This document shows, piece after piece, positions 1 through 64,000 of a DNA stretch of 64,000 bases (its first letter is position 1; every line of letters starts with the position of its first letter). The stretch spans positions 1-64,000 of the forward strand of contig CALCCF010000025.1 of assembly GCA_937899905.1 (NCBI GenBank), in the 5' to 3' direction. The notes under the pieces were generated by a model. It saw only the letters and a program-made list of their open reading frames with translations. It searched no databases and was not told the DNA's origin. The position numbers and the translations under genes were made by a program. The stretch comes from an uncultured Phycisphaeraceae bacterium (GTDB lineage: Bacteria > Planctomycetota > Phycisphaerae > Phycisphaerales > UBA1924).

Positions 1-342
1 ATGGTGGCCGTCAACCGTGTCGGGCAGCAATGCGATGGCATTCCAGAGCTTGAGCAGGTACAGGTGCAGGTGCACGAAGAACCCCGCGATGAGCAGCGGC
101 GCGACCCAGAAGAAGCTGCGGGTCGGGATCTCGATGTTGAGCACCGGCAGATCGGTGCTGGCCCCGTACCGGAAGAAGTCCGCATCCTCAACGCCCAGCA
201 GTGTGACGCCCGCGAAGGCCAGGAAGCCGAGCATCAGGAACCAGCTCGCCCGGGCCTGTTTGGAGACCTCGGCCACGTGCTCGAGGCGGCGCTTCACCGA
301 GTCGTCGGGGCCCGATTCTGGTGCTGGTGAACTCTCGGCCAT
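1..342 (-). CDS. N-terminal part of a membrane protein, probably pentapeptide-repeat family (cut by window edge)
   Basis: The minus frame opens at ATG 342 and runs off the left edge, giving 114 residues. An acidic/polar N-terminus (about 1-30) is followed by two hydrophobic segments, one starting near ASWFLMLGFLAFAGVTLLGV and one near FFWVAPLLIAGFFVHLHLYL. The run VTLLGVEDADFF, then a short LPVLNIEIPT stretch and a second helix, resembles from memory the two-helix N-terminus found ahead of pentapeptide repeats in some proteobacterial and planctomycete proteins. The repeats themselves would lie outside the window, so the family call is inference. It is separated from the upstream dockerin gene by a strong hairpin and so is probably transcribed on its own. 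Confidence 0.6.
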   Translation of the reverse strand, partial: MAESSPAPESGPDDSVKRRLEHVAEVSKQARASWFLMLGFLAFAGVTLLGVEDADFFRYGASTDLPVLNIEIPTRSFFWVAPLLIAGFFVHLHLYLLKLWNAIALLPDTVDGHH

Positions 343-442
343 CGTGCCTGCTCCCACTGTGGGTCGCCGGACACTAGACCGCTCCAGGGGGTCGGTGGGC
401 AAGGCCTCTCGCCCGCAGCGAGACGCAAACACCCCAAAGAAA

Positions 443-467
443 GGGGAGACGCTCCGAGCGTCTCCCC
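443..467 (-). terminator. Rho-independent terminator after the dockerin protein gene
   Basis: A perfect 11-bp stem (GGGGAGACGCT / AGCGTCTCCCC) closes a 3-base loop. Read on the minus strand it is followed by TTTCTTTGGGG, a modest T-rich tail. It sits about 55 bases beyond the stop of the dockerin protein gene. Confidence 0.75.
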
Positions 468-522
468 TGCGTGGGTCAGAGTGGTCTGGTGCCCGCCACG
501 CCACGCGTGGCGAGAGCGTTAC

Positions 523-2100
523 TTACGGGCAGCCCGCGTCGAACTCGTTCTGGAACGCCAGGAAGTCGAACAGCGTGAGGCTGCCGTCGCCGTCGAAATC
601 GGCGGCCAGGTCGCCCGAGTCGAACAGGTTCTGGAACGCCAGGAAGTCGAAGAGGGTCAGCTCACCGTCACCGTCGAGGTCGGCGCGGCAGCCGCCGGGC
701 AGGGCAATGCGGGCGAAGAGGTCGTTGGGGATCGTGCCCGCGAAGTCGTCGGTGCCCGCGACGAAGTACAGGTGCGTGTCGTCGAGGTACGCCGCGAACT
801 GGGCGTCGCTCTGGTTCAGCGTCACGATGCGGCGCTCGTCGGGCGTGCCGCCGACGTCGACGGTGACCGTGTCGCCCACACGCACGAGCTCGGTGCGCGT
901 GCCATCGGGCGCAACATAGATGATGACCTGGTTCTTGGTGACGATCGTCGTGCCGCTCGAGCCGCCGGCCTCGAAGGTCTCGGTGTTGCTCGTCGTGCCG
1001 CCGACGATGTAGCCGCCCTGCGCGTTCTGATCGACCGCGACGACCGGGGAGATCAGGAAGCCGACGTCCTGGGACTCCCAGGTCTCGCCGTCGATGGTGC
1101 CGCCGACCAGCCCGCCCTCGCGGAGCACGACCTCATCGTTGATGACCGCGAAGACCGTCGCGAGCGGCGGGAAGCCGCCTGCGGGCACGGCGTACGTGTT
1201 GCCCTGCGGAGCGACCCAGCCGGCCTGGGTGATGATATCCTGGCCGGCGATGGTGTCACCCTCGCGGTAGATCGAGCTGAAGTCACCGGTAGCCTCATCG
1301 CGCGTCGCGAAGAAGTTGTCGTCGTCGGTCGAGCCGTCGAGGTCGCCGTAGACGCCCACGACCGGGTCCTCGCCGTCGTTCTCGAAGAAGAAGACGGCGC
1401 CGCGCAGGGCGTTCGCTTCACCGGTGCCGATGTTCTGCACGAAGCGGCCGGGGACGTTGTCCAGGTCATCGAACTCGCCGAAGAGCTCGCTGAAGCCGTC
1501 GGTCGGATCCCACAGGATCGCCTGCTCTTCGCGTGCCGAACCGCCGTCGGTCTCGCTGAAGGCGATCTTGCCCGTGTTTGAGATGGTGGGGCCGGAGATG
1601 ACCTCGAAGTCGCCAAAGCCGCCGGGACGCTGGAATGCCGGGTTTTCTTCCTCGGCGATGAGCGTCGCGCCAACGCCCGGCTCGATCAGCCAGATGGCGT
1701 CGGTCGTCGCGCGTGCGGTCGTGCTGCCCGAGAGGGCGATGAGCCCATCGTCGTTGATGCCGAGCCCGCGCTCGGAGATGTAGAAGACGTCGACCGAAGC
1801 CGCGGGGACGGTGCCCGCCTCGCCCGACGTGTTGACGACGACCGTACCAGTGAGGCCCTGGCCCGACACGATGTACTCGTTGTCGCTGGCGCTGGTCTGG
1901 TTGACGCGGATGGCCCATCGCGAGCGGTCGGGGCTGTTGCGCACGCGGTACAGGCCGGTCTGCCAGATCGTCGCCTGGTCGCCGCCGGCGGTCTGGACGC
2001 CAGGGATCGGGCCATCGGAGTAGAGGATGGGTTCGATCTGGGCGATGGCGGCCGAGGCCGTGCCGGCAGCCAGCACGAGCGCGAATGTCTTCGTGTTCAT
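523..2100 (-). CDS. Secreted protein with C-terminal GC-type dockerin domain
   Basis: This 525-residue protein starts at ATG with a GGAGG about 8 bases upstream. A Sec signal peptide (residues 1-21, ending ASAAIAQ) leads into a roughly 440-residue beta-rich domain with many aspartate/glycine turns and no catalytic motif that I recognise. The last 65 residues hold two near-identical calcium-loop repeats (DLDGDGELTLFDFLAFQN and DFDGDGSLTLFDFLAFQN) between two cysteines, with the chain ending in GCP. This is the GC-type dockerin-like anchor common in Phycisphaerae. Its binding partner is not known to me and no cohesin is seen here. It is transcribed alone, with a good promoter upstream and a terminator downstream. 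The central domain function is unknown. Confidence 0.85.
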   Translation of the reverse strand: MNTKTFALVLAAGTASAAIAQIEPILYSDGPIPGVQTAGGDQATIWQTGLYRVRNSPDRSRWAIRVNQTSASDNEYIVSGQGLTGTVVVNTSGEAGTVPAASVDVFYISERGLGINDDGLIALSGSTTARATTDAIWLIEPGVGATLIAEEENPAFQRPGGFGDFEVISGPTISNTGKIAFSETDGGSAREEQAILWDPTDGFSELFGEFDDLDNVPGRFVQNIGTGEANALRGAVFFFENDGEDPVVGVYGDLDGSTDDDNFFATRDEATGDFSSIYREGDTIAGQDIITQAGWVAPQGNTYAVPAGGFPPLATVFAVINDEVVLREGGLVGGTIDGETWESQDVGFLISPVVAVDQNAQGGYIVGGTTSNTETFEAGGSSGTTIVTKNQVIIYVAPDGTRTELVRVGDTVTVDVGGTPDERRIVTLNQSDAQFAAYLDDTHLYFVAGTDDFAGTIPNDLFARIALPGGCRADLDGDGELTLFDFLAFQNLFDSGDLAADFDGDGSLTLFDFLAFQNEFDAGCP

Positions 2101-2135
2101 GGTTTGTCCTCCGTGGATCTCGGTTCTCTCGACGC

Positions 2136-2164
2136 ACTATCTCGGAATGAGGATGTGTTGTCAA
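2136..2164 (-). promoter_or_regulatory. Sigma-70-type promoter for the dockerin protein gene
   Basis: On the minus strand a perfect -35 box TTGACA (2159-2164) is followed by a 17-base spacer and the -10-like GATAGT (2136-2141). The predicted transcript start is about 30 bases ahead of the ATG at 2100. Confidence 0.6.
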
Positions 2165-2321
2165 GCCGCACGGAGACGAAGTCGGCCAGTTGCGTTGCTA
2201 TTCGGTGGTTCGTGCGGGACAGACGACCGATAGCCGCGCATTGGCTACATCACGCCGAGCGCCGCGGGCCGTATTCCAACAGTGTCGATCCCACGCGGCA
2301 AACGCGTGATGGCGCTTCGGT

Positions 2322-3518
2322 TCAGCCGGACTCGCCAATGCCGAGGCGTGCAAGCGGCACGCACCCCTCGGGGCTGCCTGCCGCGGTCCTGTGCTCGCGA
2401 AGGTTCGCGAGCAAGCCGAGCATGTCCTCGCGCGGCGGGGCGGTCAGCACGAGGGGCTCGCCGGTGATGGGGTGCTCGAAGGCGAGCAGGGCGGCGTGGA
2501 GCATCTGGCGGTTGATTGTCGTGGGCGGGATCGTCTCGCCACTCGGCAGCTCGAAGAACCGCCCGCCGTACATGTCGTCGCCGACGATCGGCCAGCCGCG
2601 ATGCGAGCAGTGCACGCGGATCTGGTGGGTGCGGCCGGTCTTCAGTTCGAGTTCTAACAGGGCGAAGTGCTGGTCGCCCACCGGCCGCTCGTGCAGGCGG
2701 TACCGCTCGCGCACGCGGACGATGGTCTGGCTGGGCTTGCCGAGCTGGTCGTGGCGCACCACCATCTTCTCGCGGTAGCCCTTGGCCTTGCTGGGGTGGG
2801 GGCCGATGGGCTCGTCGATGGCCTCGATGTCGGGATCGAGCGCGCCCTTGGGCTCGCCATGGACAATGGCAAGGTATCGCTTGTCGGTCGTGCGCTCCTC
2901 GAACTGCCGGCCGAGCTTCCAGTGGGCCTCCTCGGTCTTGGCGAAGAGGATGACGCCCGTGGTGTCGCGATCGAGGCGGTGTACGACGCCCGGGCGCGCG
3001 AGGTCGGCGCCCAACGGCGACAACTCGCCACCCGAGGAGTGCAGGAAGTGCCACGCCAGGGCGCTGAGCATCGTGCCGGTGTTGTGGCTGCGGGCCGGGT
3101 GCACGATGATGTCCGGCCGCTTGTTGAGCGCGATGAGGTGCTCGTCCTCGTAGAGCACGTCGATGGGGATGTCCTCGGGCTCGATCTCGCCCGAGGGCGG
3201 CGGCGGCAGCACGAGGGACACCACGTCGTTCAGGCGCAGCTTGGTCGACGCTCGCGCGGGCCGGCCGTTGACCGTCGCGGCCCCGTCGTCGAGCATCCGC
3301 TGGATCTGGCTGCGGCTCATGAACGGGATGCGGCTGGTCAGGTACTTATCGAGGCGATCCTTGATATCGCGGAGCAGCGTGAGCTCGACGCGGCGGGCGT
3401 CCGCGTCGTCGGGGCCGAGGCGTTCCACGGCGGCGCGCAGCGCATCTTGATCGACCTTGCCGCCAGCGTCGATCAGGTCGGGCAAAGGGGAGTCGGGCAG
3501 CTGTGCTTGGTCGCTCAC
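2322..3518 (-). CDS. rluD: RluD-family 23S rRNA pseudouridine synthase
   Basis: This 398-residue protein combines an N-terminal S4 RNA-binding domain (about 52-105, with LDKYLTSRIPFMSRSQIQRML) with an RsuA/RluA-type catalytic domain (about 120-330). The catalytic motif HRLDRDTTG is at 180-188, with Asp183 as the expected nucleophile. Further family marks are KTEEAH, RYLA and the LKTGRTHQIRVH block. It isomerises uridine in large-subunit rRNA. It is about 70 residues longer than E. coli RluD, from an N-terminal extension and a C-terminal tail. The start is GTG, overlapping the stop of the upstream TPR gene as GTGA, so the two are probably translationally coupled. The exact RluA/C/D target site cannot be told from sequence alone. 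Confidence 0.9.
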   Translation of the reverse strand: MSDQAQLPDSPLPDLIDAGGKVDQDALRAAVERLGPDDADARRVELTLLRDIKDRLDKYLTSRIPFMSRSQIQRMLDDGAATVNGRPARASTKLRLNDVVSLVLPPPPSGEIEPEDIPIDVLYEDEHLIALNKRPDIIVHPARSHNTGTMLSALAWHFLHSSGGELSPLGADLARPGVVHRLDRDTTGVILFAKTEEAHWKLGRQFEERTTDKRYLAIVHGEPKGALDPDIEAIDEPIGPHPSKAKGYREKMVVRHDQLGKPSQTIVRVRERYRLHERPVGDQHFALLELELKTGRTHQIRVHCSHRGWPIVGDDMYGGRFFELPSGETIPPTTINRQMLHAALLAFEHPITGEPLVLTAPPREDMLGLLANLREHRTAAGSPEGCVPLARLGIGESG

Positions 3519-4429
3519 TGGCCGGGGTCTGGTTCGGGCTCGGTCGGCTCGGCCGGTTCGGGCTCGGGCTCCGGCTCGGGATCCGAAGCCGGCTCGTCAC
3601 CCGCGGGCGGGCCGGCGGGGTCGCCGAACATGCCGCCTCCGATCTCGCCGAGGTCGCCCGGGTCGCCGAAGTCCAAGCCGCCGCCGAGGCCGAAGGGATC
3701 GTCTTCGTCGCGCTCGTCCGGGTCGGTCGGCACGATCGGATCGGGCGTGGGCAGCTGCGCGGTTGCGGGCAGGGTGAGTGGGCTGGTCAACGCGTCGAGG
3801 CTGGCGATGCGCGCGCCCGCGACCTCGGCGATCGCGCCGAATCCGGCATCGCGATCGATCTCGGCGGCGCGCTCGTAGTGGCCCCGGGCGGCGTCGAGCT
3901 CGCCTCGGCCCTCCGCCGCCGCGGCCAGGCCCATGGACGCCCGGACACGCAGCACATCAGCGGCGTCCTCGGCGTCGGCGACCTGCTGCAGGGCCTGCGC
4001 GGCCTGCTGAAGGTAACTCATGCGAAGTTCCTCGTCGAGCAGCTCTTCCTCGGGGTAGCCACCCGTGACGTCGGCCTGCGCGCCGATGACGACGCCGCGA
4101 CGTACCGCGCTGAGGTAGGCCTCGCCGGCCGTCAGCCGGGCCACGTGGGCGACCGCGCCGACATCGCCGTATTGGTCGGCGAGGGCCAGCAGCGTGTCCG
4201 GACTCGTGGCTTGGGCGCTCGTGGCCAGCGCGAGCTGGACGAAGGCCTCGTCCGTGCGCTCGTCGGCCTTCTGGTTGAGGAAGCGGCGGCCGCTGAAGGC
4301 GAGCGCGACGAGCGCGACCACGATCAGGATCCGCGGGCCCCACTTGAGCAGGAAGTCGCGAAATTCCTCATTAATCCGCGACTCGTCGAGCCCAGCGCGG
4401 TCCTTGATCTGTCCCTGGCGTTCGTCCAT
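3515..4429 (-). CDS. Membrane-anchored TPR-like protein with acidic Pro/Glu tail
   Basis: This 304-residue protein has a cytoplasmic N-terminus, one transmembrane helix (about 32-50, ILIVVALVALAF) and an alpha-helical region (about 55-215) with TPR-like helix pairs (ALQQVADAEDAADVLRVRAS, ARGHYERAAEI). The layout resembles YfgM, an ancillary SecYEG translocon subunit. The last 90 residues are low complexity: Gly/Asp-rich, then PEPEPEPEP repeats. It lies directly upstream of rluD with a GTGA overlap. The YfgM-like role is inference from architecture only. Confidence 0.75.
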   Translation of the reverse strand: MDERQGQIKDRAGLDESRINEEFRDFLLKWGPRILIVVALVALAFSGRRFLNQKADERTDEAFVQLALATSAQATSPDTLLALADQYGDVGAVAHVARLTAGEAYLSAVRRGVVIGAQADVTGGYPEEELLDEELRMSYLQQAAQALQQVADAEDAADVLRVRASMGLAAAAEGRGELDAARGHYERAAEIDRDAGFGAIAEVAGARIASLDALTSPLTLPATAQLPTPDPIVPTDPDERDEDDPFGLGGGLDFGDPGDLGEIGGGMFGDPAGPPAGDEPASDPEPEPEPEPAEPTEPEPDPGQ

Positions 4430-4438
4430 AGGCGGAGT

Positions 4439-5389
4439 TTAGGAGGGGCGGGTTTCGGGCGTCGCCTCCCAGAAGGCCCAGGAACCCGGGTGGGCCAGAG
4501 CGGAGTCGCTTATCAGGCGTTGGCGGACCATGCGGGTGAAGTCCTCCAGGCCCGCCCCGGTGGTGGCGGAGATGGCGACATCCGCCCAGGACGGCGGCGG
4601 GCCATCGAGCAAATCGGCTCGCATCGCGATTCGCAGGGCTTCGGTATCCGGGGCGTGGGAACCGGCGTCCTGGCACCAGAGGATGAGGTCCGCCGCCGCG
4701 ATCGCCTCGCGAGCCAGGGCTTGGGCCTCGACCAAGACCTCGTCCTCGGCGAGGTCCACCCCCGGCGCGTCCAGCCAGCGGACGAGCAGCCCGTCCAGTT
4801 CGAGGTCGACCGCCACCGCGTCCCGCGTCACGCCCGGCCGGTCGGCCACGCGCGCCACGGTCCGGCCGGCCAGCGCGTTGGCGAGGCTCGACTTGCCGAC
4901 GTTGGCCGGCCCGGTGGCGACGACCAGCGGCGGGTGCAGCAGGCGAGAGAGTTCAGCGGCGACATCGTCCGGCACACGCGCCGCGCCGGCCGCCCATCGC
5001 TCGGGCTGGCTGAGCAAGTGGGTGATCGCACGCTCACCGCGCACGCGGCCGAGCGCCGTGAGCATCCGTGCTTCGATTTCGTCGGCGGCCTCGGGCCAAC
5101 ACGGGTCGGCGTCGGTGCGCTCGATGCCGGCGTCCAGCAGCGCTCGCATCAGCGATCGGCACACCTGCACGCCGCCGTGTGGCGTAAGCAGTAAGACGTG
5201 CACGCTGGGGCGGATGGCAAGCAGGGTGTCGACGCCCGGCACCGTGCGCAGTGCGGCTCGACCGACTGTGGGGGCCTGGAACCCGATCGCCTCGCACGCA
5301 GCATCAACATCGCCGACCACCTCGAACACGGCGACGGCCGAGGCGATGCCTGTGGTGGAGCGTTGGGCGAAGGAGGTCGGGGACGGCAC
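4439..5389 (-). CDS. MnmE/TrmE-like GTPase, shortened and lacking a clear NKxD motif
   Basis: I place the start at GTG 5389, giving 316 residues; an open frame continues to 5653 but would overlap most of the 3' end of the upstream gene. The N-terminal third (SFAQRSTTGIASAVAVFEVV) resembles the MnmE folate-binding domain. The G domain starts near residue 155 with the P-loop GPANVGKSS (160-168), a G2 threonine in RPGVTRD and DAPG as G3 (207-210). Where G4 (NKxD) should be, the chain reads LILWCQDAGSH, which does not fit. MnmE is normally about 450 residues and ends in a catalytic Cys near CIGK; neither that Cys nor the extra helical domain is present. A diverged paralogue is more likely than a true tRNA-modifying MnmE. 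Confidence 0.7.
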   Translation of the reverse strand: MPSPTSFAQRSTTGIASAVAVFEVVGDVDAACEAIGFQAPTVGRAALRTVPGVDTLLAIRPSVHVLLLTPHGGVQVCRSLMRALLDAGIERTDADPCWPEAADEIEARMLTALGRVRGERAITHLLSQPERWAAGAARVPDDVAAELSRLLHPPLVVATGPANVGKSSLANALAGRTVARVADRPGVTRDAVAVDLELDGLLVRWLDAPGVDLAEDEVLVEAQALAREAIAAADLILWCQDAGSHAPDTEALRIAMRADLLDGPPPSWADVAISATTGAGLEDFTRMVRQRLISDSALAHPGSWAFWEATPETRPS

Positions 5390-5427
5390 GGGGCAGGGTA
5401 CGAGCGTGGGTGGGTCGACGACCTGCT

Positions 5428-6156
5428 TCAGAGCGTGCTCGCGGGTCTGAATTGTCCGCACTCGGGACAACGGGACATGCCCGCGTCGAGCGTGTAGCCG
5501 CACGCACCGCACTGGTCGCGTGAGATTCGCTGTAGCTTCCGGCGCCCGATCAAAAGCCACCATGCGAGCGCCAGAGCGCCGCCGTAGATCAGTGTGTTTC
5601 CGATCAAGCCCGTCCAGATGGGCAGCGCAGGGAACACGAGCGCCGCTCCCCAATGCCCGCGAATTCCGAGTCGGAGCAAGCCATGTTCGCGGCGTCCGGT
5701 ACCGGGTGGTGCTTGGAGGTGTGCGATCGAGTAGGCGACATGCATCGGCCAGCCGGCGGAGTAGCCCTCGACCATGTCATAACCCGACGCTGGCGATCTG
5801 CGGAGCCGGGGTAGCCGGGGGTCATAAATACTGAAGCGTGGGTTCGTGACCATCAGCGACGGACCGGGGCCTGTGAACACGCCCGGCTGAGGTACGGCCT
5901 CGCTTTGCTGGAATCGCATAAGCGAGGGCTGATGCAGCCTGCTCTGGGACGGATCGGTCCAGAACCTCTCGGAGATCTGATAGGCCGTCCCGTCGTCCGC
6001 TCTGTAGAAATTGAGGGTCGTGGTCGACTGGGGGCCGTGCGCCTTTCCGAGCTGTGACGCGATCGCGGCGACCGGCAGGCTGGCAATCGACAGCACGAGC
6101 CCGATGATCAGGCACCAAACAGCGACGCGCCACGAGAATGCGGGCCGGTTCTCCAT
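5428..6156 (-). CDS. Membrane protein with C-terminal zinc ribbon
   Basis: This 242-residue protein starts at ATG. It has a hydrophobic N-terminal helix (about 9-32, VAVWCLIIGLVLSIASLPVA), a 140-residue region presumably outside the membrane, and a second helix pair (about 175-205). The C-terminus is a zinc ribbon: CGACGYTLDAGMSRCPECGQF. This CxxCGYxL...CPECG type is frequent in planctomycete membrane proteins of unknown role, and another copy occurs at 42160-43152. Its 3' end lies close to the GTPase start. Confidence 0.7.
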   Translation of the reverse strand: MENRPAFSWRVAVWCLIIGLVLSIASLPVAAIASQLGKAHGPQSTTTLNFYRADDGTAYQISERFWTDPSQSRLHQPSLMRFQQSEAVPQPGVFTGPGPSLMVTNPRFSIYDPRLPRLRRSPASGYDMVEGYSAGWPMHVAYSIAHLQAPPGTGRREHGLLRLGIRGHWGAALVFPALPIWTGLIGNTLIYGGALALAWWLLIGRRKLQRISRDQCGACGYTLDAGMSRCPECGQFRPASTL

Positions 6157-6311
6157 GCCAAAGCTCTAGGCAAGCTTCGGCCAGCCCGTTTCCCCGATGT
6201 GCGTTGGAGTGGGTTCGGGCGATGCCCAATCGGGCCGATATCGAACAAGTGCCCGTGCCGCCCCGTCCCTACCCTCTCCTGGCACACCAGCCGCCTTCCA
6301 GGGAGACCCAG

Positions 6312-7784
6312 ATGACACGCCTCGATTCGCCGCCTTCGACCTCTTCCATGCCCGCTTTGGCCCCCGGCCTGGCTGGCACCGCCCTCGCCAGCGATCCGGC
6401 CATCGACGCCGCCATCGACACGCTCGTCGAGCGGGTGGGCGAGCACAGCAAGGCCATCACCGACGTCCGCCCGGCCCAGGGCGAGGCCGCCGCCAGCTTC
6501 GAAGAGATGGTCGCCCGGGCCGAGGCCATGAAGGGCCGCCCGCTGTTGTACAAGTTCATCGGCAGCGGCATCGGCAACGGGGCGTTGGTCGAGCTGGCCG
6601 ACGGTTCGGTGAAGTGGGACATGATCTGCGGCATCGGGGTCCATATCTTCGGCCACAGCCACCCCGAACTGATCCGGGCCCAGGCACGCTCGTCGCTCGA
6701 CGACGTCGCGAAGTCCGGCAACCTGCAGAGCAACTTCGAGGCCTACCGCTTCGGCGAGAAGCTGCTCGAGCTGGCCAAGCGCAATAGCCGCCTGAGCGAG
6801 GCGTTCATCACCACCAGCGGCGCGATGGCCAACGAGAGCGCGCTCAAGGTCTGCTACCAGAAGAACTACCCCGCCGGCCGCGTGCTGGCGTTCAAGCACT
6901 GCTTCATGGGCCGCTCGGTCACCATGGCCCAGATCGGTGATTCGCACGCCGGCCGCGACGGCATCCCGCTGACCACGCAGGTCGACTACATGCCGTTCTG
7001 GAACGACGTCGCCGTCGAGAAGGTCGGCGGGCCGACGGCATTCATCGACCACGCCGTGTGGCGCTTGAACCAGTTCATCGAGCGCTACCCCAAGCAGCAC
7101 GCGTGCTTTATCTTCGAGCTCGTGCAGGGCGAGGGTGGGTTCAACACCGCGCCGCGAGAGTACTTCACCGCCCTCATGGACGTGTGCAAGGCCCACGGCA
7201 TCGCCGTGTGGGACGACGAGATCCAGAGCTTCGGCCGCACGCGACAGATGTTCGCCTACGAGACGTACGACCTGGGCGATTACGTCGACGTCTTCTGCGT
7301 CGGCAAGATGACCCAGGCCTGCGCGACGCTGTGGACCGACGAGTACAAGCCGCGCCCGGGCCTCTTGAGCGGCACGTTTACTGGAAGCGGCACCGACTTC
7401 ACCGTCGGCACGCGCATCCTCGAGATGCTCGACGAGGGCGACTACTACGGCGAGAACGGCAGCAACGCCAAGCACCACAAGGCCTTCCGCGAGCAGGTCG
7501 AGGCGATGATCAACCGCCACCCCGAGTGGTTCCCGCCCGCGCTGTTCCAGAAGGAACTCGTCGGCGGCGAGGGCGGCATGATGCGCTTCACGCCCTTCGG
7601 CGGCGACAAGGCCAAGGTCGCCGCGGCGTGCAAGGCTTGCTTCGAGGAGGGCGTCATCCTCTTCTGGTGCGGCCACGGCCCATACCACGTCCGCATGCTG
7701 CCGCCGATGGGCGTGATGAAGCTCGAGGACTGGCCACGGGTGTTCGCGGTTGTCGAACGGGCGCTGGCGAAGGTCGCGGGTTGA
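6312..7784 (+). CDS. Class III PLP aminotransferase, probably succinylornithine transaminase of an AST pathway
   Basis: I take ATG 6312 as the start (490 residues). Class III features are visible: a phosphate-binding SGAMANESALK stretch, the cofactor aspartate in WDDEIQSFGRT, and GKMTQ carrying the Schiff-base lysine, followed by TFTGSGTD. It sits 23 bases before astA and then astD, so the natural reading is the third AST step (succinylornithine to succinylglutamate semialdehyde), moving an amino group to 2-oxoglutarate. It is about 85 residues longer than enterobacterial AstC, with an extra N-terminal arm, so lysine 6-aminotransferase or another omega-aminotransferase remains possible. The role is from context and family; the fold assignment is firm. 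Confidence 0.8.
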   Translation: MTRLDSPPSTSSMPALAPGLAGTALASDPAIDAAIDTLVERVGEHSKAITDVRPAQGEAAASFEEMVARAEAMKGRPLLYKFIGSGIGNGALVELADGSVKWDMICGIGVHIFGHSHPELIRAQARSSLDDVAKSGNLQSNFEAYRFGEKLLELAKRNSRLSEAFITTSGAMANESALKVCYQKNYPAGRVLAFKHCFMGRSVTMAQIGDSHAGRDGIPLTTQVDYMPFWNDVAVEKVGGPTAFIDHAVWRLNQFIERYPKQHACFIFELVQGEGGFNTAPREYFTALMDVCKAHGIAVWDDEIQSFGRTRQMFAYETYDLGDYVDVFCVGKMTQACATLWTDEYKPRPGLLSGTFTGSGTDFTVGTRILEMLDEGDYYGENGSNAKHHKAFREQVEAMINRHPEWFPPALFQKELVGGEGGMMRFTPFGGDKAKVAAACKACFEEGVILFWCGHGPYHVRMLPPMGVMKLEDWPRVFAVVERALAKVAG

Positions 7785-7807
7785 TCTGGGTTTAATCAAG
7801 GTTCTTT

Positions 7808-9049
7808 ATGCACATCATCCGCCGCTCAAGAATCGATGACGTCGACACGCTGCTGAAGCTGGCGAAGATGGTCCACTTTATCAACCTGCCGCCCGATCGC
7901 GAGATCATCACCGAGAAGATCATCCACAGCCGCAACTGCTTCAAGCACGTGGCGCGTGGCGAGCCGCTGGATGATGATCCCCAGCCGAGGAACAAGCCCG
8001 GGCGTGCGAACTCGAGCTCCGGCCTCAAGAAGACGCTCAGCGAAACCAAGCTGTTCATGTTCACGCTCGAGGACACCGAGTCGGGCGCGACGTTGGGCTC
8101 GAGCCAGCTCGTGAGCTCGATGGGCGGGCCGGGTAACCCCAACGTCAGCTTCAAGATTTCCGAGCGGAGCTTCTTTAGTGAGAGCCTGCACACGGGCGTG
8201 ACGCACAAGGTCGCCACGCTCAACCTCGACGAGAGCAGCCCGACCGAGATCGGCGGTCTGATCCTCCAGCCGGCGTACCGCGCCCACAAGGCGCGATTGG
8301 GCCGCCTGCTCAGCTTCGTGCGCTTCCACTTCCTCGGCCTGTACCGCGAGCACTTCGCCGATCGCGTGCTGGCCGAGATGATGGCACCCATCAGCGACTC
8401 GGGCGACAACGAGTTCTGGGACGCCTTCGGCCGACGGTTCATAAACCTCAGCTATGAGGAAGCCGACCGCTTCTGCCAGTACTCGCGCGAGTTCATGTTC
8501 AGCCTGCTGCCGCGAGAGGACATCTATCTCACGCTGCTCCCGCCCAAGGCGCGGCAGGGGGTCGGCCAGGTCGGCAAGGACACCGTGCCTGCGCGCCGCA
8601 TGCTCGAGAAGCTGGGATTCGCATACGAGGGCGTCATCGATCCGTTCGACGGCGGCCCGCACCTCCACGCGAACACCGACGAGAGCCCCCTCGTACGAGC
8701 CACGCGGCGGGTCGAGCTCGGCAAGGGTGCCGCGCCGTCGGCGTGCAAGGGCATGTCCATCTTGAGCGTGCTCGACAAGGAGGGTGAATACCTCGCCATC
8801 CAGACGCCGCTGGTCGATCGCGGCCAAGCCGTCAGCATCCCGCGCAGCACCATGGCGTTGCTGGGCGTGAGTCAGGGCGACGAGGTCGCGTGCACGGTGA
8901 TCGACCCGATGCCGACCATGGACGATGTGCCCACGGCACCGAAGCCCAAGCGTGTGTCGCGAGCCAAGACCACCAAGAAGTCAGCACCAAAGAAGACCAA
9001 GAAGAAGACCACACGCAAGACCACGACTCGGAGGAAGAGCACCGGATGA
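7808..9049 (+). CDS. astA: Arginine N-succinyltransferase with lysine-rich C-terminal tail
   Basis: AstA transfers succinyl from succinyl-CoA to arginine, the first AST step. The 413-residue protein opens with the family's IRRSRIDDVDTLLKLA and carries GGLILQPAYR, the ADRVLAEMMAP stretch, and a region that aligns with the AstA core to about residue 370. E. coli AstA has about 344 residues. The extra about 45 residues here form a low-complexity tail of Lys, Thr, Ala and Arg (KRVSRAKTTKKSAPKKTKKK and onward), like histone H1 tails. ATG 7808 has AAGG just upstream. The stop overlaps the astD start as ATGA. Confidence 0.88.
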   Translation: MHIIRRSRIDDVDTLLKLAKMVHFINLPPDREIITEKIIHSRNCFKHVARGEPLDDDPQPRNKPGRANSSSGLKKTLSETKLFMFTLEDTESGATLGSSQLVSSMGGPGNPNVSFKISERSFFSESLHTGVTHKVATLNLDESSPTEIGGLILQPAYRAHKARLGRLLSFVRFHFLGLYREHFADRVLAEMMAPISDSGDNEFWDAFGRRFINLSYEEADRFCQYSREFMFSLLPREDIYLTLLPPKARQGVGQVGKDTVPARRMLEKLGFAYEGVIDPFDGGPHLHANTDESPLVRATRRVELGKGAAPSACKGMSILSVLDKEGEYLAIQTPLVDRGQAVSIPRSTMALLGVSQGDEVACTVIDPMPTMDDVPTAPKPKRVSRAKTTKKSAPKKTKKKTTRKTTTRRKSTG

Positions 9050-10611
9050 CCACCGCCGCGACCGCAACTGGGGACGTTCTCGCCAACCCGCCCGCCAACC
9101 TGATCGCCGGCAAGTACGAGCCGATCGCGGGCGATGCCCTCGTCTCGTACGACCCGTCTGAGCGCGGCCGCATCGTGTGGTCGGGCTCGCCCGTGGTTGA
9201 TCATGTCGATCCGGCGGTTGCCGCGGCGCGAGAGGCCCTCAAGCCCTGGAGCCGGTGGGACATCGAGAAGCGGGCCGACGTTCTATTACGGTACAAGGCG
9301 ATCGTGCAGGATCGCGCCGCCGACATCGCCGATCTCATCGCCCAAGAGACCGGCAAGGCGCTGTGGGACTGCAAGGGCGAGGCCGCCGCGCTCGCCGGCA
9401 AGGTCGATATCACGCTCGAGCAGGGCGAGCACGCGGGCCGTCAACGCGTCGCGGGCTTCTCGCTGAATCTCGGCGACACGAAGGAAGGCCGCTGCTGGTT
9501 CCGCCCGCACGGCGTGATGGCGGTGGTGGGGCCCTTCAACTTCCCGGCCCACCTGCCCAACGGCCACATCGTGCCCGCGCTGCTCACCGGCAACACCGTC
9601 GTGCTCAAACCCAGCGACAAAGTGCCCGCCGTGGGCCAGCTCATCATCGAGCTGTTCCAACGAGCGCTCGACGACGCGGGCGCACCCAAGGGCGTGGTCA
9701 ACCTCGTGCAGGGCAAGGCCGACGTCGCGCAGAAGCTCGTAAACCACGACGGCGTCGACGGCATCCTGTTCACCGGATCGTGGCCCGTGGGCCGCAAGAT
9801 CCTGGAAAGCAACCTCGATCGGCCCGGCCGCATCGTCGCACTCGAGATGGGCGGCAACAACGGCGTGCTCGTGATGCCCGACGCCGACCTCAAGCAGGCC
9901 GCGATCGAGATCGCTCGCGGCGCGTTCGTGACCACCGGCCAGCGCTGCACCTGCGGCCGCCGCCTCATCGTGCACGAGGCCGTCGCGGACAAGCTGATCC
10001 CGGCGATCCTCAAGGCCGCCGGCGCGATGGTCATCGGTCCGCCCCGCAGCGAAGCGCCCGTGTTCATGGGCCCGATCATCGACGACCACGCGCGTGACGC
10101 GGTGCTGGACTACCAGACCAGGGCGGCCGAGCGCGGCGGCGAGGTCCTCATGCAGGCCAGCGCGCCCGCGTCGCTCGATCAGGGCTCGTACATCACGCCC
10201 GGTGTTATGCGTGTCGACAAGTTCACCGCCAACGACGGCGACGACGCCGGATGCGACATCGAAGTCTTCGGCCCGATGCTCCGCATCACCACCGTTTCGT
10301 CGTACGAGGAAGGCATCGAGCAGGTCAACGCCACGCGCTACGGCCTGGCCGCCAGCGTCTTCACGAAGGACGACGCCGTCATCAACGACTTCCTCGCGGA
10401 CGCCCGCGCCGGCTGCGTGAACCTCAACTGCGCAACGGCGGGCGCCAGTAGCAAGCTGCCCTTCGGCGGCCTGGGCACCAGCGGCAACCATCGCCCCGCC
10501 GGCGCCTTCGCGCTCGACTACTGCGCGTACCCCGTCGCCGGCATGCTCGAACGCGGCGATGCCGCGGTGGTCGCACCCGGGATGGCCTTCGAGGACTCCT
10601 GGCTCGCGTGA
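9046..10611 (+). CDS. astD: Succinylglutamate-semialdehyde dehydrogenase
   Basis: This 521-residue aldehyde dehydrogenase starts at ATG 9046, overlapping the astA stop by 4 bases. Family marks include the GPFNFPAHLPNGHIVPAL block that separates AstD from generic aldehyde dehydrogenases, the catalytic glutamate in LEMGGNN and the catalytic cysteine in TTGQRCTCGRR. It oxidises succinylglutamate semialdehyde to succinylglutamate with NAD. The N-terminal 20 residues are longer than in E. coli. It follows aminotransferase and astA in the same operon. No astB or astE gene lies nearby. Confidence 0.92.
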   Translation: MTTAATATGDVLANPPANLIAGKYEPIAGDALVSYDPSERGRIVWSGSPVVDHVDPAVAAAREALKPWSRWDIEKRADVLLRYKAIVQDRAADIADLIAQETGKALWDCKGEAAALAGKVDITLEQGEHAGRQRVAGFSLNLGDTKEGRCWFRPHGVMAVVGPFNFPAHLPNGHIVPALLTGNTVVLKPSDKVPAVGQLIIELFQRALDDAGAPKGVVNLVQGKADVAQKLVNHDGVDGILFTGSWPVGRKILESNLDRPGRIVALEMGGNNGVLVMPDADLKQAAIEIARGAFVTTGQRCTCGRRLIVHEAVADKLIPAILKAAGAMVIGPPRSEAPVFMGPIIDDHARDAVLDYQTRAAERGGEVLMQASAPASLDQGSYITPGVMRVDKFTANDGDDAGCDIEVFGPMLRITTVSSYEEGIEQVNATRYGLAASVFTKDDAVINDFLADARAGCVNLNCATAGASSKLPFGGLGTSGNHRPAGAFALDYCAYPVAGMLERGDAAVVAPGMAFEDSWLA

Positions 10612-10614
10612 CTC

Positions 10615-11781
10615 TTAGAAGTCACGTCGCCTGAAGATCAGGGCCGCGATGCCGAGCACGACGCTCACGAACGCGAAGCTGGTGCCTAACACCCACCACA
10701 GAGGTCGATTGTCGAACTCTTCTGCGGTGGCTTCGGAGCCTTCCTGGGCCACGCGTTGCCTGTCGTCTGATGGAGGTGGGGCACCAAGCCGCGCAAACTC
10801 CTCTTCATCGATCGTCCAACGGCCTAATAGGGCAATGGTCTCACCGGTCTTTGGCAGGACGGCCTTTACGAAATAGATAACCCGACGCCATCGGCTCGCA
10901 ATCGACTCGGAAGCTTCGAGCTCGCGTACGCGTAATTTTGTTACGGGCAGCCGGATGTCGCGTGCTTCGAGTTCCGATGAGGTCGGGGCCGGGTCTAGGG
11001 CTTCGAGCGGCTCAAGACCCTCGGCTTCACGTTCGGCGTTTCGCTCCCCGAGAATGGCCAGCGTTGCGTTGCGCTCCCTGCGATCGACCTTGGCTTGTTC
11101 CAGACGGAGTTCAGCCTTGATGTTCTCATGGATGCTGACCGAGAAGAGGTCACCCGCGTTCACCAGGATAATGGCTGCCCATACAACCGCGGTCAACAGC
11201 AGCGCCGCAATGGTCGACCGAGTCAGCAGCCCGATCAAGACGCACACCGCGAAGAGGTAGCTGAACATCGTGACCACGATCGGCACCGCGAGGAAGACCT
11301 CTGGCGCCCACGACTTGCCACGGATGCCGATGACCAAGAAGACCAAGAGTGAAAATACAAAGACCTGGAGGGTCATGAAGAGCAATCCGCCCACGAACTT
11401 TGTCAGCAAGAGTCGGATCCGCCCAATCGGACGGCTCAGCACGCTCTCGATAGTCCCGCCCTGGATCAGGTCGGGAATCATGCCGGCCGTCGAGATCAAG
11501 CCCAGGATCACCGCCACCCAGCGCAGCCACCACGGAACCGCCAGTGCTGCAAACATTGTCCGGTAAAGCAACCCCGGGGGCATGGTCTCACTGGTAATCG
11601 TGACTCCAGCAAAGTCGGCGGGCATCTGCCAGATCAAGAACTTCATCCCGTTTTCGTTGATGCTGACCATCGCGAAGACAACGACCACGAGTGAGTTGAG
11701 GATCATGGTGATCCAGAAGAGCCGCTTTGCGCACAGTTCGCGATACGCATCTACCAGCAACGCCATGGTTTGGATGATCAT
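10615..11781 (-). CDS. ABC-2 type transporter permease
   Basis: This 388-residue protein has about six hydrophobic helices. One lies near residues 20-40, four lie between about 85 and 205 (for example GGLLFMTLQVFVFSLLVFLV) and one is at the extreme C-terminus. A long hydrophilic, charged loop (about 205-350) with coiled-coil character lies before the last helix. The start ATG 11781 overlaps the stop of the ATP-binding gene as ATGA, so it is the membrane half of one exporter. The end lies only 3 bases from the convergent astD stop. The substrate is unknown. Confidence 0.85.
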   Translation of the reverse strand: MIIQTMALLVDAYRELCAKRLFWITMILNSLVVVVFAMVSINENGMKFLIWQMPADFAGVTITSETMPPGLLYRTMFAALAVPWWLRWVAVILGLISTAGMIPDLIQGGTIESVLSRPIGRIRLLLTKFVGGLLFMTLQVFVFSLLVFLVIGIRGKSWAPEVFLAVPIVVTMFSYLFAVCVLIGLLTRSTIAALLLTAVVWAAIILVNAGDLFSVSIHENIKAELRLEQAKVDRRERNATLAILGERNAEREAEGLEPLEALDPAPTSSELEARDIRLPVTKLRVRELEASESIASRWRRVIYFVKAVLPKTGETIALLGRWTIDEEEFARLGAPPPSDDRQRVAQEGSEATAEEFDNRPLWWVLGTSFAFVSVVLGIAALIFRRRDF

Positions 11782-12866
11782 GGCCGACCTCCTTGCCCGC
11801 GACTGGAAGCTCTGGCGGCCCCGGGAGAGTCGTCATCCTCCACCGCCTGCATAAACAAGTCCTCCAGCGACGGCCGATGCTTGTGAACCTCGCGGATCAC
11901 GCCCCCCTTCGCACGGATCGCATCGAGCACGGGCTGGATCGTCGCGGCCTCGGTCGTGCCGATCCAAAGGCGGTTGCCATGGACTTCCACGCTCTCGCCC
12001 GTCGCCAGCTCTCCACGCAGCCCGACACGCTTGGCCAATCCCGCATCGGTCGGCGGCGCGAGCTCGGCGGTCGGAGATGGGCCGGCGCTCTGTCCCTTGC
12101 CGAGCGCCTCGGGCAGCGCGCGTCCGAACGTCGCGCCCGCCGCGTCGAGCTCACCCTCGATCTCGATCTCGTACCGCAGCATGCCCTCCGTCAGCTGCTC
12201 GATGGTGCCCAGCGACACGACGCGGCCCTTGTGCATGATGGCCACCGCATCGCACACTTGTTCAAGCTCGCCGAGCAGGTGGCTGTTGATGAACACCGTG
12301 CGTCCCTCGTCGCGCATCTGCTGGAGCACGAGTCGGATGTCGCGACGGCCCGAGGGATCAACGCCGTCGGTCGGCTCGTCGAGGATCACCAGGTCGGGGT
12401 CGGCCACGAGCGCCTGGGCGATACCGATGCGCTGCCTCATCCCCTTGGAGTACCCGCCAACCTTCTTGTTGTGCCACTCGCGCATGCGCACGAGGTCGAG
12501 CAGCTCGTCGGCCCGCGATCGCCGGCTGGCCCGCGGCATCTTCGCCATCGCGCCGAAGAACTCGATCACCTGGCGTCCGGTCAGGTGCTTGGGCAAGTTG
12601 TGGTGCTCGGGCAGGTATCCCACCTTGGCCAGTGTGTCCTTGCGGCCGATGGGCTTGCCGAGCACCGTGCCCGTACCGCTGCTTCGCTTCACGGCCGTGA
12701 TGAGGATCTTGACCAGCGTGCTCTTGCCGGCCCCATTGGGCCCGAGAAGCCCAAAGATCGACCCCCGTGGCACGTCCATCGACACGCCTCGCAGGGCGTG
12801 GACCTTCCGGCCAAAGCCGCCATACTTCTTATGGATGTCCTTGATGGAAACCACGGCGTCGGTCAT
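11778..12866 (-). CDS. ABC transporter ATP-binding protein
   Basis: The start is ATG 12866 (362 residues). The ATPase domain has Walker A GLLGPNGAGKST, a Q-loop-like region replaced by YLPEHHNL, a signature YSKGMRQRIG (common in ABC-2/CcmA-type exporters), Walker B LVILDEPTDGVDP and the switch histidine in INSHLLGE. After residue 230 a C-terminal extension (about 130 residues) is typical of ATPases that drive ABC-2 permeases. It is followed by and overlaps its permease. It lies divergent from the sigma-factor fusion gene, 147 bases apart. Confidence 0.9.
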   Translation of the reverse strand: MTDAVVSIKDIHKKYGGFGRKVHALRGVSMDVPRGSIFGLLGPNGAGKSTLVKILITAVKRSSGTGTVLGKPIGRKDTLAKVGYLPEHHNLPKHLTGRQVIEFFGAMAKMPRASRRSRADELLDLVRMREWHNKKVGGYSKGMRQRIGIAQALVADPDLVILDEPTDGVDPSGRRDIRLVLQQMRDEGRTVFINSHLLGELEQVCDAVAIMHKGRVVSLGTIEQLTEGMLRYEIEIEGELDAAGATFGRALPEALGKGQSAGPSPTAELAPPTDAGLAKRVGLRGELATGESVEVHGNRLWIGTTEAATIQPVLDAIRAKGGVIREVHKHRPSLEDLFMQAVEDDDSPGAARASSRGQGGRP

Positions 12867-13013
12867 AGACAGCCTCCTCGCACCCGGTGATTCGGGTTTG
12901 TCCGCTGGCATTTTTGCGTGTGGCGGCCCGAACTGCAGAATCTGCTGGCCAAGGGTACCTTCGCGCGCAAGCCGGGCCACCGGCGTGCGTCTATCGGGCG
13001 AAGGAGCCTGAGT

Positions 13014-14654
13014 ATGGCCACGCTGCGATTCGACTCTCCCCACGATCTCGACGATGCGAGCGCCCTGCGCTTGTACGCCCAGAAGGGCGACCCCGACGCC
13101 TTCGCGGTCCTGGCCAACCGCTACCACGCGATGGTGCTGGCGACCTGCCGGCGCACCCTCCGCAATGATGCCGACGCCGATGACGCCGCTCAAGAGACCT
13201 TCCTCAGGCTGGCCCGGCAGTCCAGCCGAATCCGCTCCAACGTCGCCGCCTGGCTGCATGCCTGTGCCGTCGGGGCCTCGATCGACCTCGTGCGTCGTTC
13301 TCAGGCGAGGTCTCGGGCCGAGGCGGGCCTCCGCGAGCAGTCCAAGCCCGAAGCCGCCGCGTCGAGTGATGAGGCGCTGTGGTGGGATCTCGAGCCCATG
13401 ATCGACGCCGCGCTAGCCGAGCTTTCCGAGGCCGATCGGCACCTCATCGTGGCTCGATACCTCGCCGGCCGTCCGCAGAACGAACTCGCCCAGGATCTCG
13501 GCGTCAGCGAGGGCACGATCTCTCGACGCCTGTCCCGCGCTCTGGCCCGCTTGCGCTCCAAGCTGGCGGCGAGCGGCCTGGCGATCGCCGGCGCTTCGGC
13601 CCTGGGTTTGGCGCTCGAGAACGCGGCGGTCGCCACGGTCACGCCCGTCGCCTCGGCCGCGGTTGCGAAGATCGCGATCGCCGGCGTGGGCGTGCAGGCA
13701 TCGAAGGTGCCTGTCGCGCTCGTACAGACGGCCGCGATCGTCGCCATCGGCGGCGGCGTCACGATCGCCTCGCTGATACTCGGCGGCGGTGGCGGCAGCG
13801 GATCGACGCCTCCCATCGCGAGCCTGCCAACCGCAACGGCCACGAGTGTTGCTGCGACATTGGCCCCGGGCCCAGCCCGCCCAAAGAAGACCATCGGGCC
13901 GTTCCAGACCATCTCCGCCTACGACGAGGACTTCGGCGAGAGCGGCACGTTCATCACCGTAACCGGGATCGCCATCCGCCGGGGCATGGACCCCATCAGC
14001 GGCAAGCCGCGACGCATCCGCCTCGACACGCAACGCACGCGATCGATCCAGGACGATCCGAAGACGCGGAACCTCCGCGAGGTCGCCGAGATCGATGTGC
14101 TCACCGCCCGTGTGCTGCCCGAGAGTGACGAGTGGGCCCGATTCAGCCGCGGCCAGAACCTCACGCTCTCGGTCGCGTTCGACCAGTTCGATCGCCTCGT
14201 CATTCGCGAGAAGAACGGCTTGGTCCAGATCGGGAAGAACGAGCCCGCGTGGTACGGCGTCCGCCCGCCGCCCGGCTGGGACCAGCGCGACGAGATCCCC
14301 GACGACGCCGGCCAGTTCGGCATCCTGGGCCCGTGGACCGAATCCGAGCGCATCCCCGTGACGATCACGGCCGACGAGATCCGCCTCGGACCGGAAAGCT
14401 GGAACGCCGGCCGATACCGCATCATCTCGTGGAACCAGGAGGACGGCTTCTCCCGCGTGCTCAGCATCCAGGCCGGCGGGCGAGACCCGCGCCTGATCGG
14501 CACCCGCTTCAAGCTGCTGATCCGCGAGGTCGAAGAGGGCTATCAGATCGCGTACTACCCACCCTCCACCGGGCGAAGCGACCGCTGGCCACCGTCCTTC
14601 GAGTACGAAGACAGCAACCCCGTTCGCCTCGTCACGCTGGGGAGGGACAAGTAA
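13014..14654 (+). CDS. ECF sigma factor fused to a transmembrane helix and an extracytoplasmic domain
   Basis: AAGGAG lies 8 bases before ATG 13014 (546 residues). Residues 15-100 form sigma region 2 (DADDAAQETFLRLARQ) and 125-185 region 4 with the helix-turn-helix LAQDLGVSEGTISRRLSRAL. There follow an Ala-rich stretch (185-230), one transmembrane helix (about 235-256) and a Gly/Ser linker. The remaining 280-residue region, rich in beta-strands and charged, should lie outside the cytoplasmic membrane. This resembles planctomycete ECF groups with large C-terminal fusions, where sensing and promoter recognition are in one chain. No separate anti-sigma gene is adjacent. The next gene begins directly at the base after its stop. 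Confidence 0.85.
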   Translation: MATLRFDSPHDLDDASALRLYAQKGDPDAFAVLANRYHAMVLATCRRTLRNDADADDAAQETFLRLARQSSRIRSNVAAWLHACAVGASIDLVRRSQARSRAEAGLREQSKPEAAASSDEALWWDLEPMIDAALAELSEADRHLIVARYLAGRPQNELAQDLGVSEGTISRRLSRALARLRSKLAASGLAIAGASALGLALENAAVATVTPVASAAVAKIAIAGVGVQASKVPVALVQTAAIVAIGGGVTIASLILGGGGGSGSTPPIASLPTATATSVAATLAPGPARPKKTIGPFQTISAYDEDFGESGTFITVTGIAIRRGMDPISGKPRRIRLDTQRTRSIQDDPKTRNLREVAEIDVLTARVLPESDEWARFSRGQNLTLSVAFDQFDRLVIREKNGLVQIGKNEPAWYGVRPPPGWDQRDEIPDDAGQFGILGPWTESERIPVTITADEIRLGPESWNAGRYRIISWNQEDGFSRVLSIQAGGRDPRLIGTRFKLLIREVEEGYQIAYYPPSTGRSDRWPPSFEYEDSNPVRLVTLGRDK

Positions 14655-15440
14655 GTGCCGCCACTCTCCACCACACCTCGACGCGCCTTCACGGTTATCG
14701 AGATGGTCGTCGTCATCGCCATCATCCTCGTCCTGTTCGCCATTGGGACGCCGATCCTGTTCCAGGCACGATTCGCCGCACGCGAGGCCCAGAGCCTTAG
14801 CAACGTGCGACAGATCCTGGTCGGCATCAACGCCTTCTCGGCCTCGAACGGTTCACGACTTCCCGAAAATCGCGTGAAGGAGAGTGCGGGCGAGTACATC
14901 ACCTGGCGTCAGCTCATGATCGACCAAGGCTACCTCGACGATTCCAAGGTCTGGTGCTGTCCTCTCCATCCTGATCCCGGGCCCCGAAGCGAGTTTGGCT
15001 ACCAGGGCGGCGGTCTCCGCTGCGTGGGCGACGTGGCCTCGAGCTACGCGCTCAACGGTCACCTGCTGTGGCGTCGCGCCGTGGGCGATGCCCAAGCCAA
15101 AATCATCGATACCGTGATCGATCGGCCGACCCACACGATCTTGGTTGCCCAGACGAACCGCGCCTTCTGCCACCTGCGTGTCAGTCCGCCGGACGTCGCC
15201 AACTACTACGGCGATAACCCCGGGCCGTACGGCTACTGGCACAACGGCCGCGGCTTGTACGGATTCCAGGACGGGCACGTCGAGTTGCTGCAGTTCCTCG
15301 ACACCGGCAGCCCCGACTGCCGCTGGCACAACCGCACCGACCTCACGCCCGATCCGTTCGTGCCCCAGACGCCCGGCGAGACCAAGCCTCACGATCATCC
15401 GGATTGGGAGCTGCTGGTGCCGGACATCTACCGCCGCTAG
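14655..15440 (+). CDS. Type II secretion/prepilin-like protein with H-x9-DG motif
   Basis: The GTG start is at the base directly following the sigma-factor stop, so the two are co-transcribed and probably translationally linked. The 261-residue protein begins with a prepilin N-terminus: basic residues, AFTVIEMVVVIAIILVLFAIG, where the glycine before Phe is replaced by Ala (RRAFTVIE). Near residue 195 it has HNGRGLYGFQDGHVELL, which fits the H-x9-DG motif of planctomycete DUF1559-like pseudopilins. Cysteines at CCPLHPDPG and elsewhere may form disulfides. It ends convergently with the methyltransferase gene, the stops overlapping in CTAG. It is probably membrane-anchored with a periplasmic domain. 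Confidence 0.8.
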   Translation: MPPLSTTPRRAFTVIEMVVVIAIILVLFAIGTPILFQARFAAREAQSLSNVRQILVGINAFSASNGSRLPENRVKESAGEYITWRQLMIDQGYLDDSKVWCCPLHPDPGPRSEFGYQGGGLRCVGDVASSYALNGHLLWRRAVGDAQAKIIDTVIDRPTHTILVAQTNRAFCHLRVSPPDVANYYGDNPGPYGYWHNGRGLYGFQDGHVELLQFLDTGSPDCRWHNRTDLTPDPFVPQTPGETKPHDHPDWELLVPDIYRR

Positions 15441-16174
15441 GAAACCGGATCGGCGCAGCTCCACGAGCCATCGGGGCACCGGTGCGCGACGACGTGGAAC
15501 ACGTGCCAGTGCTTGGCGTTGCCTCGCGCGTCCTCGCCGTCGCGCTCGACTTCGTCAAAGTGCTCGAGTGTGTACCGCCCGCGGAACAGCCGTCCGACCT
15601 CACGCCGGCTCTGGTGGCTGCGGTCCGGCAGGCTCGCCCACGTGTCGCGATCGCCGAAGAGCTGGCCGGCGAACTTGCCACCAGGACGGATCGACGCGTG
15701 GATGCGGTCCCACAGCGCTTCAAACTCCGCGGGCCTGCAGAACGGCAGGCTGAAGCTCGCGTTCAGCAGATCGCAAGGCGGGAGCTCGACCGTTTCCATC
15801 TCGGCTCGGCGAATCTCCAGGCGATCGCCAACATCGCTTGGCAGCCGCGGATGGTGCGCCGTGAGATCGACCGCCATCTTGTGCCCGTCGATCGCCAGCA
15901 CACGCCAGCCGCGACGGAGTAGCTCCATCGTGTCTCGTCCCTCGCCGCAACCCAGATCGATCGCGAACCCGGGTTCGTCAAAAAATTTGAGGGCCTTTAC
16001 AAGCGTCTCGCGGGGTTCCTTGCCCGCGACGGCCTTGAAGTACCCCGGCCAGTCCCGCGTGTGGGCGCACGCGAACGCCGACGGAGGGTTCTCGGCCTTT
16101 GCCAGCTCATCCCACGGGTGCGCCTCGGCTCGGGCCTCCCCGCCAGCGTCTGGGGTGTGTGGTTCGATCGCCAT
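15437..16174 (-). CDS. Class I SAM-dependent methyltransferase
   Basis: I start at ATG 16174 (245 residues). Motif I is FAIDLGCGEGRDTMELL, followed by the acidic end of strand 2 (VLAIDGHKMAVD) and a post-motif LLNASFSLPFC. The sequence resembles small tellurite-resistance/UbiE-like methyltransferases acting on small molecules, but the substrate cannot be inferred. It is divergent from the UbiD-family gene, with only 12 bases between the starts, so the two promoters must overlap the coding regions or lie within them. It converges on the pseudopilin gene with a 4-base overlap. Confidence 0.8.
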   Translation of the reverse strand: MAIEPHTPDAGGEARAEAHPWDELAKAENPPSAFACAHTRDWPGYFKAVAGKEPRETLVKALKFFDEPGFAIDLGCGEGRDTMELLRRGWRVLAIDGHKMAVDLTAHHPRLPSDVGDRLEIRRAEMETVELPPCDLLNASFSLPFCRPAEFEALWDRIHASIRPGGKFAGQLFGDRDTWASLPDRSHQSRREVGRLFRGRYTLEHFDEVERDGEDARGNAKHWHVFHVVAHRCPDGSWSCADPVS

Positions 16175-16186
16175 ACCGTTGAGCCT

Positions 16187-18238
16187 ATGTACCGAGACCT
16201 GCACAGTTTCGTCGACGCGCTAAGAAACGCGGGCGAACTCCTAGAGATCAACGAGCCAGTCTCGCCCACGCTCGACATCGCCCAACTCGCCGACCTCGCG
16301 AGCAAGGCCAAGGCGCCCAGCCCGTGCGCACCGGCCACGCAGCGCAACGACCCGCGCTTCCACGACCGTGGCGGGCCGGCCATGCTCTTCACCAACGTCC
16401 AGGGCAGCGACTTCCCCGTGCTCATCAATGCTTTTGGCAGCTACCGCCGCATGGAGATGGCACTCGGCCACCGAGTCGGTGCGGATGGTCTGGAGACGAT
16501 CGCCGACCTCATCGGCGAGCTCACCAAGCCCCAGCCCCCGCGCTCGCTGGGCGAGGTCATCGCCAAGGCCAAGCAGTTCGCGCCGCTGCTGCGCATCCCG
16601 CCCAAGCGCATCAAGGGCTCGGGCCCAGTCCAAGAAGTCGTGCTCAAGGGTAACGACGTCGACCTCACGAAGCTCCCGATCCTCCGATGCTGGCCCATGG
16701 ACGGCGACTTCGAGGCCGTCGGCTATCCGGCTGGTATCAACGACGGCATCGAGGCCCTCGGCCATCCCGACATCTCCGACGAGGAATGGAACGCGAAGTA
16801 CCGCGGCCGCTACATCACGCTCGCCGGCATCCACACCATCCACGCCGACGACGCGAACGAGAAGCGGCCGGCGAGCCACAACATCGGCATGTACCGCGTG
16901 CAGCTGCTCGGCAAGAACCGCGTTGCCATGCACTGGCACCTGCACCACGACGGCGCGAGCCACTGGCGGAGCTGGAAGACGCTTGGCAAGCCCATGCCCG
17001 TCGCGATCGCGCTGGGCGGGCCGAGCGTCCTGCCCTACTCGGCGACGGCGCCGCTGCCGCCGGGCATCAGCGAACTGCTCATGGCCGGCTTCCTCAACGG
17101 TCGCGGCATCCGCATGTGCCGGGGCGCGACCGTGCCGGTCTGGGTGCCCGCCGACGCGGACTTCATCATCGAGGGCGAGGTCGGCACCGAGGCCGGCTAT
17201 CCCGGCTGGGATCCACGCTTCACCGACGAACCCCTCGGCTCCGGCGCCGTCTTCGAGGGCCCCTTTGGCGATCACACCGGCTTCTACAGCATGCCCGACC
17301 GCTACCCCATCGTGAAGGTCACCGCCGTCACGCATCGGAAGAATGCGATCTACCCGACCACGGTCGTCGGCTTGCCGCCGCAAGAAGACTACTTCCTGGG
17401 CAAGGCGACCGAGCGTTTGTTCCTGCCGCTGCTCAAGACCATCGTGCACGACATCGAGGACTACGACCTGCCGATGTTCGGCGCGTTCCACAACTGCGCC
17501 ATGATCAAGATCCACAAGGCCTACGCGATGCAGGGCAACCGCGTCATGGCGAGCATCTGGGGCGCGGGCCAGATGGCGTGGACCAAGTGCCTGTTCGTCG
17601 TCGACGATGATGCCGACGTGCACGATCACAAGGCCGTGTTGCAGCTGGCCGCCGAGCGATGCGATCCGATCGCCGACGTCGTGCTGACCGAGGGCCCGCT
17701 GGACATCCTCGACCACGCGGCGCCCGAACTCGGCGCCGGCACCAAGATCGGCTTCGACTGCACCAAGAAGATGCTCGGCGATCGCCTGCACGACGCCCCC
17801 CAGCCGCGCACACTTCCGGATCCTGAGCAGATCGTGAAGGGCGTGCCCGGCGCTGCCATGCCCGTGCCCGGATGGTTGTTCATCGCCACCAAGGATCGCG
17901 GCGAGGCGGTCGAGTCGCTGTGGTCACGCGTCCACGAAGCCATCGGCGATGCGGTACCGTTCGTGATCTTCCTGGGCGAGAACGTCGACGTCGCGAACGT
18001 TGACGAGGCGATGTTCCACTTCCTGGCCAACAGCGATCCGGGCCGAGACGCCCTGCCCGTACGCGAAGGCCGGCGTGTCCGAGCCTGGGACGCGACGCCC
18101 AAGACCACCGGCCGCTTGCGCAATCAGGGCGTGCGCGCGTGGCCGCCGGTCATCCGCAGCGATCCGGGCTCGCTCGAACGCATCGAGTCGATCTCGTCGA
18201 AGTTCACCGATCCACGTGTGTGCATTGGCCCGGGTTAG
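16187..18238 (+). CDS. UbiD-family prenyl-FMN-dependent decarboxylase, long form
   Basis: This 683-residue protein starts at ATG 16187. UbiD-family enzymes use prenylated FMN, made by UbiX, to decarboxylate aromatic or unsaturated acids in ubiquinone, menaquinone or aromatic metabolism. Diagnostic blocks are the IEGEVGTEAGYPG stretch, EGPFGDHTGFYS with catalytic acidic residues, and PTTVVGLPPQEDYFLG. Typical UbiD has about 490 residues. The excess is spread over an N-terminal arm, an insert before EGPFGDH and a C-terminal domain after about residue 520. Some futalosine-pathway and epsilonproteobacterial UbiD proteins are also long. No ubiX partner is in the window, so substrate and pathway are open. 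The stop overlaps that of dacB. Confidence 0.85.
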   Translation: MYRDLHSFVDALRNAGELLEINEPVSPTLDIAQLADLASKAKAPSPCAPATQRNDPRFHDRGGPAMLFTNVQGSDFPVLINAFGSYRRMEMALGHRVGADGLETIADLIGELTKPQPPRSLGEVIAKAKQFAPLLRIPPKRIKGSGPVQEVVLKGNDVDLTKLPILRCWPMDGDFEAVGYPAGINDGIEALGHPDISDEEWNAKYRGRYITLAGIHTIHADDANEKRPASHNIGMYRVQLLGKNRVAMHWHLHHDGASHWRSWKTLGKPMPVAIALGGPSVLPYSATAPLPPGISELLMAGFLNGRGIRMCRGATVPVWVPADADFIIEGEVGTEAGYPGWDPRFTDEPLGSGAVFEGPFGDHTGFYSMPDRYPIVKVTAVTHRKNAIYPTTVVGLPPQEDYFLGKATERLFLPLLKTIVHDIEDYDLPMFGAFHNCAMIKIHKAYAMQGNRVMASIWGAGQMAWTKCLFVVDDDADVHDHKAVLQLAAERCDPIADVVLTEGPLDILDHAAPELGAGTKIGFDCTKKMLGDRLHDAPQPRTLPDPEQIVKGVPGAAMPVPGWLFIATKDRGEAVESLWSRVHEAIGDAVPFVIFLGENVDVANVDEAMFHFLANSDPGRDALPVREGRRVRAWDATPKTTGRLRNQGVRAWPPVIRSDPGSLERIESISSKFTDPRVCIGPG

Positions 18239-19800
18239 GGCGTGCCTGGCTGAACGACGATCGCGCCGGGCCGCAGGCCGGCGCTCGCCCGATCGATGAT
18301 GCGGACCAATTCGTTGCGCAGCTCGCGGCTTCGCAGGCTCTGGGTTCGGGTGAAGCCGTTCATCACGATCGAGAACGCGACAATGGGCTCCTCGGTCTGC
18401 TTTGGCATGACGTATCCCGAGAAGCTGCGCACGCCGTTCAGAAAGCCGGTCTTGCCCACAATGTCGTGGCGGAGCTCGCTCGGCGGCACGAAGTTTCGGC
18501 TGAGCGTGCCCTCCCCCGATCGAGCCAGTGACCCGCGGAACGCATCGCGAACGCCGTCCTTGCTCACGAGGTTCATATGGACGAGCAGGGCGCTCAGCGT
18601 GGTCGGTGTGACGGCATTGCGGCGGCTCATGCCGCTGCCGTCGGCCAAACGAAGCCCATCGAGCGCGTGCGGGCCGAGCTCGTCGTTCAGGATGGTGCGC
18701 ATCGAAGCCGCCCCGAGCGACCACGAGCCCGGTTGGCTTGTGATGGCGTAGCCCAAGCGCTTGAACAACGCCTCGGCGTGGAGGTTGTAGCTGTCGGTGT
18801 TGCATCGCTTGAGCACCTCGAGCATCGGCGTCTTGATGATCAAGAACGGGTTGCCGGCGTAGGTCTCGTCCTCACCGACGCGTCGCACGACTTCTGACAC
18901 CGATTCGTGCGGCGCGCCGACGGTCACGCCGGCCGATTCCAGACGCTCGGCTAGCAACTCGCCGAACACGATCGCCGTATCGCGCACCGATGTCGGCGCG
19001 CCCACCGACCTCGCGACTCGGCCCGATACCGTCAGCCTGTTGCCCGCCTCCGATCGGCGGATGTGGATGCTGCTGGGCTGCGGTCGGCCGGCCGCGGTGC
19101 GCGAGCGCACCGTGCTCGTGATGTTGTCGATCTCTACCGTACTGGCATCGGGCTCGATGACGACACGCGCCGGCTGGTTCAGCGATGTCGGTCTCGCGAA
19201 CACGTTGACAACGTTGAGGTGGAAGTTCAGTCCGCCTACCTCCGAGCAGTAGTAGTACTGCAACTGCTCGGTCGGCCACGTCGAGTGGATGGCCTCGCGA
19301 TCGAACACGCGATCATCGATTACGATCTCGCGGATCGTCGGACCCGAGGCCTTCGCGATCGCGTCCACCATGAAGTCCAATAGTCCATCGACGTCCATCG
19401 GTTCGGGCAGGTCGGCCAGCAGCGCGGGATCGCCAAACCCAGGGTCGCCCGAGCCCACCACGAACAGCCGCTCGTCATCCAAGATGAACCGCGTCTCGAA
19501 CATGAAGTCCGTGCCCATCGTGAGCAAGGCAGACGCGCTCGTGAGCAGCTTCATGTTCGACGCGGGGATCATCGGCTCGGCCGCGTTGATCTCCGCCAGC
19601 CGCCGGCCGGTCCGCAGATCGACGACGCTCACGCCGATCCGGGTATCGCCCAGGTCGGCGTTCGCGATGGCCCGCTCGATGTTCCGCTGCAGGTCCTGCT
19701 GGGCCGCGACCGGCAGCGCCGCGATCAGCATCGAGGCGGCGACGACCAGCCACGCCGACCGAGAGACAACACCACTATCCAGACCAAAACTCAGCCTCAT
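18235..19800 (-). CDS. dacB: D-alanyl-D-alanine carboxypeptidase/endopeptidase (PBP4 type)
   Basis: ATG 19800 has GGAGG 5 bases upstream (521 residues). A signal peptide ends about residue 34 (ALPVAAQ). The three penicillin-binding motifs are SNMK (Ser81, Lys84), SYN in NTDSYNLHAEA, and KTG in VGKTGFLNG, in class C (S13) order. The long insert between the first two motifs is the PBP4-specific domain. It trims or cuts cross-linked peptidoglycan in the periplasm. Its presence argues for a peptidoglycan wall. It is divergent from the response regulator gene, with 161 bases between. Confidence 0.9.
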   Translation of the reverse strand: MRLSFGLDSGVVSRSAWLVVAASMLIAALPVAAQQDLQRNIERAIANADLGDTRIGVSVVDLRTGRRLAEINAAEPMIPASNMKLLTSASALLTMGTDFMFETRFILDDERLFVVGSGDPGFGDPALLADLPEPMDVDGLLDFMVDAIAKASGPTIREIVIDDRVFDREAIHSTWPTEQLQYYYCSEVGGLNFHLNVVNVFARPTSLNQPARVVIEPDASTVEIDNITSTVRSRTAAGRPQPSSIHIRRSEAGNRLTVSGRVARSVGAPTSVRDTAIVFGELLAERLESAGVTVGAPHESVSEVVRRVGEDETYAGNPFLIIKTPMLEVLKRCNTDSYNLHAEALFKRLGYAITSQPGSWSLGAASMRTILNDELGPHALDGLRLADGSGMSRRNAVTPTTLSALLVHMNLVSKDGVRDAFRGSLARSGEGTLSRNFVPPSELRHDIVGKTGFLNGVRSFSGYVMPKQTEEPIVAFSIVMNGFTRTQSLRSRELRNELVRIIDRASAGLRPGAIVVQPGTP

Positions 19801-19961
19801 CGACGCCTCCGTGCAGTGTGCGAACCCGAACCGCCCCACCCAAACCGCTCCGAGTCTCCACATCGGCAGCCTGGCCCTCCGTGGGTGAGCCGCCGCGTCT
19901 CGCGCAGCCTAGACCGCCAACCCTTCGCAATACGGGCCTAACCTCATCTGCGGAGACGATG

Positions 19962-20456
19962 ATGACCACCCCACCCGATCCGACACCGACCGCTGCCTCT
20001 GAAGACCAGCACGACGGCGAGCCGCTGACCGGCCGCGTTCTCGTGGTCGACGACAACGCCCAGAACGCCGAACTGCTCGAGGCGTACTTGGACGACCTGG
20101 GCGTCGACGTCGAGGTGGCCCACGACGGCGTCGCCGCGTTGGAGGCCGTCGCCGCCAACCCTCCAGACCTGATCCTCATGGACATCATGATGCCGCGCAT
20201 GAGCGGCTATCAGGCCACCGAGAGCCTTAAGAGTGATGGGGCGACCAAGTCCATCCCTGTCATCATGGTGACCGCCCTTGGCGAAGTTGGTGACGTCGAG
20301 CGGGCCGTCGACTGCGGGGCCGACGACTTCCTGACCAAGCCCGTCAACAAGCTCGAGTTGCTCACCCGCGTGCGCTCATTGCTCAAGGTCCGCCGTCTCC
20401 AGCAAGACCTCGACAGCGCCCAGGCCCAACTCCGCAAATTCATGCGCGAAGACTAA
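19962..20456 (+). CDS. Stand-alone response regulator (CheY/DivK-like receiver) with short coiled-coil tail
   Basis: There are two adjacent ATGs; the one at 19962 is 6 bases from GGAG and is preferred over 19959. The 164-residue protein has a 25-residue polar N-terminus and one receiver domain with the acidic pair VVDDN, phospho-acceptor Asp in LILMDIMMPRM, the threonine/alanine switch in VMVTALGE, and lysine in FLTKPVN. After residue 140 a predicted coiled coil (VRRLQQDLDSAQAQLRKF) replaces an output domain. No histidine kinase lies next to it, so its partner is unknown. Confidence 0.88.
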   Translation: MTTPPDPTPTAASEDQHDGEPLTGRVLVVDDNAQNAELLEAYLDDLGVDVEVAHDGVAALEAVAANPPDLILMDIMMPRMSGYQATESLKSDGATKSIPVIMVTALGEVGDVERAVDCGADDFLTKPVNKLELLTRVRSLLKVRRLQQDLDSAQAQLRKFMRED

Positions 20457-20527
20457 GCCCAAACGAGGCCCTCGCGCAAGCCCGGGCTCTTCTTGTTTCC
20501 ATGCACCAAATTCAGACCAATCAAAAA

Positions 20528-20547
20528 GCCCAGGCTTGCGCCTGGGC
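20528..20547 (-). terminator. Rho-independent terminator after rplT
   Basis: An 8-bp stem GCCCAGGC/GCCTGGGC with a 4-base loop is followed on the minus strand by TTTTTGA. It lies about 24 bases past the rplT stop and ends the rpmI-rplT transcript. Confidence 0.8.
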
Positions 20548-20570
20548 CTCGTCGGTCTCTTCGTTCAGGC

Positions 20571-20963
20571 TCAAGCAGCCGCGGGCTTGAATTCGCCGGG
20601 GTTGCCAGCGGTCGTGTGCTTCAGCGCCGTCTCGACCAGCGAATCGAACAGCTTCGGATCCTCGATGGCGATCTGGCTCAGCATCTTGCGGTTGAGCGTG
20701 ATGCCCGCGAGCTTCAGGCCGTTCATGACCACGCTGTAGCGGGTCCCGCGCATCTTGCAGGCCGCGGTGATGCGGGTGATCCACAGCTTGCGCATGTCAC
20801 GCTTACGCAGGCGGCGGTGGGCGTACGCAAACGCGCCGCCACGGATGATCGCGTCCTTGGCGAGGTAGCGATGGCTCTTGCGGGCTCCGTAGTAGCCACG
20901 GGCTCCGCGAAGGATGCGCTTGCGGGAACGGTTACGAGCGGCGCCAATACGAACGCGGGGCAT
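20571..20963 (-). CDS. rplT: 50S ribosomal protein L20
   Basis: This 130-residue protein starts at ATG. The basic N-terminal arm (MPRVRIGAARNRSRKRILRG) and core (GARKSHRYLAKDAI, LWITRITAACKMRG, YSVVMNGLKLAGI, LNRKMLSQIA) match L20 throughout. L20 is an early assembly protein of the large subunit. It has about 12 extra residues at the C-terminus. It follows rpmI by 92 bases on the same strand and is closed by a terminator. Confidence 0.97.
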   Translation of the reverse strand: MPRVRIGAARNRSRKRILRGARGYYGARKSHRYLAKDAIIRGGAFAYAHRRLRKRDMRKLWITRITAACKMRGTRYSVVMNGLKLAGITLNRKMLSQIAIEDPKLFDSLVETALKHTTAGNPGEFKPAAA

Positions 20964-21055
20964 GGTTCAGAACCTCCTGCTCGACGCGGGGCGGCTGGTG
21001 CATCCAGCCGGCTTATGGCCCGGGCCGAAGCCAATACGAAGCAGAGTCGTGGGTC

Positions 21056-21346
21056 TTAGCTCTCGGCCGCGGCGGCCTCGCGAGCTGCGCGACGCTGCTC
21101 GGGGCTCGGGCTGCGCTTCAGCGACGCGCGACCTTGCGTGCGACCACGCAGGCGGCGGAACAGCAGCTTCTCGAGTCGCTTCGCGTCGGGATTGCTCAGG
21201 TAGCGGTCCTTGCGAAGCTGACGCAGCCGCTTGCCGGTCTTCGCAGAGCTCAAGTGCTTGTGGTTCGCCGAGCGGTGGCGGACCTTGCCGGTCTTGGAGA
21301 TCCGGATCCGCTTGAGCGTGCCCTTGTGCGTCTTGGTCTTCGGCAT
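21056..21346 (-). CDS. rpmI: 50S ribosomal protein L35, C-terminally extended
   Basis: This 96-residue protein starts at ATG. The N-terminal 65 residues are typical L35 (MPKTKTHKGTLKRIRISKTG, HKHLSSAKTGKRLRQLRK). A further roughly 30-residue basic then Ala/Glu-rich tail is unusual, since most bacterial L35 has about 65 residues. It is followed by rplT as in most bacteria. The gene normally found upstream, infC, is absent here: the next upstream gene is a membrane protein on the same strand. Confidence 0.95.
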   Translation of the reverse strand: MPKTKTHKGTLKRIRISKTGKVRHRSANHKHLSSAKTGKRLRQLRKDRYLSNPDAKRLEKLLFRRLRGRTQGRASLKRSPSPEQRRAAREAAAAES

Positions 21347-21462
21347 AGCAAATCAACCCTTCCTAGGCCCACGGGGCGGACGCTCCGCGGGGCCGAGATA
21401 TTAGGCGGGCTGCCTTGCGAGGGAAAGCTGCGGGAGGCCCTGAGGCCCAGTCTCATACCCGC

Positions 21463-22683
21463 TCAGGGTACCAGGAACGCGTCCTCGGCCCCGTCCGCCG
21501 TCTCGCGGCCGGTCAGGGTCGCCCGGCCGTCGCGGACGAGGTCGCGTTCAACCGAGCCGGGGAGCCAGATGTTGTCGCCGTTCTCCAGGATGGGGCTCGT
21601 GAGCCACCGAACGGTGCCGTCGCCGAACAGCACGTGCTGGCCGCGGCCGGAGAAATTCCGGGAGTTCGCGTCGGCCCGGGCGGCCTCTCCGCGACGCGAG
21701 GGCGGCACCACCGGCGAGCGATCGGCCAGCAGGGCGCTCGTGGGGGTCAGGTTGAAGGCGTCATTGGTCCCGCCGAACATGTTTCGGTAGCTGTACGACA
21801 CCTCTTCCAGAGAGGCCCAGTCGCTCGCATCCTCGGCCTTGCTGCTGGTGGGGGCGTTGGGGTTCGTAGGGCTGGCCAGCTGGGCGATCTCGACGAAGCC
21901 GTCCCGCGTGAGCGTGAACAGGTTGGCCGAGTTGGAGTGGGCCGGGTTCTCGCCGACTTCCCACCAGGGGTCACCACCCACCGAGGCGCTGGCCTGTGGC
22001 AGCGCCCCGTAACTCGCGGCGTACGCGGCCATGCCATTGCCAGCAGCGGCCATCCGGGCCGAGCTGATCGTCCGATAATGCCCATCCCGCATCGAGGTGA
22101 GCATCGGCCAGATGACCGACACCCCCACGACGAGCACGGCTGCGATCGACATCAGGTCGGCCAGGCGGATGCGGCCGGCGATCTCCGGCTGCGGCTCGGC
22201 GGCGGGCGCGACCGGTGTCTCGGCGACCCTGGTCATCAAGCGATCGACCATGTCGGCAGACACCTGCGGCTGTACGCCGTCGCTGACCAGATCGGCCAAC
22301 GCCTCGTGCCGTGCCGCCCGGCTGCGCAGCGCAGCGGGCACCCGCTCCGAAACCCCCTCGGCCAGCAGCCAGGCATCCAGGGCCTCGGCATCCAACGGCG
22401 CGAGCTCTGGCGGCGCTACGGCATCGACCGAGACCTCGGAGCCCATCGCCCGAAGCACACGCAGCATGGCCAGATCTGTGAGCGTCGAGTCGGCGGAGAT
22501 CGCGCTCTCGGCATTGAGTAGACCGAAGAGCTCGGCCACGCGCATGTCGCGGGCGTTCTCCGCGGGCTCGCCGGCCATCCAACGATCCACAGCCTCGGCG
22601 TCTTCGGCGTTCAGCCGGGCCTCAGGCAGGGACTCTGGTCCGTTGTGGGCGTCGTCCTGGTTCGGGTTGTGATCCGGATTCAC
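21463..22683 (-). CDS. Anti-sigma-like membrane protein with pseudopilin-like C-terminal motif
   Basis: The GTG start at 22683 overlaps the stop of the sigma factor as GTGA, the usual sign of a sigma/anti-sigma pair. The 406-residue protein has an acidic cytoplasmic N-terminus (1-170, two repeated AEDAEAVDRWMAGE / LDAEALDAWLLAEG segments) and one transmembrane helix (about 175-195). Its extracytoplasmic part opens with a pseudopilin-like ARMAAAGNGMAAYAASYGALP and ends with GRGQHVLFGDGTVRWL, a match to the end motif of DUF1559-type pseudopilins. No zinc-binding HxxxCxxC anti-sigma motif is present. Anti-sigma function is inferred from position. Confidence 0.7.
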   Translation of the reverse strand: MNPDHNPNQDDAHNGPESLPEARLNAEDAEAVDRWMAGEPAENARDMRVAELFGLLNAESAISADSTLTDLAMLRVLRAMGSEVSVDAVAPPELAPLDAEALDAWLLAEGVSERVPAALRSRAARHEALADLVSDGVQPQVSADMVDRLMTRVAETPVAPAAEPQPEIAGRIRLADLMSIAAVLVVGVSVIWPMLTSMRDGHYRTISSARMAAAGNGMAAYAASYGALPQASASVGGDPWWEVGENPAHSNSANLFTLTRDGFVEIAQLASPTNPNAPTSSKAEDASDWASLEEVSYSYRNMFGGTNDAFNLTPTSALLADRSPVVPPSRRGEAARADANSRNFSGRGQHVLFGDGTVRWLTSPILENGDNIWLPGSVERDLVRDGRATLTGRETADGAEDAFLVP

Positions 22684-23360
22684 CGTGCGCTCCCCTTCGA
22701 GTCTCGATCGGCCTTCGCCTGACCGGATTGGCCCTTGGATTGGACCTCGGCCTCGGCGTGGCCGCGCTCGGTCAGGTTCCGCTCCTGCATGACCGCCTTC
22801 CAGTGCTTCGCGAACGAAGCAACCGCGGCGTGCAGTCGGCTCTTGACCGTGCCCAGCGGGATCTCCAGGTCGTCGGCGATCTGGGCATAGCTCAGCCTTT
22901 GGAAGTACGCCAGCAGGAGGATCTCCCGAAGCGTGGGCGTGAGCCGTTGCACCGCGTCCTGCACGAGCCGCTCCAATTCCTCGCGTTCCAGGCCGGCGTC
23001 GGGTGGGGGCACCTCGACCTCAAGCAGGTCGATGAAGGTTGTGCCCTCGCCGTCGCTGGCCACCGGCGCGTTGAGTTCGGACGCCGGCCGCCTGCCCTTC
23101 TTACGCAGGTAGTCCCGGCCTTTGTTCGCCGCGATCGTGAAAAGCCACGGCTTGAACCTCCGAGAAGTATCGAAGCTGGCCGCAGACGTGTGGACCTGCA
23201 GGAATGTGTCCTGGAACACGTCCTCCGCGGCGTGTGCAGAGCCGGTCAGGCGGTAGAGGAAGCGGACGAGATCATTCCGATAACGCTCGACGAGCTGCCG
23301 GAACGCGTCCAGGTCTCCGGCTCGATACTGCTCGAATAGCCGCTCGTCTGGGGTTGGCAC
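22680..23360 (-). CDS. ECF RNA polymerase sigma factor
   Basis: I choose GTG 23360 (226 residues; CGGAG 6 bases upstream) over a TTG at 23447. The N-terminus then reads PTPDERLFEQYRAGDLDAF, the normal beginning of ECF region 2. Region 2 continues AAEDVFQDTFLQVHTS and FKPWLFTIAANKGRDYLR; region 4 has LSYAQIADDLEIPLGTVKSRLHAAV. A hydrophilic C-terminal tail of about 45 residues follows, rich in Glu, Gln and Lys. It is coupled to the downstream membrane protein, which probably controls it. Confidence 0.88.
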   Translation of the reverse strand: MPTPDERLFEQYRAGDLDAFRQLVERYRNDLVRFLYRLTGSAHAAEDVFQDTFLQVHTSAASFDTSRRFKPWLFTIAANKGRDYLRKKGRRPASELNAPVASDGEGTTFIDLLEVEVPPPDAGLEREELERLVQDAVQRLTPTLREILLLAYFQRLSYAQIADDLEIPLGTVKSRLHAAVASFAKHWKAVMQERNLTERGHAEAEVQSKGQSGQAKADRDSKGSAR

Positions 23361-23483
23361 TAAGGGCTCCGGCGGGCGATGCGTCGGGAACGCGACGCGT
23401 TGGCTCGGGCGCGATACGGATCGGCTGGGAGGCTCGTTCGCTTCCAACCGAACCGAAGACGCACGGTTTCACCAGTGGTGAAC

Positions 23484-23837
23484 CTATCGGGCGATCCCTG
23501 CCTCCACCACCACCTCGCCCGTGCTTCGGGACAGGCTCAGCGGGCCATCCACCGGGAACAATGCCCGCCCCTCCTCGCGGAGGGCCACCGCCGGCCCAGC
23601 CTCATACGCGGCGAAAGCCTCGGTCGACTCGAACACGTAGCGGCACTCGACCGTGATGGGCTCGCCGGCTTCGCTCGGATCGATCCGGACGACGTGGGCA
23701 CTCAGGGCTCCTCCGGCCACGACATCCGCGGCGTGTCCGGGCTGGCCGGCCTCGGCATCGCCCGCCATCCAGGCGAGGAACCTCTGCGCTTCGGCCGGAT
23801 CGGTCGTGCTGGCGGTAACGGTGTAGGCGATCATCAT
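23484..23837 (-). CDS. DUF4286-like small protein
   Basis: This 117-residue protein starts at ATG 23837, with a second ATG directly after. It is a ferredoxin-like small fold: MIAYTVTASTTDPAEAQRFL, a central GGALSAHVVRIDPSE strand, ITVECRYVFESTEAFAAY and a final LSLSRSTGEVVV. The order and lengths match DUF4286 proteins, which are distantly like dimeric antibiotic-biosynthesis monooxygenases. No function is known to me. It is divergent from the plus-strand sigma factor, 90 bases apart, and sits downstream of nothing obvious. Confidence 0.65.
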   Translation of the reverse strand: MMIAYTVTASTTDPAEAQRFLAWMAGDAEAGQPGHAADVVAGGALSAHVVRIDPSEAGEPITVECRYVFESTEAFAAYEAGPAVALREEGRALFPVDGPLSLSRSTGEVVVEAGIAR

Positions 23838-23927
23838 GGCGACGCTAGCCACCGGCCGATGCAATCGGCACCCCCGGCCCGCGTTGAACGTGGGCACGGT
23901 GCACCAGGGGGCTGGAACGAGCGGGGC

Positions 23928-24530
23928 ATGCCCAGCCACGAGAGCCACGACCAATCCGATGGCGATGGGCCCGTCGACACCGACGGCAGGGTCGCGCAAT
24001 GGGTCGCGGAGGCCGCTACCGGCGACCAGGACGCATGGCGCGCGCTCGTGGATGCCTACGCACGCCGCGTGTTCGGGCTGCTCCGCAGCCAGGGCTGCGA
24101 CCCGGCACGGGCCGAGGAGATCACCCAGAGCGTGTTCGTGACCGTGGCCCGGGTTGTGGGTCGCGGGCAGTACGACGAGCAGGGCCGATTCGACGCCTGG
24201 ATCTTCCGCGTGGCCATGAACCGCCTGCGGGACGACGCTCGGACCCGCAAGCGTCGGGCGACGTACGAGATGGGCGACGAGGCCGAGGCGGTCCACTTGG
24301 CCGCCGCCTCGGCCCCCTCCGAGCAGGACCACTCGGGCCTGCACGAGGCCCTCGCGGGCTTGGCCCCCGCCGACCGCGAGGTGATCGAGCTCCGCCATCG
24401 GGCGAACATGAGCTTCAAGCAGATCGCCGAGGTGCTCGGGCAGCCGCTTGGCACCGTCTTGGCCCGCCACCACAGGGCCCTGCGAAAGCTGAGGGCGACG
24501 CTCGAGGGGGCGTCGAAATCCACGGCATAG
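23928..24530 (+). CDS. ECF RNA polymerase sigma factor
   Basis: The start is ATG 23928 (200 residues). Region 2 shows DQDAWRALVDAYARRVFGLL and EEITQSVFVTVARVV, then FDAWIFRVAMNRLRDDARTRKRR. Region 4 shows LAPADREVIELRHRANMSFK and QIAEVLGQPLGTVLARHHRAL. Upstream and in frame the reading continues open to 23379, but that extension has no sigma similarity and overlaps the divergent gene. The next genes (24634 and 25104) look like its membrane regulator and an exported effector. Confidence 0.88.
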   Translation: MPSHESHDQSDGDGPVDTDGRVAQWVAEAATGDQDAWRALVDAYARRVFGLLRSQGCDPARAEEITQSVFVTVARVVGRGQYDEQGRFDAWIFRVAMNRLRDDARTRKRRATYEMGDEAEAVHLAAASAPSEQDHSGLHEALAGLAPADREVIELRHRANMSFKQIAEVLGQPLGTVLARHHRALRKLRATLEGASKSTA

Positions 24531-24633
24531 CGTTGGGAGGGATTATGCGGTTCATACACCGTTCTTGGACGTTCGAGAGTGCATTAATCCCCATCGTGGG
24601 GCGTTCTATCGCCGGACGGGAGGCTGTTTCCTG

Positions 24634-25104
24634 ATGGCACGCGATGACAAGGACACCATGGCTGGAGTGAACGGCGAACTGCCCGAGGACCTGCGCGAGC
24701 TTGCCGGACGCATCGAGTCGATGCCGAGCGATGCGCCCAAGGGCCTCGAGGCCCGAGTCTTCGAGGCGTCGGTCGGCGAGCTTGCCACCGGGCATCATTC
24801 GGGTATCGCCGGCCGCATTGGCCACGCGAGGTGGATCGCGCCGATGGCGGCCGCCGCAGCCCTGGGCCTACTCGCATGGGCCGGCGCCTCGTGGCTGTCG
24901 CCCGGCAACGCCGTGACGCCCGCGCCGCAGATCGCTCAGGCCGAGGCCTTCGACGAGCACGTCGACGACGTGCTCGCATACGCCGGCTTGTTCTCGGATT
25001 CGTCGTGGGACGACGCGTTGGCCGAGGACGCCGACGCGCTCGAGGACGCCTGGGAGCCAACGGTCGAGTCGTGGTCGCTCGATGGCGAGCTGGGGGCGAG
25101 CTGA
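24634..25104 (+). CDS. Probable anti-sigma-factor-like single-pass membrane protein
   Basis: This 156-residue protein starts at ATG 24634 behind CGGGAGG (about 11 bases). It has a cytoplasmic part of about 65 residues with a helix PEDLRELAGRIESMPSD, one transmembrane helix (about 69-88, IAPMAAAAALGLLAWAGASW) and a short, very acidic extracytoplasmic tail rich in Asp, Glu, Ala and Trp. It follows a sigma factor by 103 bases and ends overlapping the next ATG by one base (TGATG). It has no recognised zinc-binding anti-sigma motif, so the call rests on position and topology. Confidence 0.6.
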   Translation: MARDDKDTMAGVNGELPEDLRELAGRIESMPSDAPKGLEARVFEASVGELATGHHSGIAGRIGHARWIAPMAAAAALGLLAWAGASWLSPGNAVTPAPQIAQAEAFDEHVDDVLAYAGLFSDSSWDDALAEDADALEDAWEPTVESWSLDGELGAS

Positions 25105-26000
25105 TGGCACGAGTTCGATTGGCCGGCTTTGTCGTGTTGCTGCTGGCGGTCGCCTTCGGCACGTCGCGCGCGTGGTCTCAAGAAGGTGTCGCCGAGCGTG
25201 CGGAGAGGCCGCAGCGCTTCGAGGCCGATCCGGATCGCCTCAAGGCCGCGCTCGAGCGCCGGCTGGCGACCATCGAAGAACAAGGAGCCCGGCTGCGCGA
25301 GATCCTCGGCCGCCTCGACGCGGGCGAGTCACCGGCCGCCATCTTCGCCGAATTGCGAGAGAATGGCGAGCTGAGCATCCTCGGCTCGCTCGCCGATCGT
25401 GTGCGCGAGGGCCAGCGTCCGCAGCGCGCCATGGGCGGACGTCCAGCAGGTGGCCAAGCGCGGGCCGTGGAGCCCCTGAACGACGAGGACTACACGCTCT
25501 GGCGCAATCGCATCATGGCGTTCTTTGAGGAGCATGCGCCAGAGATGGCCACGCGTTTGCGCGAAGCCGGAGACTCCGAGGAGGCCCGCAACGCCGTGCA
25601 ACGCTTGCGGCGCGAAGTCGAACGCTTGATCGAGCTGCGCGAGCGAAGCTCCGAGGAGTTTCGGCCAGCGCTGCAGCGGCTGCGCAACGGCATGCGCATC
25701 GCCGACATCCTCGGTCGCGTCCGCCGGGCGGCCATGGACGGCTCACTGACCGAAGACCAACTCGTCTCGGTCCGCCAGGAACTGACCGGCATCGTGGCCC
25801 AGCAATACGACGCGCAGCTTGCGGCCCGGCGGATCTTCCTCGAGCGCACGAGCCGTCGGCTGGAGAACGCCCGCGAGACCTTCGAGCGCGAGCGTACCGA
25901 TCGCGACCAGCGCATCGAGTCCGAGGTCGAATCCATGCTCGAGCGCGCCAGGCGCTCATCCGACTCGAAGGGGCGTGCCGAACGCCGCCGACCGGGCTGA
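25104..26000 (+). CDS. Exported coiled-coil protein of a sigma module
   Basis: This 298-residue protein has a signal peptide (about 1-25, LAGFVVLLLAVAFGTSRAWS, cut near WSQ). The rest is almost entirely charged alpha helix with heptad-like patterns (RLKAALERRLATIEEQ, VQRLRREVERLIELRER, LENARETFERERTDRDQ). The helical, Arg/Glu-rich mature part is reminiscent of CpxP/Spy/ZraP-type periplasmic proteins, but no LTxxQ pair is clear. Translation is coupled to the upstream membrane protein by TGATG. A periplasmic chaperone or sensor input for the sigma module is possible; this is inference. Confidence 0.6.
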   Translation: MARVRLAGFVVLLLAVAFGTSRAWSQEGVAERAERPQRFEADPDRLKAALERRLATIEEQGARLREILGRLDAGESPAAIFAELRENGELSILGSLADRVREGQRPQRAMGGRPAGGQARAVEPLNDEDYTLWRNRIMAFFEEHAPEMATRLREAGDSEEARNAVQRLRREVERLIELRERSSEEFRPALQRLRNGMRIADILGRVRRAAMDGSLTEDQLVSVRQELTGIVAQQYDAQLAARRIFLERTSRRLENARETFERERTDRDQRIESEVESMLERARRSSDSKGRAERRRPG

Positions 26001-26015
26001 GCCTTCTTCGACTTT

Positions 26016-26414
26016 CTAGCTGACGATCGAGCCGGGGGGGAGATCCGCCAGTGGGCTGACGAGGGCAACCACGCGTTCCTCGGCGCCCTTGGCCGCGTCG
26101 CTGCCGGCCAGCAGCATGCCGCGGCTCTCTTCTCCGCGAAGCTGCCGCGGGGCGAGGTTCGCCACGATCACGATGCTCTTGCCCACGAGATCCTCGGGGT
26201 TGTAGAACGCCTTGACGCCCGCGCAGATCTGTCGCGGCGTGCCGCTGCCATCATCAAGCGTGAGCACGAGCAGCTTGTCGGCGTTGGGGTGGTCCTTGGC
26301 CTCGAGCACCTTCGCCACGCGAAGATCGACGCGGGCGAAGTCCTCGAAGACGATCTCGGGCTTGAAGGGTGATTCGGTCGGGCTCTCGGCCGCGGCGGGC
26401 GACGCATCGGTCAT
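26016..26414 (-). CDS. Stand-alone tRNA-binding (EMAP/Trbp111-like) domain protein
   Basis: This 132-residue protein starts at ATG 26414, with CAGGAG ahead. After a 20-residue Ala/Pro/Ser arm it is a single OB-fold: FARVDLRVAKVLEAKDHPNADKLLVL, ICAGVKAFYNPEDLVGKSIVIVANLAPRQLRG (in two parts) and ESRGMLLAG. This matches the C-terminal domain of methionyl-tRNA synthetase and the free proteins Trbp111/CsaA that bind tRNA. No MetRS catalytic domain is fused or adjacent. It could serve as a separate beta subunit of a short MetRS encoded elsewhere. It lies downstream of the ExbBD operon, 49 bases after it. Confidence 0.85.
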   Translation of the reverse strand: MTDASPAAAESPTESPFKPEIVFEDFARVDLRVAKVLEAKDHPNADKLLVLTLDDGSGTPRQICAGVKAFYNPEDLVGKSIVIVANLAPRQLRGEESRGMLLAGSDAAKGAEERVVALVSPLADLPPGSIVS

Positions 26415-26463
26415 GGGCTTGGCTCCTGCCGGCTTCGGGCCGGCGATCTCGGTGGCCAAGATG

Positions 26464-27513
26464 CTATGAGCCGGGACGCGACCCTTCTGGAGCCGGTGCT
26501 TCTGTTGGGTCGGGTTCCGCTTCGGCCTCGGCGGCGAGCCATGCACCTTCACGCCACAGCCGACGCGAGGCATCCACGCCATACCGAGCGGCGAGCGAGT
26601 CGGTCACGCGATCGGGATCGGGATCGAGCAGCGGCGCTCCGCCGTCGGCCGCGATCTGCGCACCCCAGCTCTGCTGGATGCCGCGGAGCAGCCGGCTCTC
26701 GAACCGCAGATGGTTCAGGAACTCCTCCTCGCTCAGCGGTGGGCCGGGGTTGCCGCGGCATGTTGGGCAGACGAAGGCCTCAACGCCATCCTCGCCGCGT
26801 CGCATGATCATGCGTGAGCCGCCGCACTCCAGGTCGGGCCAGTCGCGCAAGGCTCTCTCGAATCGGCTGAGACCGCTCAGTCCGCCACTGCCGCCGAGCA
26901 GCCCGCCATACCGCTCGAAGACCTGCCTCACGGCCGGGTTCTCGTAGAGCCGCCGCGCTCGCCGGCCCTCGCCAGAGCGCGCTAGCCCGAGCGCGTTGGC
27001 GGCGTCGAGCGCGACCTGCGGCGAGACCGACACGCTGACCAAGCTCGAATTGCCGCCCATCGCAGCGCGCGGGTCGAGCAGGCTCGCGACCGCGACCATC
27101 CACGCCGAGCCGTCATCGGTCGGCTCAAGGGCGGCCAGTCCGAGGCAGGCTCCGACCATGATCTCTGGCCGCGCTCTGGTCGCTCGCTCGAGGTCGTACG
27201 CAACGGCATACAGCTGGCGCGCAAGGTCCCGGTCCTCGCGTGATCCGGTCTCCGAGGCGACCTCTTCGGCGAGCTCGAGGTAGACCACCGCGTCCGAACC
27301 GTCGAGCGCGGTGAGGCGATCGCGCAGGTTGGCCACGCGATCCATCGCGGTGGTCCACGCTTCGCTTCGCGAATCTGCTTTGGACTCCGGCTCGGGCGCG
27401 GGTGCTTCGGGCTCTGGCTCGGTCGGTGATGGGTCGATCGGCGGCGCCAGCTCCTGTCCGAGCGTCGCGTGGCAGGCGATGAGCAACGCCAAGATGGTCC
27501 ACGTGTACCTCAT
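26464..27513 (-). CDS. Exported protein of the ExbBD/VWA operon, with a small CxxC motif
   Basis: This is the last gene of the operon, 349 residues, ATG 27513 overlapping the upstream stop as ATGA. A signal peptide (about 1-19, LALLIACHATLGQ) is followed by a Pro/Glu linker, a helical TPR/Sel1-like region (about 50-200) and a C-terminal part. The latter has LECGG about 16 residues before VCPTC, a possible metal or disulfide site. The tail is again acidic and Pro-rich. I do not recognise the family. The position suggests an envelope component made with ExbB, ExbD and the two large repeat proteins. Confidence 0.6.
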   Translation of the reverse strand: MRYTWTILALLIACHATLGQELAPPIDPSPTEPEPEAPAPEPESKADSRSEAWTTAMDRVANLRDRLTALDGSDAVVYLELAEEVASETGSREDRDLARQLYAVAYDLERATRARPEIMVGACLGLAALEPTDDGSAWMVAVASLLDPRAAMGGNSSLVSVSVSPQVALDAANALGLARSGEGRRARRLYENPAVRQVFERYGGLLGGSGGLSGLSRFERALRDWPDLECGGSRMIMRRGEDGVEAFVCPTCRGNPGPPLSEEEFLNHLRFESRLLRGIQQSWGAQIAADGGAPLLDPDPDRVTDSLAARYGVDASRRLWREGAWLAAEAEAEPDPTEAPAPEGSRPGS

Positions 27514-30341
27514 TGAGGACCTCCTGCCGTCGCTTCGGACAGACGCCAGACCCAGATGCGCAGTCGGGTTCGCTCGGTGATGGCGATCTGCTCGAGCACG
27601 CCGCGCGCCTCGCGACGGGCTTGCTGCATCGCGTCGAGCTCGTCGCTGAGGCGTAGGGCCACAGCCGGGCGCTCGCCGGCCGCGTTGTAGAGCTCGATCT
27701 CGGTCAGCGCCGACTGGTACGCCGCGAAGAACTGTACTCGCCCGCTTGCCAGTCGTGTGCGTCCCGCAAGCCGGCGATCGACCTCGCCGGGCGACCACGG
27801 CCACACTGCCGGTGGCACGAGCCGGTCGGCGCGTTGGCGGGCGCGCACCCATGCGGCTTCGGCGGCAAGCTCCGCGGGCGTGCGATCGCTGGGGGCAGCC
27901 GCCCCGCTAGCCGCTGAGACGTACGCATCGCCGATGGCCTGCGCAGCACGATCGATGCGCGCCAGCTCACCCTCGGCGGCGAGCAATTCGAGCAGCGGCT
28001 CGACGAGCGCGCGTCGAGCGACCAACTCCCATGAGTCGCCCGAAGGTAAACGCACTGCCGTGACGTTCTCGACCATCTGCCGTCGCCGCGGCTCGGCGCC
28101 CGGGAGTGGGAGTGTCTCGAGCACGGCCGCGACGACGACGGGCTTGTTGGCATGCGAGACCAGGATGTTGCCCGCGCGTTCGCGGATGCCCACCGTCGAG
28201 CCTCGCACGAATGCCTGGGCGACGAGTTCGGCCTCGGCGGCGTGGGTTGGGCCGCTGCGGCTGAGCGCCTCAAGCAGATCGAGCTTGAGCTCGGGCCGGC
28301 GCTGCTGGTTGTACCGCAGCGCCCAGTCGCTGGGTTGGCTATGGCTCGCGCGGTAGATCGACTCGGTGCCGGTTGCAGCTCGGCGTTGCCCCGCGTCCAG
28401 CCCGTCGCGCAGCTGCAGGAGCACGACGTCGGCGTCGTTGGCCAGGCCCTGCCACAGCAGATCACCCGCCGCGATGAGCCGGGCCGAGACGGCGGCGTCG
28501 ACGGCCTGGTCGACCTGCGTGTTCGAAAGCTCGGCGCCAAGGTGGCGTCTCGCTTCGCTCAACCAGCGGTTGGCGACGGCGCCGTGGGCCATGGCTGATT
28601 GCACGTTCCATGCGGCGGCGAATCGATCGCGGACCTGTGCCCGTTGCGACTGGCTGGCGAGCACTGGCAGCACCATCGTCGCGTCGACGCCCGCTGCGCT
28701 CGAGGCGGTCGCGAGCACGTTCGTGACCGCGTGCAGGTCGGCGATGGTCACGCCAGGATCATCGAACCACGCAAGCACACGCGGGCGGCTCTCGTCCTCG
28801 GCCCGCCACGGCAGCGCAACGACCAGGCGGCGCACGATCTGGAAGATCCGTTCGTCGGTGGGTTCGGGGCCACGCAGCAGCACCGCCTCGAGCGCCGCGA
28901 GCATGAGCCGCCGCGCCAAGACCGGCTCGCTCTCTTCCAAGCCCTGAGCGCACACCAGCCACGGTGTCCAGGACTCCGGGTCGGCGTCGAAGTTTTCAGC
29001 CTCGCTCAGCGCGGCCAGCTCGGCGCGCAACGCCACGGCAACGCCGCCGATGAAGTCGCTCGACGCGCGCGCCTCGATGGGCGCCTCTTGTAGCAGGAAC
29101 ACGCGCAGCGACTCCGCGATGGGTCCGGGTAGGTCCTGTTCTTGCGAGAGCCGCACGATCGCGCCCACCTGCCACGCGCGCGCGGCCATGCCTGGCTCTC
29201 CACCGGTTTCGGCGATTGGGCCGGTCAGAAAACCGACGAGTTGCCGAGAAGCCGTCGAATCCTCGCGGACCAGATACATGTGATCGATGATCAGGCCGAG
29301 GGCGGCCAGGCGGCGGTCGGGCCGGACCCTGGGCCAGTTGTCGGCTAGGGTGAGCACGGCCCGCTCGAAGACAGCCTGTGCGGTGGCCTCGCCCTTGCGC
29401 TGCCGATCGGCCGCGAGGCGTAGGTCGGTGACGATCGTGTCGATGCGTGTGTCCGGTGTAGCAGCACGCGGTTGCGTCGCGCCCTCGGCTTCCTGAGACG
29501 CGCCGGCGTTGCCCTTGGGTTGTCCGTCGGACGGCTGCGGCTCCGCGGTCGCAGCGATCGCGCTCTCGCCGTCCTCTTGCTGGGCGATTTGCTGGGCGTT
29601 CTGCCCCGAGGTCCGCATCACCGGGATGGCGATGAGCACCGCGGCGGCGGCGACGAGCGTGAGGATCACCGCGACGGCCATCGCGCCCAGCAGCGCCATG
29701 TCGCCCCCGGAGCGATCGGCGGTGTGGGACGGGATGGAGGGCAGTTCGCCGCCCGGTCCGGGGGCGGCCACAACGCCATTGCTCTCGCTCTGTTGGGATG
29801 AGATCGCCGGCCCGCTCCTGCGCGCGAGCCGCGTGAGCGCCACAGCCAGGTCATCCGCACTCAGCCCACGGGCGTGGGCAAGCATCGTGAGGTGCCGCAT
29901 CGTGGTGGAGTTCCAGCCGCCGTGCGCGCCCAAGGCCAGTACCGCGTCCTGCTGCAGCGCCAGCTGGGCCGGCGGGAGCGCGGTGGGTCGGGTCCATCGA
30001 GCGGGCAACTCCGCTTCATCGTCGTCTTGCGATGCAACGTCGTATGGTCGGCGACGCCCCCCGAGGAGCTGAGCGGCGGCGGCGTGGAGCGCGAGCCTTG
30101 CCTCGTCGCCGAGTGGTGTGCCACCGTAGCGGTGGGCGTTGACCATCGCGAGGCGCGCGTTGAGCGCGTCGACGCTCTCGCCGTCGTCGGTGTTGGATGC
30201 GTCGACGCCGAGCAGCGCGGCCGCGTCCGCATTGGGCGCGAGTCCGAGTATCCCAGCGATCGCCGCCTCGCGCGGCGTTGGCCGAGTCCCGCCTGACGGC
30301 GGCAGCGGCGGTGGGGGTGGCTGGGATTCCCGACGCGTCAT
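27510..30341 (-). CDS. Large membrane protein with J-like N-terminus and helical-repeat extracytoplasmic part
   Basis: This 943-residue protein starts at ATG 30341 (ATGA overlap with the gene before it). Residues 1-20 are Pro-rich. Residues 25-100 form a helical bundle with LLGVDASNTDDGESVDALNA, a conserved-looking NAHRYGG and LALHAAAAQLLG, a layout recalling a degenerate J domain without its HPD. A single transmembrane helix is near 215-242. About 650 residues of helix pairs like TPR or HEAT repeats follow, presumably periplasmic. No enzyme motif is seen. It is part of the ExbB/ExbD/VWA operon and could be a scaffold between cytoplasm and envelope. Confidence 0.65.
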   Translation of the reverse strand: MTRRESQPPPPPLPPSGGTRPTPREAAIAGILGLAPNADAAALLGVDASNTDDGESVDALNARLAMVNAHRYGGTPLGDEARLALHAAAAQLLGGRRRPYDVASQDDDEAELPARWTRPTALPPAQLALQQDAVLALGAHGGWNSTTMRHLTMLAHARGLSADDLAVALTRLARRSGPAISSQQSESNGVVAAPGPGGELPSIPSHTADRSGGDMALLGAMAVAVILTLVAAAAVLIAIPVMRTSGQNAQQIAQQEDGESAIAATAEPQPSDGQPKGNAGASQEAEGATQPRAATPDTRIDTIVTDLRLAADRQRKGEATAQAVFERAVLTLADNWPRVRPDRRLAALGLIIDHMYLVREDSTASRQLVGFLTGPIAETGGEPGMAARAWQVGAIVRLSQEQDLPGPIAESLRVFLLQEAPIEARASSDFIGGVAVALRAELAALSEAENFDADPESWTPWLVCAQGLEESEPVLARRLMLAALEAVLLRGPEPTDERIFQIVRRLVVALPWRAEDESRPRVLAWFDDPGVTIADLHAVTNVLATASSAAGVDATMVLPVLASQSQRAQVRDRFAAAWNVQSAMAHGAVANRWLSEARRHLGAELSNTQVDQAVDAAVSARLIAAGDLLWQGLANDADVVLLQLRDGLDAGQRRAATGTESIYRASHSQPSDWALRYNQQRRPELKLDLLEALSRSGPTHAAEAELVAQAFVRGSTVGIRERAGNILVSHANKPVVVAAVLETLPLPGAEPRRRQMVENVTAVRLPSGDSWELVARRALVEPLLELLAAEGELARIDRAAQAIGDAYVSAASGAAAPSDRTPAELAAEAAWVRARQRADRLVPPAVWPWSPGEVDRRLAGRTRLASGRVQFFAAYQSALTEIELYNAAGERPAVALRLSDELDAMQQARREARGVLEQIAITERTRLRIWVWRLSEATAGGPQ

Positions 30342-33031
30342 GGCGCGTCCTCGATGGCCGAGGGCGGCACCTCGACTCCCATCTCGAGCGATTCGAGCAG
30401 GTCCGCCAGTCGCGTCGCCCACGGCTCGGGCGTGTCTGGAAAGAGCAGTAGGTGCTGGCGGAGCACATCGATCGCACGCGGACGATTTTCGGCTGCGAGC
30501 AGTCGAGCCGACTCGAACCGTGCACGCAGCGCCATGCCCGAGCCCTCGGGCGCTCCGCCGAGAAGGCGTCGCCACGCGTCGAGCGCGTCGCCGGGTCGGC
30601 CGGCGAGCTCGGCTGCGTACCCGAAGCGCACCAGCGAGAACGCGTCGGCGACACCGGCGTTCACCATCCGTCCGTCGATCGTGAAGACGAGGTCGAGGTT
30701 GGTCCGCCGGTCTTGTTCGCGATCCTCGTAGCGGGCCAGCATCCACGCGGCGCGGGCAACGGTCGAGTGCACGCCGAAGGCTTGAGGGTTGCCCAGGGTT
30801 GCGTTGTCGCTGCCGATCTCACCGATCACCAGGCCGCCGAATTCGACGACGTCTCGGGCGAGTTGCACGTCGCCCGGGTTCTGCTGGAATCGCTCGGCCG
30901 ACCAGGTGTACAGCGCACGATTGGCGAGCGCGGTGAACGCGCCGCTGTCATCGTCGAACGTCTGGGCGATGCGTCGGGCCGCTCGCGCATCGTCCTTGGC
31001 GAGCGCGACCTGGATCTGGCGGAAGGCGATCTCCGACTCGATGTTCGCCGGAGGCGCGCCAACACGAATACGCAGCTCTTGCACCACCTCCAGAAGTTGT
31101 TCCGCCCTGGCGATGTCGGGCACCGGGGAGCCCAGGATGACCTGGAGCATGGCGCGGGCAAGGGCCAATGCGCGGTCGGCCGACTCCGAGGCCGCGTCGA
31201 GCGATCCCATCGCCGCCCGGCGGCGCTCGAGTGCGAGCAGCTCGTCGGCCACCGTGAGGTACCGCAGCGATGTCGCGGAACGGGCGTCACCGGTCAGTCG
31301 GCGGATCCGTGCGTACAGCAGCCGCTCGGCTCTGCGGCGTGCGGCTTCGTACAAGGGTGAATCACGATCGACGCGCAGCAGGATGTCGATTGCCTCGGCA
31401 TCGCTCGTCGAGCCGGCACCGGCGCGAGCGACCAGCAGGCGTGCGGCCCGCTCGGTTCCAGGGAAGCTCTGGAGGTAGAGCGTCACGAGCCGGTCGCGCC
31501 GTGCTTCTTGCCCGTTGTTGCCTCGCCGGATCGCGGCATCGAGCGCGACGATCGCGTGCCACAGTGCTCGCTCGGATTGCTCGGTATCGTCGGCCGTGCT
31601 GTGCGTCTTCTCGAACCGCTCGGCGGCGTCGAGCAGCTGTCCGCTGAGGTATGCCGCCATCGCGGCCAGTAGCATGGCCTGCGATTGCTCTCGCGGATAC
31701 CTGCGAGCATCGGTCGCGTCGAGTGCTGCGTCGAGCGCGCGCACGGCTTCGGCGTACAGGTTCGCGACGGCGTCGCTGCTCGCGATGGCGCCCTCTTCGT
31801 GGCCCTCGGCCTTGTACGCCTCGGTTGCGCGTTCGTAGGCATTCTGGCCGCGCACATACGCAAAGATAAATCCCTCACCCTCAAGCGATGCGGTGCCAAA
31901 CTCCTCGACCAGTGAACGCAGCACCTGCACCTGGTCTTGCCGCACGAGGTCTTGAATGGCCGCGTGGGCGATCTCCTCGAGCACGGACCGATCACGAGGA
32001 ATCAGCCGCTGGTTCGTGAGCGCTTCCCACGACACGTGCGCAAGCAGGTGCGATTCGAGTGGTTTGAGACCGTCTTCGCCATCGGCTCGCCGGGAGCGAC
32101 GTCGGATGTCGCTCTGGAACGCGAGGTCACGCCATCGCTCGGCCTCGCCGAGCACGAGCAGCTGGCACACGAAGAGTCGATCGCGGATCGCTTCGGACAG
32201 CGTCGGTGCGTTCTCGATCTTCTCGAGCCAGCGCAGGGCCGTATCGGCGTTGCCCAGGAACGACTCGCAGAATGCCGAGGCGATGGCCGAGTCGGCGACG
32301 TGGTCGAACCGCATCATGCGTTCGTCGGCGCGCTCGACGCTGGCCGCGCGGTTGTCTTCGGCGCCCAGGATCACGCCGAGGTCCTTGAGGGCATCGCTGG
32401 CGAAGCGTTGGCTGCCGGTCATGACGGCGAGGTAGTACCGCGTCCAGCCCAGAAGGTAGTGTGCGGTTGAGCGCACGCGCGAGGCGGTCTCGAGCGCGAC
32501 CTTCTCTTCTTCCTCGAGGCCGACGTTCACGCGGCGTCGATTGAGGCGATAGGCCGCGTCGGTTGCGTGCTGGGCAATGGACGAGAGCTCGGGCACGAGC
32601 CCCCGAAGCGTGCGCTGGGCTTCTTCCAGCTCGTCCGCTGGCACGGCGCTCAGGCGGGCACGTTCGGCGATCTCCTTGGCCCACTGGTACTGGGCGCGGA
32701 CGAGCGCGAGCCGGAGGTCGCCCGCGGCGTCCTCTGGGATCTGCCTGACCAGTCGCCGGCCGAGCTCCTCGAGAACCTGCCGTTCCTCGCTCGTCGTGGC
32801 GAGTTCGAGCATCTCGACGTACAGCTCCGCCAGGCGATCGGCGATGGGCTGGCGATCGTTCACACCCGCAGACTCGAGGCGAGAACGCAGGTCCGCCGCC
32901 TCGACCTCGCGCAGCTCGAGCCGCTGGAGGTACTCGCCGAAGCGGTCCTCTGCGTCCTGGGCGCACGCGAGGCCCGCGGTCGTTGCCAGTGCGAGGCTGC
33001 TCGCCAGGATGGTCCTAGTCCGCCGGTACAT
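30338..33031 (-). CDS. Large exported TPR-like protein of the ExbBD/VWA operon
   Basis: I choose ATG 33031 (897 residues), which has AGAGGA close upstream, rather than TTG 33046. A signal peptide (about 1-25, ending GLACAQ) is followed by continuous helix-turn-helix repeats across the whole chain (for example ARRIAQTFDDDSGAFTALAN, EAARRRAERLLYARIRRLTG). They have the Ala/Leu/Arg spacing of TPR/solenoid proteins. There is no transmembrane helix after the signal and no catalytic motif. Its start overlaps the second ExbD gene by 17 bases, and its end overlaps the next gene by 4. It probably acts as a periplasmic binding platform. Confidence 0.65.
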   Translation of the reverse strand: MYRRTRTILASSLALATTAGLACAQDAEDRFGEYLQRLELREVEAADLRSRLESAGVNDRQPIADRLAELYVEMLELATTSEERQVLEELGRRLVRQIPEDAAGDLRLALVRAQYQWAKEIAERARLSAVPADELEEAQRTLRGLVPELSSIAQHATDAAYRLNRRRVNVGLEEEEKVALETASRVRSTAHYLLGWTRYYLAVMTGSQRFASDALKDLGVILGAEDNRAASVERADERMMRFDHVADSAIASAFCESFLGNADTALRWLEKIENAPTLSEAIRDRLFVCQLLVLGEAERWRDLAFQSDIRRRSRRADGEDGLKPLESHLLAHVSWEALTNQRLIPRDRSVLEEIAHAAIQDLVRQDQVQVLRSLVEEFGTASLEGEGFIFAYVRGQNAYERATEAYKAEGHEEGAIASSDAVANLYAEAVRALDAALDATDARRYPREQSQAMLLAAMAAYLSGQLLDAAERFEKTHSTADDTEQSERALWHAIVALDAAIRRGNNGQEARRDRLVTLYLQSFPGTERAARLLVARAGAGSTSDAEAIDILLRVDRDSPLYEAARRRAERLLYARIRRLTGDARSATSLRYLTVADELLALERRRAAMGSLDAASESADRALALARAMLQVILGSPVPDIARAEQLLEVVQELRIRVGAPPANIESEIAFRQIQVALAKDDARAARRIAQTFDDDSGAFTALANRALYTWSAERFQQNPGDVQLARDVVEFGGLVIGEIGSDNATLGNPQAFGVHSTVARAAWMLARYEDREQDRRTNLDLVFTIDGRMVNAGVADAFSLVRFGYAAELAGRPGDALDAWRRLLGGAPEGSGMALRARFESARLLAAENRPRAIDVLRQHLLLFPDTPEPWATRLADLLESLEMGVEVPPSAIEDAP

Positions 33032-33425
33032 ACGTCCTCTTGACAAAGCCTGCGTCGAGCGCGTCCTGCATGACGCCGGCGACGGCCGACCACGGTGCCC
33101 GATCGGTCACGCGCACGAACAGGCCGCCCTCTTTGGGTAACTGTTCCAGTGCGGCGGCGAGCGCTTCGCGATCTGGGAACACACGCGTTCCAAGCCGGTA
33201 CGACACGCCGCCATCGACGAGATCGACCGTCACGATCTGGGGACGCAGGTCGCGCTGCTGGCCCGCTCCGCGCTCGCCCTGTAGCGTCGACGCCACGCGG
33301 CTCTCGGGCGGGCTGATGGTCGCCGTAACCATGAAGTAGATCAGCAGCAGGAACACAACGTCGATGAGCGGGGTCAACGGGAGGTCGCCGACATCGTCGC
33401 GGTTGGATCGTGGCCGAACGCGCAT
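33015..33425 (-). CDS. exbD: ExbD/TolR-family protein (second copy)
   Basis: This 136-residue protein starts at ATG 33425. A short basic N-terminus is followed by the single transmembrane helix with the ion-pathway aspartate, LPLTPLIDVVFLLLIYFMV. A periplasmic domain follows, with the ExbD-type VRVTDRAPWSAVAGVMQDAL near the end. The helix keeps the Asp (near residue 20) used in proton translocation. It lies 4 bases after the first exbD gene and overlaps the next gene. The short form is typical of ExbD/TolR. Confidence 0.9.
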   Translation of the reverse strand: MRVRPRSNRDDVGDLPLTPLIDVVFLLLIYFMVTATISPPESRVASTLQGERGAGQQRDLRPQIVTVDLVDGGVSYRLGTRVFPDREALAAALEQLPKEGGLFVRVTDRAPWSAVAGVMQDALDAGFVKRTYVPAD

Positions 33426-33429
33426 GGCC

Positions 33430-33858
33430 TTATCCTCGCCCGGAGCGGTCAACAGTGGCGTGGCTCCACTGGCGAACACCCATTCGTGTGAGTTGGCGTG
33501 CGAGTTCGTTCACCGGGCCGGCCGCGGTGCCCTGGTCGGCTCGCAGCAGCACGCGGACGTTCTGTGGCCCACCAAGACGGTCCGCCTGCTCTTCCACGAT
33601 CTCGATCACGCGTTGCAACGAACGATCGCGGCCGTTGACGAGGAAGACGCCGTCGGCGCGAACATCGATCAGGAGCGCGTCGGGATCGCTGGCGACGTCT
33701 CGCGCGCCGGGCTCGTCGGGAAGGTCCACGCTGGTGCGGCTGACCTCGGCAAACCGCGCCGTGTAGAGGAAGAAGATGATGACAAGCAGCACGACATCGA
33801 TCATCGGCGTCATGTTGACGCCGAATCGGGTGCGGGCTGGCTTGCGTCCCAGGAGCAC
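33430..33858 (-). CDS. exbD: ExbD/TolR-family protein (first copy)
   Basis: I place the start at GTG 33858 (142 residues), which has AAGGAAGG about 7 bases upstream and lies just beyond the exbB stop; the longer frame to 33933 would overlap exbB. The motif FGVNMTPMIDVVLLVIIFFL contains the transmembrane aspartate. The periplasmic domain has VRADGVFLVNGRD and VRVLLRADQGTAAGPVNEL, as in ExbD. It differs clearly from the second copy, so this is a heterologous pair, as in some TonB- and gliding-type motors. Confidence 0.9.
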   Translation of the reverse strand: MLLGRKPARTRFGVNMTPMIDVVLLVIIFFLYTARFAEVSRTSVDLPDEPGARDVASDPDALLIDVRADGVFLVNGRDRSLQRVIEIVEEQADRLGGPQNVRVLLRADQGTAAGPVNELARQLTRMGVRQWSHATVDRSGRG

Positions 33859-33874
33859 TTCGGGCCTTCCTTGA

Positions 33875-34678
33875 TTACGTTGCGGCAGCCGCCGGCGCAG
33901 CCGGGCGTCCGGCGGGGCTCGGCGCCTGCCCACCGGCGGGCTTCGAGGCCTGGATGCGCGCGGCGAGTTCCTCGGTCAGCTCGGCCGTGTCTTGGGCGAG
34001 CGAGTCGACTCTGTTCCGGAAGAAGCTGTGCAGTGCCGTGCTGGGGATGGCGACGATGAGCCCGAGCACGGTCGTGATCAGCGCAACGGAGATGCTCGAG
34101 GCCAGCGCCTCGGGCCGCACGCCCTCGCTGACGCTGAGTGTCTCGAACGCGCCGACAAGGCCGACGACCGTGCCCAGAAGGCCGAGCATCGGTGCGACGG
34201 CGGCGATCAGGCCCATCGGGTCGGTCTTGCGTTGCAGCTTCGCGAAGCGCTCCTGGCCGGCTTCTTCGAGGGCCGATCGCAATTCGAGCAACCCAAAGGG
34301 TGAGCGAAGGCAGCGTGTGAGCGCCGAGGCGAACATGCCCGCCAGCAGGCAGCGATTCTCCTCGGCCTGGCAGAACGCGAGTGCCCCGCGGACGTCATTG
34401 GCCGCCAGCAATCGATCGAGCCCCTCGACCACGCGCGGCGGCGCGATGCGTGTGAGACGGATCTCCGCGGCCAGCCAAACTGCCATGAGCACGGCCGTGA
34501 AGGACAGCAGGATGATCACGATGCCGACCGGCCCACCCGACAGGATGTGTTGGAGCAGCGTCTTGCCCTCGTCGGGCGTCGATGCTGCGGGAGCGGCTTG
34601 GGCCAAGAGCGCGCCGGCATCGGCGGCCTGCGCGGCAAACGTCGAGAGATGGGCGATGGCGCCCACGGCAGCACTCAT
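33875..34678 (-). CDS. exbB: ExbB/TolQ/MotA-family proton channel protein
   Basis: This 267-residue protein starts at ATG 34678 (ATGA overlap with the gene before). A hydrophobic N-terminal segment is possibly a signal. The first main helix is about 50-72 (GPVGIVIILLSFTAVLMAVWL), and the cytoplasmic region 75-155 precedes the two channel helices: PMLGLLGTVVGLVGAFETL (about 155-180) and SVALITTVLGLIVAIPS (about 190-210). The GLLGTVVGL motif with its Thr is the ExbB/TolQ hallmark. The C-terminal tail is Ala/Pro-rich. With the two ExbD proteins it should form a proton-driven motor. Confidence 0.92.
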   Translation of the reverse strand: MSAAVGAIAHLSTFAAQAADAGALLAQAAPAASTPDEGKTLLQHILSGGPVGIVIILLSFTAVLMAVWLAAEIRLTRIAPPRVVEGLDRLLAANDVRGALAFCQAEENRCLLAGMFASALTRCLRSPFGLLELRSALEEAGQERFAKLQRKTDPMGLIAAVAPMLGLLGTVVGLVGAFETLSVSEGVRPEALASSISVALITTVLGLIVAIPSTALHSFFRNRVDSLAQDTAELTEELAARIQASKPAGGQAPSPAGRPAAPAAAAT

Positions 34679-35856
34679 GGTGAGCCTCCATCGGTCGCAG
34701 AGTCGTCGCGCTGCCCGGGGGCAGGCGTGTCTGGCAAAGAGCCGTCGAGCAACTCGGCCAGTCCGGGCCACGATAGCACCTGGGACCGAAGGCCAGGCGC
34801 GGCCTGTTCGCTTGAGAGCTCCTTCACCAACGCGCTCGCGGCATCGCGTTGGCCGAGTGCGTGCAGCGTGGCCGCCGCCTCGGCAACGCAGATGTCGGCC
34901 AGGTGCGGCGAGCCCGCTCGGTGCAGCACGTGGACACGGAGCAACTGGGCGACTCCGCGGAGACGATCCTCTTCTGCGGCCTCGAGCACGAGCGATCGCC
35001 CGATGGCCGCCAGGATCCAGGCTTCCATCCACGGCGTCGATGCGCTCGTGAGAGCCGATTCGAGCCGTGCCCGCGCGCCGGCTCGAGCATCGTCATCGAG
35101 CACGCGGGCGGCCACGATGTCGCGAACGAGTTCCACCGAGGCTTCGCGTGGTACGTCGGGGAGCGTGTCGACGCGCTGGCCCAACTCGTGGCGGGCGGCC
35201 GCTTGGTAGAGCACGCGCATGGCGGTGGCCTTGTCGCGCTCGCCCTCGGTCGCCTCGAGTTGCAGCACGAGCGTCAGCGACGGCGACGCGAGCCAGATCG
35301 GCGGCAGCTGCGGGCTGAGTTCGGAGGATGGGTCGATCGCAGCCGGCAGCCCGACGTCGGTCGCCCACGCGCGATTCGCGAACGTCGTGCGCGGCTGGCG
35401 GACGATCGCGGCGTCGAGCCACGCGAGCCAGGGCTCGATGGCCGCTGCCCCAGCACCGCGCGCAAGGCGGCACCGCAGCAGCCCCTCGGCAACAACCAGT
35501 CCGGTCGGTCCTCGGAGCTGGCGTCCCTCGGCCTGTGCAGCCTCAAACACGGCTTGGAGCAGCGGCTCGGCGAGGATGAGGTCGCCGCGTTCCATGCGCG
35601 TCCTTGCGCGCCATGTGTCGACGGCGAGCCCTTGGAACGGATCAGCGGCCTCGCGGAGCGCTGCCGGAACGGCGAGCACGCGATCCCAGCCTACCACGAC
35701 CACGTCTCCCTGCGGAGACCGCACGCGCACGCCCTGCGGCCCGACGCCCATGGCCTGACCGGTGGGGGGTTGCTCGAAGGCGCGCAACACGAGCGCGTCG
35801 TCCTGGCAGAGGGCGGGGGCTGTGGCGATGAGCACGAGTGCGGTCGCGAGCCTCAA
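34675..35856 (-). CDS. Exported helical-repeat protein of the ExbBD/VWA operon
   Basis: This 393-residue protein starts at TTG 35856, overlapping the VWA stop as TTGA, with GAGGG 6 bases ahead. The signal peptide is MRLATALVLIATAPALCQ. A short beta-strand region (about 30-65, GVRVRSPQGDVVVVGWDRV) precedes about 300 residues of TPR-like helices. The C-terminus is Pro/Asp-rich. It has no identified catalytic motif. By position it belongs to the ExbB/ExbD machine. Confidence 0.6.
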   Translation of the reverse strand: MRLATALVLIATAPALCQDDALVLRAFEQPPTGQAMGVGPQGVRVRSPQGDVVVVGWDRVLAVPAALREAADPFQGLAVDTWRARTRMERGDLILAEPLLQAVFEAAQAEGRQLRGPTGLVVAEGLLRCRLARGAGAAAIEPWLAWLDAAIVRQPRTTFANRAWATDVGLPAAIDPSSELSPQLPPIWLASPSLTLVLQLEATEGERDKATAMRVLYQAAARHELGQRVDTLPDVPREASVELVRDIVAARVLDDDARAGARARLESALTSASTPWMEAWILAAIGRSLVLEAAEEDRLRGVAQLLRVHVLHRAGSPHLADICVAEAAATLHALGQRDAASALVKELSSEQAAPGLRSQVLSWPGLAELLDGSLPDTPAPGQRDDSATDGGSP

Positions 35857-36851
35857 CGCGGACCCTCGACGTGCGTGTACGTGCCGCGGGTGGCCGACGC
35901 GATGCGACGCATGACGGCCTCGCCCTCGCGGCTGCGGAAGGTGATGCAGTGGATCGGGATGCCCGTGCGGCGGAACATGCCCAGGATCTGCTCGGCGTTG
36001 TCCTCATGGAATTCGCCGTCGGTCATGAAGTAGATCGCGTCGGGCTGCGGATCGAGCATGGATACGAGCTGGAACCCCGGCAGCGGGTTTGTGCCGCCCT
36101 CGGCGCGAGCGTCGAGGATGTGCGCTCGCGCCCAGGTCTTCCCGCTATCGGTTGCCTGCGCCCACACGACGCCTCGGTCTCCCAGCGGCCGTGCGCCGGA
36201 GTTGAAGAACGCGACGAAGAAGTCTGACGAGCTGAACATGCCCGAGATCGAGCCGATGAGCTCCTGCTGCATCGAGCCCAGCCGCCCGTCGTTGACCATC
36301 GAGCCCGAGGTATCGACGACGAAGGCGAACCGGTTGCCGCGCGCCTCGACGCCGAAGAAGCTCGCGCCGGATCCCACGCTGTCTCCGACACCGAGGCCGA
36401 CGCCCTCAAGGTCGCCGCCGCCGAGTTGGAGCGTGACTTCGCCCGTGGTGTCGGCTAGCTCGGACATATCGATGTCCAGCGCGCCGAGGTCAATCTCAGC
36501 CTGGACCTGCAACGCCGCGCTCGCCGACTCGGCGTCCGGGGCCTCGAGTGCGAGTTCTTCGGCGGCGATCTCGGCCAGCTCGGCATCGGTCATGACGGCG
36601 AACTCGACCTCGGGCGCGCCCGAGCCGAGCTGGGCCACCGGCTGGTTCATCTGGATCAGCGCCGCAATGAGCAGCACGACCACGTGCACGAGCAGCGAGA
36701 CCGCCGCACTGCTGGCGACCAGGGGCACCTTGTGGCGGTTGACCCACGCGAGCACGCCTGGGGCCGGGTCTCGCTCGCCGCCCGGGCCGATCGCCGCCGG
36801 CCCCCGTTGGTCGGTCGTCGGCTGTGGTTGGTCGTGGTGTTCTGGCTGCAT
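35853..36851 (-). CDS. VWA-domain membrane protein, first gene of the ExbBD operon
   Basis: This 332-residue protein starts at ATG 36851. It has a Pro/Gln-rich cytoplasmic N-terminus, one transmembrane helix (about 44-66, VASSAAVSLLVHVVVLLIAA), an acidic Ala/Glu region, a Gly-rich linker and a von Willebrand A domain. The metal-site motif DTSGS is at 180-184, preceded by FFGVEARGNRFAFVV, a common planctomycete VWA lead. Later MIDAS parts are seen as GGTN (Thr) and MTDGEFH (Asp). VWA domains bind protein ligands through a divalent metal. As a first gene it may be the sensor or clamp of the motor encoded downstream. Confidence 0.85.
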   Translation of the reverse strand: MQPEHHDQPQPTTDQRGPAAIGPGGERDPAPGVLAWVNRHKVPLVASSAAVSLLVHVVVLLIAALIQMNQPVAQLGSGAPEVEFAVMTDAELAEIAAEELALEAPDAESASAALQVQAEIDLGALDIDMSELADTTGEVTLQLGGGDLEGVGLGVGDSVGSGASFFGVEARGNRFAFVVDTSGSMVNDGRLGSMQQELIGSISGMFSSSDFFVAFFNSGARPLGDRGVVWAQATDSGKTWARAHILDARAEGGTNPLPGFQLVSMLDPQPDAIYFMTDGEFHEDNAEQILGMFRRTGIPIHCITFRSREGEAVMRRIASATRGTYTHVEGPR

Positions 36852-37133
36852 GGTGCGCAATGTGTAGGGAGTGGGTACGGGCTTCAGGCGGCGTGCATCC
36901 GGCAAACCGCCGTGCACTTGGATGGTTGGGTCGCTCGCACGCGATGCGTCTGCGAACGCCCTATCCCAACCGGATCATCGGTCACGCGGATGCCCCGGCC
37001 CGACCAACCCGGCTGCCTACCCTGAATCCGCTACCGGGGCCAAGGCCCAGGGGTTGCACCGAGCGGCGTTGGGCACAGGGATTCCCTAGCCGATCGGCTC
37101 CTCCGCCCCGGCGACCAGGAGCGACCGATCCGC
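36852..37133. other. Divergent intergenic region between the VWA operon and pyrH
   Basis: This 282-base region should hold promoters in both directions. I see no convincing -35/-10 pair, only an AGGAG 12 bases before the pyrH start. No open frame with coding character and no strong hairpin were noticed. Confidence 0.4.
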
Positions 37134-37895
37134 ATGCCCGCCACCGATCAGACCGACGCCGAAACCAAGCCCGCGGCCTCCGGCGAGGGGCCGACGCGGC
37201 TGCTGCTCAAGCTCAGCGGCGAGGCCTTCGGCAAGGCGGGCTCGGGCGTCGATGCGACCCTGTTGATCGATATCTGCAAGGAGATCGCCCAGGCCACCAC
37301 GCTCGGCGCCCAGTTGGCCATCGTCGTTGGAGGTGGCAACATCATCCGCGGCGCGCAGCTCGCCAAGGCCGGCCTCGTGCAGCGTGCGACCGCCGACCAG
37401 ATGGGCATGCTGGGCACCGTGATCAACGCGCTGGCGTTACGAGAGGCGCTGAGTTCGGTGGGCGTCGATAGCCGCGTGATGAGCGCCGTCGAGATCAGCG
37501 CGGTGGCCGAAAAGTTCATCCGAGGGCGAGCCATCCGCCACCTTGAGAAGGGCCGCGTGGTCATTCTTGCGGGTGGCACTGGCAACCCGTACTTCTCGAC
37601 TGACACCTGCGCCTCCCTTCGCGCGATGGAGCTCGGTTGCGACGCGCTGCTGAAGGCCACCAAGGTCGACGGCGTGTACACGGCCGACCCGAACGTGGAC
37701 ACGACCGCGACGAAGTTCGACCACCTGACCTTCGCCCAAGCCATCGACAAGGGCCTTGGAGTGATGGATATGACCGCGCTGGCCATGTGCCAGGAGCACG
37801 ACATGCCGGTGGTCGTGTTCGACTTCCAGAAGACAGGCAACATCGCGGCGGTCATCCGCGGCGAGACCATCGGCACCCGACTTTCCGTGCGATAA
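37134..37895 (+). CDS. pyrH: Uridylate (UMP) kinase
   Basis: This 253-residue protein starts at ATG. An N-terminal extension of about 20 residues precedes the kinase core: LLLKLSGEAFG, IVVGGGNIIRG, ADQMGMLGTVINALAL, FIRGRAIRHLEKGRVVI, GTGNPYFSTDTCASLRA and KATKVDGVYTADP. PyrH phosphorylates UMP to UDP with ATP as a hexamer. It is followed by frr, the standard bacterial order, although rpsB and tsf are not upstream. Confidence 0.97.
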   Translation: MPATDQTDAETKPAASGEGPTRLLLKLSGEAFGKAGSGVDATLLIDICKEIAQATTLGAQLAIVVGGGNIIRGAQLAKAGLVQRATADQMGMLGTVINALALREALSSVGVDSRVMSAVEISAVAEKFIRGRAIRHLEKGRVVILAGGTGNPYFSTDTCASLRAMELGCDALLKATKVDGVYTADPNVDTTATKFDHLTFAQAIDKGLGVMDMTALAMCQEHDMPVVVFDFQKTGNIAAVIRGETIGTRLSVR

Positions 37896-37941
37896 ACGCG
37901 CCGTCGTCGGTGCTCCACCCGACGCATTGGAGGACCTACCC

Positions 37942-38514
37942 ATGTCGACCGACCCCGACACGATCTTGCTCGAAGCCGAGGACGCCATGGAGAAGGGCGT
38001 GGAGTACCTCAAGCAAGAGCTCCGCGGCGTGCGCAGCGGCCGGGCCAGTACCGCGCTCATCGAATTCCTGAAGGTCGAGTACTACGGCGCGAGCACCGAG
38101 CTGAAGGCCCTTGCGGCGATCAGCGTGCCCGAGCCGACGCAGCTGCTCATCAAGCCCTTTGACCAGGGCGCCGTGGGCGACATCCGCAAGGCGATCGAGG
38201 CGTCGAACCTCGGTCTCACGCCTGTAGTCGAGGACAAGTCGATCCGCATCAATGTGCCGGCGCTCTCGGCCGATCGTCGCCAGCAGCTCGTCGCCCGGTG
38301 CAAGAAGATGGGCGAGGACACCAAGGTCGTGCTCCGCAATGCGCGTCGAGACGCCAACAAGCACGCCGATGCGCTCGGCAAGGGTGACGGTGCCCACGTT
38401 TCCGAGGACGAGATCAAGACCCTCAAGGACGAGATCCAAGAGCTCCTCAAGAAGCATGAGGCCGAAATCGATCAGCGTATCGCCGAGAAGAGCAAGGAAG
38501 TGCTGGAGGTCTAA
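37942..38514 (+). CDS. frr: Ribosome recycling factor
   Basis: The start is ATG 37942 (190 residues), 8 bases after GGAGG. Typical blocks are EDAMEKGVEYLKQELRGVRS, GRASTALIE, YYGASTELKALAAISVPEP, LTPVVEDKSIRINVPAL and RNARRDANKH, ending in a long helix. Frr splits post-termination ribosomes with EF-G. It follows pyrH by 46 bases. The stop overlaps that of the convergent AraC gene in CTAA. Confidence 0.97.
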   Translation: MSTDPDTILLEAEDAMEKGVEYLKQELRGVRSGRASTALIEFLKVEYYGASTELKALAAISVPEPTQLLIKPFDQGAVGDIRKAIEASNLGLTPVVEDKSIRINVPALSADRRQQLVARCKKMGEDTKVVLRNARRDANKHADALGKGDGAHVSEDEIKTLKDEIQELLKKHEAEIDQRIAEKSKEVLEV

Positions 38515-39311
38515 GGGCGGCCAGATTCGTCCGCTTCTCCATCGCCGGCATCCGCTCCGTCAAAGTATCGCCCCGGAGTTTGGCCCAGCTCGCGCTTGAA
38601 CATCGCGATAAACGCGCTGACCCGCTCGTAACCAACGTGCGACGCGACCAAACTTACCGGTTCACCTTGGGCGAGGCGCTGCAGGGCCGCGATGAGTCGG
38701 GCGCGGGTACGCCAGCGCCCGAACGCCATACCGGTCTCTTCCGAAAACAGGCGAGCGAGGGTTCGCGAGCTCGCACCGCTGCCTGCTGCGAGCGCCTCGA
38801 GCGTGCGGGTGTCGCTCGGACTCTCGATCAGTGCCTGCGCCACTCGAGACGCACGCGGATCGGCTGGCATCGGCAACCGCAGTGGCGCTTCTCGGGTTAT
38901 CGCGAGTTCATCGAGCGCGACGAACGCCAGCCGCCGTTGTGGTCCGTCATCTCGCCGTAGACCGCCCAGCTCCATCGCTCGAAGCACGACCTGCCGGAGC
39001 AGCTCGGACACGGCGACCACTCGCGGCCGATCGTGAGATCCCGCGTCGAGATCCGGGTGGAAGTACAGCGTTCGCATGCTCGCGGCCGCCGCGCACTCGA
39101 CGGCGTGCCCAAAGCCGGCGGGCATCCACACCGCTCTCTGACTCGGCACCACCCAAACCCCCGAGCCCGCCCTCACGGTGAGCACGCCCGAGGACGCGTA
39201 CACGAGCTGCGGCCACGCGTGCTCGTGCTCGGCGATACGAAAGCCGCGTGGTAGGTCAAGAACGAGGCACCGGACCACGTACGAATCCGAGACATGGCTG
39301 ATTCTAGACAT
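38511..39311 (-). CDS. AraC-family transcriptional regulator with N-terminal cupin domain
   Basis: This 266-residue protein starts at ATG. The N-terminal cupin region (about 15-85, FRIAEHEHAWPQLVYASSGV and the VPSQRAVWMPAGFGHAV block) is followed by a linker and two helix-turn-helix motifs (about 160-255). These carry TLEALAAGSGASSRTLARLF and the signature VSLVASHVGYERVSAFIAMF with GQTPGRYF. The combination matches the NimR/YdeC-type subfamily. It is divergent from a VOC protein gene, which it probably controls. Confidence 0.9.
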   Translation of the reverse strand: MSRISHVSDSYVVRCLVLDLPRGFRIAEHEHAWPQLVYASSGVLTVRAGSGVWVVPSQRAVWMPAGFGHAVECAAAASMRTLYFHPDLDAGSHDRPRVVAVSELLRQVVLRAMELGGLRRDDGPQRRLAFVALDELAITREAPLRLPMPADPRASRVAQALIESPSDTRTLEALAAGSGASSRTLARLFSEETGMAFGRWRTRARLIAALQRLAQGEPVSLVASHVGYERVSAFIAMFKRELGQTPGRYFDGADAGDGEADESGRP

Positions 39312-39331
39312 ATGTTGTCATAGTATCGTGA

Positions 39332-39359
39332 TTGAGCCAGATGGCCTCTGCGGTATGCT
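39332..39359 (+). promoter_or_regulatory. Candidate sigma-70 promoter for the VOC gene
   Basis: TTGAGC (39332-39337), a 16-base spacer and TATGCT (39354-39359) lie 36 bases ahead of the ATG in the 83-base divergent gap. Both boxes match consensus in 4 of 6 positions. Confidence 0.4.
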
Positions 39360-39394
39360 TTTGGGATCCAACCTCACCACAGGAGGCTCCCGAC

Positions 39395-39766
39395 ATGCAC
39401 GCACGGACCAACCAGATCGCTCACTTCGCGATCCACGCCGACGACGTCGAACGCGCCAAGGCCTTTTATGCCGAGGTCTTCGGATGGGCGTTCGAGCCTT
39501 GGGGTCCGCCGGAGTTCTACCTGATCGATACCGGCGAGGGCGGCCTGCGCGGCGCACTCCAGCGACGAAGGCAGCCCGCAAGCGGCGCGGGCATGACCGG
39601 CTACGAGTGCACGATCGCCGTGGATGACGTGGATGCCGCCATCGGGCACATCGAGCGCGCGGGCGGCACGATCACGTCTCCACCATTCAAGATCCCCTCA
39701 GTGGGAACAGTGGCGACGTTCACGGATACAGAAGGAAACACCGCCTGCGTCATGCGCTACGACTAG
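39395..39766 (+). CDS. VOC-superfamily (glyoxalase-like) protein
   Basis: This 123-residue protein starts at ATG 39395, with AGGAGG about 8 bases before. The two beta-alpha-beta-beta-beta modules of a VOC fold are seen: IAHFAIHADDVERAKAFYAEV with FGWAF, and MTGYECTIAVDDVDAAIGHI with the final DTEGNTACVM. Metal-ligand positions (His near the start, Glu near the end) appear partly kept. The family covers glyoxalases, dioxygenases and resistance proteins; the substrate is unknown. The divergent AraC regulator suggests it is inducible. Confidence 0.88.
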   Translation: MHARTNQIAHFAIHADDVERAKAFYAEVFGWAFEPWGPPEFYLIDTGEGGLRGALQRRRQPASGAGMTGYECTIAVDDVDAAIGHIERAGGTITSPPFKIPSVGTVATFTDTEGNTACVMRYD

Positions 39767-39817
39767 CCGTCGTGGCGCACACGCCAAGCGGTGCGAGTGG
39801 CAGGTTGCGTTTTCGCC

Positions 39818-41599
39818 TTAGCGGAACGTCACGATGCTCGGCGCCGTCAGCACAACGGGCTCCTCACGCAGCAGGCTGAACGCGTTCAGCGAGTGGACTA
39901 TCTGCTCCCACGTCTGCTCGCCGACGGCGGCGCGCACCGCACGGACCATCGGCAGGGCCGAGGCATCGCCGCTGTTGGGCGAGGCCACGCTCATGAAGCC
40001 GCCCAGCGACTCCTCGAGGATCTCGGTCAGCGACTTCGGGCCCGGGTAGTGGCGCACGTCGTACGTCGCCAGGCCGACGTGTGCGGCGAGGTCCTGCACG
40101 GCATCGTCCAGCGAGCCGACCTCATCGGCCATCTTCAGCCCCACGGCGTCCTTGCCCAGGAACAACCGACCCTCGGCGGTCTTGGAGAGGTCGATGCCCG
40201 GGCGGCCGGCGGTGACGCGTCCGGTGAACTGGTCGTACACCTCGGTCATCTTGCCGCGGACGATATCGATCTGCTGCTCGTTCCAAGGCTTGGCCGAGGC
40301 GAACATGTCGGCTCGCGGTCCGCGTGCGCGACCGACGACGTTGATCTTGATCTTGTCGTACAGCTCGGTCATGCTGATCTTGCCGCCGACGACACCAATG
40401 GAGCCGAGGATGCTCGATTGGTTGGCGTAGATCTTCTCGCCGCCGACGGCGATGTAGTACCCGCCCGAGGCGGCCATGTTGCCGACGCTGACCCACACGG
40501 GCTTCTCTTGACGCAGCTCCTGCACGCCCTGCCAGATGATCTCGCTCGCCGTGGCCGAGCCACCGGGCGAATCGATGCGGAGCACGACGGCCTGCACCAT
40601 GTCGTTGTCTCCGAGCTTCTTCAGCTCATTGCGCACGGTGCGGCTGCCGATCGTCTCTCCGCCGAACATGCCGCCGCTTGTCGAGTCGCCGGTCATGATC
40701 GAGCCGGTCAGGTGCAGCACGGCGATCGTTGGCCCGGTGAGCTCGTCATCGGGCTCGGCGGTCAGCATCTGCAGCATGGCGAACGGGTTGGACGTATCAA
40801 ACTCGCTCGCGTCGGCGCCGGCGCTGACGGTGATCCACCGCGGGTTCGAGCCCTCGCCCGCAACGGCTTCGCCCAGGTCGGGAAGATCGACGGCCGCATC
40901 GACGAGGCCAGCGGCGACCGCGTCCTCGGCGTTGGCCATCCACAGCGTCTCCATGGCCTTCTCGACATCGTTGGCCGACATGTCGTCGCCCTGCGCGAGT
41001 GTGCCGACCATGTGGCCGTATAGGCTGTCAAGAAGGCCGTCGATGTTTTCGCTCCACGCCTCGCTGGGCTCAGAGCGGGTCATCTGCTCGTTCGCGCCCT
41101 TGTACGCACCCACCTGGATCATCTGCGCGTGCAGCCCGACCCAGTCGAGCGTGTCGGCCATGAACATCTCTTCCATGTACAGGCCGGGAAGGGAGACATC
41201 GCCGGCCGCCTGGATCATCGAGGTGTCGGCGTAGCTCGCGAGCATCAGATCGGTCGGGCCCATCTGCTCGGCGAACACCGTGACCGGAATGTCGACGGAC
41301 TCGATTGCCTGGCCAAGCTCGTCGACGTGCGCCCAACTGAGCGCCGAGTCCTTGAGGCGCACCACGAGGTGGTCGAGGTTGTGCTCGTCCTGCGCGCTCG
41401 TGATAGCGTCGACCAGGCCGCTGAGCGTGGGCTCTTCCTCGCCGAACAACCACGCGAGCGGGCTCGGAGCTTCGGCGGGTGTGCCGGTGATCTCCAGCAA
41501 GCCGACGCGTTCGCGGGACTGATCCATCGCCTGGGCGGTGCCAGCCGAGGCGATCATCAGGCCGGCGGCGAGGTACGAGAGCGTGCAGGTCGTGCGCAT
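39818..41599 (-). CDS. sppA: Signal peptide peptidase SppA, long (67K) form
   Basis: This 593-residue protein starts at ATG 41599, with AAGGAGG 5 bases before. A signal sequence (about 1-24) is followed by two tandem ClpP-like domains. The catalytic lysine is Lys167 in VGAYKGANE, in the first half. The serine is Ser378 in NMAASGGYYIA, in the second half, which is the E. coli SppA arrangement. RIDSPGGSATASE is also typical. It degrades cleaved signal peptides in the inner membrane. A clear second membrane anchor is not seen, so it may be periplasmic. Confidence 0.93.
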   Translation of the reverse strand: MRTTCTLSYLAAGLMIASAGTAQAMDQSRERVGLLEITGTPAEAPSPLAWLFGEEEPTLSGLVDAITSAQDEHNLDHLVVRLKDSALSWAHVDELGQAIESVDIPVTVFAEQMGPTDLMLASYADTSMIQAAGDVSLPGLYMEEMFMADTLDWVGLHAQMIQVGAYKGANEQMTRSEPSEAWSENIDGLLDSLYGHMVGTLAQGDDMSANDVEKAMETLWMANAEDAVAAGLVDAAVDLPDLGEAVAGEGSNPRWITVSAGADASEFDTSNPFAMLQMLTAEPDDELTGPTIAVLHLTGSIMTGDSTSGGMFGGETIGSRTVRNELKKLGDNDMVQAVVLRIDSPGGSATASEIIWQGVQELRQEKPVWVSVGNMAASGGYYIAVGGEKIYANQSSILGSIGVVGGKISMTELYDKIKINVVGRARGPRADMFASAKPWNEQQIDIVRGKMTEVYDQFTGRVTAGRPGIDLSKTAEGRLFLGKDAVGLKMADEVGSLDDAVQDLAAHVGLATYDVRHYPGPKSLTEILEESLGGFMSVASPNSGDASALPMVRAVRAAVGEQTWEQIVHSLNAFSLLREEPVVLTAPSIVTFR

Positions 41600-41710
41600 G
41601 GAGCCTCCTTGGTCGGGCGCGTTGTCAGAGTCGCGAACGGCCGCGTGAGCCGAAGTGCTGATGCATGTTAGATGCCGTGCCTCCAACGTTCCGTCGGGGG
41701 CTCGGGTTCG

Positions 41711-42163
41711 CTAGGCGTACCCCAAGCGGTCGAGGTCATCCTCTTCGAGCCCGAAGTGGTGGCCGATCTCGTGCAACAGCGTTATCCGGATCTGTTCGGC
41801 CACCGTTTCATCATCGGCGTCCCATCCGCCGGAGATGAGGGCGATCCCTCGGCGGAAGAGATGTATCTCGGTTGGAAGCACCGCATCGAGCTCGATCGGC
41901 CGCTCGGTGAGCATGAACCCGGTGTGCAGGCCGCAGAGTTCCTCGACCGCCTCGTCCTCCTCGTGCGGCTCAATGCCCAGGTCACGCAGGATGGCCCGAT
42001 CCGGCTCGTCCATGACATGCAGAGGCACCTCGTCGAACACAGCGCGGATGTGCTCGGGCAGCCTGGCAATCTCCGCCTCGACGAGCGCGTCGAATCGCCG
42101 AGCAAATGCTGCGGGCACGGGCGCAGGCGCGGGGCTCGGCTCAGCATCGTGCGCGTCGCTCAC
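41711..42163 (-). CDS. Minimal zincin-like metallopeptidase family protein
   Basis: This 150-residue protein starts at GTG, overlapping the upstream stop as GTGA. An Ala/Pro arm is followed by a compact domain ending in LLHEIGHHFGLEEDDLDRLG, an HExxH zinc motif with a following acidic turn. Blocks such as GFMLTERPIELDAVLPTEIH and IHLFRRGI match the small bacterial metallopeptidase family. The third zinc ligand may be the Glu or Asp in the acidic tail. No substrate is known. Confidence 0.85.
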   Translation of the reverse strand: MSDAHDAEPSPAPAPVPAAFARRFDALVEAEIARLPEHIRAVFDEVPLHVMDEPDRAILRDLGIEPHEEDEAVEELCGLHTGFMLTERPIELDAVLPTEIHLFRRGIALISGGWDADDETVAEQIRITLLHEIGHHFGLEEDDLDRLGYA

Positions 42164-43152
42164 GACGCCGCTTCCGCGGGTCGATCTTGCCGGGCGACAT
42201 CGACCATCGACACGAGGCTCGTCAGCTTCGTCCCCGAGCGGAGCAATGCGCGAGCGATGCGGGTGCAGTCGATCATCACGCCGATCATGCCCATGGTGAG
42301 GAGCGCCGAGAACAGCGCGACGATGGTAACGCCGGCGATGCCGAGCAACTGGCCGAGGGCACTATCCATCTCGACGGCGGTAAGCCGGGCGATATCACCG
42401 AGTATCCCGAGTATCGCACAGCCGGCTACGGCGTACATCGTTTGCCGGTCGGCGCGACCCGTACGCAGAATCGCGGAGCGTGCGGCGAGCTCGCGTGCGT
42501 TCGAGCGGAGCAGCAGGACGATGCCCGTGATGAGCGAGAGTTCGACTGCTCGCACGAGTACGCGGTTGGCATCGGGGTATCGACCGAAGTACACGCTCGC
42601 GAGACCGACATCGACCTTGCCGTGCAGGATGAAGTACGCGACGGTCAGCGGTACGTAGAGCAACACGCCCGCAAACGCCAACTTCGAACCACGAGCGCTC
42701 ATGTGTTGAGCCGGGCGCACGAGTGCGAACGCGCCGACTCCCGAGACTACAACCCCCAGGCTGCCGATGACCGCGAGCGCGTACTCGCCGTCATCGCCGA
42801 TCAGGTAGGGCGCGTTGTTGAGCGCGGGGAGTTCCGCCGCACGTTGCAGCCAGGCGCACAGCGCCGCGAGGAGTGAGCCGAGCGCCCACGCCAGCAGGCC
42901 GATCGCGACCGCGCGTGGCCTGCGAATCGGCTCGAACTCTTGCGCCCTCGGATCGACGATCGCCAGGATGCTCGTGGCAATGCGCAAGCCGCACTCGGGG
43001 CAGCGGTCGAGCACGCTCAGGCCGCGCAGATCGTACGAGCACGCTGCACACCGCAGACGCTCGGTCAGCGTGGCCGCGATGATCGGCTCGGCGGCATCGC
43101 CCGGCACGGGCCGGCTTCCACCATCGGGCGCAGGCGTGTCGGGTCGCGTCAC
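42160..43152 (-). CDS. Multi-pass membrane protein with N-terminal zinc ribbon
   Basis: I take GTG 43152 as the start (330 residues); it overlaps the upstream stop as GTGA. The N-terminus holds a zinc ribbon, LRCAACSYDLRGLSVLDRCP then ECG (about 34-57), followed by about seven hydrophobic helices from residue 80 to 310. The same ribbon type is C-terminal in the 5428-6156 protein. No transport or enzyme motif is seen. It sits between an AtpZ/AtpI-like protein and a metallopeptidase in one coupled operon. Confidence 0.7.
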   Translation of the reverse strand: MTRPDTPAPDGGSRPVPGDAAEPIIAATLTERLRCAACSYDLRGLSVLDRCPECGLRIATSILAIVDPRAQEFEPIRRPRAVAIGLLAWALGSLLAALCAWLQRAAELPALNNAPYLIGDDGEYALAVIGSLGVVVSGVGAFALVRPAQHMSARGSKLAFAGVLLYVPLTVAYFILHGKVDVGLASVYFGRYPDANRVLVRAVELSLITGIVLLLRSNARELAARSAILRTGRADRQTMYAVAGCAILGILGDIARLTAVEMDSALGQLLGIAGVTIVALFSALLTMGMIGVMIDCTRIARALLRSGTKLTSLVSMVDVARQDRPAEAAS

Positions 43153-43388
43153 CGCTTCGGCCCCCGGTTCAGACGCATGGCCGTGCGCAGGAAGGCGACG
43201 AACCCGCCCACGATGCCCACCACGAGAAAGATGATAAGGAACCACGGGCTCGTGCCGGCGAAGTGGTCGATGCCGAATCCGATGAGCACGCACGTGACGG
43301 CTGTGCCGGCGAAGTCGAGCCCGGCCGACCATCCGCCCATGTTCTGGCGCCACTGGGCAACCTTCGGCGTGCGATCGGGATCGGCCAC
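43149..43388 (-). CDS. AtpZ/AtpI-like small membrane protein
   Basis: This 79-residue protein starts at GTG, with AGGAAT upstream. It has two hydrophobic helices (about 24-42 and 47-66, PWFLIIFLVVGIVGGFVAF). The layout and the phrase GIDHFAGTSPWFLIIFLVVG match the AtpZ/AtpI (F0F1-ATPase assembly, DUF-type) family. These genes normally begin ATP synthase operons; here it lies downstream of alaS with no atp genes. Confidence 0.75.
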   Translation of the reverse strand: MADPDRTPKVAQWRQNMGGWSAGLDFAGTAVTCVLIGFGIDHFAGTSPWFLIIFLVVGIVGGFVAFLRTAMRLNRGPKR

Positions 43389-43404
43389 GGGGTATTCCTA
43401 GGCC

Positions 43405-46308
43405 CTATGCCATCGACGCGAGCGCCACCTCCTGGGCCTTGTCGGCCGCGGCCTTGATGTGCCCGCCCTCGGGCCCGCCGCCCTGGGCCTGGTTGGGCCG
43501 GCCGCCGCCCTTGCCGCCAACCACCGGCGCCACCGCCTTGATCCAGTCTCCGGCCTTCAAGCCCCGATCGATGGCAACTTGGGGGACGTCGGCAAGCAGG
43601 GCGACCTTGTCCTCGGGATCCAGGCTCAGCAGCATCACCGGCGAGTCTGGCAACGCCTTGCGCACCTCGCCCATGGCCGACTGCATCGCGCCGCGATCGC
43701 CCACCGCGTCGATGATCGCCACGAGCGGGTTGCCGTCGCCTGTGCTCTCGGCGAGCGACTTGGCCTGCTCGATGGCGACCTTGGTCGCCGCCTTGGCCAT
43801 CGCCTTGCGCGCCTGCTTGGCACGCTCTTGCAGCTCGCCGAGCGAACGGCGCAGCTCGTCCTTGCGCGCAACCGAGATCGTCGCCTCATCGATCGTGCGC
43901 GACAGCCGCGCGACCTCGGCGGGCAGTTCCTCATCCCCCTTGCTCGCGGCTTGCTTGAGTTGGGCCGCGATTGCCTCGGCTGCCGCGATTGCCTCGCGAG
44001 CCTCGCTGCGCGTCACCGCCACGATTCGGCGGATGCCCTTGGCCACGCCCTCCTCATGCACGATCTCGAACGCCTCGGCCTGCCCGGTCGACGCGAGGTG
44101 CGTGCCGCCGCAGAGCTCGATCGAGTGCGAGCGCCATTGGCCGTTTGCCGGGTCGCTGACCATGTCGCCGATGGGCGCGCCGACCGAGACAACGCGTACG
44201 GGGTTCGGGTACTTCTCGCCGAACACCGCGCGCAGACCATTGATCGCGAGCGCCTCGGCCTGGGGCACCAAGTCGGCGTACACCGCCTGGTCCTGGGCGA
44301 TCGACTCGCGGACGATGGCCTCGATCTTGCCAAGGTCTTCGGGCGAGATCGGGCCGCTGGCGTCGAAGTCGAACCGCAGGCGATCGGGCGCGACCATCGA
44401 GCCGCGCTGCTCGGGCGGTGTGTCCCCGCCGACCACCTCACGCAGCCCGAAGTTGAACAGGTGCGTGCAGGTGTGGTTCGCCGCGAGAGAGAGTCGTCGC
44501 TCGCTGTCGAGGTTCAGCGTGACCTCGTCGCCCACGCGCAGCTCGCCGCGCACCATCCGCCCGGTGTGCAGCACGTACCCGCCGAAGGCCTTGGCGCCCT
44601 CGACGCGGAACTCGCCGCCGTGGTGCGGGTCGTGGGCGCTGGTGCGGGCCTCCTTGCTGACGAACATCCGCCCGTGGTCGGCCTGCTGGCCGCCCGCCTC
44701 GGCGTAGAAGTTGGTTGTGTCGAGCACGACGCCGATCGAATCCGCCCGGCCGCTGGCCTCGGCGTGCTCGTCCATGTCTCGCCCGTTCCAGATCGCCTTC
44801 ACGCGTCCGCGCACCTCACGGCCGTGATACTTGTCGACGTCCTCGGTCGGCTTGACGTGCAGATTCTGCAACCGGCTGATCGCGTCGGCGTCGAGGACCA
44901 ACTCGCCGCGCGCTCCGGCCTTCGCGCCCGCGCGAGATTGCTCCCGCTGCTCGGCCATCGCGGCGTGGAAACCCTCAACATCAACCGTCAGCCCACGCTC
45001 CTCGGCCATGACCTGCGTGAGGTCGAGCGGGAAGCCGTAGGTGTCGTAGAGCTGGAAGGCGTCGGCACCGGAAATCACCTTGCCATCGCTCGGCACCGCA
45101 TCTTCAAAGAGCTTGATACCGCGCTCCATCGTCCGCCCGAAGCTCTCCTCCTCCTCGCGGATGATGCCCGCCACGCGACCCGGGTTCTTCTTTAGTTCCG
45201 GGAACGCGTCGCAGTAGTGCTCGACGATTACGGGCACCAGCTCGCTCAAGAACCCCGGCTTCGCGCCCAGCTTCTGCCAGCCCATGCGCACGGCTCGGCG
45301 CAGCACGCGGCGCAGCACGTAGCCACGACCCTCGTTGCCCGGCACCGCCCCATCGGTGAGCGCGAATGTCAACGCACGCGCATGGTCGGCCACGACGCGG
45401 TACGCGAAGTCGATCTGCCCCTCGTCCTCGGCTCCCAGCTTCCCGTTGTACCGCCGCGTGCCGGTCATGGCAGAGATCGCGTCGAAGATCGGCGTAAACA
45501 GGTCGGTGTCGTAGTTGCTTGGCTTGTCCTGCAAGACGCTCAGCACGCGCTCCAGGCCCATGCCCGTGTCGACGTGCTTGGCAGGCAGTTCCTTCAGCGA
45601 GCCGTCCTGCTGGCGGTCGTACTGGATGAACACCAGGTTCCAGATCTCGATGACCTCGGGGTCGTCCGCGTTGACCAGCTCACTCGCGTCGCGCCCGCCA
45701 ACCCGGTCGAAGTGGATCTCGCTGCAAGGCCCGCAAGGCCCGGTCTCGCCCATCTCCCAGAAGTTGTCCTTGGTGCCGAAGGGCAGCACACGCTCGGGCG
45801 GCAGGTATCGCAGCCAGAGCTCCTTGGCCTCGTCGTCGGCGGGCAGGCCCAGCTTCTCGTCGCCGCCAAAGTAGCTGGCGTACATGCGGTCCTCGGGTAG
45901 GCCCCAGACCTTGGTCAGCAGCGTCCAGGCCCACTCGATGGCCTCGGCCTTGAAGTAATCGCCGAAGGACCAGTTGCCGAGCATCTCAAAGAACGTGTGG
46001 TGGTAGGTGTCCTTGCCTACGTCCTCCAGGTCGTTGTGCTTGCCGCCCGCGCGGATGCACTTCTGGCTGTTGGCTGCGCGCGTGAGCTTGCCCAGGTCGC
46101 TGCTCGGGTCGGCCTGCCCGAGGAACAGCGGCTTGAACTGGTTCATCCCCGCGTTGGTGAACAGCAGGGTTGGGTCATCGACGGGCACCACCGGACTCGA
46201 CACCACGAAGGGGTGGGGGGCCGAGCCGAGCTGCTTGAAGAACTCGATGAAGGAGGCACGCACGGAGGCGCCCGTCCAGGTCGTCTTGTCGGGAGTGGTG
46301 GCGGACAC
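43405..46308 (-). CDS. alaS: Alanyl-tRNA synthetase
   Basis: I start at GTG 46308 (967 residues), since similarity begins at WTGASVRASFIEFFKQLG right after it; a longer open frame upstream has no family similarity. The catalytic class II core has FTNAGMNQFKPLFLG, YHHTFFEMLGNWSFGDYF and GYVLRRVLRRAVRMGWQ. The editing domain has NHTCTHLFNFGL (HxxxH) and CGGTH. The C-terminal DHHA1-type region (MLLSLDPEDKVALLA, GGKGGGRPNQAQGGG) completes it. It is about 90 residues longer than E. coli AlaS, due to inserts. It charges tRNA-Ala and hydrolyses mis-charged Ser/Gly. Confidence 0.96.
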   Translation of the reverse strand: MSATTPDKTTWTGASVRASFIEFFKQLGSAPHPFVVSSPVVPVDDPTLLFTNAGMNQFKPLFLGQADPSSDLGKLTRAANSQKCIRAGGKHNDLEDVGKDTYHHTFFEMLGNWSFGDYFKAEAIEWAWTLLTKVWGLPEDRMYASYFGGDEKLGLPADDEAKELWLRYLPPERVLPFGTKDNFWEMGETGPCGPCSEIHFDRVGGRDASELVNADDPEVIEIWNLVFIQYDRQQDGSLKELPAKHVDTGMGLERVLSVLQDKPSNYDTDLFTPIFDAISAMTGTRRYNGKLGAEDEGQIDFAYRVVADHARALTFALTDGAVPGNEGRGYVLRRVLRRAVRMGWQKLGAKPGFLSELVPVIVEHYCDAFPELKKNPGRVAGIIREEEESFGRTMERGIKLFEDAVPSDGKVISGADAFQLYDTYGFPLDLTQVMAEERGLTVDVEGFHAAMAEQREQSRAGAKAGARGELVLDADAISRLQNLHVKPTEDVDKYHGREVRGRVKAIWNGRDMDEHAEASGRADSIGVVLDTTNFYAEAGGQQADHGRMFVSKEARTSAHDPHHGGEFRVEGAKAFGGYVLHTGRMVRGELRVGDEVTLNLDSERRLSLAANHTCTHLFNFGLREVVGGDTPPEQRGSMVAPDRLRFDFDASGPISPEDLGKIEAIVRESIAQDQAVYADLVPQAEALAINGLRAVFGEKYPNPVRVVSVGAPIGDMVSDPANGQWRSHSIELCGGTHLASTGQAEAFEIVHEEGVAKGIRRIVAVTRSEAREAIAAAEAIAAQLKQAASKGDEELPAEVARLSRTIDEATISVARKDELRRSLGELQERAKQARKAMAKAATKVAIEQAKSLAESTGDGNPLVAIIDAVGDRGAMQSAMGEVRKALPDSPVMLLSLDPEDKVALLADVPQVAIDRGLKAGDWIKAVAPVVGGKGGGRPNQAQGGGPEGGHIKAAADKAQEVALASMA

Positions 46309-46376
46309 GTGGGGCTCGTTTCGCAGGGTGTTGGTTCGCAAGGGGATGCGTGAAAATCGGGACGCGAGAGCGATTG

Positions 46377-46634
46377 TTAGCCCGCCGAGTGGGGCGGCCG
46401 TTCGTCCTCGATCGTCCGAGGGCCATCCAGATCGGGCTCGGCCTGCACCAGCGACCCCAGCCGCATCTCGATCGCCTCGAGCCGCTTCTCGAGTGCCATG
46501 ACCCGACGAACGGCCTCGTCGGCGATCTCGCGGACCTCGCCGGCCGATTGCTCGCCGAAGAGCGCCGCCTCTTCGAGCGTCGTCAGGCGTCGCTCGGTCT
46601 GGTCGTTGTGATCCGGCGGTGTGGGGTCGGGCAT
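46377..46634 (-). CDS. SlyX-like short coiled-coil protein
   Basis: This 85-residue protein starts at ATG 46634, with TGGAGG ahead. It is mostly one long helix (ERRLTTLEEAALFGEQSAGE, VMALEKRLEAIEMRLGSL) with heptads and a Pro-rich tail. Family marks resemble SlyX (RLxxLExxxxFxExxxxxL) but are weak. It lies just upstream of alaS on the same strand and divergent from the PagL-like gene. Confidence 0.6.
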   Translation of the reverse strand: MPDPTPPDHNDQTERRLTTLEEAALFGEQSAGEVREIADEAVRRVMALEKRLEAIEMRLGSLVQAEPDLDGPRTIEDERPPHSAG

Positions 46635-46701
46635 GCTGGCCTCCAGTCTCGCGGACCCGCGCCATCCACGTGAGCGGGCGTCCGGTGGTATCCTTGACGC
46701 C

Positions 46702-47361
46702 ATGCGGCTGCGAGCGAAGACACCCACGAGAACCCCATGGCTGGCGGCCCTCGCCCTGGCATGCGGAACTGCCGCGGCTTCTGCTCAGGATGGGGCAACG
46801 TCCGGCCGCCCGACCTTCATCCACGAGCCCTGGAGCGCCCAGGCCGACGCGGCAGCCGACGGCGACGGCCCGGAGGAGGTCGAGCCTCGGTTCGGCGAGG
46901 AGGGCTTCGATAGCTGGGTTGTGGGCTTCTCGACGGCCACGGATGCCAAGGCCTTCGACCAAGGCTTCACGTTCAGCTACAACCGCTTCATCGTGGACGA
47001 CATCGAGTGGCTGCTCGAGGCCGGCCTGTGGAACTTCTATGAGCAGGGCGGAGAGTCGGCATTCGGCCTTAGCGCGGGCATCGGATTCCGGTGGCACTTC
47101 GTTTGTCGCGAGCGATGGTCGATCTTCGCCGACGCGGGCATCAGCCTGCTGGGCACGACCGATACCGTGCCGGCCGGGGGCACCGGGTTCAACTTCATGC
47201 CGCGTGCCGGCGTGGGTTTCACGCACCAGATCGACGAGAACATCCGTCTCATCGGCGGCCTGCGCTGGCACCACATCTCGAACGCGAGGACCCGCGGCGA
47301 TGACCGAAATCCGTCGAGGGACTCCGTCCTGATCTACCTCGGTGTGGTGATCCCGTTCTAG
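46702..47361 (+). CDS. PagL-like outer-membrane lipid A deacylase (acyloxyacyl hydrolase family)
   Basis: This 219-residue protein starts at ATG 46702. A signal peptide ends near ASAQ (29). The mature part is an amphipathic beta-strand protein with alternating strands and a terminal aromatic residue (VVIPF), as in outer-membrane barrels. Near the end RWHHISNARTRG (His190/191, Ser193, Asn194) matches the PagL HxSN catalytic motif. PagL removes the 3-O acyl chain from lipid A. The assignment is good for family, less so for activity, because the catalytic Glu is unclear. Confidence 0.75.
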   Translation: MRLRAKTPTRTPWLAALALACGTAAASAQDGATSGRPTFIHEPWSAQADAAADGDGPEEVEPRFGEEGFDSWVVGFSTATDAKAFDQGFTFSYNRFIVDDIEWLLEAGLWNFYEQGGESAFGLSAGIGFRWHFVCRERWSIFADAGISLLGTTDTVPAGGTGFNFMPRAGVGFTHQIDENIRLIGGLRWHHISNARTRGDDRNPSRDSVLIYLGVVIPF

Positions 47362-47389
47362 ATCGTGCTGCGTCGATGGCCGGTGCGGC

Positions 47390-48349
47390 CTAGCTGGCTG
47401 CGGCGAGCTTCGGGCCGTCCTTGCCGACCTTGGTGACCACCACGCGGTTGCGGCCGCCTTCCTTGGCTCGGTACAGGGCCGCATCGGCCTGCGCGAGCCA
47501 GTGCTCGGGCGCGAGCCCGGTGGCGCCCTCCGAGCCGCACACACCGATGGAGACGGTGATCTTGCGATCGGGGTGGGAAGGCCAGTGACGCTCCGCGATG
47601 CTCTCGCGGATGCGGTCACAGAGCGCTTGCGCCTTGTCTGGAGTTGTCTCCGGCATGAGCACAGCGAATTCCTCGCCCCCGTAGCGGCACGCCACATCGG
47701 CGTTTCGCACCGCGCCCGAGATTAGTTCGGCGGCGCCTTGCAGGGCGGCATCGCCGGCCGGGTGCCCGTAGTTGTCGTTGATGCTCTTGAAGTGGTCCAG
47801 ATCGAAGAGTGCCACTGAGAAGGGGCGATCGCTCCGCTCCGCCGAGGAGATGAGCTGATCCATCCGCTCGTCGAGATGGCTGCGATTCCAAAGGCCCGTG
47901 AGTCCATCGAGCTGCGCCCGCTCGTTGAGCATGCGGACCAAGCGGTGGATACGCAGGGCCGAGCGCATGCGAGCACGCAGTTCCGAGAGGTCGAACGGCT
48001 TGGTGATGTAGTCCATCGCGCCGAGGCCGAAGGCCATGACCTTGTCCTGGGACTCTTGCTGCCCCGAGAGCACGATGATCGGGATGTGCGTGGTAGCTTC
48101 CTTCTCGCCTAAATCGCGGAGCACCTCGAACCCATCCATGCCGGGCATGCCAAGATCGAGCAGCACGGTGGCGACGTCGTTGGCGTAGATGAACTCGAGC
48201 GCTTCCGAGCCCGAGGTCGCGTGCCGCAGGTCGACGGGCTCGTCGCGCAAACGCGCCTTGAGCAGCCGGTGCACGAGCGGCGAATCATCCACGACCAGCA
48301 CGATGGGTCGCGACGGCGTGGTAGCGGGTTGTGCGCCGGTGTCGCTCAC
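47390..48349 (-). CDS. PleD-like response regulator with GGDEF diguanylate cyclase domain
   Basis: This 319-residue protein starts at GTG, with GGAG ahead. The receiver domain (14-130) has the acidic pair VVDDS, phospho-acceptor Asp65 (LLDLGMPGMDGF) and Lys in YITKPFD. The GGDEF domain (about 145-305) has LDGLTGLWNR, DLDHFKSINDNYGH and the active-site GGEEF at 224-228. The inhibitory I-site RNAD (215-218) lies five residues before it, so product feedback by c-di-GMP is expected. It probably makes c-di-GMP when phosphorylated. The Hpt protein gene is upstream on the same strand. Confidence 0.93.
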   Translation of the reverse strand: MSDTGAQPATTPSRPIVLVVDDSPLVHRLLKARLRDEPVDLRHATSGSEALEFIYANDVATVLLDLGMPGMDGFEVLRDLGEKEATTHIPIIVLSGQQESQDKVMAFGLGAMDYITKPFDLSELRARMRSALRIHRLVRMLNERAQLDGLTGLWNRSHLDERMDQLISSAERSDRPFSVALFDLDHFKSINDNYGHPAGDAALQGAAELISGAVRNADVACRYGGEEFAVLMPETTPDKAQALCDRIRESIAERHWPSHPDRKITVSIGVCGSEGATGLAPEHWLAQADAALYRAKEGGRNRVVVTKVGKDGPKLAAAS

Positions 48350-48382
48350 TGCAGGCTCCGTGTCGCTCGCTTCAAGACCGAG

Positions 48383-48736
48383 TCACGCCGCGGCGTGCGG
48401 GATGGACAACCGAACACGGTGACACGCCGAAAGCAACGGCGTAACGGCGGCGACCAGTGCGCCATGGTCGATTCGGGCGAGATTGCTCCCAAGGCTCCTG
48501 AGCGTGCGCTCCGTGGCCGCTGCGATCTCACCGAGCTGCTCGAACCCATACCCACCGGCCGCACCCTTCAACTGGTGGGCGAAGGTCTGGACCGCCTCAA
48601 GGTCCATGGAATCGAGCGCGCTCTGGAGTTCACCGATCCGATCGGGCATCTCTTCGACGAACAACGCGACGATCTCACCCATCTCGGGATCGTGCTCGAA
48701 CACGCTGAATAGGGCTTCTTCTCGCGAGCCGTCCAT
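48383..48736 (-). CDS. Histidine phosphotransfer (Hpt) domain protein
   Basis: This 117-residue protein starts at ATG 48736, with GGGAGG ahead. A single four-helix Hpt domain has the phospho-acceptor His54 in FAHQLKGAAGGYGF. It passes phosphoryl groups between a hybrid kinase and a response regulator. It sits 33 bases before the PleD-like gene, its likely partner. No hybrid kinase is seen nearby. Confidence 0.88.
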   Translation of the reverse strand: MDGSREEALFSVFEHDPEMGEIVALFVEEMPDRIGELQSALDSMDLEAVQTFAHQLKGAAGGYGFEQLGEIAAATERTLRSLGSNLARIDHGALVAAVTPLLSACHRVRLSIPHAAA

Positions 48737-48826
48737 CGACCGCCTCCCGAAGGGCTTCACTCCACCGAGCACATCGGCGGAATCTGAACCCCAATCAAGG
48801 GAAGCGGCCGGTATGCGAAGAAATAC

Positions 48827-50173
48827 TCATTCTGAGACTGAGAACATTTCTCGCAACAGGCCCACTTCGAGCCTCGAGCGGACGGCCAACAGACCGATAA
48901 AAAGTGCCGTGTTCGCCGACCAGAGCCGGATCGAGGACCGATCACCCATGAATCGGAATCCCCGGGCGGACACGGGACTCCCCGGGCTGGCGACTCCGAT
49001 CCAGACGGTGCCGACCGGCTTCTCGGACGTACCGCCGCCCGGGCCGGCGATGCCTGTGACCGATAGGGCGATGTCGGCTCCAGAGCGTTGTCGCGCACCC
49101 GATGCCATCGCCATCGCGACCTGCCCGCTCACCGCCCCGTGCGAGAGAAGGTCGGCTTCGGACACGCCGAGCTCCCGCGACTTCATGCCATTGCTGTAGG
49201 TCACCCACCCGCCGGCGTAGGCGGCCGAGCTGCCCGCCTCGGCGGTGATCAGCTGGCCGATCAGCCCGCCCGTGCACGACTCTGCGGTGGCAAGCGAGAG
49301 CCCGGCCGCCTCGGCCTCTCGCAGAAGCGTGCCTGCCAGCGTCTCTTGCCGCCGGCTGACCACGTACCCGTCTGCCACCGAATCAATCTTGGCCAGCGCT
49401 TCCTCAACGGCTGCCTGTGGCTCTCGGGACTCGTATGGGCCTGCGACGGGCCGTGTGGGTTCGACGCGTACGCGGCAGGTCACCATGCCCGACGAGGCCG
49501 TCGTGCCCACGGCCGGGTTGTTCTCTCGATGCATCAGGTCGGCGATGCGGGTGGCCAACTCGCTCTCACCAAGTCCAAAGACCTGCGAAACGCGTAGGTC
49601 CGCGGCCTGGACGCCCGGTAGTCCTTCGAGAATCGGCGAGATGTCTCGCTCGAACATGGGTCGCATCTCTCGAGGTGGCCCCGGCAGGCACGCGATCAGG
49701 CGTGGCGAACCATCGATCTCGAACCGTGCGAGAAGCCCCGGGGCGGTGCCATGGTCATTCGGTATCGCCGCCGCGCCCCGAGGACGCATCGCTTGCGTGC
49801 GATTGGCATCGTTCATGGATCGGCCAATCTTCTCGAAGAAGGCCTGGATGTCTCGGAGCGCCGAATCATCCTCGATCAAGGGATGGACCTCGCCGGTAAG
49901 CGTGGCAAGCGCATCGGACAGACCTTCTCGCGTCAGGTCGTCGGCGGTGGGGCCCAGTCCGCCGCCGACGATGAGCACGTGCGCGTCCCCGAGCAAGCGC
50001 ACCATCGCGGAGGCGATGACCTCGCGATCGTCGGGCACGGTCCGATGCTCCAGGACCCGCAGGCCCGCAAGGCCGAGCCGATCGGCAAGCCACTGCGAGT
50101 TGGTGTCGAGCTTTTCGCCCAGCACCAGTTCATCACCGATCGCAAGCAAGGCCGCCGCTGGTCGTGTCGCCAT
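48827..50173 (-). CDS. cinA: CinA-family protein (molybdopterin-binding plus nicotinamide-nucleotide amidase domain)
   Basis: This 448-residue protein starts at ATG 50173. The N-terminal MoCF/COG1058 domain has IGDELVLGEKLDTNSQWLAD and GGGLGPTADDLTREGL. The C-terminal domain (about 285-430) has ATAESCTGGLIGQLIT, the VTYSNGMKSRELGV block and VTGIAGPGGGTSEKPVGTVW. The family includes ADP-ribose pyrophosphatase and NMN deamidase activities in pyridine nucleotide salvage. The two domain parts are complete. Confidence 0.93.
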   Translation of the reverse strand: MATRPAAALLAIGDELVLGEKLDTNSQWLADRLGLAGLRVLEHRTVPDDREVIASAMVRLLGDAHVLIVGGGLGPTADDLTREGLSDALATLTGEVHPLIEDDSALRDIQAFFEKIGRSMNDANRTQAMRPRGAAAIPNDHGTAPGLLARFEIDGSPRLIACLPGPPREMRPMFERDISPILEGLPGVQAADLRVSQVFGLGESELATRIADLMHRENNPAVGTTASSGMVTCRVRVEPTRPVAGPYESREPQAAVEEALAKIDSVADGYVVSRRQETLAGTLLREAEAAGLSLATAESCTGGLIGQLITAEAGSSAAYAGGWVTYSNGMKSRELGVSEADLLSHGAVSGQVAMAMASGARQRSGADIALSVTGIAGPGGGTSEKPVGTVWIGVASPGSPVSARGFRFMGDRSSIRLWSANTALFIGLLAVRSRLEVGLLREMFSVSE

Positions 50174-50216
50174 CGCGCACGCTAGCGCCGCGCGCTCCCG
50201 CTCGGGCAAAGAGAAG

Positions 50217-50247
50217 ACGCGTGCGGGCGGAAAGCCTGCACGCGTCA
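50217..50247 (-). terminator. Rho-independent terminator after the PEP-CTERM-like gene
   Basis: A 13-bp stem (GACGCGTGCGGGC / GCCTGCACGCGTC, one G-T wobble) closes a 5-base GGAAA-side loop. Downstream on the minus strand comes TTCTCTTTG. It lies about 58 bases past the stop. Confidence 0.75.
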
Positions 50248-50304
50248 GAGAGATCTACCGAGTGCGGGGCACGAGTCCCCGCGTCTTGCCAGAGGCGCGA
50301 GCGA

Positions 50305-50985
50305 TTACATCTTGCGGCGGCGGATGGCGGCGACGCCAACCAGGCCGGCCAACGCAAGGGCACCAGCACCCGGGAGCGGGATGGCGGTGATGTACAGGAT
50401 GCTCTGACGGGGCGAGCCGGCGAGGGTGGTCAGGTTCAGGACGCGAACGCGGCCCACGCCCTGGGTCGTGCCCCAGACCGAATCAATCAGCGACTGCGCG
50501 GTGGCGTTCAGGTTCGCGAAGTTGGCGCCCGAAGCAGCCGCGGTCGCGGCATCGAAGTCCACGTCGCCGAGTTCTTCCTCGAGGTACCAGAACGCGTCCT
50601 GGATCGAGTTGTTGAAGTCGGCTTGGGTCTGCGAGCCGGTCGGGCCGAGGCTGCCGGCGATCCACTGGCGGTAGAGCTCCGCGGTCTCGCGGCTCAATGG
50701 ATCCGGGTTGCCACCGCCGAGACCGCCGCCAACGGCACCGGTGTCGATCGTGAAGTCGTAGGTCGTCTCGTCCAGGGCCTCGTTGTACTCGAGGCAGAAC
50801 GAACTGAACGGACCCAACGAGCCGGTGACGAGGAACTCGCCGCCGCGGTTGCTGGCGATCGCCATGGGCGCGCCGGGCAGCGGGTTATGACGGCCACCAG
50901 CGCCAAATTCGATGGTCACGGTTCCGGCAGAGACAGTCGCAGTGGCAGCCGCGACGGCGAGGCCGGCAATCAACGCCTTGGTCAT
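50305..50985 (-). CDS. Secreted protein with PEP-CTERM-like sorting signal
   Basis: This 226-residue protein starts at ATG 50985, with AGGGAG about 7 bases ahead. An N-terminal signal peptide (about 1-20, ATATVSAG) leads into a mature domain of about 175 residues. The C-terminus has the motif IPLPGAGALALAGLVG, then VAAIRRRKM: Pro-rich head, hydrophobic helix and basic tail. This is the tripartite layout that exosortases cut. The head is PLPGAG rather than PEP, as in many Phycisphaerae. It precedes an exosortase locus on the same strand, so it may be its substrate. The mature domain has no recognised fold. Confidence 0.8.
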   Translation of the reverse strand: MTKALIAGLAVAAATATVSAGTVTIEFGAGGRHNPLPGAPMAIASNRGGEFLVTGSLGPFSSFCLEYNEALDETTYDFTIDTGAVGGGLGGGNPDPLSRETAELYRQWIAGSLGPTGSQTQADFNNSIQDAFWYLEEELGDVDFDAATAAASGANFANLNATAQSLIDSVWGTTQGVGRVRVLNLTTLAGSPRQSILYITAIPLPGAGALALAGLVGVAAIRRRKM

Positions 50986-51058
50986 TTTTGATTCTCCCTC
51001 TGGAATTGGACCCAATCTCTCTCTCAAGAGGCTTCCGCAACGAGAAACCTCTCACCAA

Positions 51059-51088
51059 ACAATACCACAAGATCACACTCCAATGCAA
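51059..51088 (-). promoter_or_regulatory. Candidate promoter of the PEP-CTERM-like gene
   Basis: On the minus strand TTGCAT (51083-51088), an 18-base spacer and TATTGT (51059-51064) lie about 75 bases before the ATG, in a region of lower GC than its surroundings. The boxes match consensus in 4 of 6 positions each. Confidence 0.4.
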
Positions 51089-51105
51089 GCGCAAAGCCGG
51101 ACAAA

Positions 51106-51126
51106 TTGACACGCTAATCGTGTCAA
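51106..51126. repeat. Perfect inverted repeat, 8-bp arms (operator or weak terminator)
   Basis: TTGACACG and CGTGTCAA are separated by CTAAT. It lies between the stop of the TPR gene and the promoter of the PEP-CTERM-like gene. The T tail on the minus strand is short (AATTTG), so a regulator-binding site is as likely as a terminator. Confidence 0.45.
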
Positions 51127-51162
51127 AATATGCCACTTATCTTCTGTTCGGATTTAGATCGG

Positions 51163-54100
51163 TTATCCCAATCCGAGAACCGATTGGAGAGCTTCGAGCC
51201 GCTGGCGATGGGCGTCTGTCCAAGACTCATCCGGCCGCAGCCGACGGAACGCGTCGCCGGCCTCCGATCCGCGGCCAAGCGCGACGAGGGCCTCGATTCG
51301 GCCCAGCCGCAGTGAGGGTGTGTCGCCAAGCTGGAGGCCCGTCTCGAAGCTCGTAAGCGCCTCCTGGGGATTGCCTCCGGCGAGGAGCGCCTTGCCCAGC
51401 GTGTGCTGGAAGACGGCCCGGTTGGCGCGGCCGGAGCCCAGCCGCTCGGCGGTCTCGGCGGCCTCCTGCGCAAGCTCGATTGCCCGGTCGTGATCGCCAA
51501 GCTCATGCGTGTACAGCCAGGCCGCGTTGTTGAGGAGCGCTGGGATGCGCTGGCCGGCCATCTCAAGGGATCGCTCGTACGCCGCGACGGCTTCAGCCGG
51601 TTGGTCGAGGTCCTCGAGCGCCGTGGCAAGCGTGGCTTGCAACTCCCATGAATTGCCACCCGCCGACTCGGCACGCTTGGCAAACTCGACCGATCGTGTG
51701 GCGAAGCGATCCTCGCCCGTGCGAGCCCGCAGTGCCATCCACGAAGAAGCCACGAACGAGGCCTCTTGCGGTTCGGCTTCGAGCATCGGACCAACGGCCT
51801 CGAGCCAGCGAAGCGCACGGTTGATGTTGGCTTCGCTCACCGGCGCAGCCGCAACGGTCGATGCAAGGAACCCCGCCCAGCTCGGATCGCTCTGTGCGAG
51901 CGGGAGCAGGATCGTTTCCGCTTCGGCCATGCGGTCGAGCACGCAGAGCGCCTCGGTGTAGCTTCGGATCGCGGACGCTCGCTCCTGCGGATCGGCAAGC
52001 ATGACGTCCACGTGCGGAGCCAGCAGCGTGACCGCGCGCAACGCGTTGCCGCGCGCGTACTCGATGACGCCCAGCGAGAGATCCGCGTCGATGCGCGATC
52101 CCTCGGTCGGCGCGAGCGAACGCCACCGTCCGGCAACACCCAGGGCCTCCTGGAACCTCGACAGCCGCATGAGCAGCTGCGTCGCGTCTCGGGCCGTCCG
52201 ATGGTCTTGCGGCATGGCTTCGACGGCTGCGGCCGCGCGAGCGACGGCCGCGTCGTCCTGGCCAAGTTGCTGGTACACCGCGATCAACAGCGGCCACACC
52301 GGATACAGCGTCGCGCGGGTCTGCGAAATGGCATCGAGCTGCGTGGCGGCCGTCGCCGCGTCGATCTCGCCGTCGAGGTATCGGGCCGCGATGGTTGCCA
52401 GCAGTAGCATGCCCTCCGAAGCGTCCTCGCGCTCGGCCGCGGACACGGTGAACTGTGCCATCCGATCGAACATCGGCGTGTCCTGATCGTCGCTCAGCGA
52501 CCGGCGGAAGCTCGCGATCGCGGCGTTGTCGGGTAGGGTGGCGGTGGCTTCCTCAAGGAGGTCTTGGGCCTCGGCCAGCCGTCGAGCGCCAACCAGCTGG
52601 CGCGCCGCTTCGAGCCAGGCGTCGGCATCGCCGCCGTCTCGGGCGTGCGCGATGAGGGAGTCCAGGGCCTCTTCGGTGCGACCGAGCTCTCGCAGGAATC
52701 GTGCGATGACCACGGCACGAACGCCCGCGTCCGACGACTCGGGAAGGGCCTCAAGCCGCTCCAGGCCCTCGTCGGCGCGATCGATACGCGCGAGCAGCCG
52801 CGCGGCGAGCACCTGGTCCACAGGCTCGAGATCCATCGCCAGCACGCGCTCCTCGTCGTCGTTCAGCGCGATGCCTGTCCCGGCCGGCCGCATGAGGATG
52901 CCGTTGCGCAGGATGTACTCGGCGATGCCCTCCGCGGCAAGGATGGCGATGTCGCGCCCCGCGAGATCGGTCATGCCCTGTTGCTCGAGCATCCGGATCC
53001 GCTCTGCGCGGACGGGGATCGAGACCGGCTCGATCGCCGCAAACTGACGCAGACGGGTTTCCGCCCGCTCGCTGTCGCCCGAGTTGCGGTAGAGCAGCAC
53101 GAGCCGCGGCAACGCGAGAACGGGCTGATCACCGTCGGCGGCATACTCGAGCGCTCGGAGTTCCGAGTCCGTGGCATCGGTCCGGCTGAACGCCTCGGCG
53201 GCGATCAGCATCGCGCTCGAATCTCGGCGCCCGGTCTCGCTCTGGAACATCGGCTCGAAGAGCTGGGCGGCGGCCCGCGCCGCCGCGGTTCCACCATCGG
53301 TCAACAACAGCCGGCGGGCCTCGAACACGCGCCAGTTCATCCCATTCTCGCCCTCCGCGTCACGCAGGCGGGCGATGACCTCCCCCGCGGCGACGCTGTC
53401 GGACCAGACCACCGGCCCGGCCAGGACCTCGATCTGGACGCGAGGATCGTCGGCGTTGGTGCTCGAGATCGTCTCGAGATCCGCCAGGCTCTGCGCGTCG
53501 GCGATGATGTTGGCCAGTTGCACGCGTGCGAGGTCCCACTGTCGCGCGGGTGCCGCGGCGGACTCACGCTCGATGAGCGCGCGTGCTTCGTCCGGATCGC
53601 CCAGCTGGGCCATGCCGACGGCGGCGGCGGCGAACTCCATGGGCGAGGTCGCGGTCGCGGCGACTCGATCGACAATCTCGTTGGCGAGTTGGTCATCGAC
53701 GGGCTCGAGCAAGCCCGCCAATCGGATTGCGGACACGGCGGCCTCAGCGGCCTCGGAGCCCGCGAGGCGGCGCCCGAGCGCACGCGCGCGATCGGCGTCG
53801 CCGGTGACGAGCGCGCTACGCGCCGCCGCGGCCAAGAGCACCGCGCTCTCTGGGCTCGCCTCGAGCAGGCTATCGAGGGCCGCGGTCTGCTCGCTGCCAA
53901 CCTGGCCGATCTCTTCGGCTCGGCTCGCCAGCGCATCCCCGAAGAGCGCGCCACCGGCCGGCGTTTGGATCAGACCTGGGTCGCGCATCGCGACGGCCAG
54001 CGCGGCGCCGGGCTGCTTGATGCCCATCAGCAGACGGATCTGCTCGAATCGTGCGCGCCGCCATCCGGGCTGGATGCTCAGCTGGGACAGACGCGCAATC

Positions 54101-55380
54101 GCCTCAGTCAGGTTGTTCTGCTCGGCAAAGGCGAGAGCGCCGAGATACGCCGCGACGCCGTCGGGGCCCCGTGCGAACACTTCCTCTTGGTCCAGGAGCA
54201 GCCACTGGTCGAGGCTCGAGTCGCCAGCCTGTTGTGCGGCGAACGCGTTGATGACGCTCTGCCACCGCTCGGCCCGCGCACGCGTGTGCGGCTCGATGGC
54301 CGCATCGAACGCATTCTGGAGGCGCTGGCCCGCGTCTTGGTCCAGTTCACCCCGCTCGATCGCGCCGAGCAGACCCCACGCGAATACCGATTCGCTCTCG
54401 CTCCCGCGATCGATGGCTAACAAAGCAAAATCGACGGCGCGGTCCGAGGCGCCTTGACGCCAAGACCGGCTGGCCGCCACGTCGAGCAAGCTGGGCGCGA
54501 GCTCTGGCTCTTCGAGCCCGCGTTCGAGCCACAACTGTGACTGCGTGTACAGCTCGAAGTCATCGGTTCTTGCGGCGAGCTCTTCCGTGGTGTCGAGCAG
54601 GAGCGTTGCCCCGACGCCGTCGCTCGGCCCGGCCTCGCCAGCGCCGATCAGGATGTTGCGGGCGACCTGCGGCCTGCCCGCATCGGCTTCGACCACCGCT
54701 CGGATGACCGCCAGCCCGGTGCTGCCCTCGTGCTGCGGCGCGATCACGCCGTCGATGTACTCTCGCAGCTCTCGGGTCGGTCGGCCTGCACGGCTCATGA
54801 CCCGCACCATCTGGAGATGGGACTCGATCGACCCCTGTTGCGCTTCAACGAGCTCTTGGGCGGCCTCGAGCGCGTCGTCGTTGCTGCCGCGGTTGAGGTG
54901 GGCCTGGATGCGCGCACCCGCGGCGAAGCGATCATCGGGACGCTTCTCGAGCAGTTGGGTGGCAACATCGGCGAGCTCGCGCCAGTTGCCGAGCTGGCTG
55001 TGGATGTCCAGGAGCAACTCCAGGCCGCGGATCTCGAACTCGGTCTCGCCCTGTGCCCGCGCAACCTGGACGGCTTGTTCGAGCACACCGCGGGCGCTGA
55101 TCAGGTGCCGGGCGTTGGGTTCCTCGATGTTCTTGCGAGCGTCACCCAGCGCTACAAGGGCCTCGGCGTTCTGGTCGTTGTATCGCGCGTAGATGCCCAG
55201 CCGCCCGAGCGCGGTGCGGTAGTCCTCTTGCTCGTAGGCCGCGAGCCCCTCCTGCAAAGACGATTCGGCGATACGCACGCGATTCGCCTGGCGAACGAAC
55301 GTGCCGCCGACCCCGACGACGACGACCCCGCCGATGAGGACCGCGACAACGATCAGCCTCCGCTTGTTCCGCCGATTCAT
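51163..55380 (-). CDS. Giant TPR-repeat protein of the exopolysaccharide/exosortase locus
   Basis: This 1405-residue protein starts at ATG 55380, with AGAGGAGG ahead. A basic start and a transmembrane helix (about 8-28, LIVVAVLIGGVVVVGVGG) anchor a roughly 1370-residue solenoid of TPR helix pairs. Clear examples are AYEQEDYRTALGRLGIYARY, ALVALGDARKNI and AVAAYERSLEMAGQRIPALL near the end. Large TPR proteins of this kind (PrsT-like) are frequent in exosortase/EPS clusters and may hold polymerisation or export enzymes together. No catalytic motif is seen. It follows the Wzz/BY-kinase gene by 70 bases. Confidence 0.85.
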   Translation of the reverse strand: MNRRNKRRLIVVAVLIGGVVVVGVGGTFVRQANRVRIAESSLQEGLAAYEQEDYRTALGRLGIYARYNDQNAEALVALGDARKNIEEPNARHLISARGVLEQAVQVARAQGETEFEIRGLELLLDIHSQLGNWRELADVATQLLEKRPDDRFAAGARIQAHLNRGSNDDALEAAQELVEAQQGSIESHLQMVRVMSRAGRPTRELREYIDGVIAPQHEGSTGLAVIRAVVEADAGRPQVARNILIGAGEAGPSDGVGATLLLDTTEELAARTDDFELYTQSQLWLERGLEEPELAPSLLDVAASRSWRQGASDRAVDFALLAIDRGSESESVFAWGLLGAIERGELDQDAGQRLQNAFDAAIEPHTRARAERWQSVINAFAAQQAGDSSLDQWLLLDQEEVFARGPDGVAAYLGALAFAEQNNLTEAIARLSQLSIQPGWRRARFEQIRLLMGIKQPGAALAVAMRDPGLIQTPAGGALFGDALASRAEEIGQVGSEQTAALDSLLEASPESAVLLAAAARSALVTGDADRARALGRRLAGSEAAEAAVSAIRLAGLLEPVDDQLANEIVDRVAATATSPMEFAAAAVGMAQLGDPDEARALIERESAAAPARQWDLARVQLANIIADAQSLADLETISSTNADDPRVQIEVLAGPVVWSDSVAAGEVIARLRDAEGENGMNWRVFEARRLLLTDGGTAAARAAAQLFEPMFQSETGRRDSSAMLIAAEAFSRTDATDSELRALEYAADGDQPVLALPRLVLLYRNSGDSERAETRLRQFAAIEPVSIPVRAERIRMLEQQGMTDLAGRDIAILAAEGIAEYILRNGILMRPAGTGIALNDDEERVLAMDLEPVDQVLAARLLARIDRADEGLERLEALPESSDAGVRAVVIARFLRELGRTEEALDSLIAHARDGGDADAWLEAARQLVGARRLAEAQDLLEEATATLPDNAAIASFRRSLSDDQDTPMFDRMAQFTVSAAEREDASEGMLLLATIAARYLDGEIDAATAATQLDAISQTRATLYPVWPLLIAVYQQLGQDDAAVARAAAAVEAMPQDHRTARDATQLLMRLSRFQEALGVAGRWRSLAPTEGSRIDADLSLGVIEYARGNALRAVTLLAPHVDVMLADPQERASAIRSYTEALCVLDRMAEAETILLPLAQSDPSWAGFLASTVAAAPVSEANINRALRWLEAVGPMLEAEPQEASFVASSWMALRARTGEDRFATRSVEFAKRAESAGGNSWELQATLATALEDLDQPAEAVAAYERSLEMAGQRIPALLNNAAWLYTHELGDHDRAIELAQEAAETAERLGSGRANRAVFQHTLGKALLAGGNPQEALTSFETGLQLGDTPSLRLGRIEALVALGRGSEAGDAFRRLRPDESWTDAHRQRLEALQSVLGLG

Positions 55381-55450
55381 GGCGCTTGCCTCCTCTTTGC
55401 AGATCCTCGCTCGGTGCGCGCCGGGCCGCCAGACCTATGAAACTCGCTCG

Positions 55451-57589
55451 TCAGGCGCTGGCCGACATCGCCGCCTGCTCGCTGGCCTGCCGCGAGGCCG
55501 CCCGTGACCGAACGCTGACCGAAGCCGCGCTGGTGCTGCGTTCGATGTCGGCCCGCATGGCTCGGTTGAACACAAGGCCGATGCCCGCGGCGCTGAAGCG
55601 GTGCAGGCGTTCGATCGCGAGCTTGACCAGCCGAGCGTTCTGTCCACGGGAAACCACGAGCACAACCTGGTCTGCCTGCGCGACGGCGGCGTTGGCCTCC
55701 AGGCTGCCCAAGATGGGGCCCGTGTCGATCACCACCGCGTCATACTTCTGGCGGATGCCCTGCACCATGTCCTCGACCGCCTGGCTCGACAACTGCTCGG
55801 CCTCGAAGCCCTCCGCGATGCCCGCCGGCATGAGTTCCAGGTTCTTGCGACCCTCGACCTCGTGGATGCACTCGCTGGCGCCCTCGCCGCCGCGGGCCAC
55901 GAAGTCGCTGAGCCCGAGCAGTTCACGCGCCGCGAGCCGGCTGCTCACACCGCGGCCGACGAGATCACCGTCGACCAGGAGCGTGCGGCGACCGGCGTGC
56001 GCCATCGAGGCGGCCAGTGCCGCGGCGAGCGTGCTCTTGCCCTCCGCGGCGGTCGCGCTCGTGATGACGATCACGCGCCCGTGGCCGGGCTGAGACATCG
56101 ACTCTAACAGGCTGCGGATCTGATGGACGCCCGCCTGCGCCGCATCATCGCCCTCGATCTTGCCATCGGCGACCTGCGGCACGAGGCCGAGCACCGGCGG
56201 CGAGGCCGGCTCGTCCTCGAGATCGGCAACGTAGCGGTAGCGGGGGCGTAGGAATCCGTACGCCGTGAACGCGAACAGCGAGAATCCGAACCCGCCGGCG
56301 GCGCCCATCGCGGCGAGCGGCTTGCGACGGTCCTCGCTTGGGCCAAAGGGAACCTCGGCCTGCTGGGAGATGCGGATCCGCCCCTCCCGGGCTGCCTGTT
56401 GCTCTGTGCGCAGGCTCTCTGCACGTCGGGTTGCCAGATCGATGCGTTCCTGGGCCAGCCGGGCTTCTTCCCTGAACGCCTCGATATCACGCGCGGCCTT
56501 GGCCAACTCGCGGCTTTCTGTGATGCGTTCTTCCTTGATCGCCTTCAACGCCTGGAGCCGCTGGCCTCCAAACCCACCAGCGCTGACAAAGGCGAGGTCA
56601 AGCTCTCGCAATTCTGCCGTGCGCTGCGCGATCAACACTTGCACCGACTCACGCTCATCCACAGCAGCCAGATAGTCCGGATGCCGCTCGGTCACGCGTG
56701 CGAGCAGCGCAGTCATGCGTTGCTCAATAGCGCGCCTCTGTGCGTGCAAGGACCCGAGATCGGGATCGATCTCGGCCAATTCATCATCGGTCAGTTCGCG
56801 CCGCGATTGCTCCGAGTCGCTTGTGCCCTCGAACTCGGGGACCGGGGGCCGATCGATCTCGAGGTCCTGGATCTCTCGCTCCAGCAATTCGAGCTGCTCT
56901 TGGACGAAGAGCCGGCGACGCTCCAGGTCGATCGTGCCCTTCTCTTCTGCGATGCGCCGCGCTTCGGCGAGGGCGCTCTCGCGATCGAGCCGGGCGGTGT
57001 CCAGGATCTCGCGCACGGCGTTGATCTGGTTCGTCCAGACGCCCTCGGCCTCCTGCTCGGCGATCTCGATGTACGAAGCAAGGATCATCGCCGCGGTCCG
57101 CTCGGCCAATCGGGGATCACGCATCGTGACGAGCACCCGCATGTCTCGGCTGCCGCGCCCCACAGCGACCTGCGTCGCGCTCTGCAGGCGCACCCAGTTC
57201 GCCGGGTTCGGTGGGAGGTGGCCATCATCGACGAGCCGATTGGCCGCATCCTGGAGCACACGCGGGCTCCGGAGTGTGTTTGACTGCGAGCGCACGAACG
57301 ACTCGAATCCCGTGATGGCGTCGTTGATCTCGTTCTCGTAGAGGACAACCGGCCGCGTTGGGTCGATGGTGATCCGGCCCTCGCTGGTGTACACCGGCGG
57401 CATGAGCTTGTAGCCCACCAACGCACCGGGGATGGCAAGGACCATGCCGATGGCGATGGCCAGCAGGTAGCGACCGCGAAGCGCGCGGTGGACGAGCATG
57501 ATCGGGTTCGGCGTGTGCGCATGGCCGGAACCGTGGGCACCCTCGGGCTCCATCCACGCATCCGTGTTCGAGTCTCTGTGCGTATTCAC
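55451..57589 (-). CDS. Wzz-type chain-length protein fused to a BY-kinase-like ATPase, without C-terminal tyrosines
   Basis: This 712-residue protein starts at GTG, overlapping the epsI-like stop as GTGA. The N-terminal Wzz domain has a first transmembrane helix (about 41-63), a long coiled-coil region (170-410) and a second helix (about 430-450) preceded by a Pro-containing stretch. The C-terminal CpsD/CapB-like ATPase has Walker A SATAAEGKST, A' LLVDGDLVGRG and Walker B VVIDTGPIL. The usual Tyr-rich tail is missing: the last 40 residues are Ser/Ala/Arg with no Tyr. It likely controls polysaccharide chain length and export. Kinase activity is uncertain. Confidence 0.88.
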   Translation of the reverse strand: MNTHRDSNTDAWMEPEGAHGSGHAHTPNPIMLVHRALRGRYLLAIAIGMVLAIPGALVGYKLMPPVYTSEGRITIDPTRPVVLYENEINDAITGFESFVRSQSNTLRSPRVLQDAANRLVDDGHLPPNPANWVRLQSATQVAVGRGSRDMRVLVTMRDPRLAERTAAMILASYIEIAEQEAEGVWTNQINAVREILDTARLDRESALAEARRIAEEKGTIDLERRRLFVQEQLELLEREIQDLEIDRPPVPEFEGTSDSEQSRRELTDDELAEIDPDLGSLHAQRRAIEQRMTALLARVTERHPDYLAAVDERESVQVLIAQRTAELRELDLAFVSAGGFGGQRLQALKAIKEERITESRELAKAARDIEAFREEARLAQERIDLATRRAESLRTEQQAAREGRIRISQQAEVPFGPSEDRRKPLAAMGAAGGFGFSLFAFTAYGFLRPRYRYVADLEDEPASPPVLGLVPQVADGKIEGDDAAQAGVHQIRSLLESMSQPGHGRVIVITSATAAEGKSTLAAALAASMAHAGRRTLLVDGDLVGRGVSSRLAARELLGLSDFVARGGEGASECIHEVEGRKNLELMPAGIAEGFEAEQLSSQAVEDMVQGIRQKYDAVVIDTGPILGSLEANAAVAQADQVVLVVSRGQNARLVKLAIERLHRFSAAGIGLVFNRAMRADIERSTSAASVSVRSRAASRQASEQAAMSASA

Positions 57590-58323
57590 GGACCCTCTCC
57601 CTGCTCGGGCACGCCCTCTGAGTTGGCCACCGCCCTAATCAGACCGGCCAGCCGATCCGCCACGCTCCGCTCGATGCGTTCACGCGTCGCCGCGTCCATG
57701 CTCGAATCGGTGATGATCTGCACCTGCGCCGCACCCAATCCCGAACTCCAACGGGTACGCGTCACGCTGTCCAACGCGCGATCGTCACGCCCCAAGGGGC
57801 TATCGGCACGCGGTACGACAAACGTGTTCGCGATTACCTTGGAGAGCCGCATCGATTCGTCTCCCCGGCTTACGCGGTACCGCGTGATGGGTATCGGACT
57901 TCCTTCGGTTCGCACGATCTCTTCTGCCTCGGTGCCGTCCATCTCCCATCCGTTGCTCGGATAGCAGATGGGAGGGTAGTGCCCCATCATGTCCCGAACA
58001 TCGCCACAGTGGACGATCAGCACCGAGAACGACTCGCCCGTCACGGGGTCGGCGTACTCGCGTTGCACAAGGCGGTTGGGCCTGAGCATCTCGATGGCGG
58101 CGGGCAGCGGTGGGCGATCCCGGCCGATATAGCCCTCGATCTGCATGGGAAGCGCATCGATCGCCTGGCTGACCTGGCGGAAGTAGGCATCGCTCGCGCC
58201 GCCCGGCCGGATCGAGGCGAGCGAGTACGCGGCCATGCCCGCCAACACGACAGCGGTCAACGGTGCGGCAACCCACCGGCCACGCTTTCTGCGAGAGGTT
58301 TCCACGCGTGCTCCCTCGGCCAT
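57586..58323 (-). CDS. Exosortase-associated EpsI-like protein
   Basis: This 245-residue protein starts at ATG 58323 with GGAGGAGC ahead, overlapping the exosortase stop by one base (TAATG). It has one N-terminal transmembrane helix (about 19-37). The following domain shows FSVLIVHCGDVRDMMGHYPP then ICYPSNGW, the EpsI hallmark with its paired His/Cys region. EpsI proteins occur almost only with exosortases in EPS loci and are thought to help the transpeptidation or export step. Here it lies between exosortase and Wzz/BY-kinase. Confidence 0.85.
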   Translation of the reverse strand: MAEGARVETSRRKRGRWVAAPLTAVVLAGMAAYSLASIRPGGASDAYFRQVSQAIDALPMQIEGYIGRDRPPLPAAIEMLRPNRLVQREYADPVTGESFSVLIVHCGDVRDMMGHYPPICYPSNGWEMDGTEAEEIVRTEGSPIPITRYRVSRGDESMRLSKVIANTFVVPRADSPLGRDDRALDSVTRTRWSSGLGAAQVQIITDSSMDAATRERIERSVADRLAGLIRAVANSEGVPEQGEGP

Positions 58324-59231
58324 TACGCTGGCTCCTCCCGCTTGGGTTCGATCGGGATCTCGAGCCACCGAGCGAGGGCCACCGAGCCCCAGAGCACGCC
58401 CAACGCCACGGCGAGCACGGCCCAACCGCTGACATCGTGGGCGAAGTCGGCCAGTTCCTTGTCTGCGTAGCCATAAAAGAGCACCGTGGGGCCGAGCCGG
58501 AGCACGTTTGCGAAGACGGCGACAAGCGGGCTCGCGACGAGGATGGCGATGCGGGCCCAAGGCCGCAGCGGCATCACGAACACGAACGCGTACGCCACGA
58601 GCGCGAGCGCCACCACCATGCGCATGCCGTTGCACGCTTCGGCGACGGCGACATCAACGCCTTTGATCTGCAGCACGTTGCCCAGCCGCGCCACCGGCTG
58701 CCCGATGAATTCGAGGATCCACTGCGTGATCCAGGCTGAGACTTCTTGAAGCGGCAGCGCGATCTGCTGTCGGATACGCCCGGGGACGGGCACGAGGAAG
58801 ATCAGCGCGCCGAATGCGGCCTTGGCGGCCAGCGGCCATCGCGGGCCCGTCACGGCGACAACCGCGCCAACAACCATGGCGACCATGCCCAGGTCCTTGA
58901 GCAGGTCGATCTGCGAAGCGAAGCCGGCAAAGTCCATCGCGACGCCCACCGCGGCAATCGCCAGGCCCCACAGGCTGTAGTGGGGCACGATCGCGGCGAG
59001 CTGCTCGCGGCGCTGCCACAGCAGCAGCGCGAACACCGGCAGCACCATGAGCATGTGCGAGTACTCGTCGCTGCGGAGTGCCAGCGTGAGCACGTTCTGC
59101 CACGAGGGCAACGCGGCCAGGACGGCAAGCAGCAGCAAGACCGCAAGCCAGGCCAGGCGACCGCCGGTCCACGCCGACCAGGCGCGCGGCTTGGTGGCAT
59201 CCGTGGTTGGGCTCGACGCCACCGCCGTCAC
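58323..59231 (-). CDS. Exosortase (cysteine protease-like membrane transpeptidase)
   Basis: This 302-residue protein starts at GTG, overlapping the stop of the glycosyltransferase gene as GTGA. It has about eight transmembrane helices. The conserved catalytic residues are Cys200 (VAEACNGMRM), Arg245 (NVLRLGPTV) and His265 (FAHDVSGW). Exosortases cut PEP-CTERM-type signals at the membrane and pass the protein to the surface or EPS. The subtype cannot be fixed by eye. A candidate substrate gene is at 50305-50985. Confidence 0.92.
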   Translation of the reverse strand: MTAVASSPTTDATKPRAWSAWTGGRLAWLAVLLLLAVLAALPSWQNVLTLALRSDEYSHMLMVLPVFALLLWQRREQLAAIVPHYSLWGLAIAAVGVAMDFAGFASQIDLLKDLGMVAMVVGAVVAVTGPRWPLAAKAAFGALIFLVPVPGRIRQQIALPLQEVSAWITQWILEFIGQPVARLGNVLQIKGVDVAVAEACNGMRMVVALALVAYAFVFVMPLRPWARIAILVASPLVAVFANVLRLGPTVLFYGYADKELADFAHDVSGWAVLAVALGVLWGSVALARWLEIPIEPKREEPA

Positions 59232-60439
59232 GCCGCCCCCTTCCGCGACACGCCCACGCTACGCAGCGCCTCGAGCACGGCATCGGCCTTGGCGGTCCAT
59301 GTCTGCTCGCACACCCGCTCTCGGCCATCACTTGGATCAAACGGCTCGGACAAGGCCGCGCGGACCTGCTCGGCGAACGCCTCGGCGGTCTCACCCTCGC
59401 GCACCAGCCCCGCATACCTCTGGAGCTCGGGGAACGGCGTGCTCACGATCGGCCGGCCCACGGCCAGATACTCCTTGAGCTTCACCGGGTTGCATGCGCG
59501 GATCCACTCGCTCTGGTTCCACGGCATGATCAGGACGTCCGACGCCGCCATATACGCGGCAACCTCGCCGTAGGGCCGCTGGCCGAGCAGCTTGACGTTC
59601 GGCAGGTCGCACCAACCCTCGGGCAGGCTGCACCCGCCCACAAGCATGAATGTCGCTTCGGGCACCCGGCGCGCGACCTCGACGAACAACTCGGGGTCGA
59701 ACGTGTGGGCGTCGATACCGCCGACGAACCCCACGATTGGCCGCGAGAGTTCGGCGACGTCCGCCGGGGCCGGCGTGCTGCCGAGTCCGGCTTCCTCGAA
59801 AGGCCCATAGTCAACGCCATGATCGACGAATTCGGCCCGCCGCGGCTGCGAACGCTCCTCGTCCATCAGCCAACTCGAGCAGAAGAGCGTGACGTCGGCC
59901 CGCTCCTTCAACAGCCGATCGAATCGGGAGATTCGCTCACTGTCCACACCCCGGAACTCCTCGAAGCGATCGGTGCGCTGGTACACAACGCCGACGGGAT
60001 TGAGCGACTCGACCACCGGCTGGCCCGGCGGGCACGCGACCCACACGAGCGGGTTGTGGATGCCGGCCTTGCGTGCCGCACGGCGGACCTGAACCGTCAA
60101 CGCGGTCTCGTTCATCGAGGCCCCGAGGCCCGCCGGCGCCACCACCGGGCTCAGCACCCAGAAGCGATCGCGTACGCGTGTGAGGCCGTGGCTGAAGCTG
60201 GCGAGCTTGCGGCGCACGCGCTTGAGGAACATGTTGCCGCCGCCCGGGCGCGGCACGCGCATGCCGATGGAGTTGATGTACAAAACCGGCACGTGCGCGC
60301 TCAGCTCACGCATCATCTGAAGGTCGTAGTGGCCGCGGTTGTGGTACCACCAATCGACGCCGCCGAAGCAGATCACGCCGTCGAAGGTCTTGGTCTGGGC
60401 GTCGACACTCGGAATCGGGTTGGACAGCGCCATCGTCAC
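59228..60439 (-). CDS. Glycosyltransferase (GT4-like)
   Basis: I prefer GTG 60439, which overlaps the previous stop as GTGA, over ATG 60433 (403 residues). The N-terminal half has FDGVICFGGVDWWYHNRGHY; the C-terminal half has the GT4-like PIVGFVGGIDAHTFDPELF, VKLLGQRPYGEVAAYMAASD and a later KLKEYLAVGRPIVSTPFPEL with the Glu used for nucleotide-sugar binding. It is a cytoplasmic or peripheral enzyme adding a sugar to the exopolysaccharide. Donor and acceptor are unknown. Confidence 0.88.
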   Translation of the reverse strand: MTMALSNPIPSVDAQTKTFDGVICFGGVDWWYHNRGHYDLQMMRELSAHVPVLYINSIGMRVPRPGGGNMFLKRVRRKLASFSHGLTRVRDRFWVLSPVVAPAGLGASMNETALTVQVRRAARKAGIHNPLVWVACPPGQPVVESLNPVGVVYQRTDRFEEFRGVDSERISRFDRLLKERADVTLFCSSWLMDEERSQPRRAEFVDHGVDYGPFEEAGLGSTPAPADVAELSRPIVGFVGGIDAHTFDPELFVEVARRVPEATFMLVGGCSLPEGWCDLPNVKLLGQRPYGEVAAYMAASDVLIMPWNQSEWIRACNPVKLKEYLAVGRPIVSTPFPELQRYAGLVREGETAEAFAEQVRAALSEPFDPSDGRERVCEQTWTAKADAVLEALRSVGVSRKGAA

Positions 60440-61125
60440 GCGGCCGAGCCCTGCCCGAGCCCGCGGTAGGCCATCCACGACTTGGTGAGCCCGCGGTACT
60501 TCTCCGCCTTGATCGTGCCATCTGGGAACAGCCGACGCATCTCCGAGCCGCTCAGCAGGCGGATCTCTTCGACGAGCGCGCGAGCTTCCTGCGCATCCGG
60601 GCACGGCCCACGCCAGCCCACGCGCCGACGCCGCAGGATCGCGATCCGCACCCCGGTCGGCAGATAGTGCCACCCCGGGAACAAGAAGTGCGGCTCGATG
60701 GGGAACCAGAAGTTGGGCGTCTGCAAGAAGTAGGCCTTGCCGACACGGCGCACCTCTGCGGCCATCTTCACCTGGTTCTCCCACGTGAAGACGTGCTCGA
60801 TCACCGAGTTGCTGAACGCGATGTCGTATGACCCGTCGTCGATGCCCTCGAGCGCAGTCGCGTCGTTCACCGTGGGCGTGATGTTGTCCTCGGTCTGCTC
60901 CTCGGCCTTGAGGTTGACCAGCGTGATGTTCACGTCATCGCGTCCCGCCCAGCCGCGCTGGCGCCAGAACTCGGTCGTCCCGCCGATGTCGAGGATGCTC
61001 AGCGGGCGGGGCAGCGGCTCGCAGAGTGACTCGAAGAACGCGAAACGCTTGTTCCGCATCCGGTTCGAGATTGAACCGCTGGAGTCGGTCGCGGCCTGCT
61101 GCGCGGTGTCAAGCGTCGTGGTCAT
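60436..61125 (-). CDS. Class I SAM-dependent methyltransferase of the EPS locus
   Basis: This 229-residue protein starts at ATG 61125. Motif I is ILDIGGTTEFWRQRG, with an unusual GGTTEF in place of GxGxG; the post-motif is YDIAFSNSVIEHV. The IEHV phrase is typical of Methyltransf_11. The later region has YFLQTPNFWFPIEPHFLFPG. It sits between the glycosyltransferase and the UDP-sugar dehydrogenase, so sugar methylation is plausible. Confidence 0.85.
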   Translation of the reverse strand: MTTTLDTAQQAATDSSGSISNRMRNKRFAFFESLCEPLPRPLSILDIGGTTEFWRQRGWAGRDDVNITLVNLKAEEQTEDNITPTVNDATALEGIDDGSYDIAFSNSVIEHVFTWENQVKMAAEVRRVGKAYFLQTPNFWFPIEPHFLFPGWHYLPTGVRIAILRRRRVGWRGPCPDAQEARALVEEIRLLSGSEMRRLFPDGTIKAEKYRGLTKSWMAYRGLGQGSAA

Positions 61126-61164
61126 GCCGTGCTCCTATCCGCAGTGGGGACCGTCCGCCAGCCG

Positions 61165-62529
61165 TCAGGCTCGGACCAATCGGTCGCCGAGCGCTTCCGC
61201 GTGTGGGGCCATCGCGTTGCGGGTATCGACAACCAGCTTCGCGTGCTGCGCGATGAGCCCGTAGTCGAAGTCCTTGTGGTCGGTCACAACCACGACGGCG
61301 TCGAAGCGCGCGATGCTCTCCGGCGAGAGGTCGACCGACTGCATCCCAAGGTCGTGCTTGCGCACGGGGAGCGACTTGGGCACGTGCGGGTCGCTGTACT
61401 CGACGACCGCGCCGCGATCGCGCAGGATCTCGATGACCTCGAACGATGGGCTCTCGCGCGTGTCGTCAACGTCGGGCTTGTACGCCAGCCCGAGCACGAG
61501 CACGTTGGAGCCTCGCACGGGCTTGCCGTGCTCGTTGAGCGCCTCGGCCAGCCGATCGACGACATAGCCCGGCATCGCGTGATTGATCTCGCCGGCAAGC
61601 TCGATGAACCGCGTGACATGGCCGAACTCGCGGGCCTTCCAGGTCAGATAGAAGGGGTCGATGGGGATGCAGTGCCCGCCCAGCCCGGGGCCGGGGTAGA
61701 ACGGCATGAAACCAAAGGGCTTGGTGCTGGCGGCCTCGATGACCTTCCAGACGTCGATGCCCATCCGCGTGAGGATGAGCTTCATCTCGTTGACCATCGC
61801 GATGTTGACCGCGCGGAAGATGTTCTCCAGCAGCTTGGCCGCCTCGGCGATCTCGGCGCTGTCGACGCGGTGCAGGTTCTCGATGCCCTTGCCGTACATC
61901 TGCATCGCGAGGTCGGCCGACGCGTCGTCGAGACCGCCCACCAGCTTGGGGATGGTGCTCGTTGTGTGGCTTTGGCGGCCGGGGTCTTCTCGCTCGGGCG
62001 AGTAGGCCACGAAGTAGTCCACGCCGCAGGTAAGGTTCGTGCCGGCCTTAGCCGCCTCACGCTCGATGGCTTCGAGGAACTCGCCTCGGGTCGTTCCGGG
62101 GTAGGTCGTCGACTCGAGGACAATCAGCTGCCCCGCCCGCAGCGTGCGGCCGATCTGCTCGCCGGCGACAACGACGTAGCTCAGGTCTGGCTCATGGTGC
62201 TTGCCAAGTGGGGTCGGCAGGCACACCAGGATCACGTCGGCCTCGTTCAGCCGCGAGAAGTCGTTGGTCGCCTCGAAGCGATCGCTCGCCGCCAGGTCGG
62301 CGGTCATCTGCTCGCCGAGGTGCTTGAGGTAGTTCTCGCCGCGGCCCAACGCCTCGATCTTGCCCGGATCGACATCGAGCCCCAGGATGGGCAGGCCGCC
62401 GGTGTGAAGGCTGGCCGCGAGCGGCAGGCCCACATAGCCCAGGCCGATCACGGCAACAAGGGCCGTGTTCGTATCCAGTTTGGTCTTCAGCGACGTGGCA
62501 ACTTCGGGGGTCATCGTGGCAATACTCAT
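61165..62529 (-). CDS. Nucleotide-sugar (UDP-N-acetylglucosamine-type) 6-dehydrogenase
   Basis: This 454-residue protein starts at ATG 62529. The NAD-binding Rossmann motif is VIGLGYVGLPLAASL; the catalytic cysteine lies in GPGLGGHCIPIDPFYL; the C-terminal UDP-binding domain has VLGLAYKPDVDDTRESPS. This set (TTYPGTTRGEFLE, AYSPEREDPG) fits the UDP-GlcNAc/WbpA-type dehydrogenase branch rather than simple UDP-Glc dehydrogenase. It makes a uronate precursor for the polysaccharide. Confidence 0.92.
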   Translation of the reverse strand: MSIATMTPEVATSLKTKLDTNTALVAVIGLGYVGLPLAASLHTGGLPILGLDVDPGKIEALGRGENYLKHLGEQMTADLAASDRFEATNDFSRLNEADVILVCLPTPLGKHHEPDLSYVVVAGEQIGRTLRAGQLIVLESTTYPGTTRGEFLEAIEREAAKAGTNLTCGVDYFVAYSPEREDPGRQSHTTSTIPKLVGGLDDASADLAMQMYGKGIENLHRVDSAEIAEAAKLLENIFRAVNIAMVNEMKLILTRMGIDVWKVIEAASTKPFGFMPFYPGPGLGGHCIPIDPFYLTWKAREFGHVTRFIELAGEINHAMPGYVVDRLAEALNEHGKPVRGSNVLVLGLAYKPDVDDTRESPSFEVIEILRDRGAVVEYSDPHVPKSLPVRKHDLGMQSVDLSPESIARFDAVVVVTDHKDFDYGLIAQHAKLVVDTRNAMAPHAEALGDRLVRA

Positions 62530-62606
62530 AACTTGTGTCTCACTCCCGGGGGGACTCTCCGGGGGCTATCGGCCATACACGAGGCCCGCATGATGGTATC
62601 AGGGGG

Positions 62607-63095
62607 CTATCGGTCCTGGGACGCGAAGACCACGTTGCGGACCGCCGCAATCAGTGAATCCTGCGCATAGGGGCCGAGGGCGCCGGTCGAGGTCAGCTCG
62701 TCTAGACGATCCAGGCGCTCGATGAGTTCGCGCTCGTCCATGGCGACGGCGACCTTCCCCAGTTCACTCAGACGCTTGGCCGTGGCGACCTGGTGGTCGT
62801 TGCGGGTCTCGCGGAGATCGCCCAACCGGGGCATGACCAAGATGGGCTTGCCCATGGTCAGCGCCGTGATGATCGAGCCCATGCCGGCGTGGGCCACGAT
62901 GACGCTCGCGGCCTTGGCCCGCTCGGCGAACTGCGGCGGCTCGAGGAACCCCGTGTGGGCCACGTGCCGCGGCGTGTACTCGGCCGGCCCGATCTGGGCG
63001 AACACGTCTGTCCGTCCCTCGCGGCCCGCCCACTCGTCGACCGCCTTGATCATGCGATCGAACGCCATCTGTGCGCCCACCGTGACGAAGATCAC
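62607..63095 (-). CDS. PssE/Alg13-like glycosyltransferase subunit
   Basis: I choose GTG 63095, overlapping the pssD-like stop as GTGA and with GGGAG 6 bases ahead, over ATG 63113 (162 residues). The family core has FVTVGAQMAFDRMIKAVDEW, HTGFLEPPQFAERAKAASVI, AHAGMGSIITALTMGKPILV and MPRLGD, RETRNDHQ. This is a GT28 C-terminal half, as in Alg13/PssE, that binds the UDP-sugar. It works with the upstream Alg14-like protein. Confidence 0.85.
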   Translation of the reverse strand: MIFVTVGAQMAFDRMIKAVDEWAGREGRTDVFAQIGPAEYTPRHVAHTGFLEPPQFAERAKAASVIVAHAGMGSIITALTMGKPILVMPRLGDLRETRNDHQVATAKRLSELGKVAVAMDERELIERLDRLDELTSTGALGPYAQDSLIAAVRNVVFASQDR

Positions 63096-63586
63096 AGCAC
63101 GCTCCCGTGGCATTCGGGCCCATCGTCACCGGCCAGGTGCGGCCACTGCGTGAGCCACAGCGTGGCTCGGTCCTTGACCAGCATGCCAGTCATGGACATC
63201 TCGTCGACGTTCGCGACGCTGTCCAGCCACACGGTCTTGGCACCAAAGAGCCGGCCGAGGCGGAATGCGAAATACCCCGGGGCGGCCCCGGTCGAGACGA
63301 CCACATTCGGGCGGACCCGGATCATGATGAGGAGCAGCTTGGCGGCCATCTTGACGAGGCCGACCTTGTCCCAACGCGTGGCGTCGTTGATGGCCACGAA
63401 CCGCTCGCCGGGCACATCGCTGGCGTAGGCGGGGCGGACGCTGACGTACGTGACCTTTGCGCCCTCCCAAGCCGGTCGGAGCCGCAGCAGTTGCACCCAG
63501 TGGCCGCCGCCGCTGGCGATCGCCAGGACTCGGGGCGTCTTCCCGGATGCTGCGGGAGCCTTACCAGATATAGAGGATTCGGCCAC
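63092..63586 (-). CDS. PssD/Alg14-like glycosyltransferase membrane subunit
   Basis: This 164-residue protein starts at GTG 63586, with GGGAG ahead. The GT28 N-terminal-half features are VLAIASGGGHWVQLLRLRPA, ALVKMAAKLLL-like hydrophobic region (KMAAKLLLIMIRVRP), VVVSTGAAPGYFAFRLGRLF and the KTVWLDSVANVDEMSM block. Alg14-like proteins bind the lipid acceptor and recruit the catalytic Alg13-like protein, encoded directly after it. It is the first gene of the EPS operon in this window. Confidence 0.85.
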   Translation of the reverse strand: MAESSISGKAPAASGKTPRVLAIASGGGHWVQLLRLRPAWEGAKVTYVSVRPAYASDVPGERFVAINDATRWDKVGLVKMAAKLLLIMIRVRPNVVVSTGAAPGYFAFRLGRLFGAKTVWLDSVANVDEMSMTGMLVKDRATLWLTQWPHLAGDDGPECHGSVL

Positions 63587-63739
63587 GTCCGCTCCCGCCC
63601 GCAGGCCCTCCGCCGCTGGGTTCCAAGGCTATCGGCTGTTCGCATGATGGCCATGAGGGTCGGCGCGTTCGTCACGGCGGCCGCGGCCGAACCAACTCTG
63701 GCCCCCTCGCCGCAGCTTCCCGCCCGGCTCCAGCCGGTG

Positions 63740-63745
63740 TATACT
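63740..63745 (+). promoter_or_regulatory. Promoter -10 box of the tRNA-Phe gene
   Basis: TATACT lies 38 bases before the tRNA 5' end. A -35 box about 17 bases upstream (CTTCCC) is poor, so only the -10 is supported. Confidence 0.45.
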
Positions 63746-63783
63746 CGCCTCCGGCCTTTTCTGGGAGCGTTCCCAAGGCCCGC

Positions 63784-63856
63784 GGGCAGATAGCTCAGTT
63801 GGTAGAGCACGGCATTGAAAATGCCGGTGTCCCCGGTTCAAGTCCGGGTCTGCCCA
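63784..63856 (+). tRNA. tRNA-Phe (anticodon GAA)
   Basis: The full cloverleaf can be drawn: acceptor GGGCAGA/TCTGCCC, D-stem GCTC/GAGC, anticodon stem CGGCA/TGCCG with loop TTGAAAA, variable GTGTC, and T-stem CCCGG/CCGGG with loop TTCAAGT. The discriminator is A and CCA is not encoded. The 73-base length is normal. Confidence 0.97.
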
Positions 63857-64000
63857 TTCCCGTGTATTGCGTGTCGCGGCAATCATCCGCAGACTCCCGC
63901 AAAAACGCCTCTCCTGATACCTCAACGCGGTTTGCCTTCCGGGTGCTGCCAGCCCTTGCGTTGGTGTACTGCGCCGGATTCTGCGCCGCTTTGTGCGACG
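63857..64000. other. End of window after tRNA-Phe, no gene recognised
   Basis: These 144 bases hold no supported gene, hairpin or repeat of the tRNA 3' end. A minus frame is open to the edge but runs over the tRNA and has no family features. Confidence 0.5.

Follow-up and report, generated by a model that had tools for sequence, protein, structure and literature searches.

Organization of the locus

The window, the whole stretch of 64,000 nucleotides that was analysed (contig CALCCF010000025.1 of an uncultured Phycisphaeraceae bacterium), carries on its minus strand, from 36851 down to 26464, eight genes arranged head to tail. The row had been proposed by a sequence-only reading of this DNA and was confirmed on re-derived starts together with its tight junctions: at the predicted starts, five neighbouring pairs overlap (by 4, 4, 17, 4 and 4 bases) and two are separated by gaps of 16 and 4 bases. 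The genes are listed below from first to last; their start codons and signal peptides are predictions made by reading of the sequence.

VWA protein, 35853..36851, minus strand: 332 aa; transmembrane (TM) helix, linker and VWA domain; proposed force transducer
TPRs, 34675..35856, minus strand: 393 aa, TTG start; predicted exported; short N-terminal segment followed by TPR-like helices
ExbB/TolQ-type channel subunit, 33875..34678, minus strand: 267 aa; Pfam PF01618, 8.9e-27
ExbD1/TolR-type subunit, 33430..33858, minus strand: 142 aa, GTG start; Asp21 in the TM helix
ExbD2/TolR-type subunit, 33015..33425, minus strand: 136 aa; Asp22 in the TM helix; differs from ExbD1
TPR1, 30338..33031, minus strand: 897 aa; predicted exported TPR-type solenoid
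TPR2, 27510..30341, minus strand: 943 aa; membrane-anchored solenoid by AlphaFold2 model
CxxC protein, 26464..27513, minus strand: 349 aa; predicted signal peptide, helical repeats and a small Cys-containing, zinc-ribbon-like part

Only three of these proteins pass the Pfam cut-off, namely ExbB (PF01618, 8.9e-27) and the two ExbD proteins (PF02472, 2.5e-18 and 8.9e-13). Matches below the cut-off were obtained for the VWA protein (VWA_3, 2.7e-4), TPR1 (ARM_TT21, 0.0078) and the CxxC protein (a zinc ribbon, 0.067), and the window copies of TPRs and TPR2 have no Pfam match. Upstream, at 37134-38514, lie divergently oriented pyrH and frr genes, named by reading of their proteins. In L155 and L160, two loci of relatives described below, frames resembling pyrH and frr likewise adjoin VWA, so the position of the locus is old. 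Directly downstream and on the same strand, a small tRNA-binding-domain protein (26016-26414; MetG C-terminal or CsaA-like by reading) was left outside the operon.

Conservation and distribution of the gene row

Comparison of gene order in relatives, which the sequence-only reading had named as a check on its proposal, was carried out and bore the proposal out: 33 of 40 fetched regions contain all eight genes in identical order. Another five hold VWA-TPRs-TPR1-TPR2-CxxC without the three motor genes, and in the last two a contig end interrupts a row that agrees as far as it is visible. These regions were drawn from 46 TPR1-positive genomes, leaving out the window's own genome (G000), G011, G013 and G014 (short loci only), G022 and G042. 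The gene order is conserved beyond chance.

In a profile search TPR1 was found in 46/61 genomes, distributed as 36/37 in the window's family and 10/24 in other families of the order, counts that reflect an imperfect sensitivity, as G054, scored negative, shows a TPR1 with another profile. The single negative genome of the family is 81% complete. When 298 genomes were drawn from the class as a whole, TPR1 matched in 81, including 27/27 in the window's family and 16/20, 2/2, 2/4 (partial and weak) and 0/12 in other families of the order; outside the order there were 34 weak partial matches (best 2.7e-15), with 197 unmatched genomes assumed from kinship ordering to lie outside it.

The VWA gene reaches further than the complete row. 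Among 80 loci, kept out of 125 relatives in a VWA search, 15 have the eight-gene form, three the five-gene form and two VWA-TPR1-TPR2-CxxC; in 12 the row begins collinearly but is shorter, in some because the contig ends, and the remaining 48 have VWA accompanied by a smaller number of the other genes or standing alone (33 loci). In 18 genomes picked for having no full-length TPR1 (one from the window's family, the other 17 from elsewhere in the order), the VWA profile matched in 18/18, in some to the VWA domain alone, and 13/16 regions fetched from this set combine VWA, often in two copies, with ExbB-ExbD-ExbD. In more distant loci, VWA and ExbB are separated by a frame of 354-502 aa, and the two ExbD genes are followed by one of 837-978 aa (seven loci in each case; starts unsure). 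Two loci from another family of the order (L247, L248) have a tandem pair of VWA genes and, behind a single ExbB gene, three ExbD genes.

The ExbB/ExbD motor

The earlier statement that ExbB and ExbD retain the transmembrane Thr and Asp required for proton use held in 58/58 loci. Among 58 ExbB sequences (56 distinct), S59 in TM1, T170, T203 and the TM3 proline P212 are each present in 58/58, as are Asp21 of ExbD1 and Asp22 of ExbD2 in their TM helices; the channel Thr and axle Asp of known ExbB/ExbD 5:2 motors are therefore present throughout. In an alignment with solved structures, T170, T203 and P212 fall on the TolQ channel. That alignment begins at residue 145, with TM1 outside it, so for S59 we can only infer equivalence to the docking TM1 Ser. 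Other ExbB types of the same genomes share S59 and P212, which thus indicate a TonB/TolQ-type channel rather than a private partner. A TM1 Trp is also named in the available portion of the literature; the TM1 Trp of the window ExbB, W68, is kept in 7/58.

The VWA protein as a candidate force transducer

The VWA protein has one predicted TM helix (about aa 44-68) bearing Ser52-x3-His56 and a VWA domain with a full MIDAS (D180, S182, S184, T254 and D278); the family profile matches a VWA domain in a search against solved structures at 4.7e-13. In TonB and TolA the motif Ser-3X-His-6X-Leu-3X-Ser is described, in the accessible part of the source, as contacting TM1 of ExbB/TolQ through its Ser and His (PMC12905483). 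Ser52 and His56 are found in 68/68 operon copies (66 distinct; two pairs are identical), comprising 58/58 with ExbB in the locus and 10/10 without; every other helix position stays at or below 43/68. The five MIDAS residues (DSSTD) are likewise kept in 68/68. The Leu and the last Ser of this SHLS motif are not kept (A63 and Q67 in the window; commonest Ala, 43/68, and Val, 13/68). Since the helix carries the TonB/TolA docking Ser-x3-His in all operon copies, the VWA protein is probably the transducer and, as far as these residues can tell, a likely TonB/TolA-type partner of the motor.

Relatives outside the operon indicate that the alignment does not impose the motif, as it is missing in some VWA proteins without TPR1 in the locus: Ser-x3-His was found in 13/16 of these with ExbB and 23/35 without ExbB, the negatives including some truncated proteins and some with a different helix. 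In the TPR1-lacking regions of the order, inspection by eye found Ser-x3-His in most VWA proteins, the exceptions being Ala for Ser in both VWA proteins of L253 and one of L250, Asn for His in L254, and VWA proteins without such a helix in L251 and L262. Two further VWA proteins (L179, 2522-3685; L187, 9218-10525) have, ahead of the helix, an N-terminus that by reading resembles a zinc ribbon.

The sequence-only reading had found neither tonB nor tolA and no gene for an energy-consuming receptor. By sequence family the former stands: none of the eight operon proteins matches TonB_C in Pfam, or TolA, TolB or Pal in Pfam and NCBIfam, beyond one weak TolA match, that of NCBIfam TIGR02794 to the N-terminal VWA helix (aa 49-111 of the window protein, E=0.02; 2/29 family members match). 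It needs qualifying in that the VWA gene carries the docking Ser and His of TonB/TolA, and the absence of an energy-consuming partner is not supported, as the VWA protein is a fitting candidate for the transducer.

TPR and CxxC partner proteins

Family alignments provide what the window copies lack in domain matches, with TPR_12 matching 5/24 members of the TPRs alignment (A5; best 1.2e-5) and TPR_2 matching 7/20 members of the TPR1 alignment (A4; best 7.9e-6). In two loci, both without motor genes, TPRs and TPR1 form one protein: in L155 it has 1237 aa, with the TPRs profile at 32-369 and the TPR1 profile at 404-1214, and in L160 it has 1188 aa, with the profiles at 28-345 and 385-1178. This natural fusion supports the prediction that TPRs and TPR1 touch each other. 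In the same two loci the match to TPR2 begins at profile position 82-102, and the last protein has lost its CxxC pairs and retains two isolated Cys.

The AlphaFold2 model of TPR2 (mean pLDDT 75.4, pTM 0.39) shows a helical N-terminal region (aa 20-175), a predicted TM helix (215-237), a low-confidence linker (238-296) and an alpha-solenoid (298-935) placed in the periplasm; the N-terminal region would be cytosolic. A fold search with this model returned generic ARM/HEAT-type solenoids only, with TM-scores near 0.1. A J-domain at the N-terminus of TPR2, considered for its helix pattern and an LLGL...HP...LLDP-like consensus, was rejected after DnaJ in Pfam matched 0/18 members.

The exported CxxC protein of the sequence-only reading does contain CxxC, and its window copy proves to have three of the four family cysteines, the first being missing; two CxxC pairs are present in 10/10 aligned relatives (A3). 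The Cys-containing part lies near aa 227-252, and a fold search with the model of this protein gave no match at E<=0.001. Its assignment as a lipoprotein, from LIAC in the window copy, was discarded, as the feature is not conserved among the relatives compared.

Motor-less loci and relocated motors

Ten loci lack the entire three-gene motor block and keep the VWA Ser-x3-His (10/10); in the eight of these with separate TPR genes, 29-113 bases lie between TPRs and TPR1 at inferred starts. On a quick TPR1 tree, from which two contig fragments (L015, L035) were left out and in which two loci on cut contigs (L061, L070) were unscored, the absence of the motor requires six changes, at least five of them on well supported branches. 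Judged by gene content, the motor is a separable block of the operon.

All ten genomes with a motor-less operon have an ExbB-ExbD-ExbD triple at another site. Five of these genomes (G018 and those of L134, L139, L155 and L160) have an operon-type ExbB located elsewhere, falling inside the operon-type clade of the ExbB tree with support 90/91. These five and the operon copy of G034 form one group (98/94), and their TPR1 proteins do not group in this way, a disagreement that hints at a motor cassette moving independently of the other genes. In the other five genomes (G010, G021, G025, G035 and that of L142) the triples found belong to a paralogous stand-alone type; G010, G021, G025 and G035 are drafts of 92-98% completeness, and in all five an operon-type motor could be missing from the assembly. 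The ExbB trees were built on chosen rows, and the divergent ExbB proteins of G035 (C35) and G021 (C1) were placed only in a poor tree.

A triple away from the operon was seen in 8/11 genomes, including the window's own (L116, on C32). Among six genomes with an operon motor, three have a second triple (G000, G016 and G019) and none is shown for G012, G020 and G034; a second ExbD pair occurs in at least 18/36 genomes. The paralogous triple is thus also common where the operon motor is present, so its presence by itself is no argument that a second triple compensates for motor loss. Second triples stand at L116 and L121-L124, several of them preceded by genes that by reading are TsaE- or ThiL-like.

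TonB in the same genomes

TonB and TolA are the textbook routes by which proton energy reaches the outer membrane. TonB_C was found in 17/61 genomes, distributed as 3/37 in the window's family (two weak, one strong) and 14/24 in the others. The strong match of the family lies in the window's own genome (contig C111, 1590-1796; 5.3e-15; a 108-aa frame). The six same-genus relatives of that genome have no TonB_C, and C111 could be a contig from elsewhere. A further question raised by the sequence-only reading was whether a TonB partner for this motor is strictly co-inherited elsewhere. Within the family it is not (TonB_C in 3/37, TPR1 in 36/37); outside the family the result is less clean, 7/10 TPR1-positive genomes also having TonB_C. 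These genomes, together with the window's own, indicate that the operon and TonB can coexist, and VWA is therefore not a simple replacement of TonB.

Comparison with known systems

In contrast to TonB-ExbBD and TolA-TolQR, with which it shares the proton-path Thr and Asp, the Ser-x3-His hub, the TM3 Pro and a TM1 Ser, the operon has a VWA domain in place of the TonB/TolA C-terminal domain, two unlike ExbD proteins and TPR partners, and its helix lacks the Leu and the last Ser of SHLS. A closer counterpart is the family of vWA force transducers predicted in 2025 for PVC bacteria, including Planctomycetes, with TPR, tolQ and two tolR genes; in the available text, its authors describe the function as unknown and the phenotype as unreported (PMC12204202). 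Common to both are a VWA protein with a TonB/TolA-like helix, a nearby TPR gene, a tolQ-like gene and two unlike tolR-like genes. The window protein has the N-terminal TM helix with Ser and His, the linker and the VWA domain with MIDAS, without the Leu and last Ser, and its gene neighbours include a TPR gene, the tolQ-like gene and the two tolR-like genes, which differ from each other. By helix residues and neighbourhood, the operon core of VWA, TPR, TolQ-like and two TolR-like genes matches these predicted transducers. The arrangement described in the available text names one TPR gene and puts VWA downstream of the motor genes, whereas the window operon begins with VWA and includes four proteins that are exported or anchored (TPRs, TPR1, TPR2 and CxxC).

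A motor and pulling arm of this type had therefore already been proposed, as far as the accessible text of PMC12204202 tells, so the operon is not new in kind and its earlier description as undescribed is not supported. The accompanying idea of a proton-driven motor tied to VWA and TPR proteins is strengthened by the invariant proton-path residues and the conserved order. Motor loss, relocation and TPR fusion are absent from the available text of that paper on vWA force transducers, the string "Phycisphaer" is absent from its main text, and no description of the eight-gene operon was found in open-licence literature beyond its related arrangement. As far as the literature was searched, the fixed eight-gene form, the absence or relocation of the motor block and the TPRs-TPR1 fusion are new.

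The same paper describes, in its available part, a second vWA family that likewise combines VWA with a TolQ-type channel and differs in a pore helix with its own Asp, no Ser/His of SHLS and no TolR/ExbD, where the operon has two ExbD genes (PMC12204202). Zorya defence was considered and set aside: ExbB weakly resembles ZorA (7.8e-4), and the other seven proteins gave nothing at E<=0.01.

Proposed mechanism and alternatives

The data presented above have led us to favour, with somewhat better than even confidence, a model in which the operon encodes an envelope machine that draws its power from protons and transduces force in the manner of TonB and TolA. What the sequences themselves show is the set of parts, the fixed order of the genes, the conservation of residues for docking and proton passage, and a motor that is separable from the rest; from these we infer docking, force, direction, ligand and cell function. 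Five ExbB subunits would surround an axle of ExbD1 and ExbD2, a stoichiometry taken from known 5:2 motors, and protons would flow along the path of ExbB Thr and ExbD Asp. The VWA TM helix would dock on the outer face of ExbB by Ser52 and His56, probably against Ser59 of TM1, and the linker would cross the periplasm, allowing the metal-binding VWA domain to grip a ligand. TPRs, TPR1, the TPR2 solenoid and the CxxC protein would form the periplasmic load or adaptor pulled by the VWA domain. The role of such a machine may lie among envelope tethering, surface transport and uptake; the roles offered by the sequence-only reading, namely surface structure, uptake or membrane remodelling, stand as guesses.

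The composition of the motor also recalls Agl-Glt of Myxococcus xanthus, in which, according to the accessible parts of the sources, one TolQ and two TolR proteins work with exported TPR proteins (PMC3169522) and the Agl motor is encoded apart and swaps between Glt and Nfs (PMC3858216). Equal motor make-up, several exported TPR proteins and a separable motor are thus common to AglRQS-Glt/Nfs and the operon, and the motor here could drag a trans-envelope TPR scaffold for gliding or deposition of a surface polymer, with VWA as an adhesion or cargo part and not a TonB-like lever. We consider this unlikely: the invariant Ser-x3-His suggests docking of the TonB/TolA type, and none of the eight proteins has a Pfam match to an OmpA-like or autotransporter-type outer-membrane domain. 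A further difference from AglRQS-Glt/Nfs is that the VWA protein here is anchored in the inner membrane. The ten motor-less loci, in which the other genes stay together, might instead mark the latter as co-expressed secretion or folding factors, with the motor serving a separate partner; this is very improbable, however, given that Ser-x3-His is kept in all ten and that each of their genomes has an ExbB-D-D triple elsewhere.

A machine that tethers the outer membrane or draws it inward during division, performing the task of TolA through the VWA domain, would agree with the rarity of TonB_C in the family (3/37) and with the spread of VWA and ExbB-D-D through the order, including families without full-length TPR1 (13/16 regions). 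Such a replacement of Tol-Pal has little probability in our estimate, as TolA could escape a sequence-level search, Pal and TolB are not matched within the operon, and OmpA-type domains, which may or may not be linked to it, are present in 61/61 genomes. Returning to the TonB/TolA-type machine, a more specific and rather tentative form of it, doubtful as it stands, is that VWA-TPRs-TPR1-TPR2-CxxC might be a complete, motor-independent force chain that uses interchangeable ExbB-ExbD-ExbD cassettes (its own, relocated or paralogous stand-alone) and carries out TonB/TolA-type coupling in one Phycisphaerales family where TonB_C is rare. If true, the five-gene chain would place PMF-driven envelope machines with a load of solenoid scaffolds in a class of their own, a new one.

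The operon supplies a fixed list of parts and named residues to change for the predicted VWA-based alternative to TonB/TolA. Natural experiments, in which the motor is absent or relocated while the docking motif persists, or in which the TPR proteins are fused, make it possible to test the vWA transducer prediction, and to do so in bacteria whose envelopes have received little study. In the accessible part of an expression study in Rhodopirellula, exbB/exbD were salt-induced, without a link to VWA (PMC2754498).
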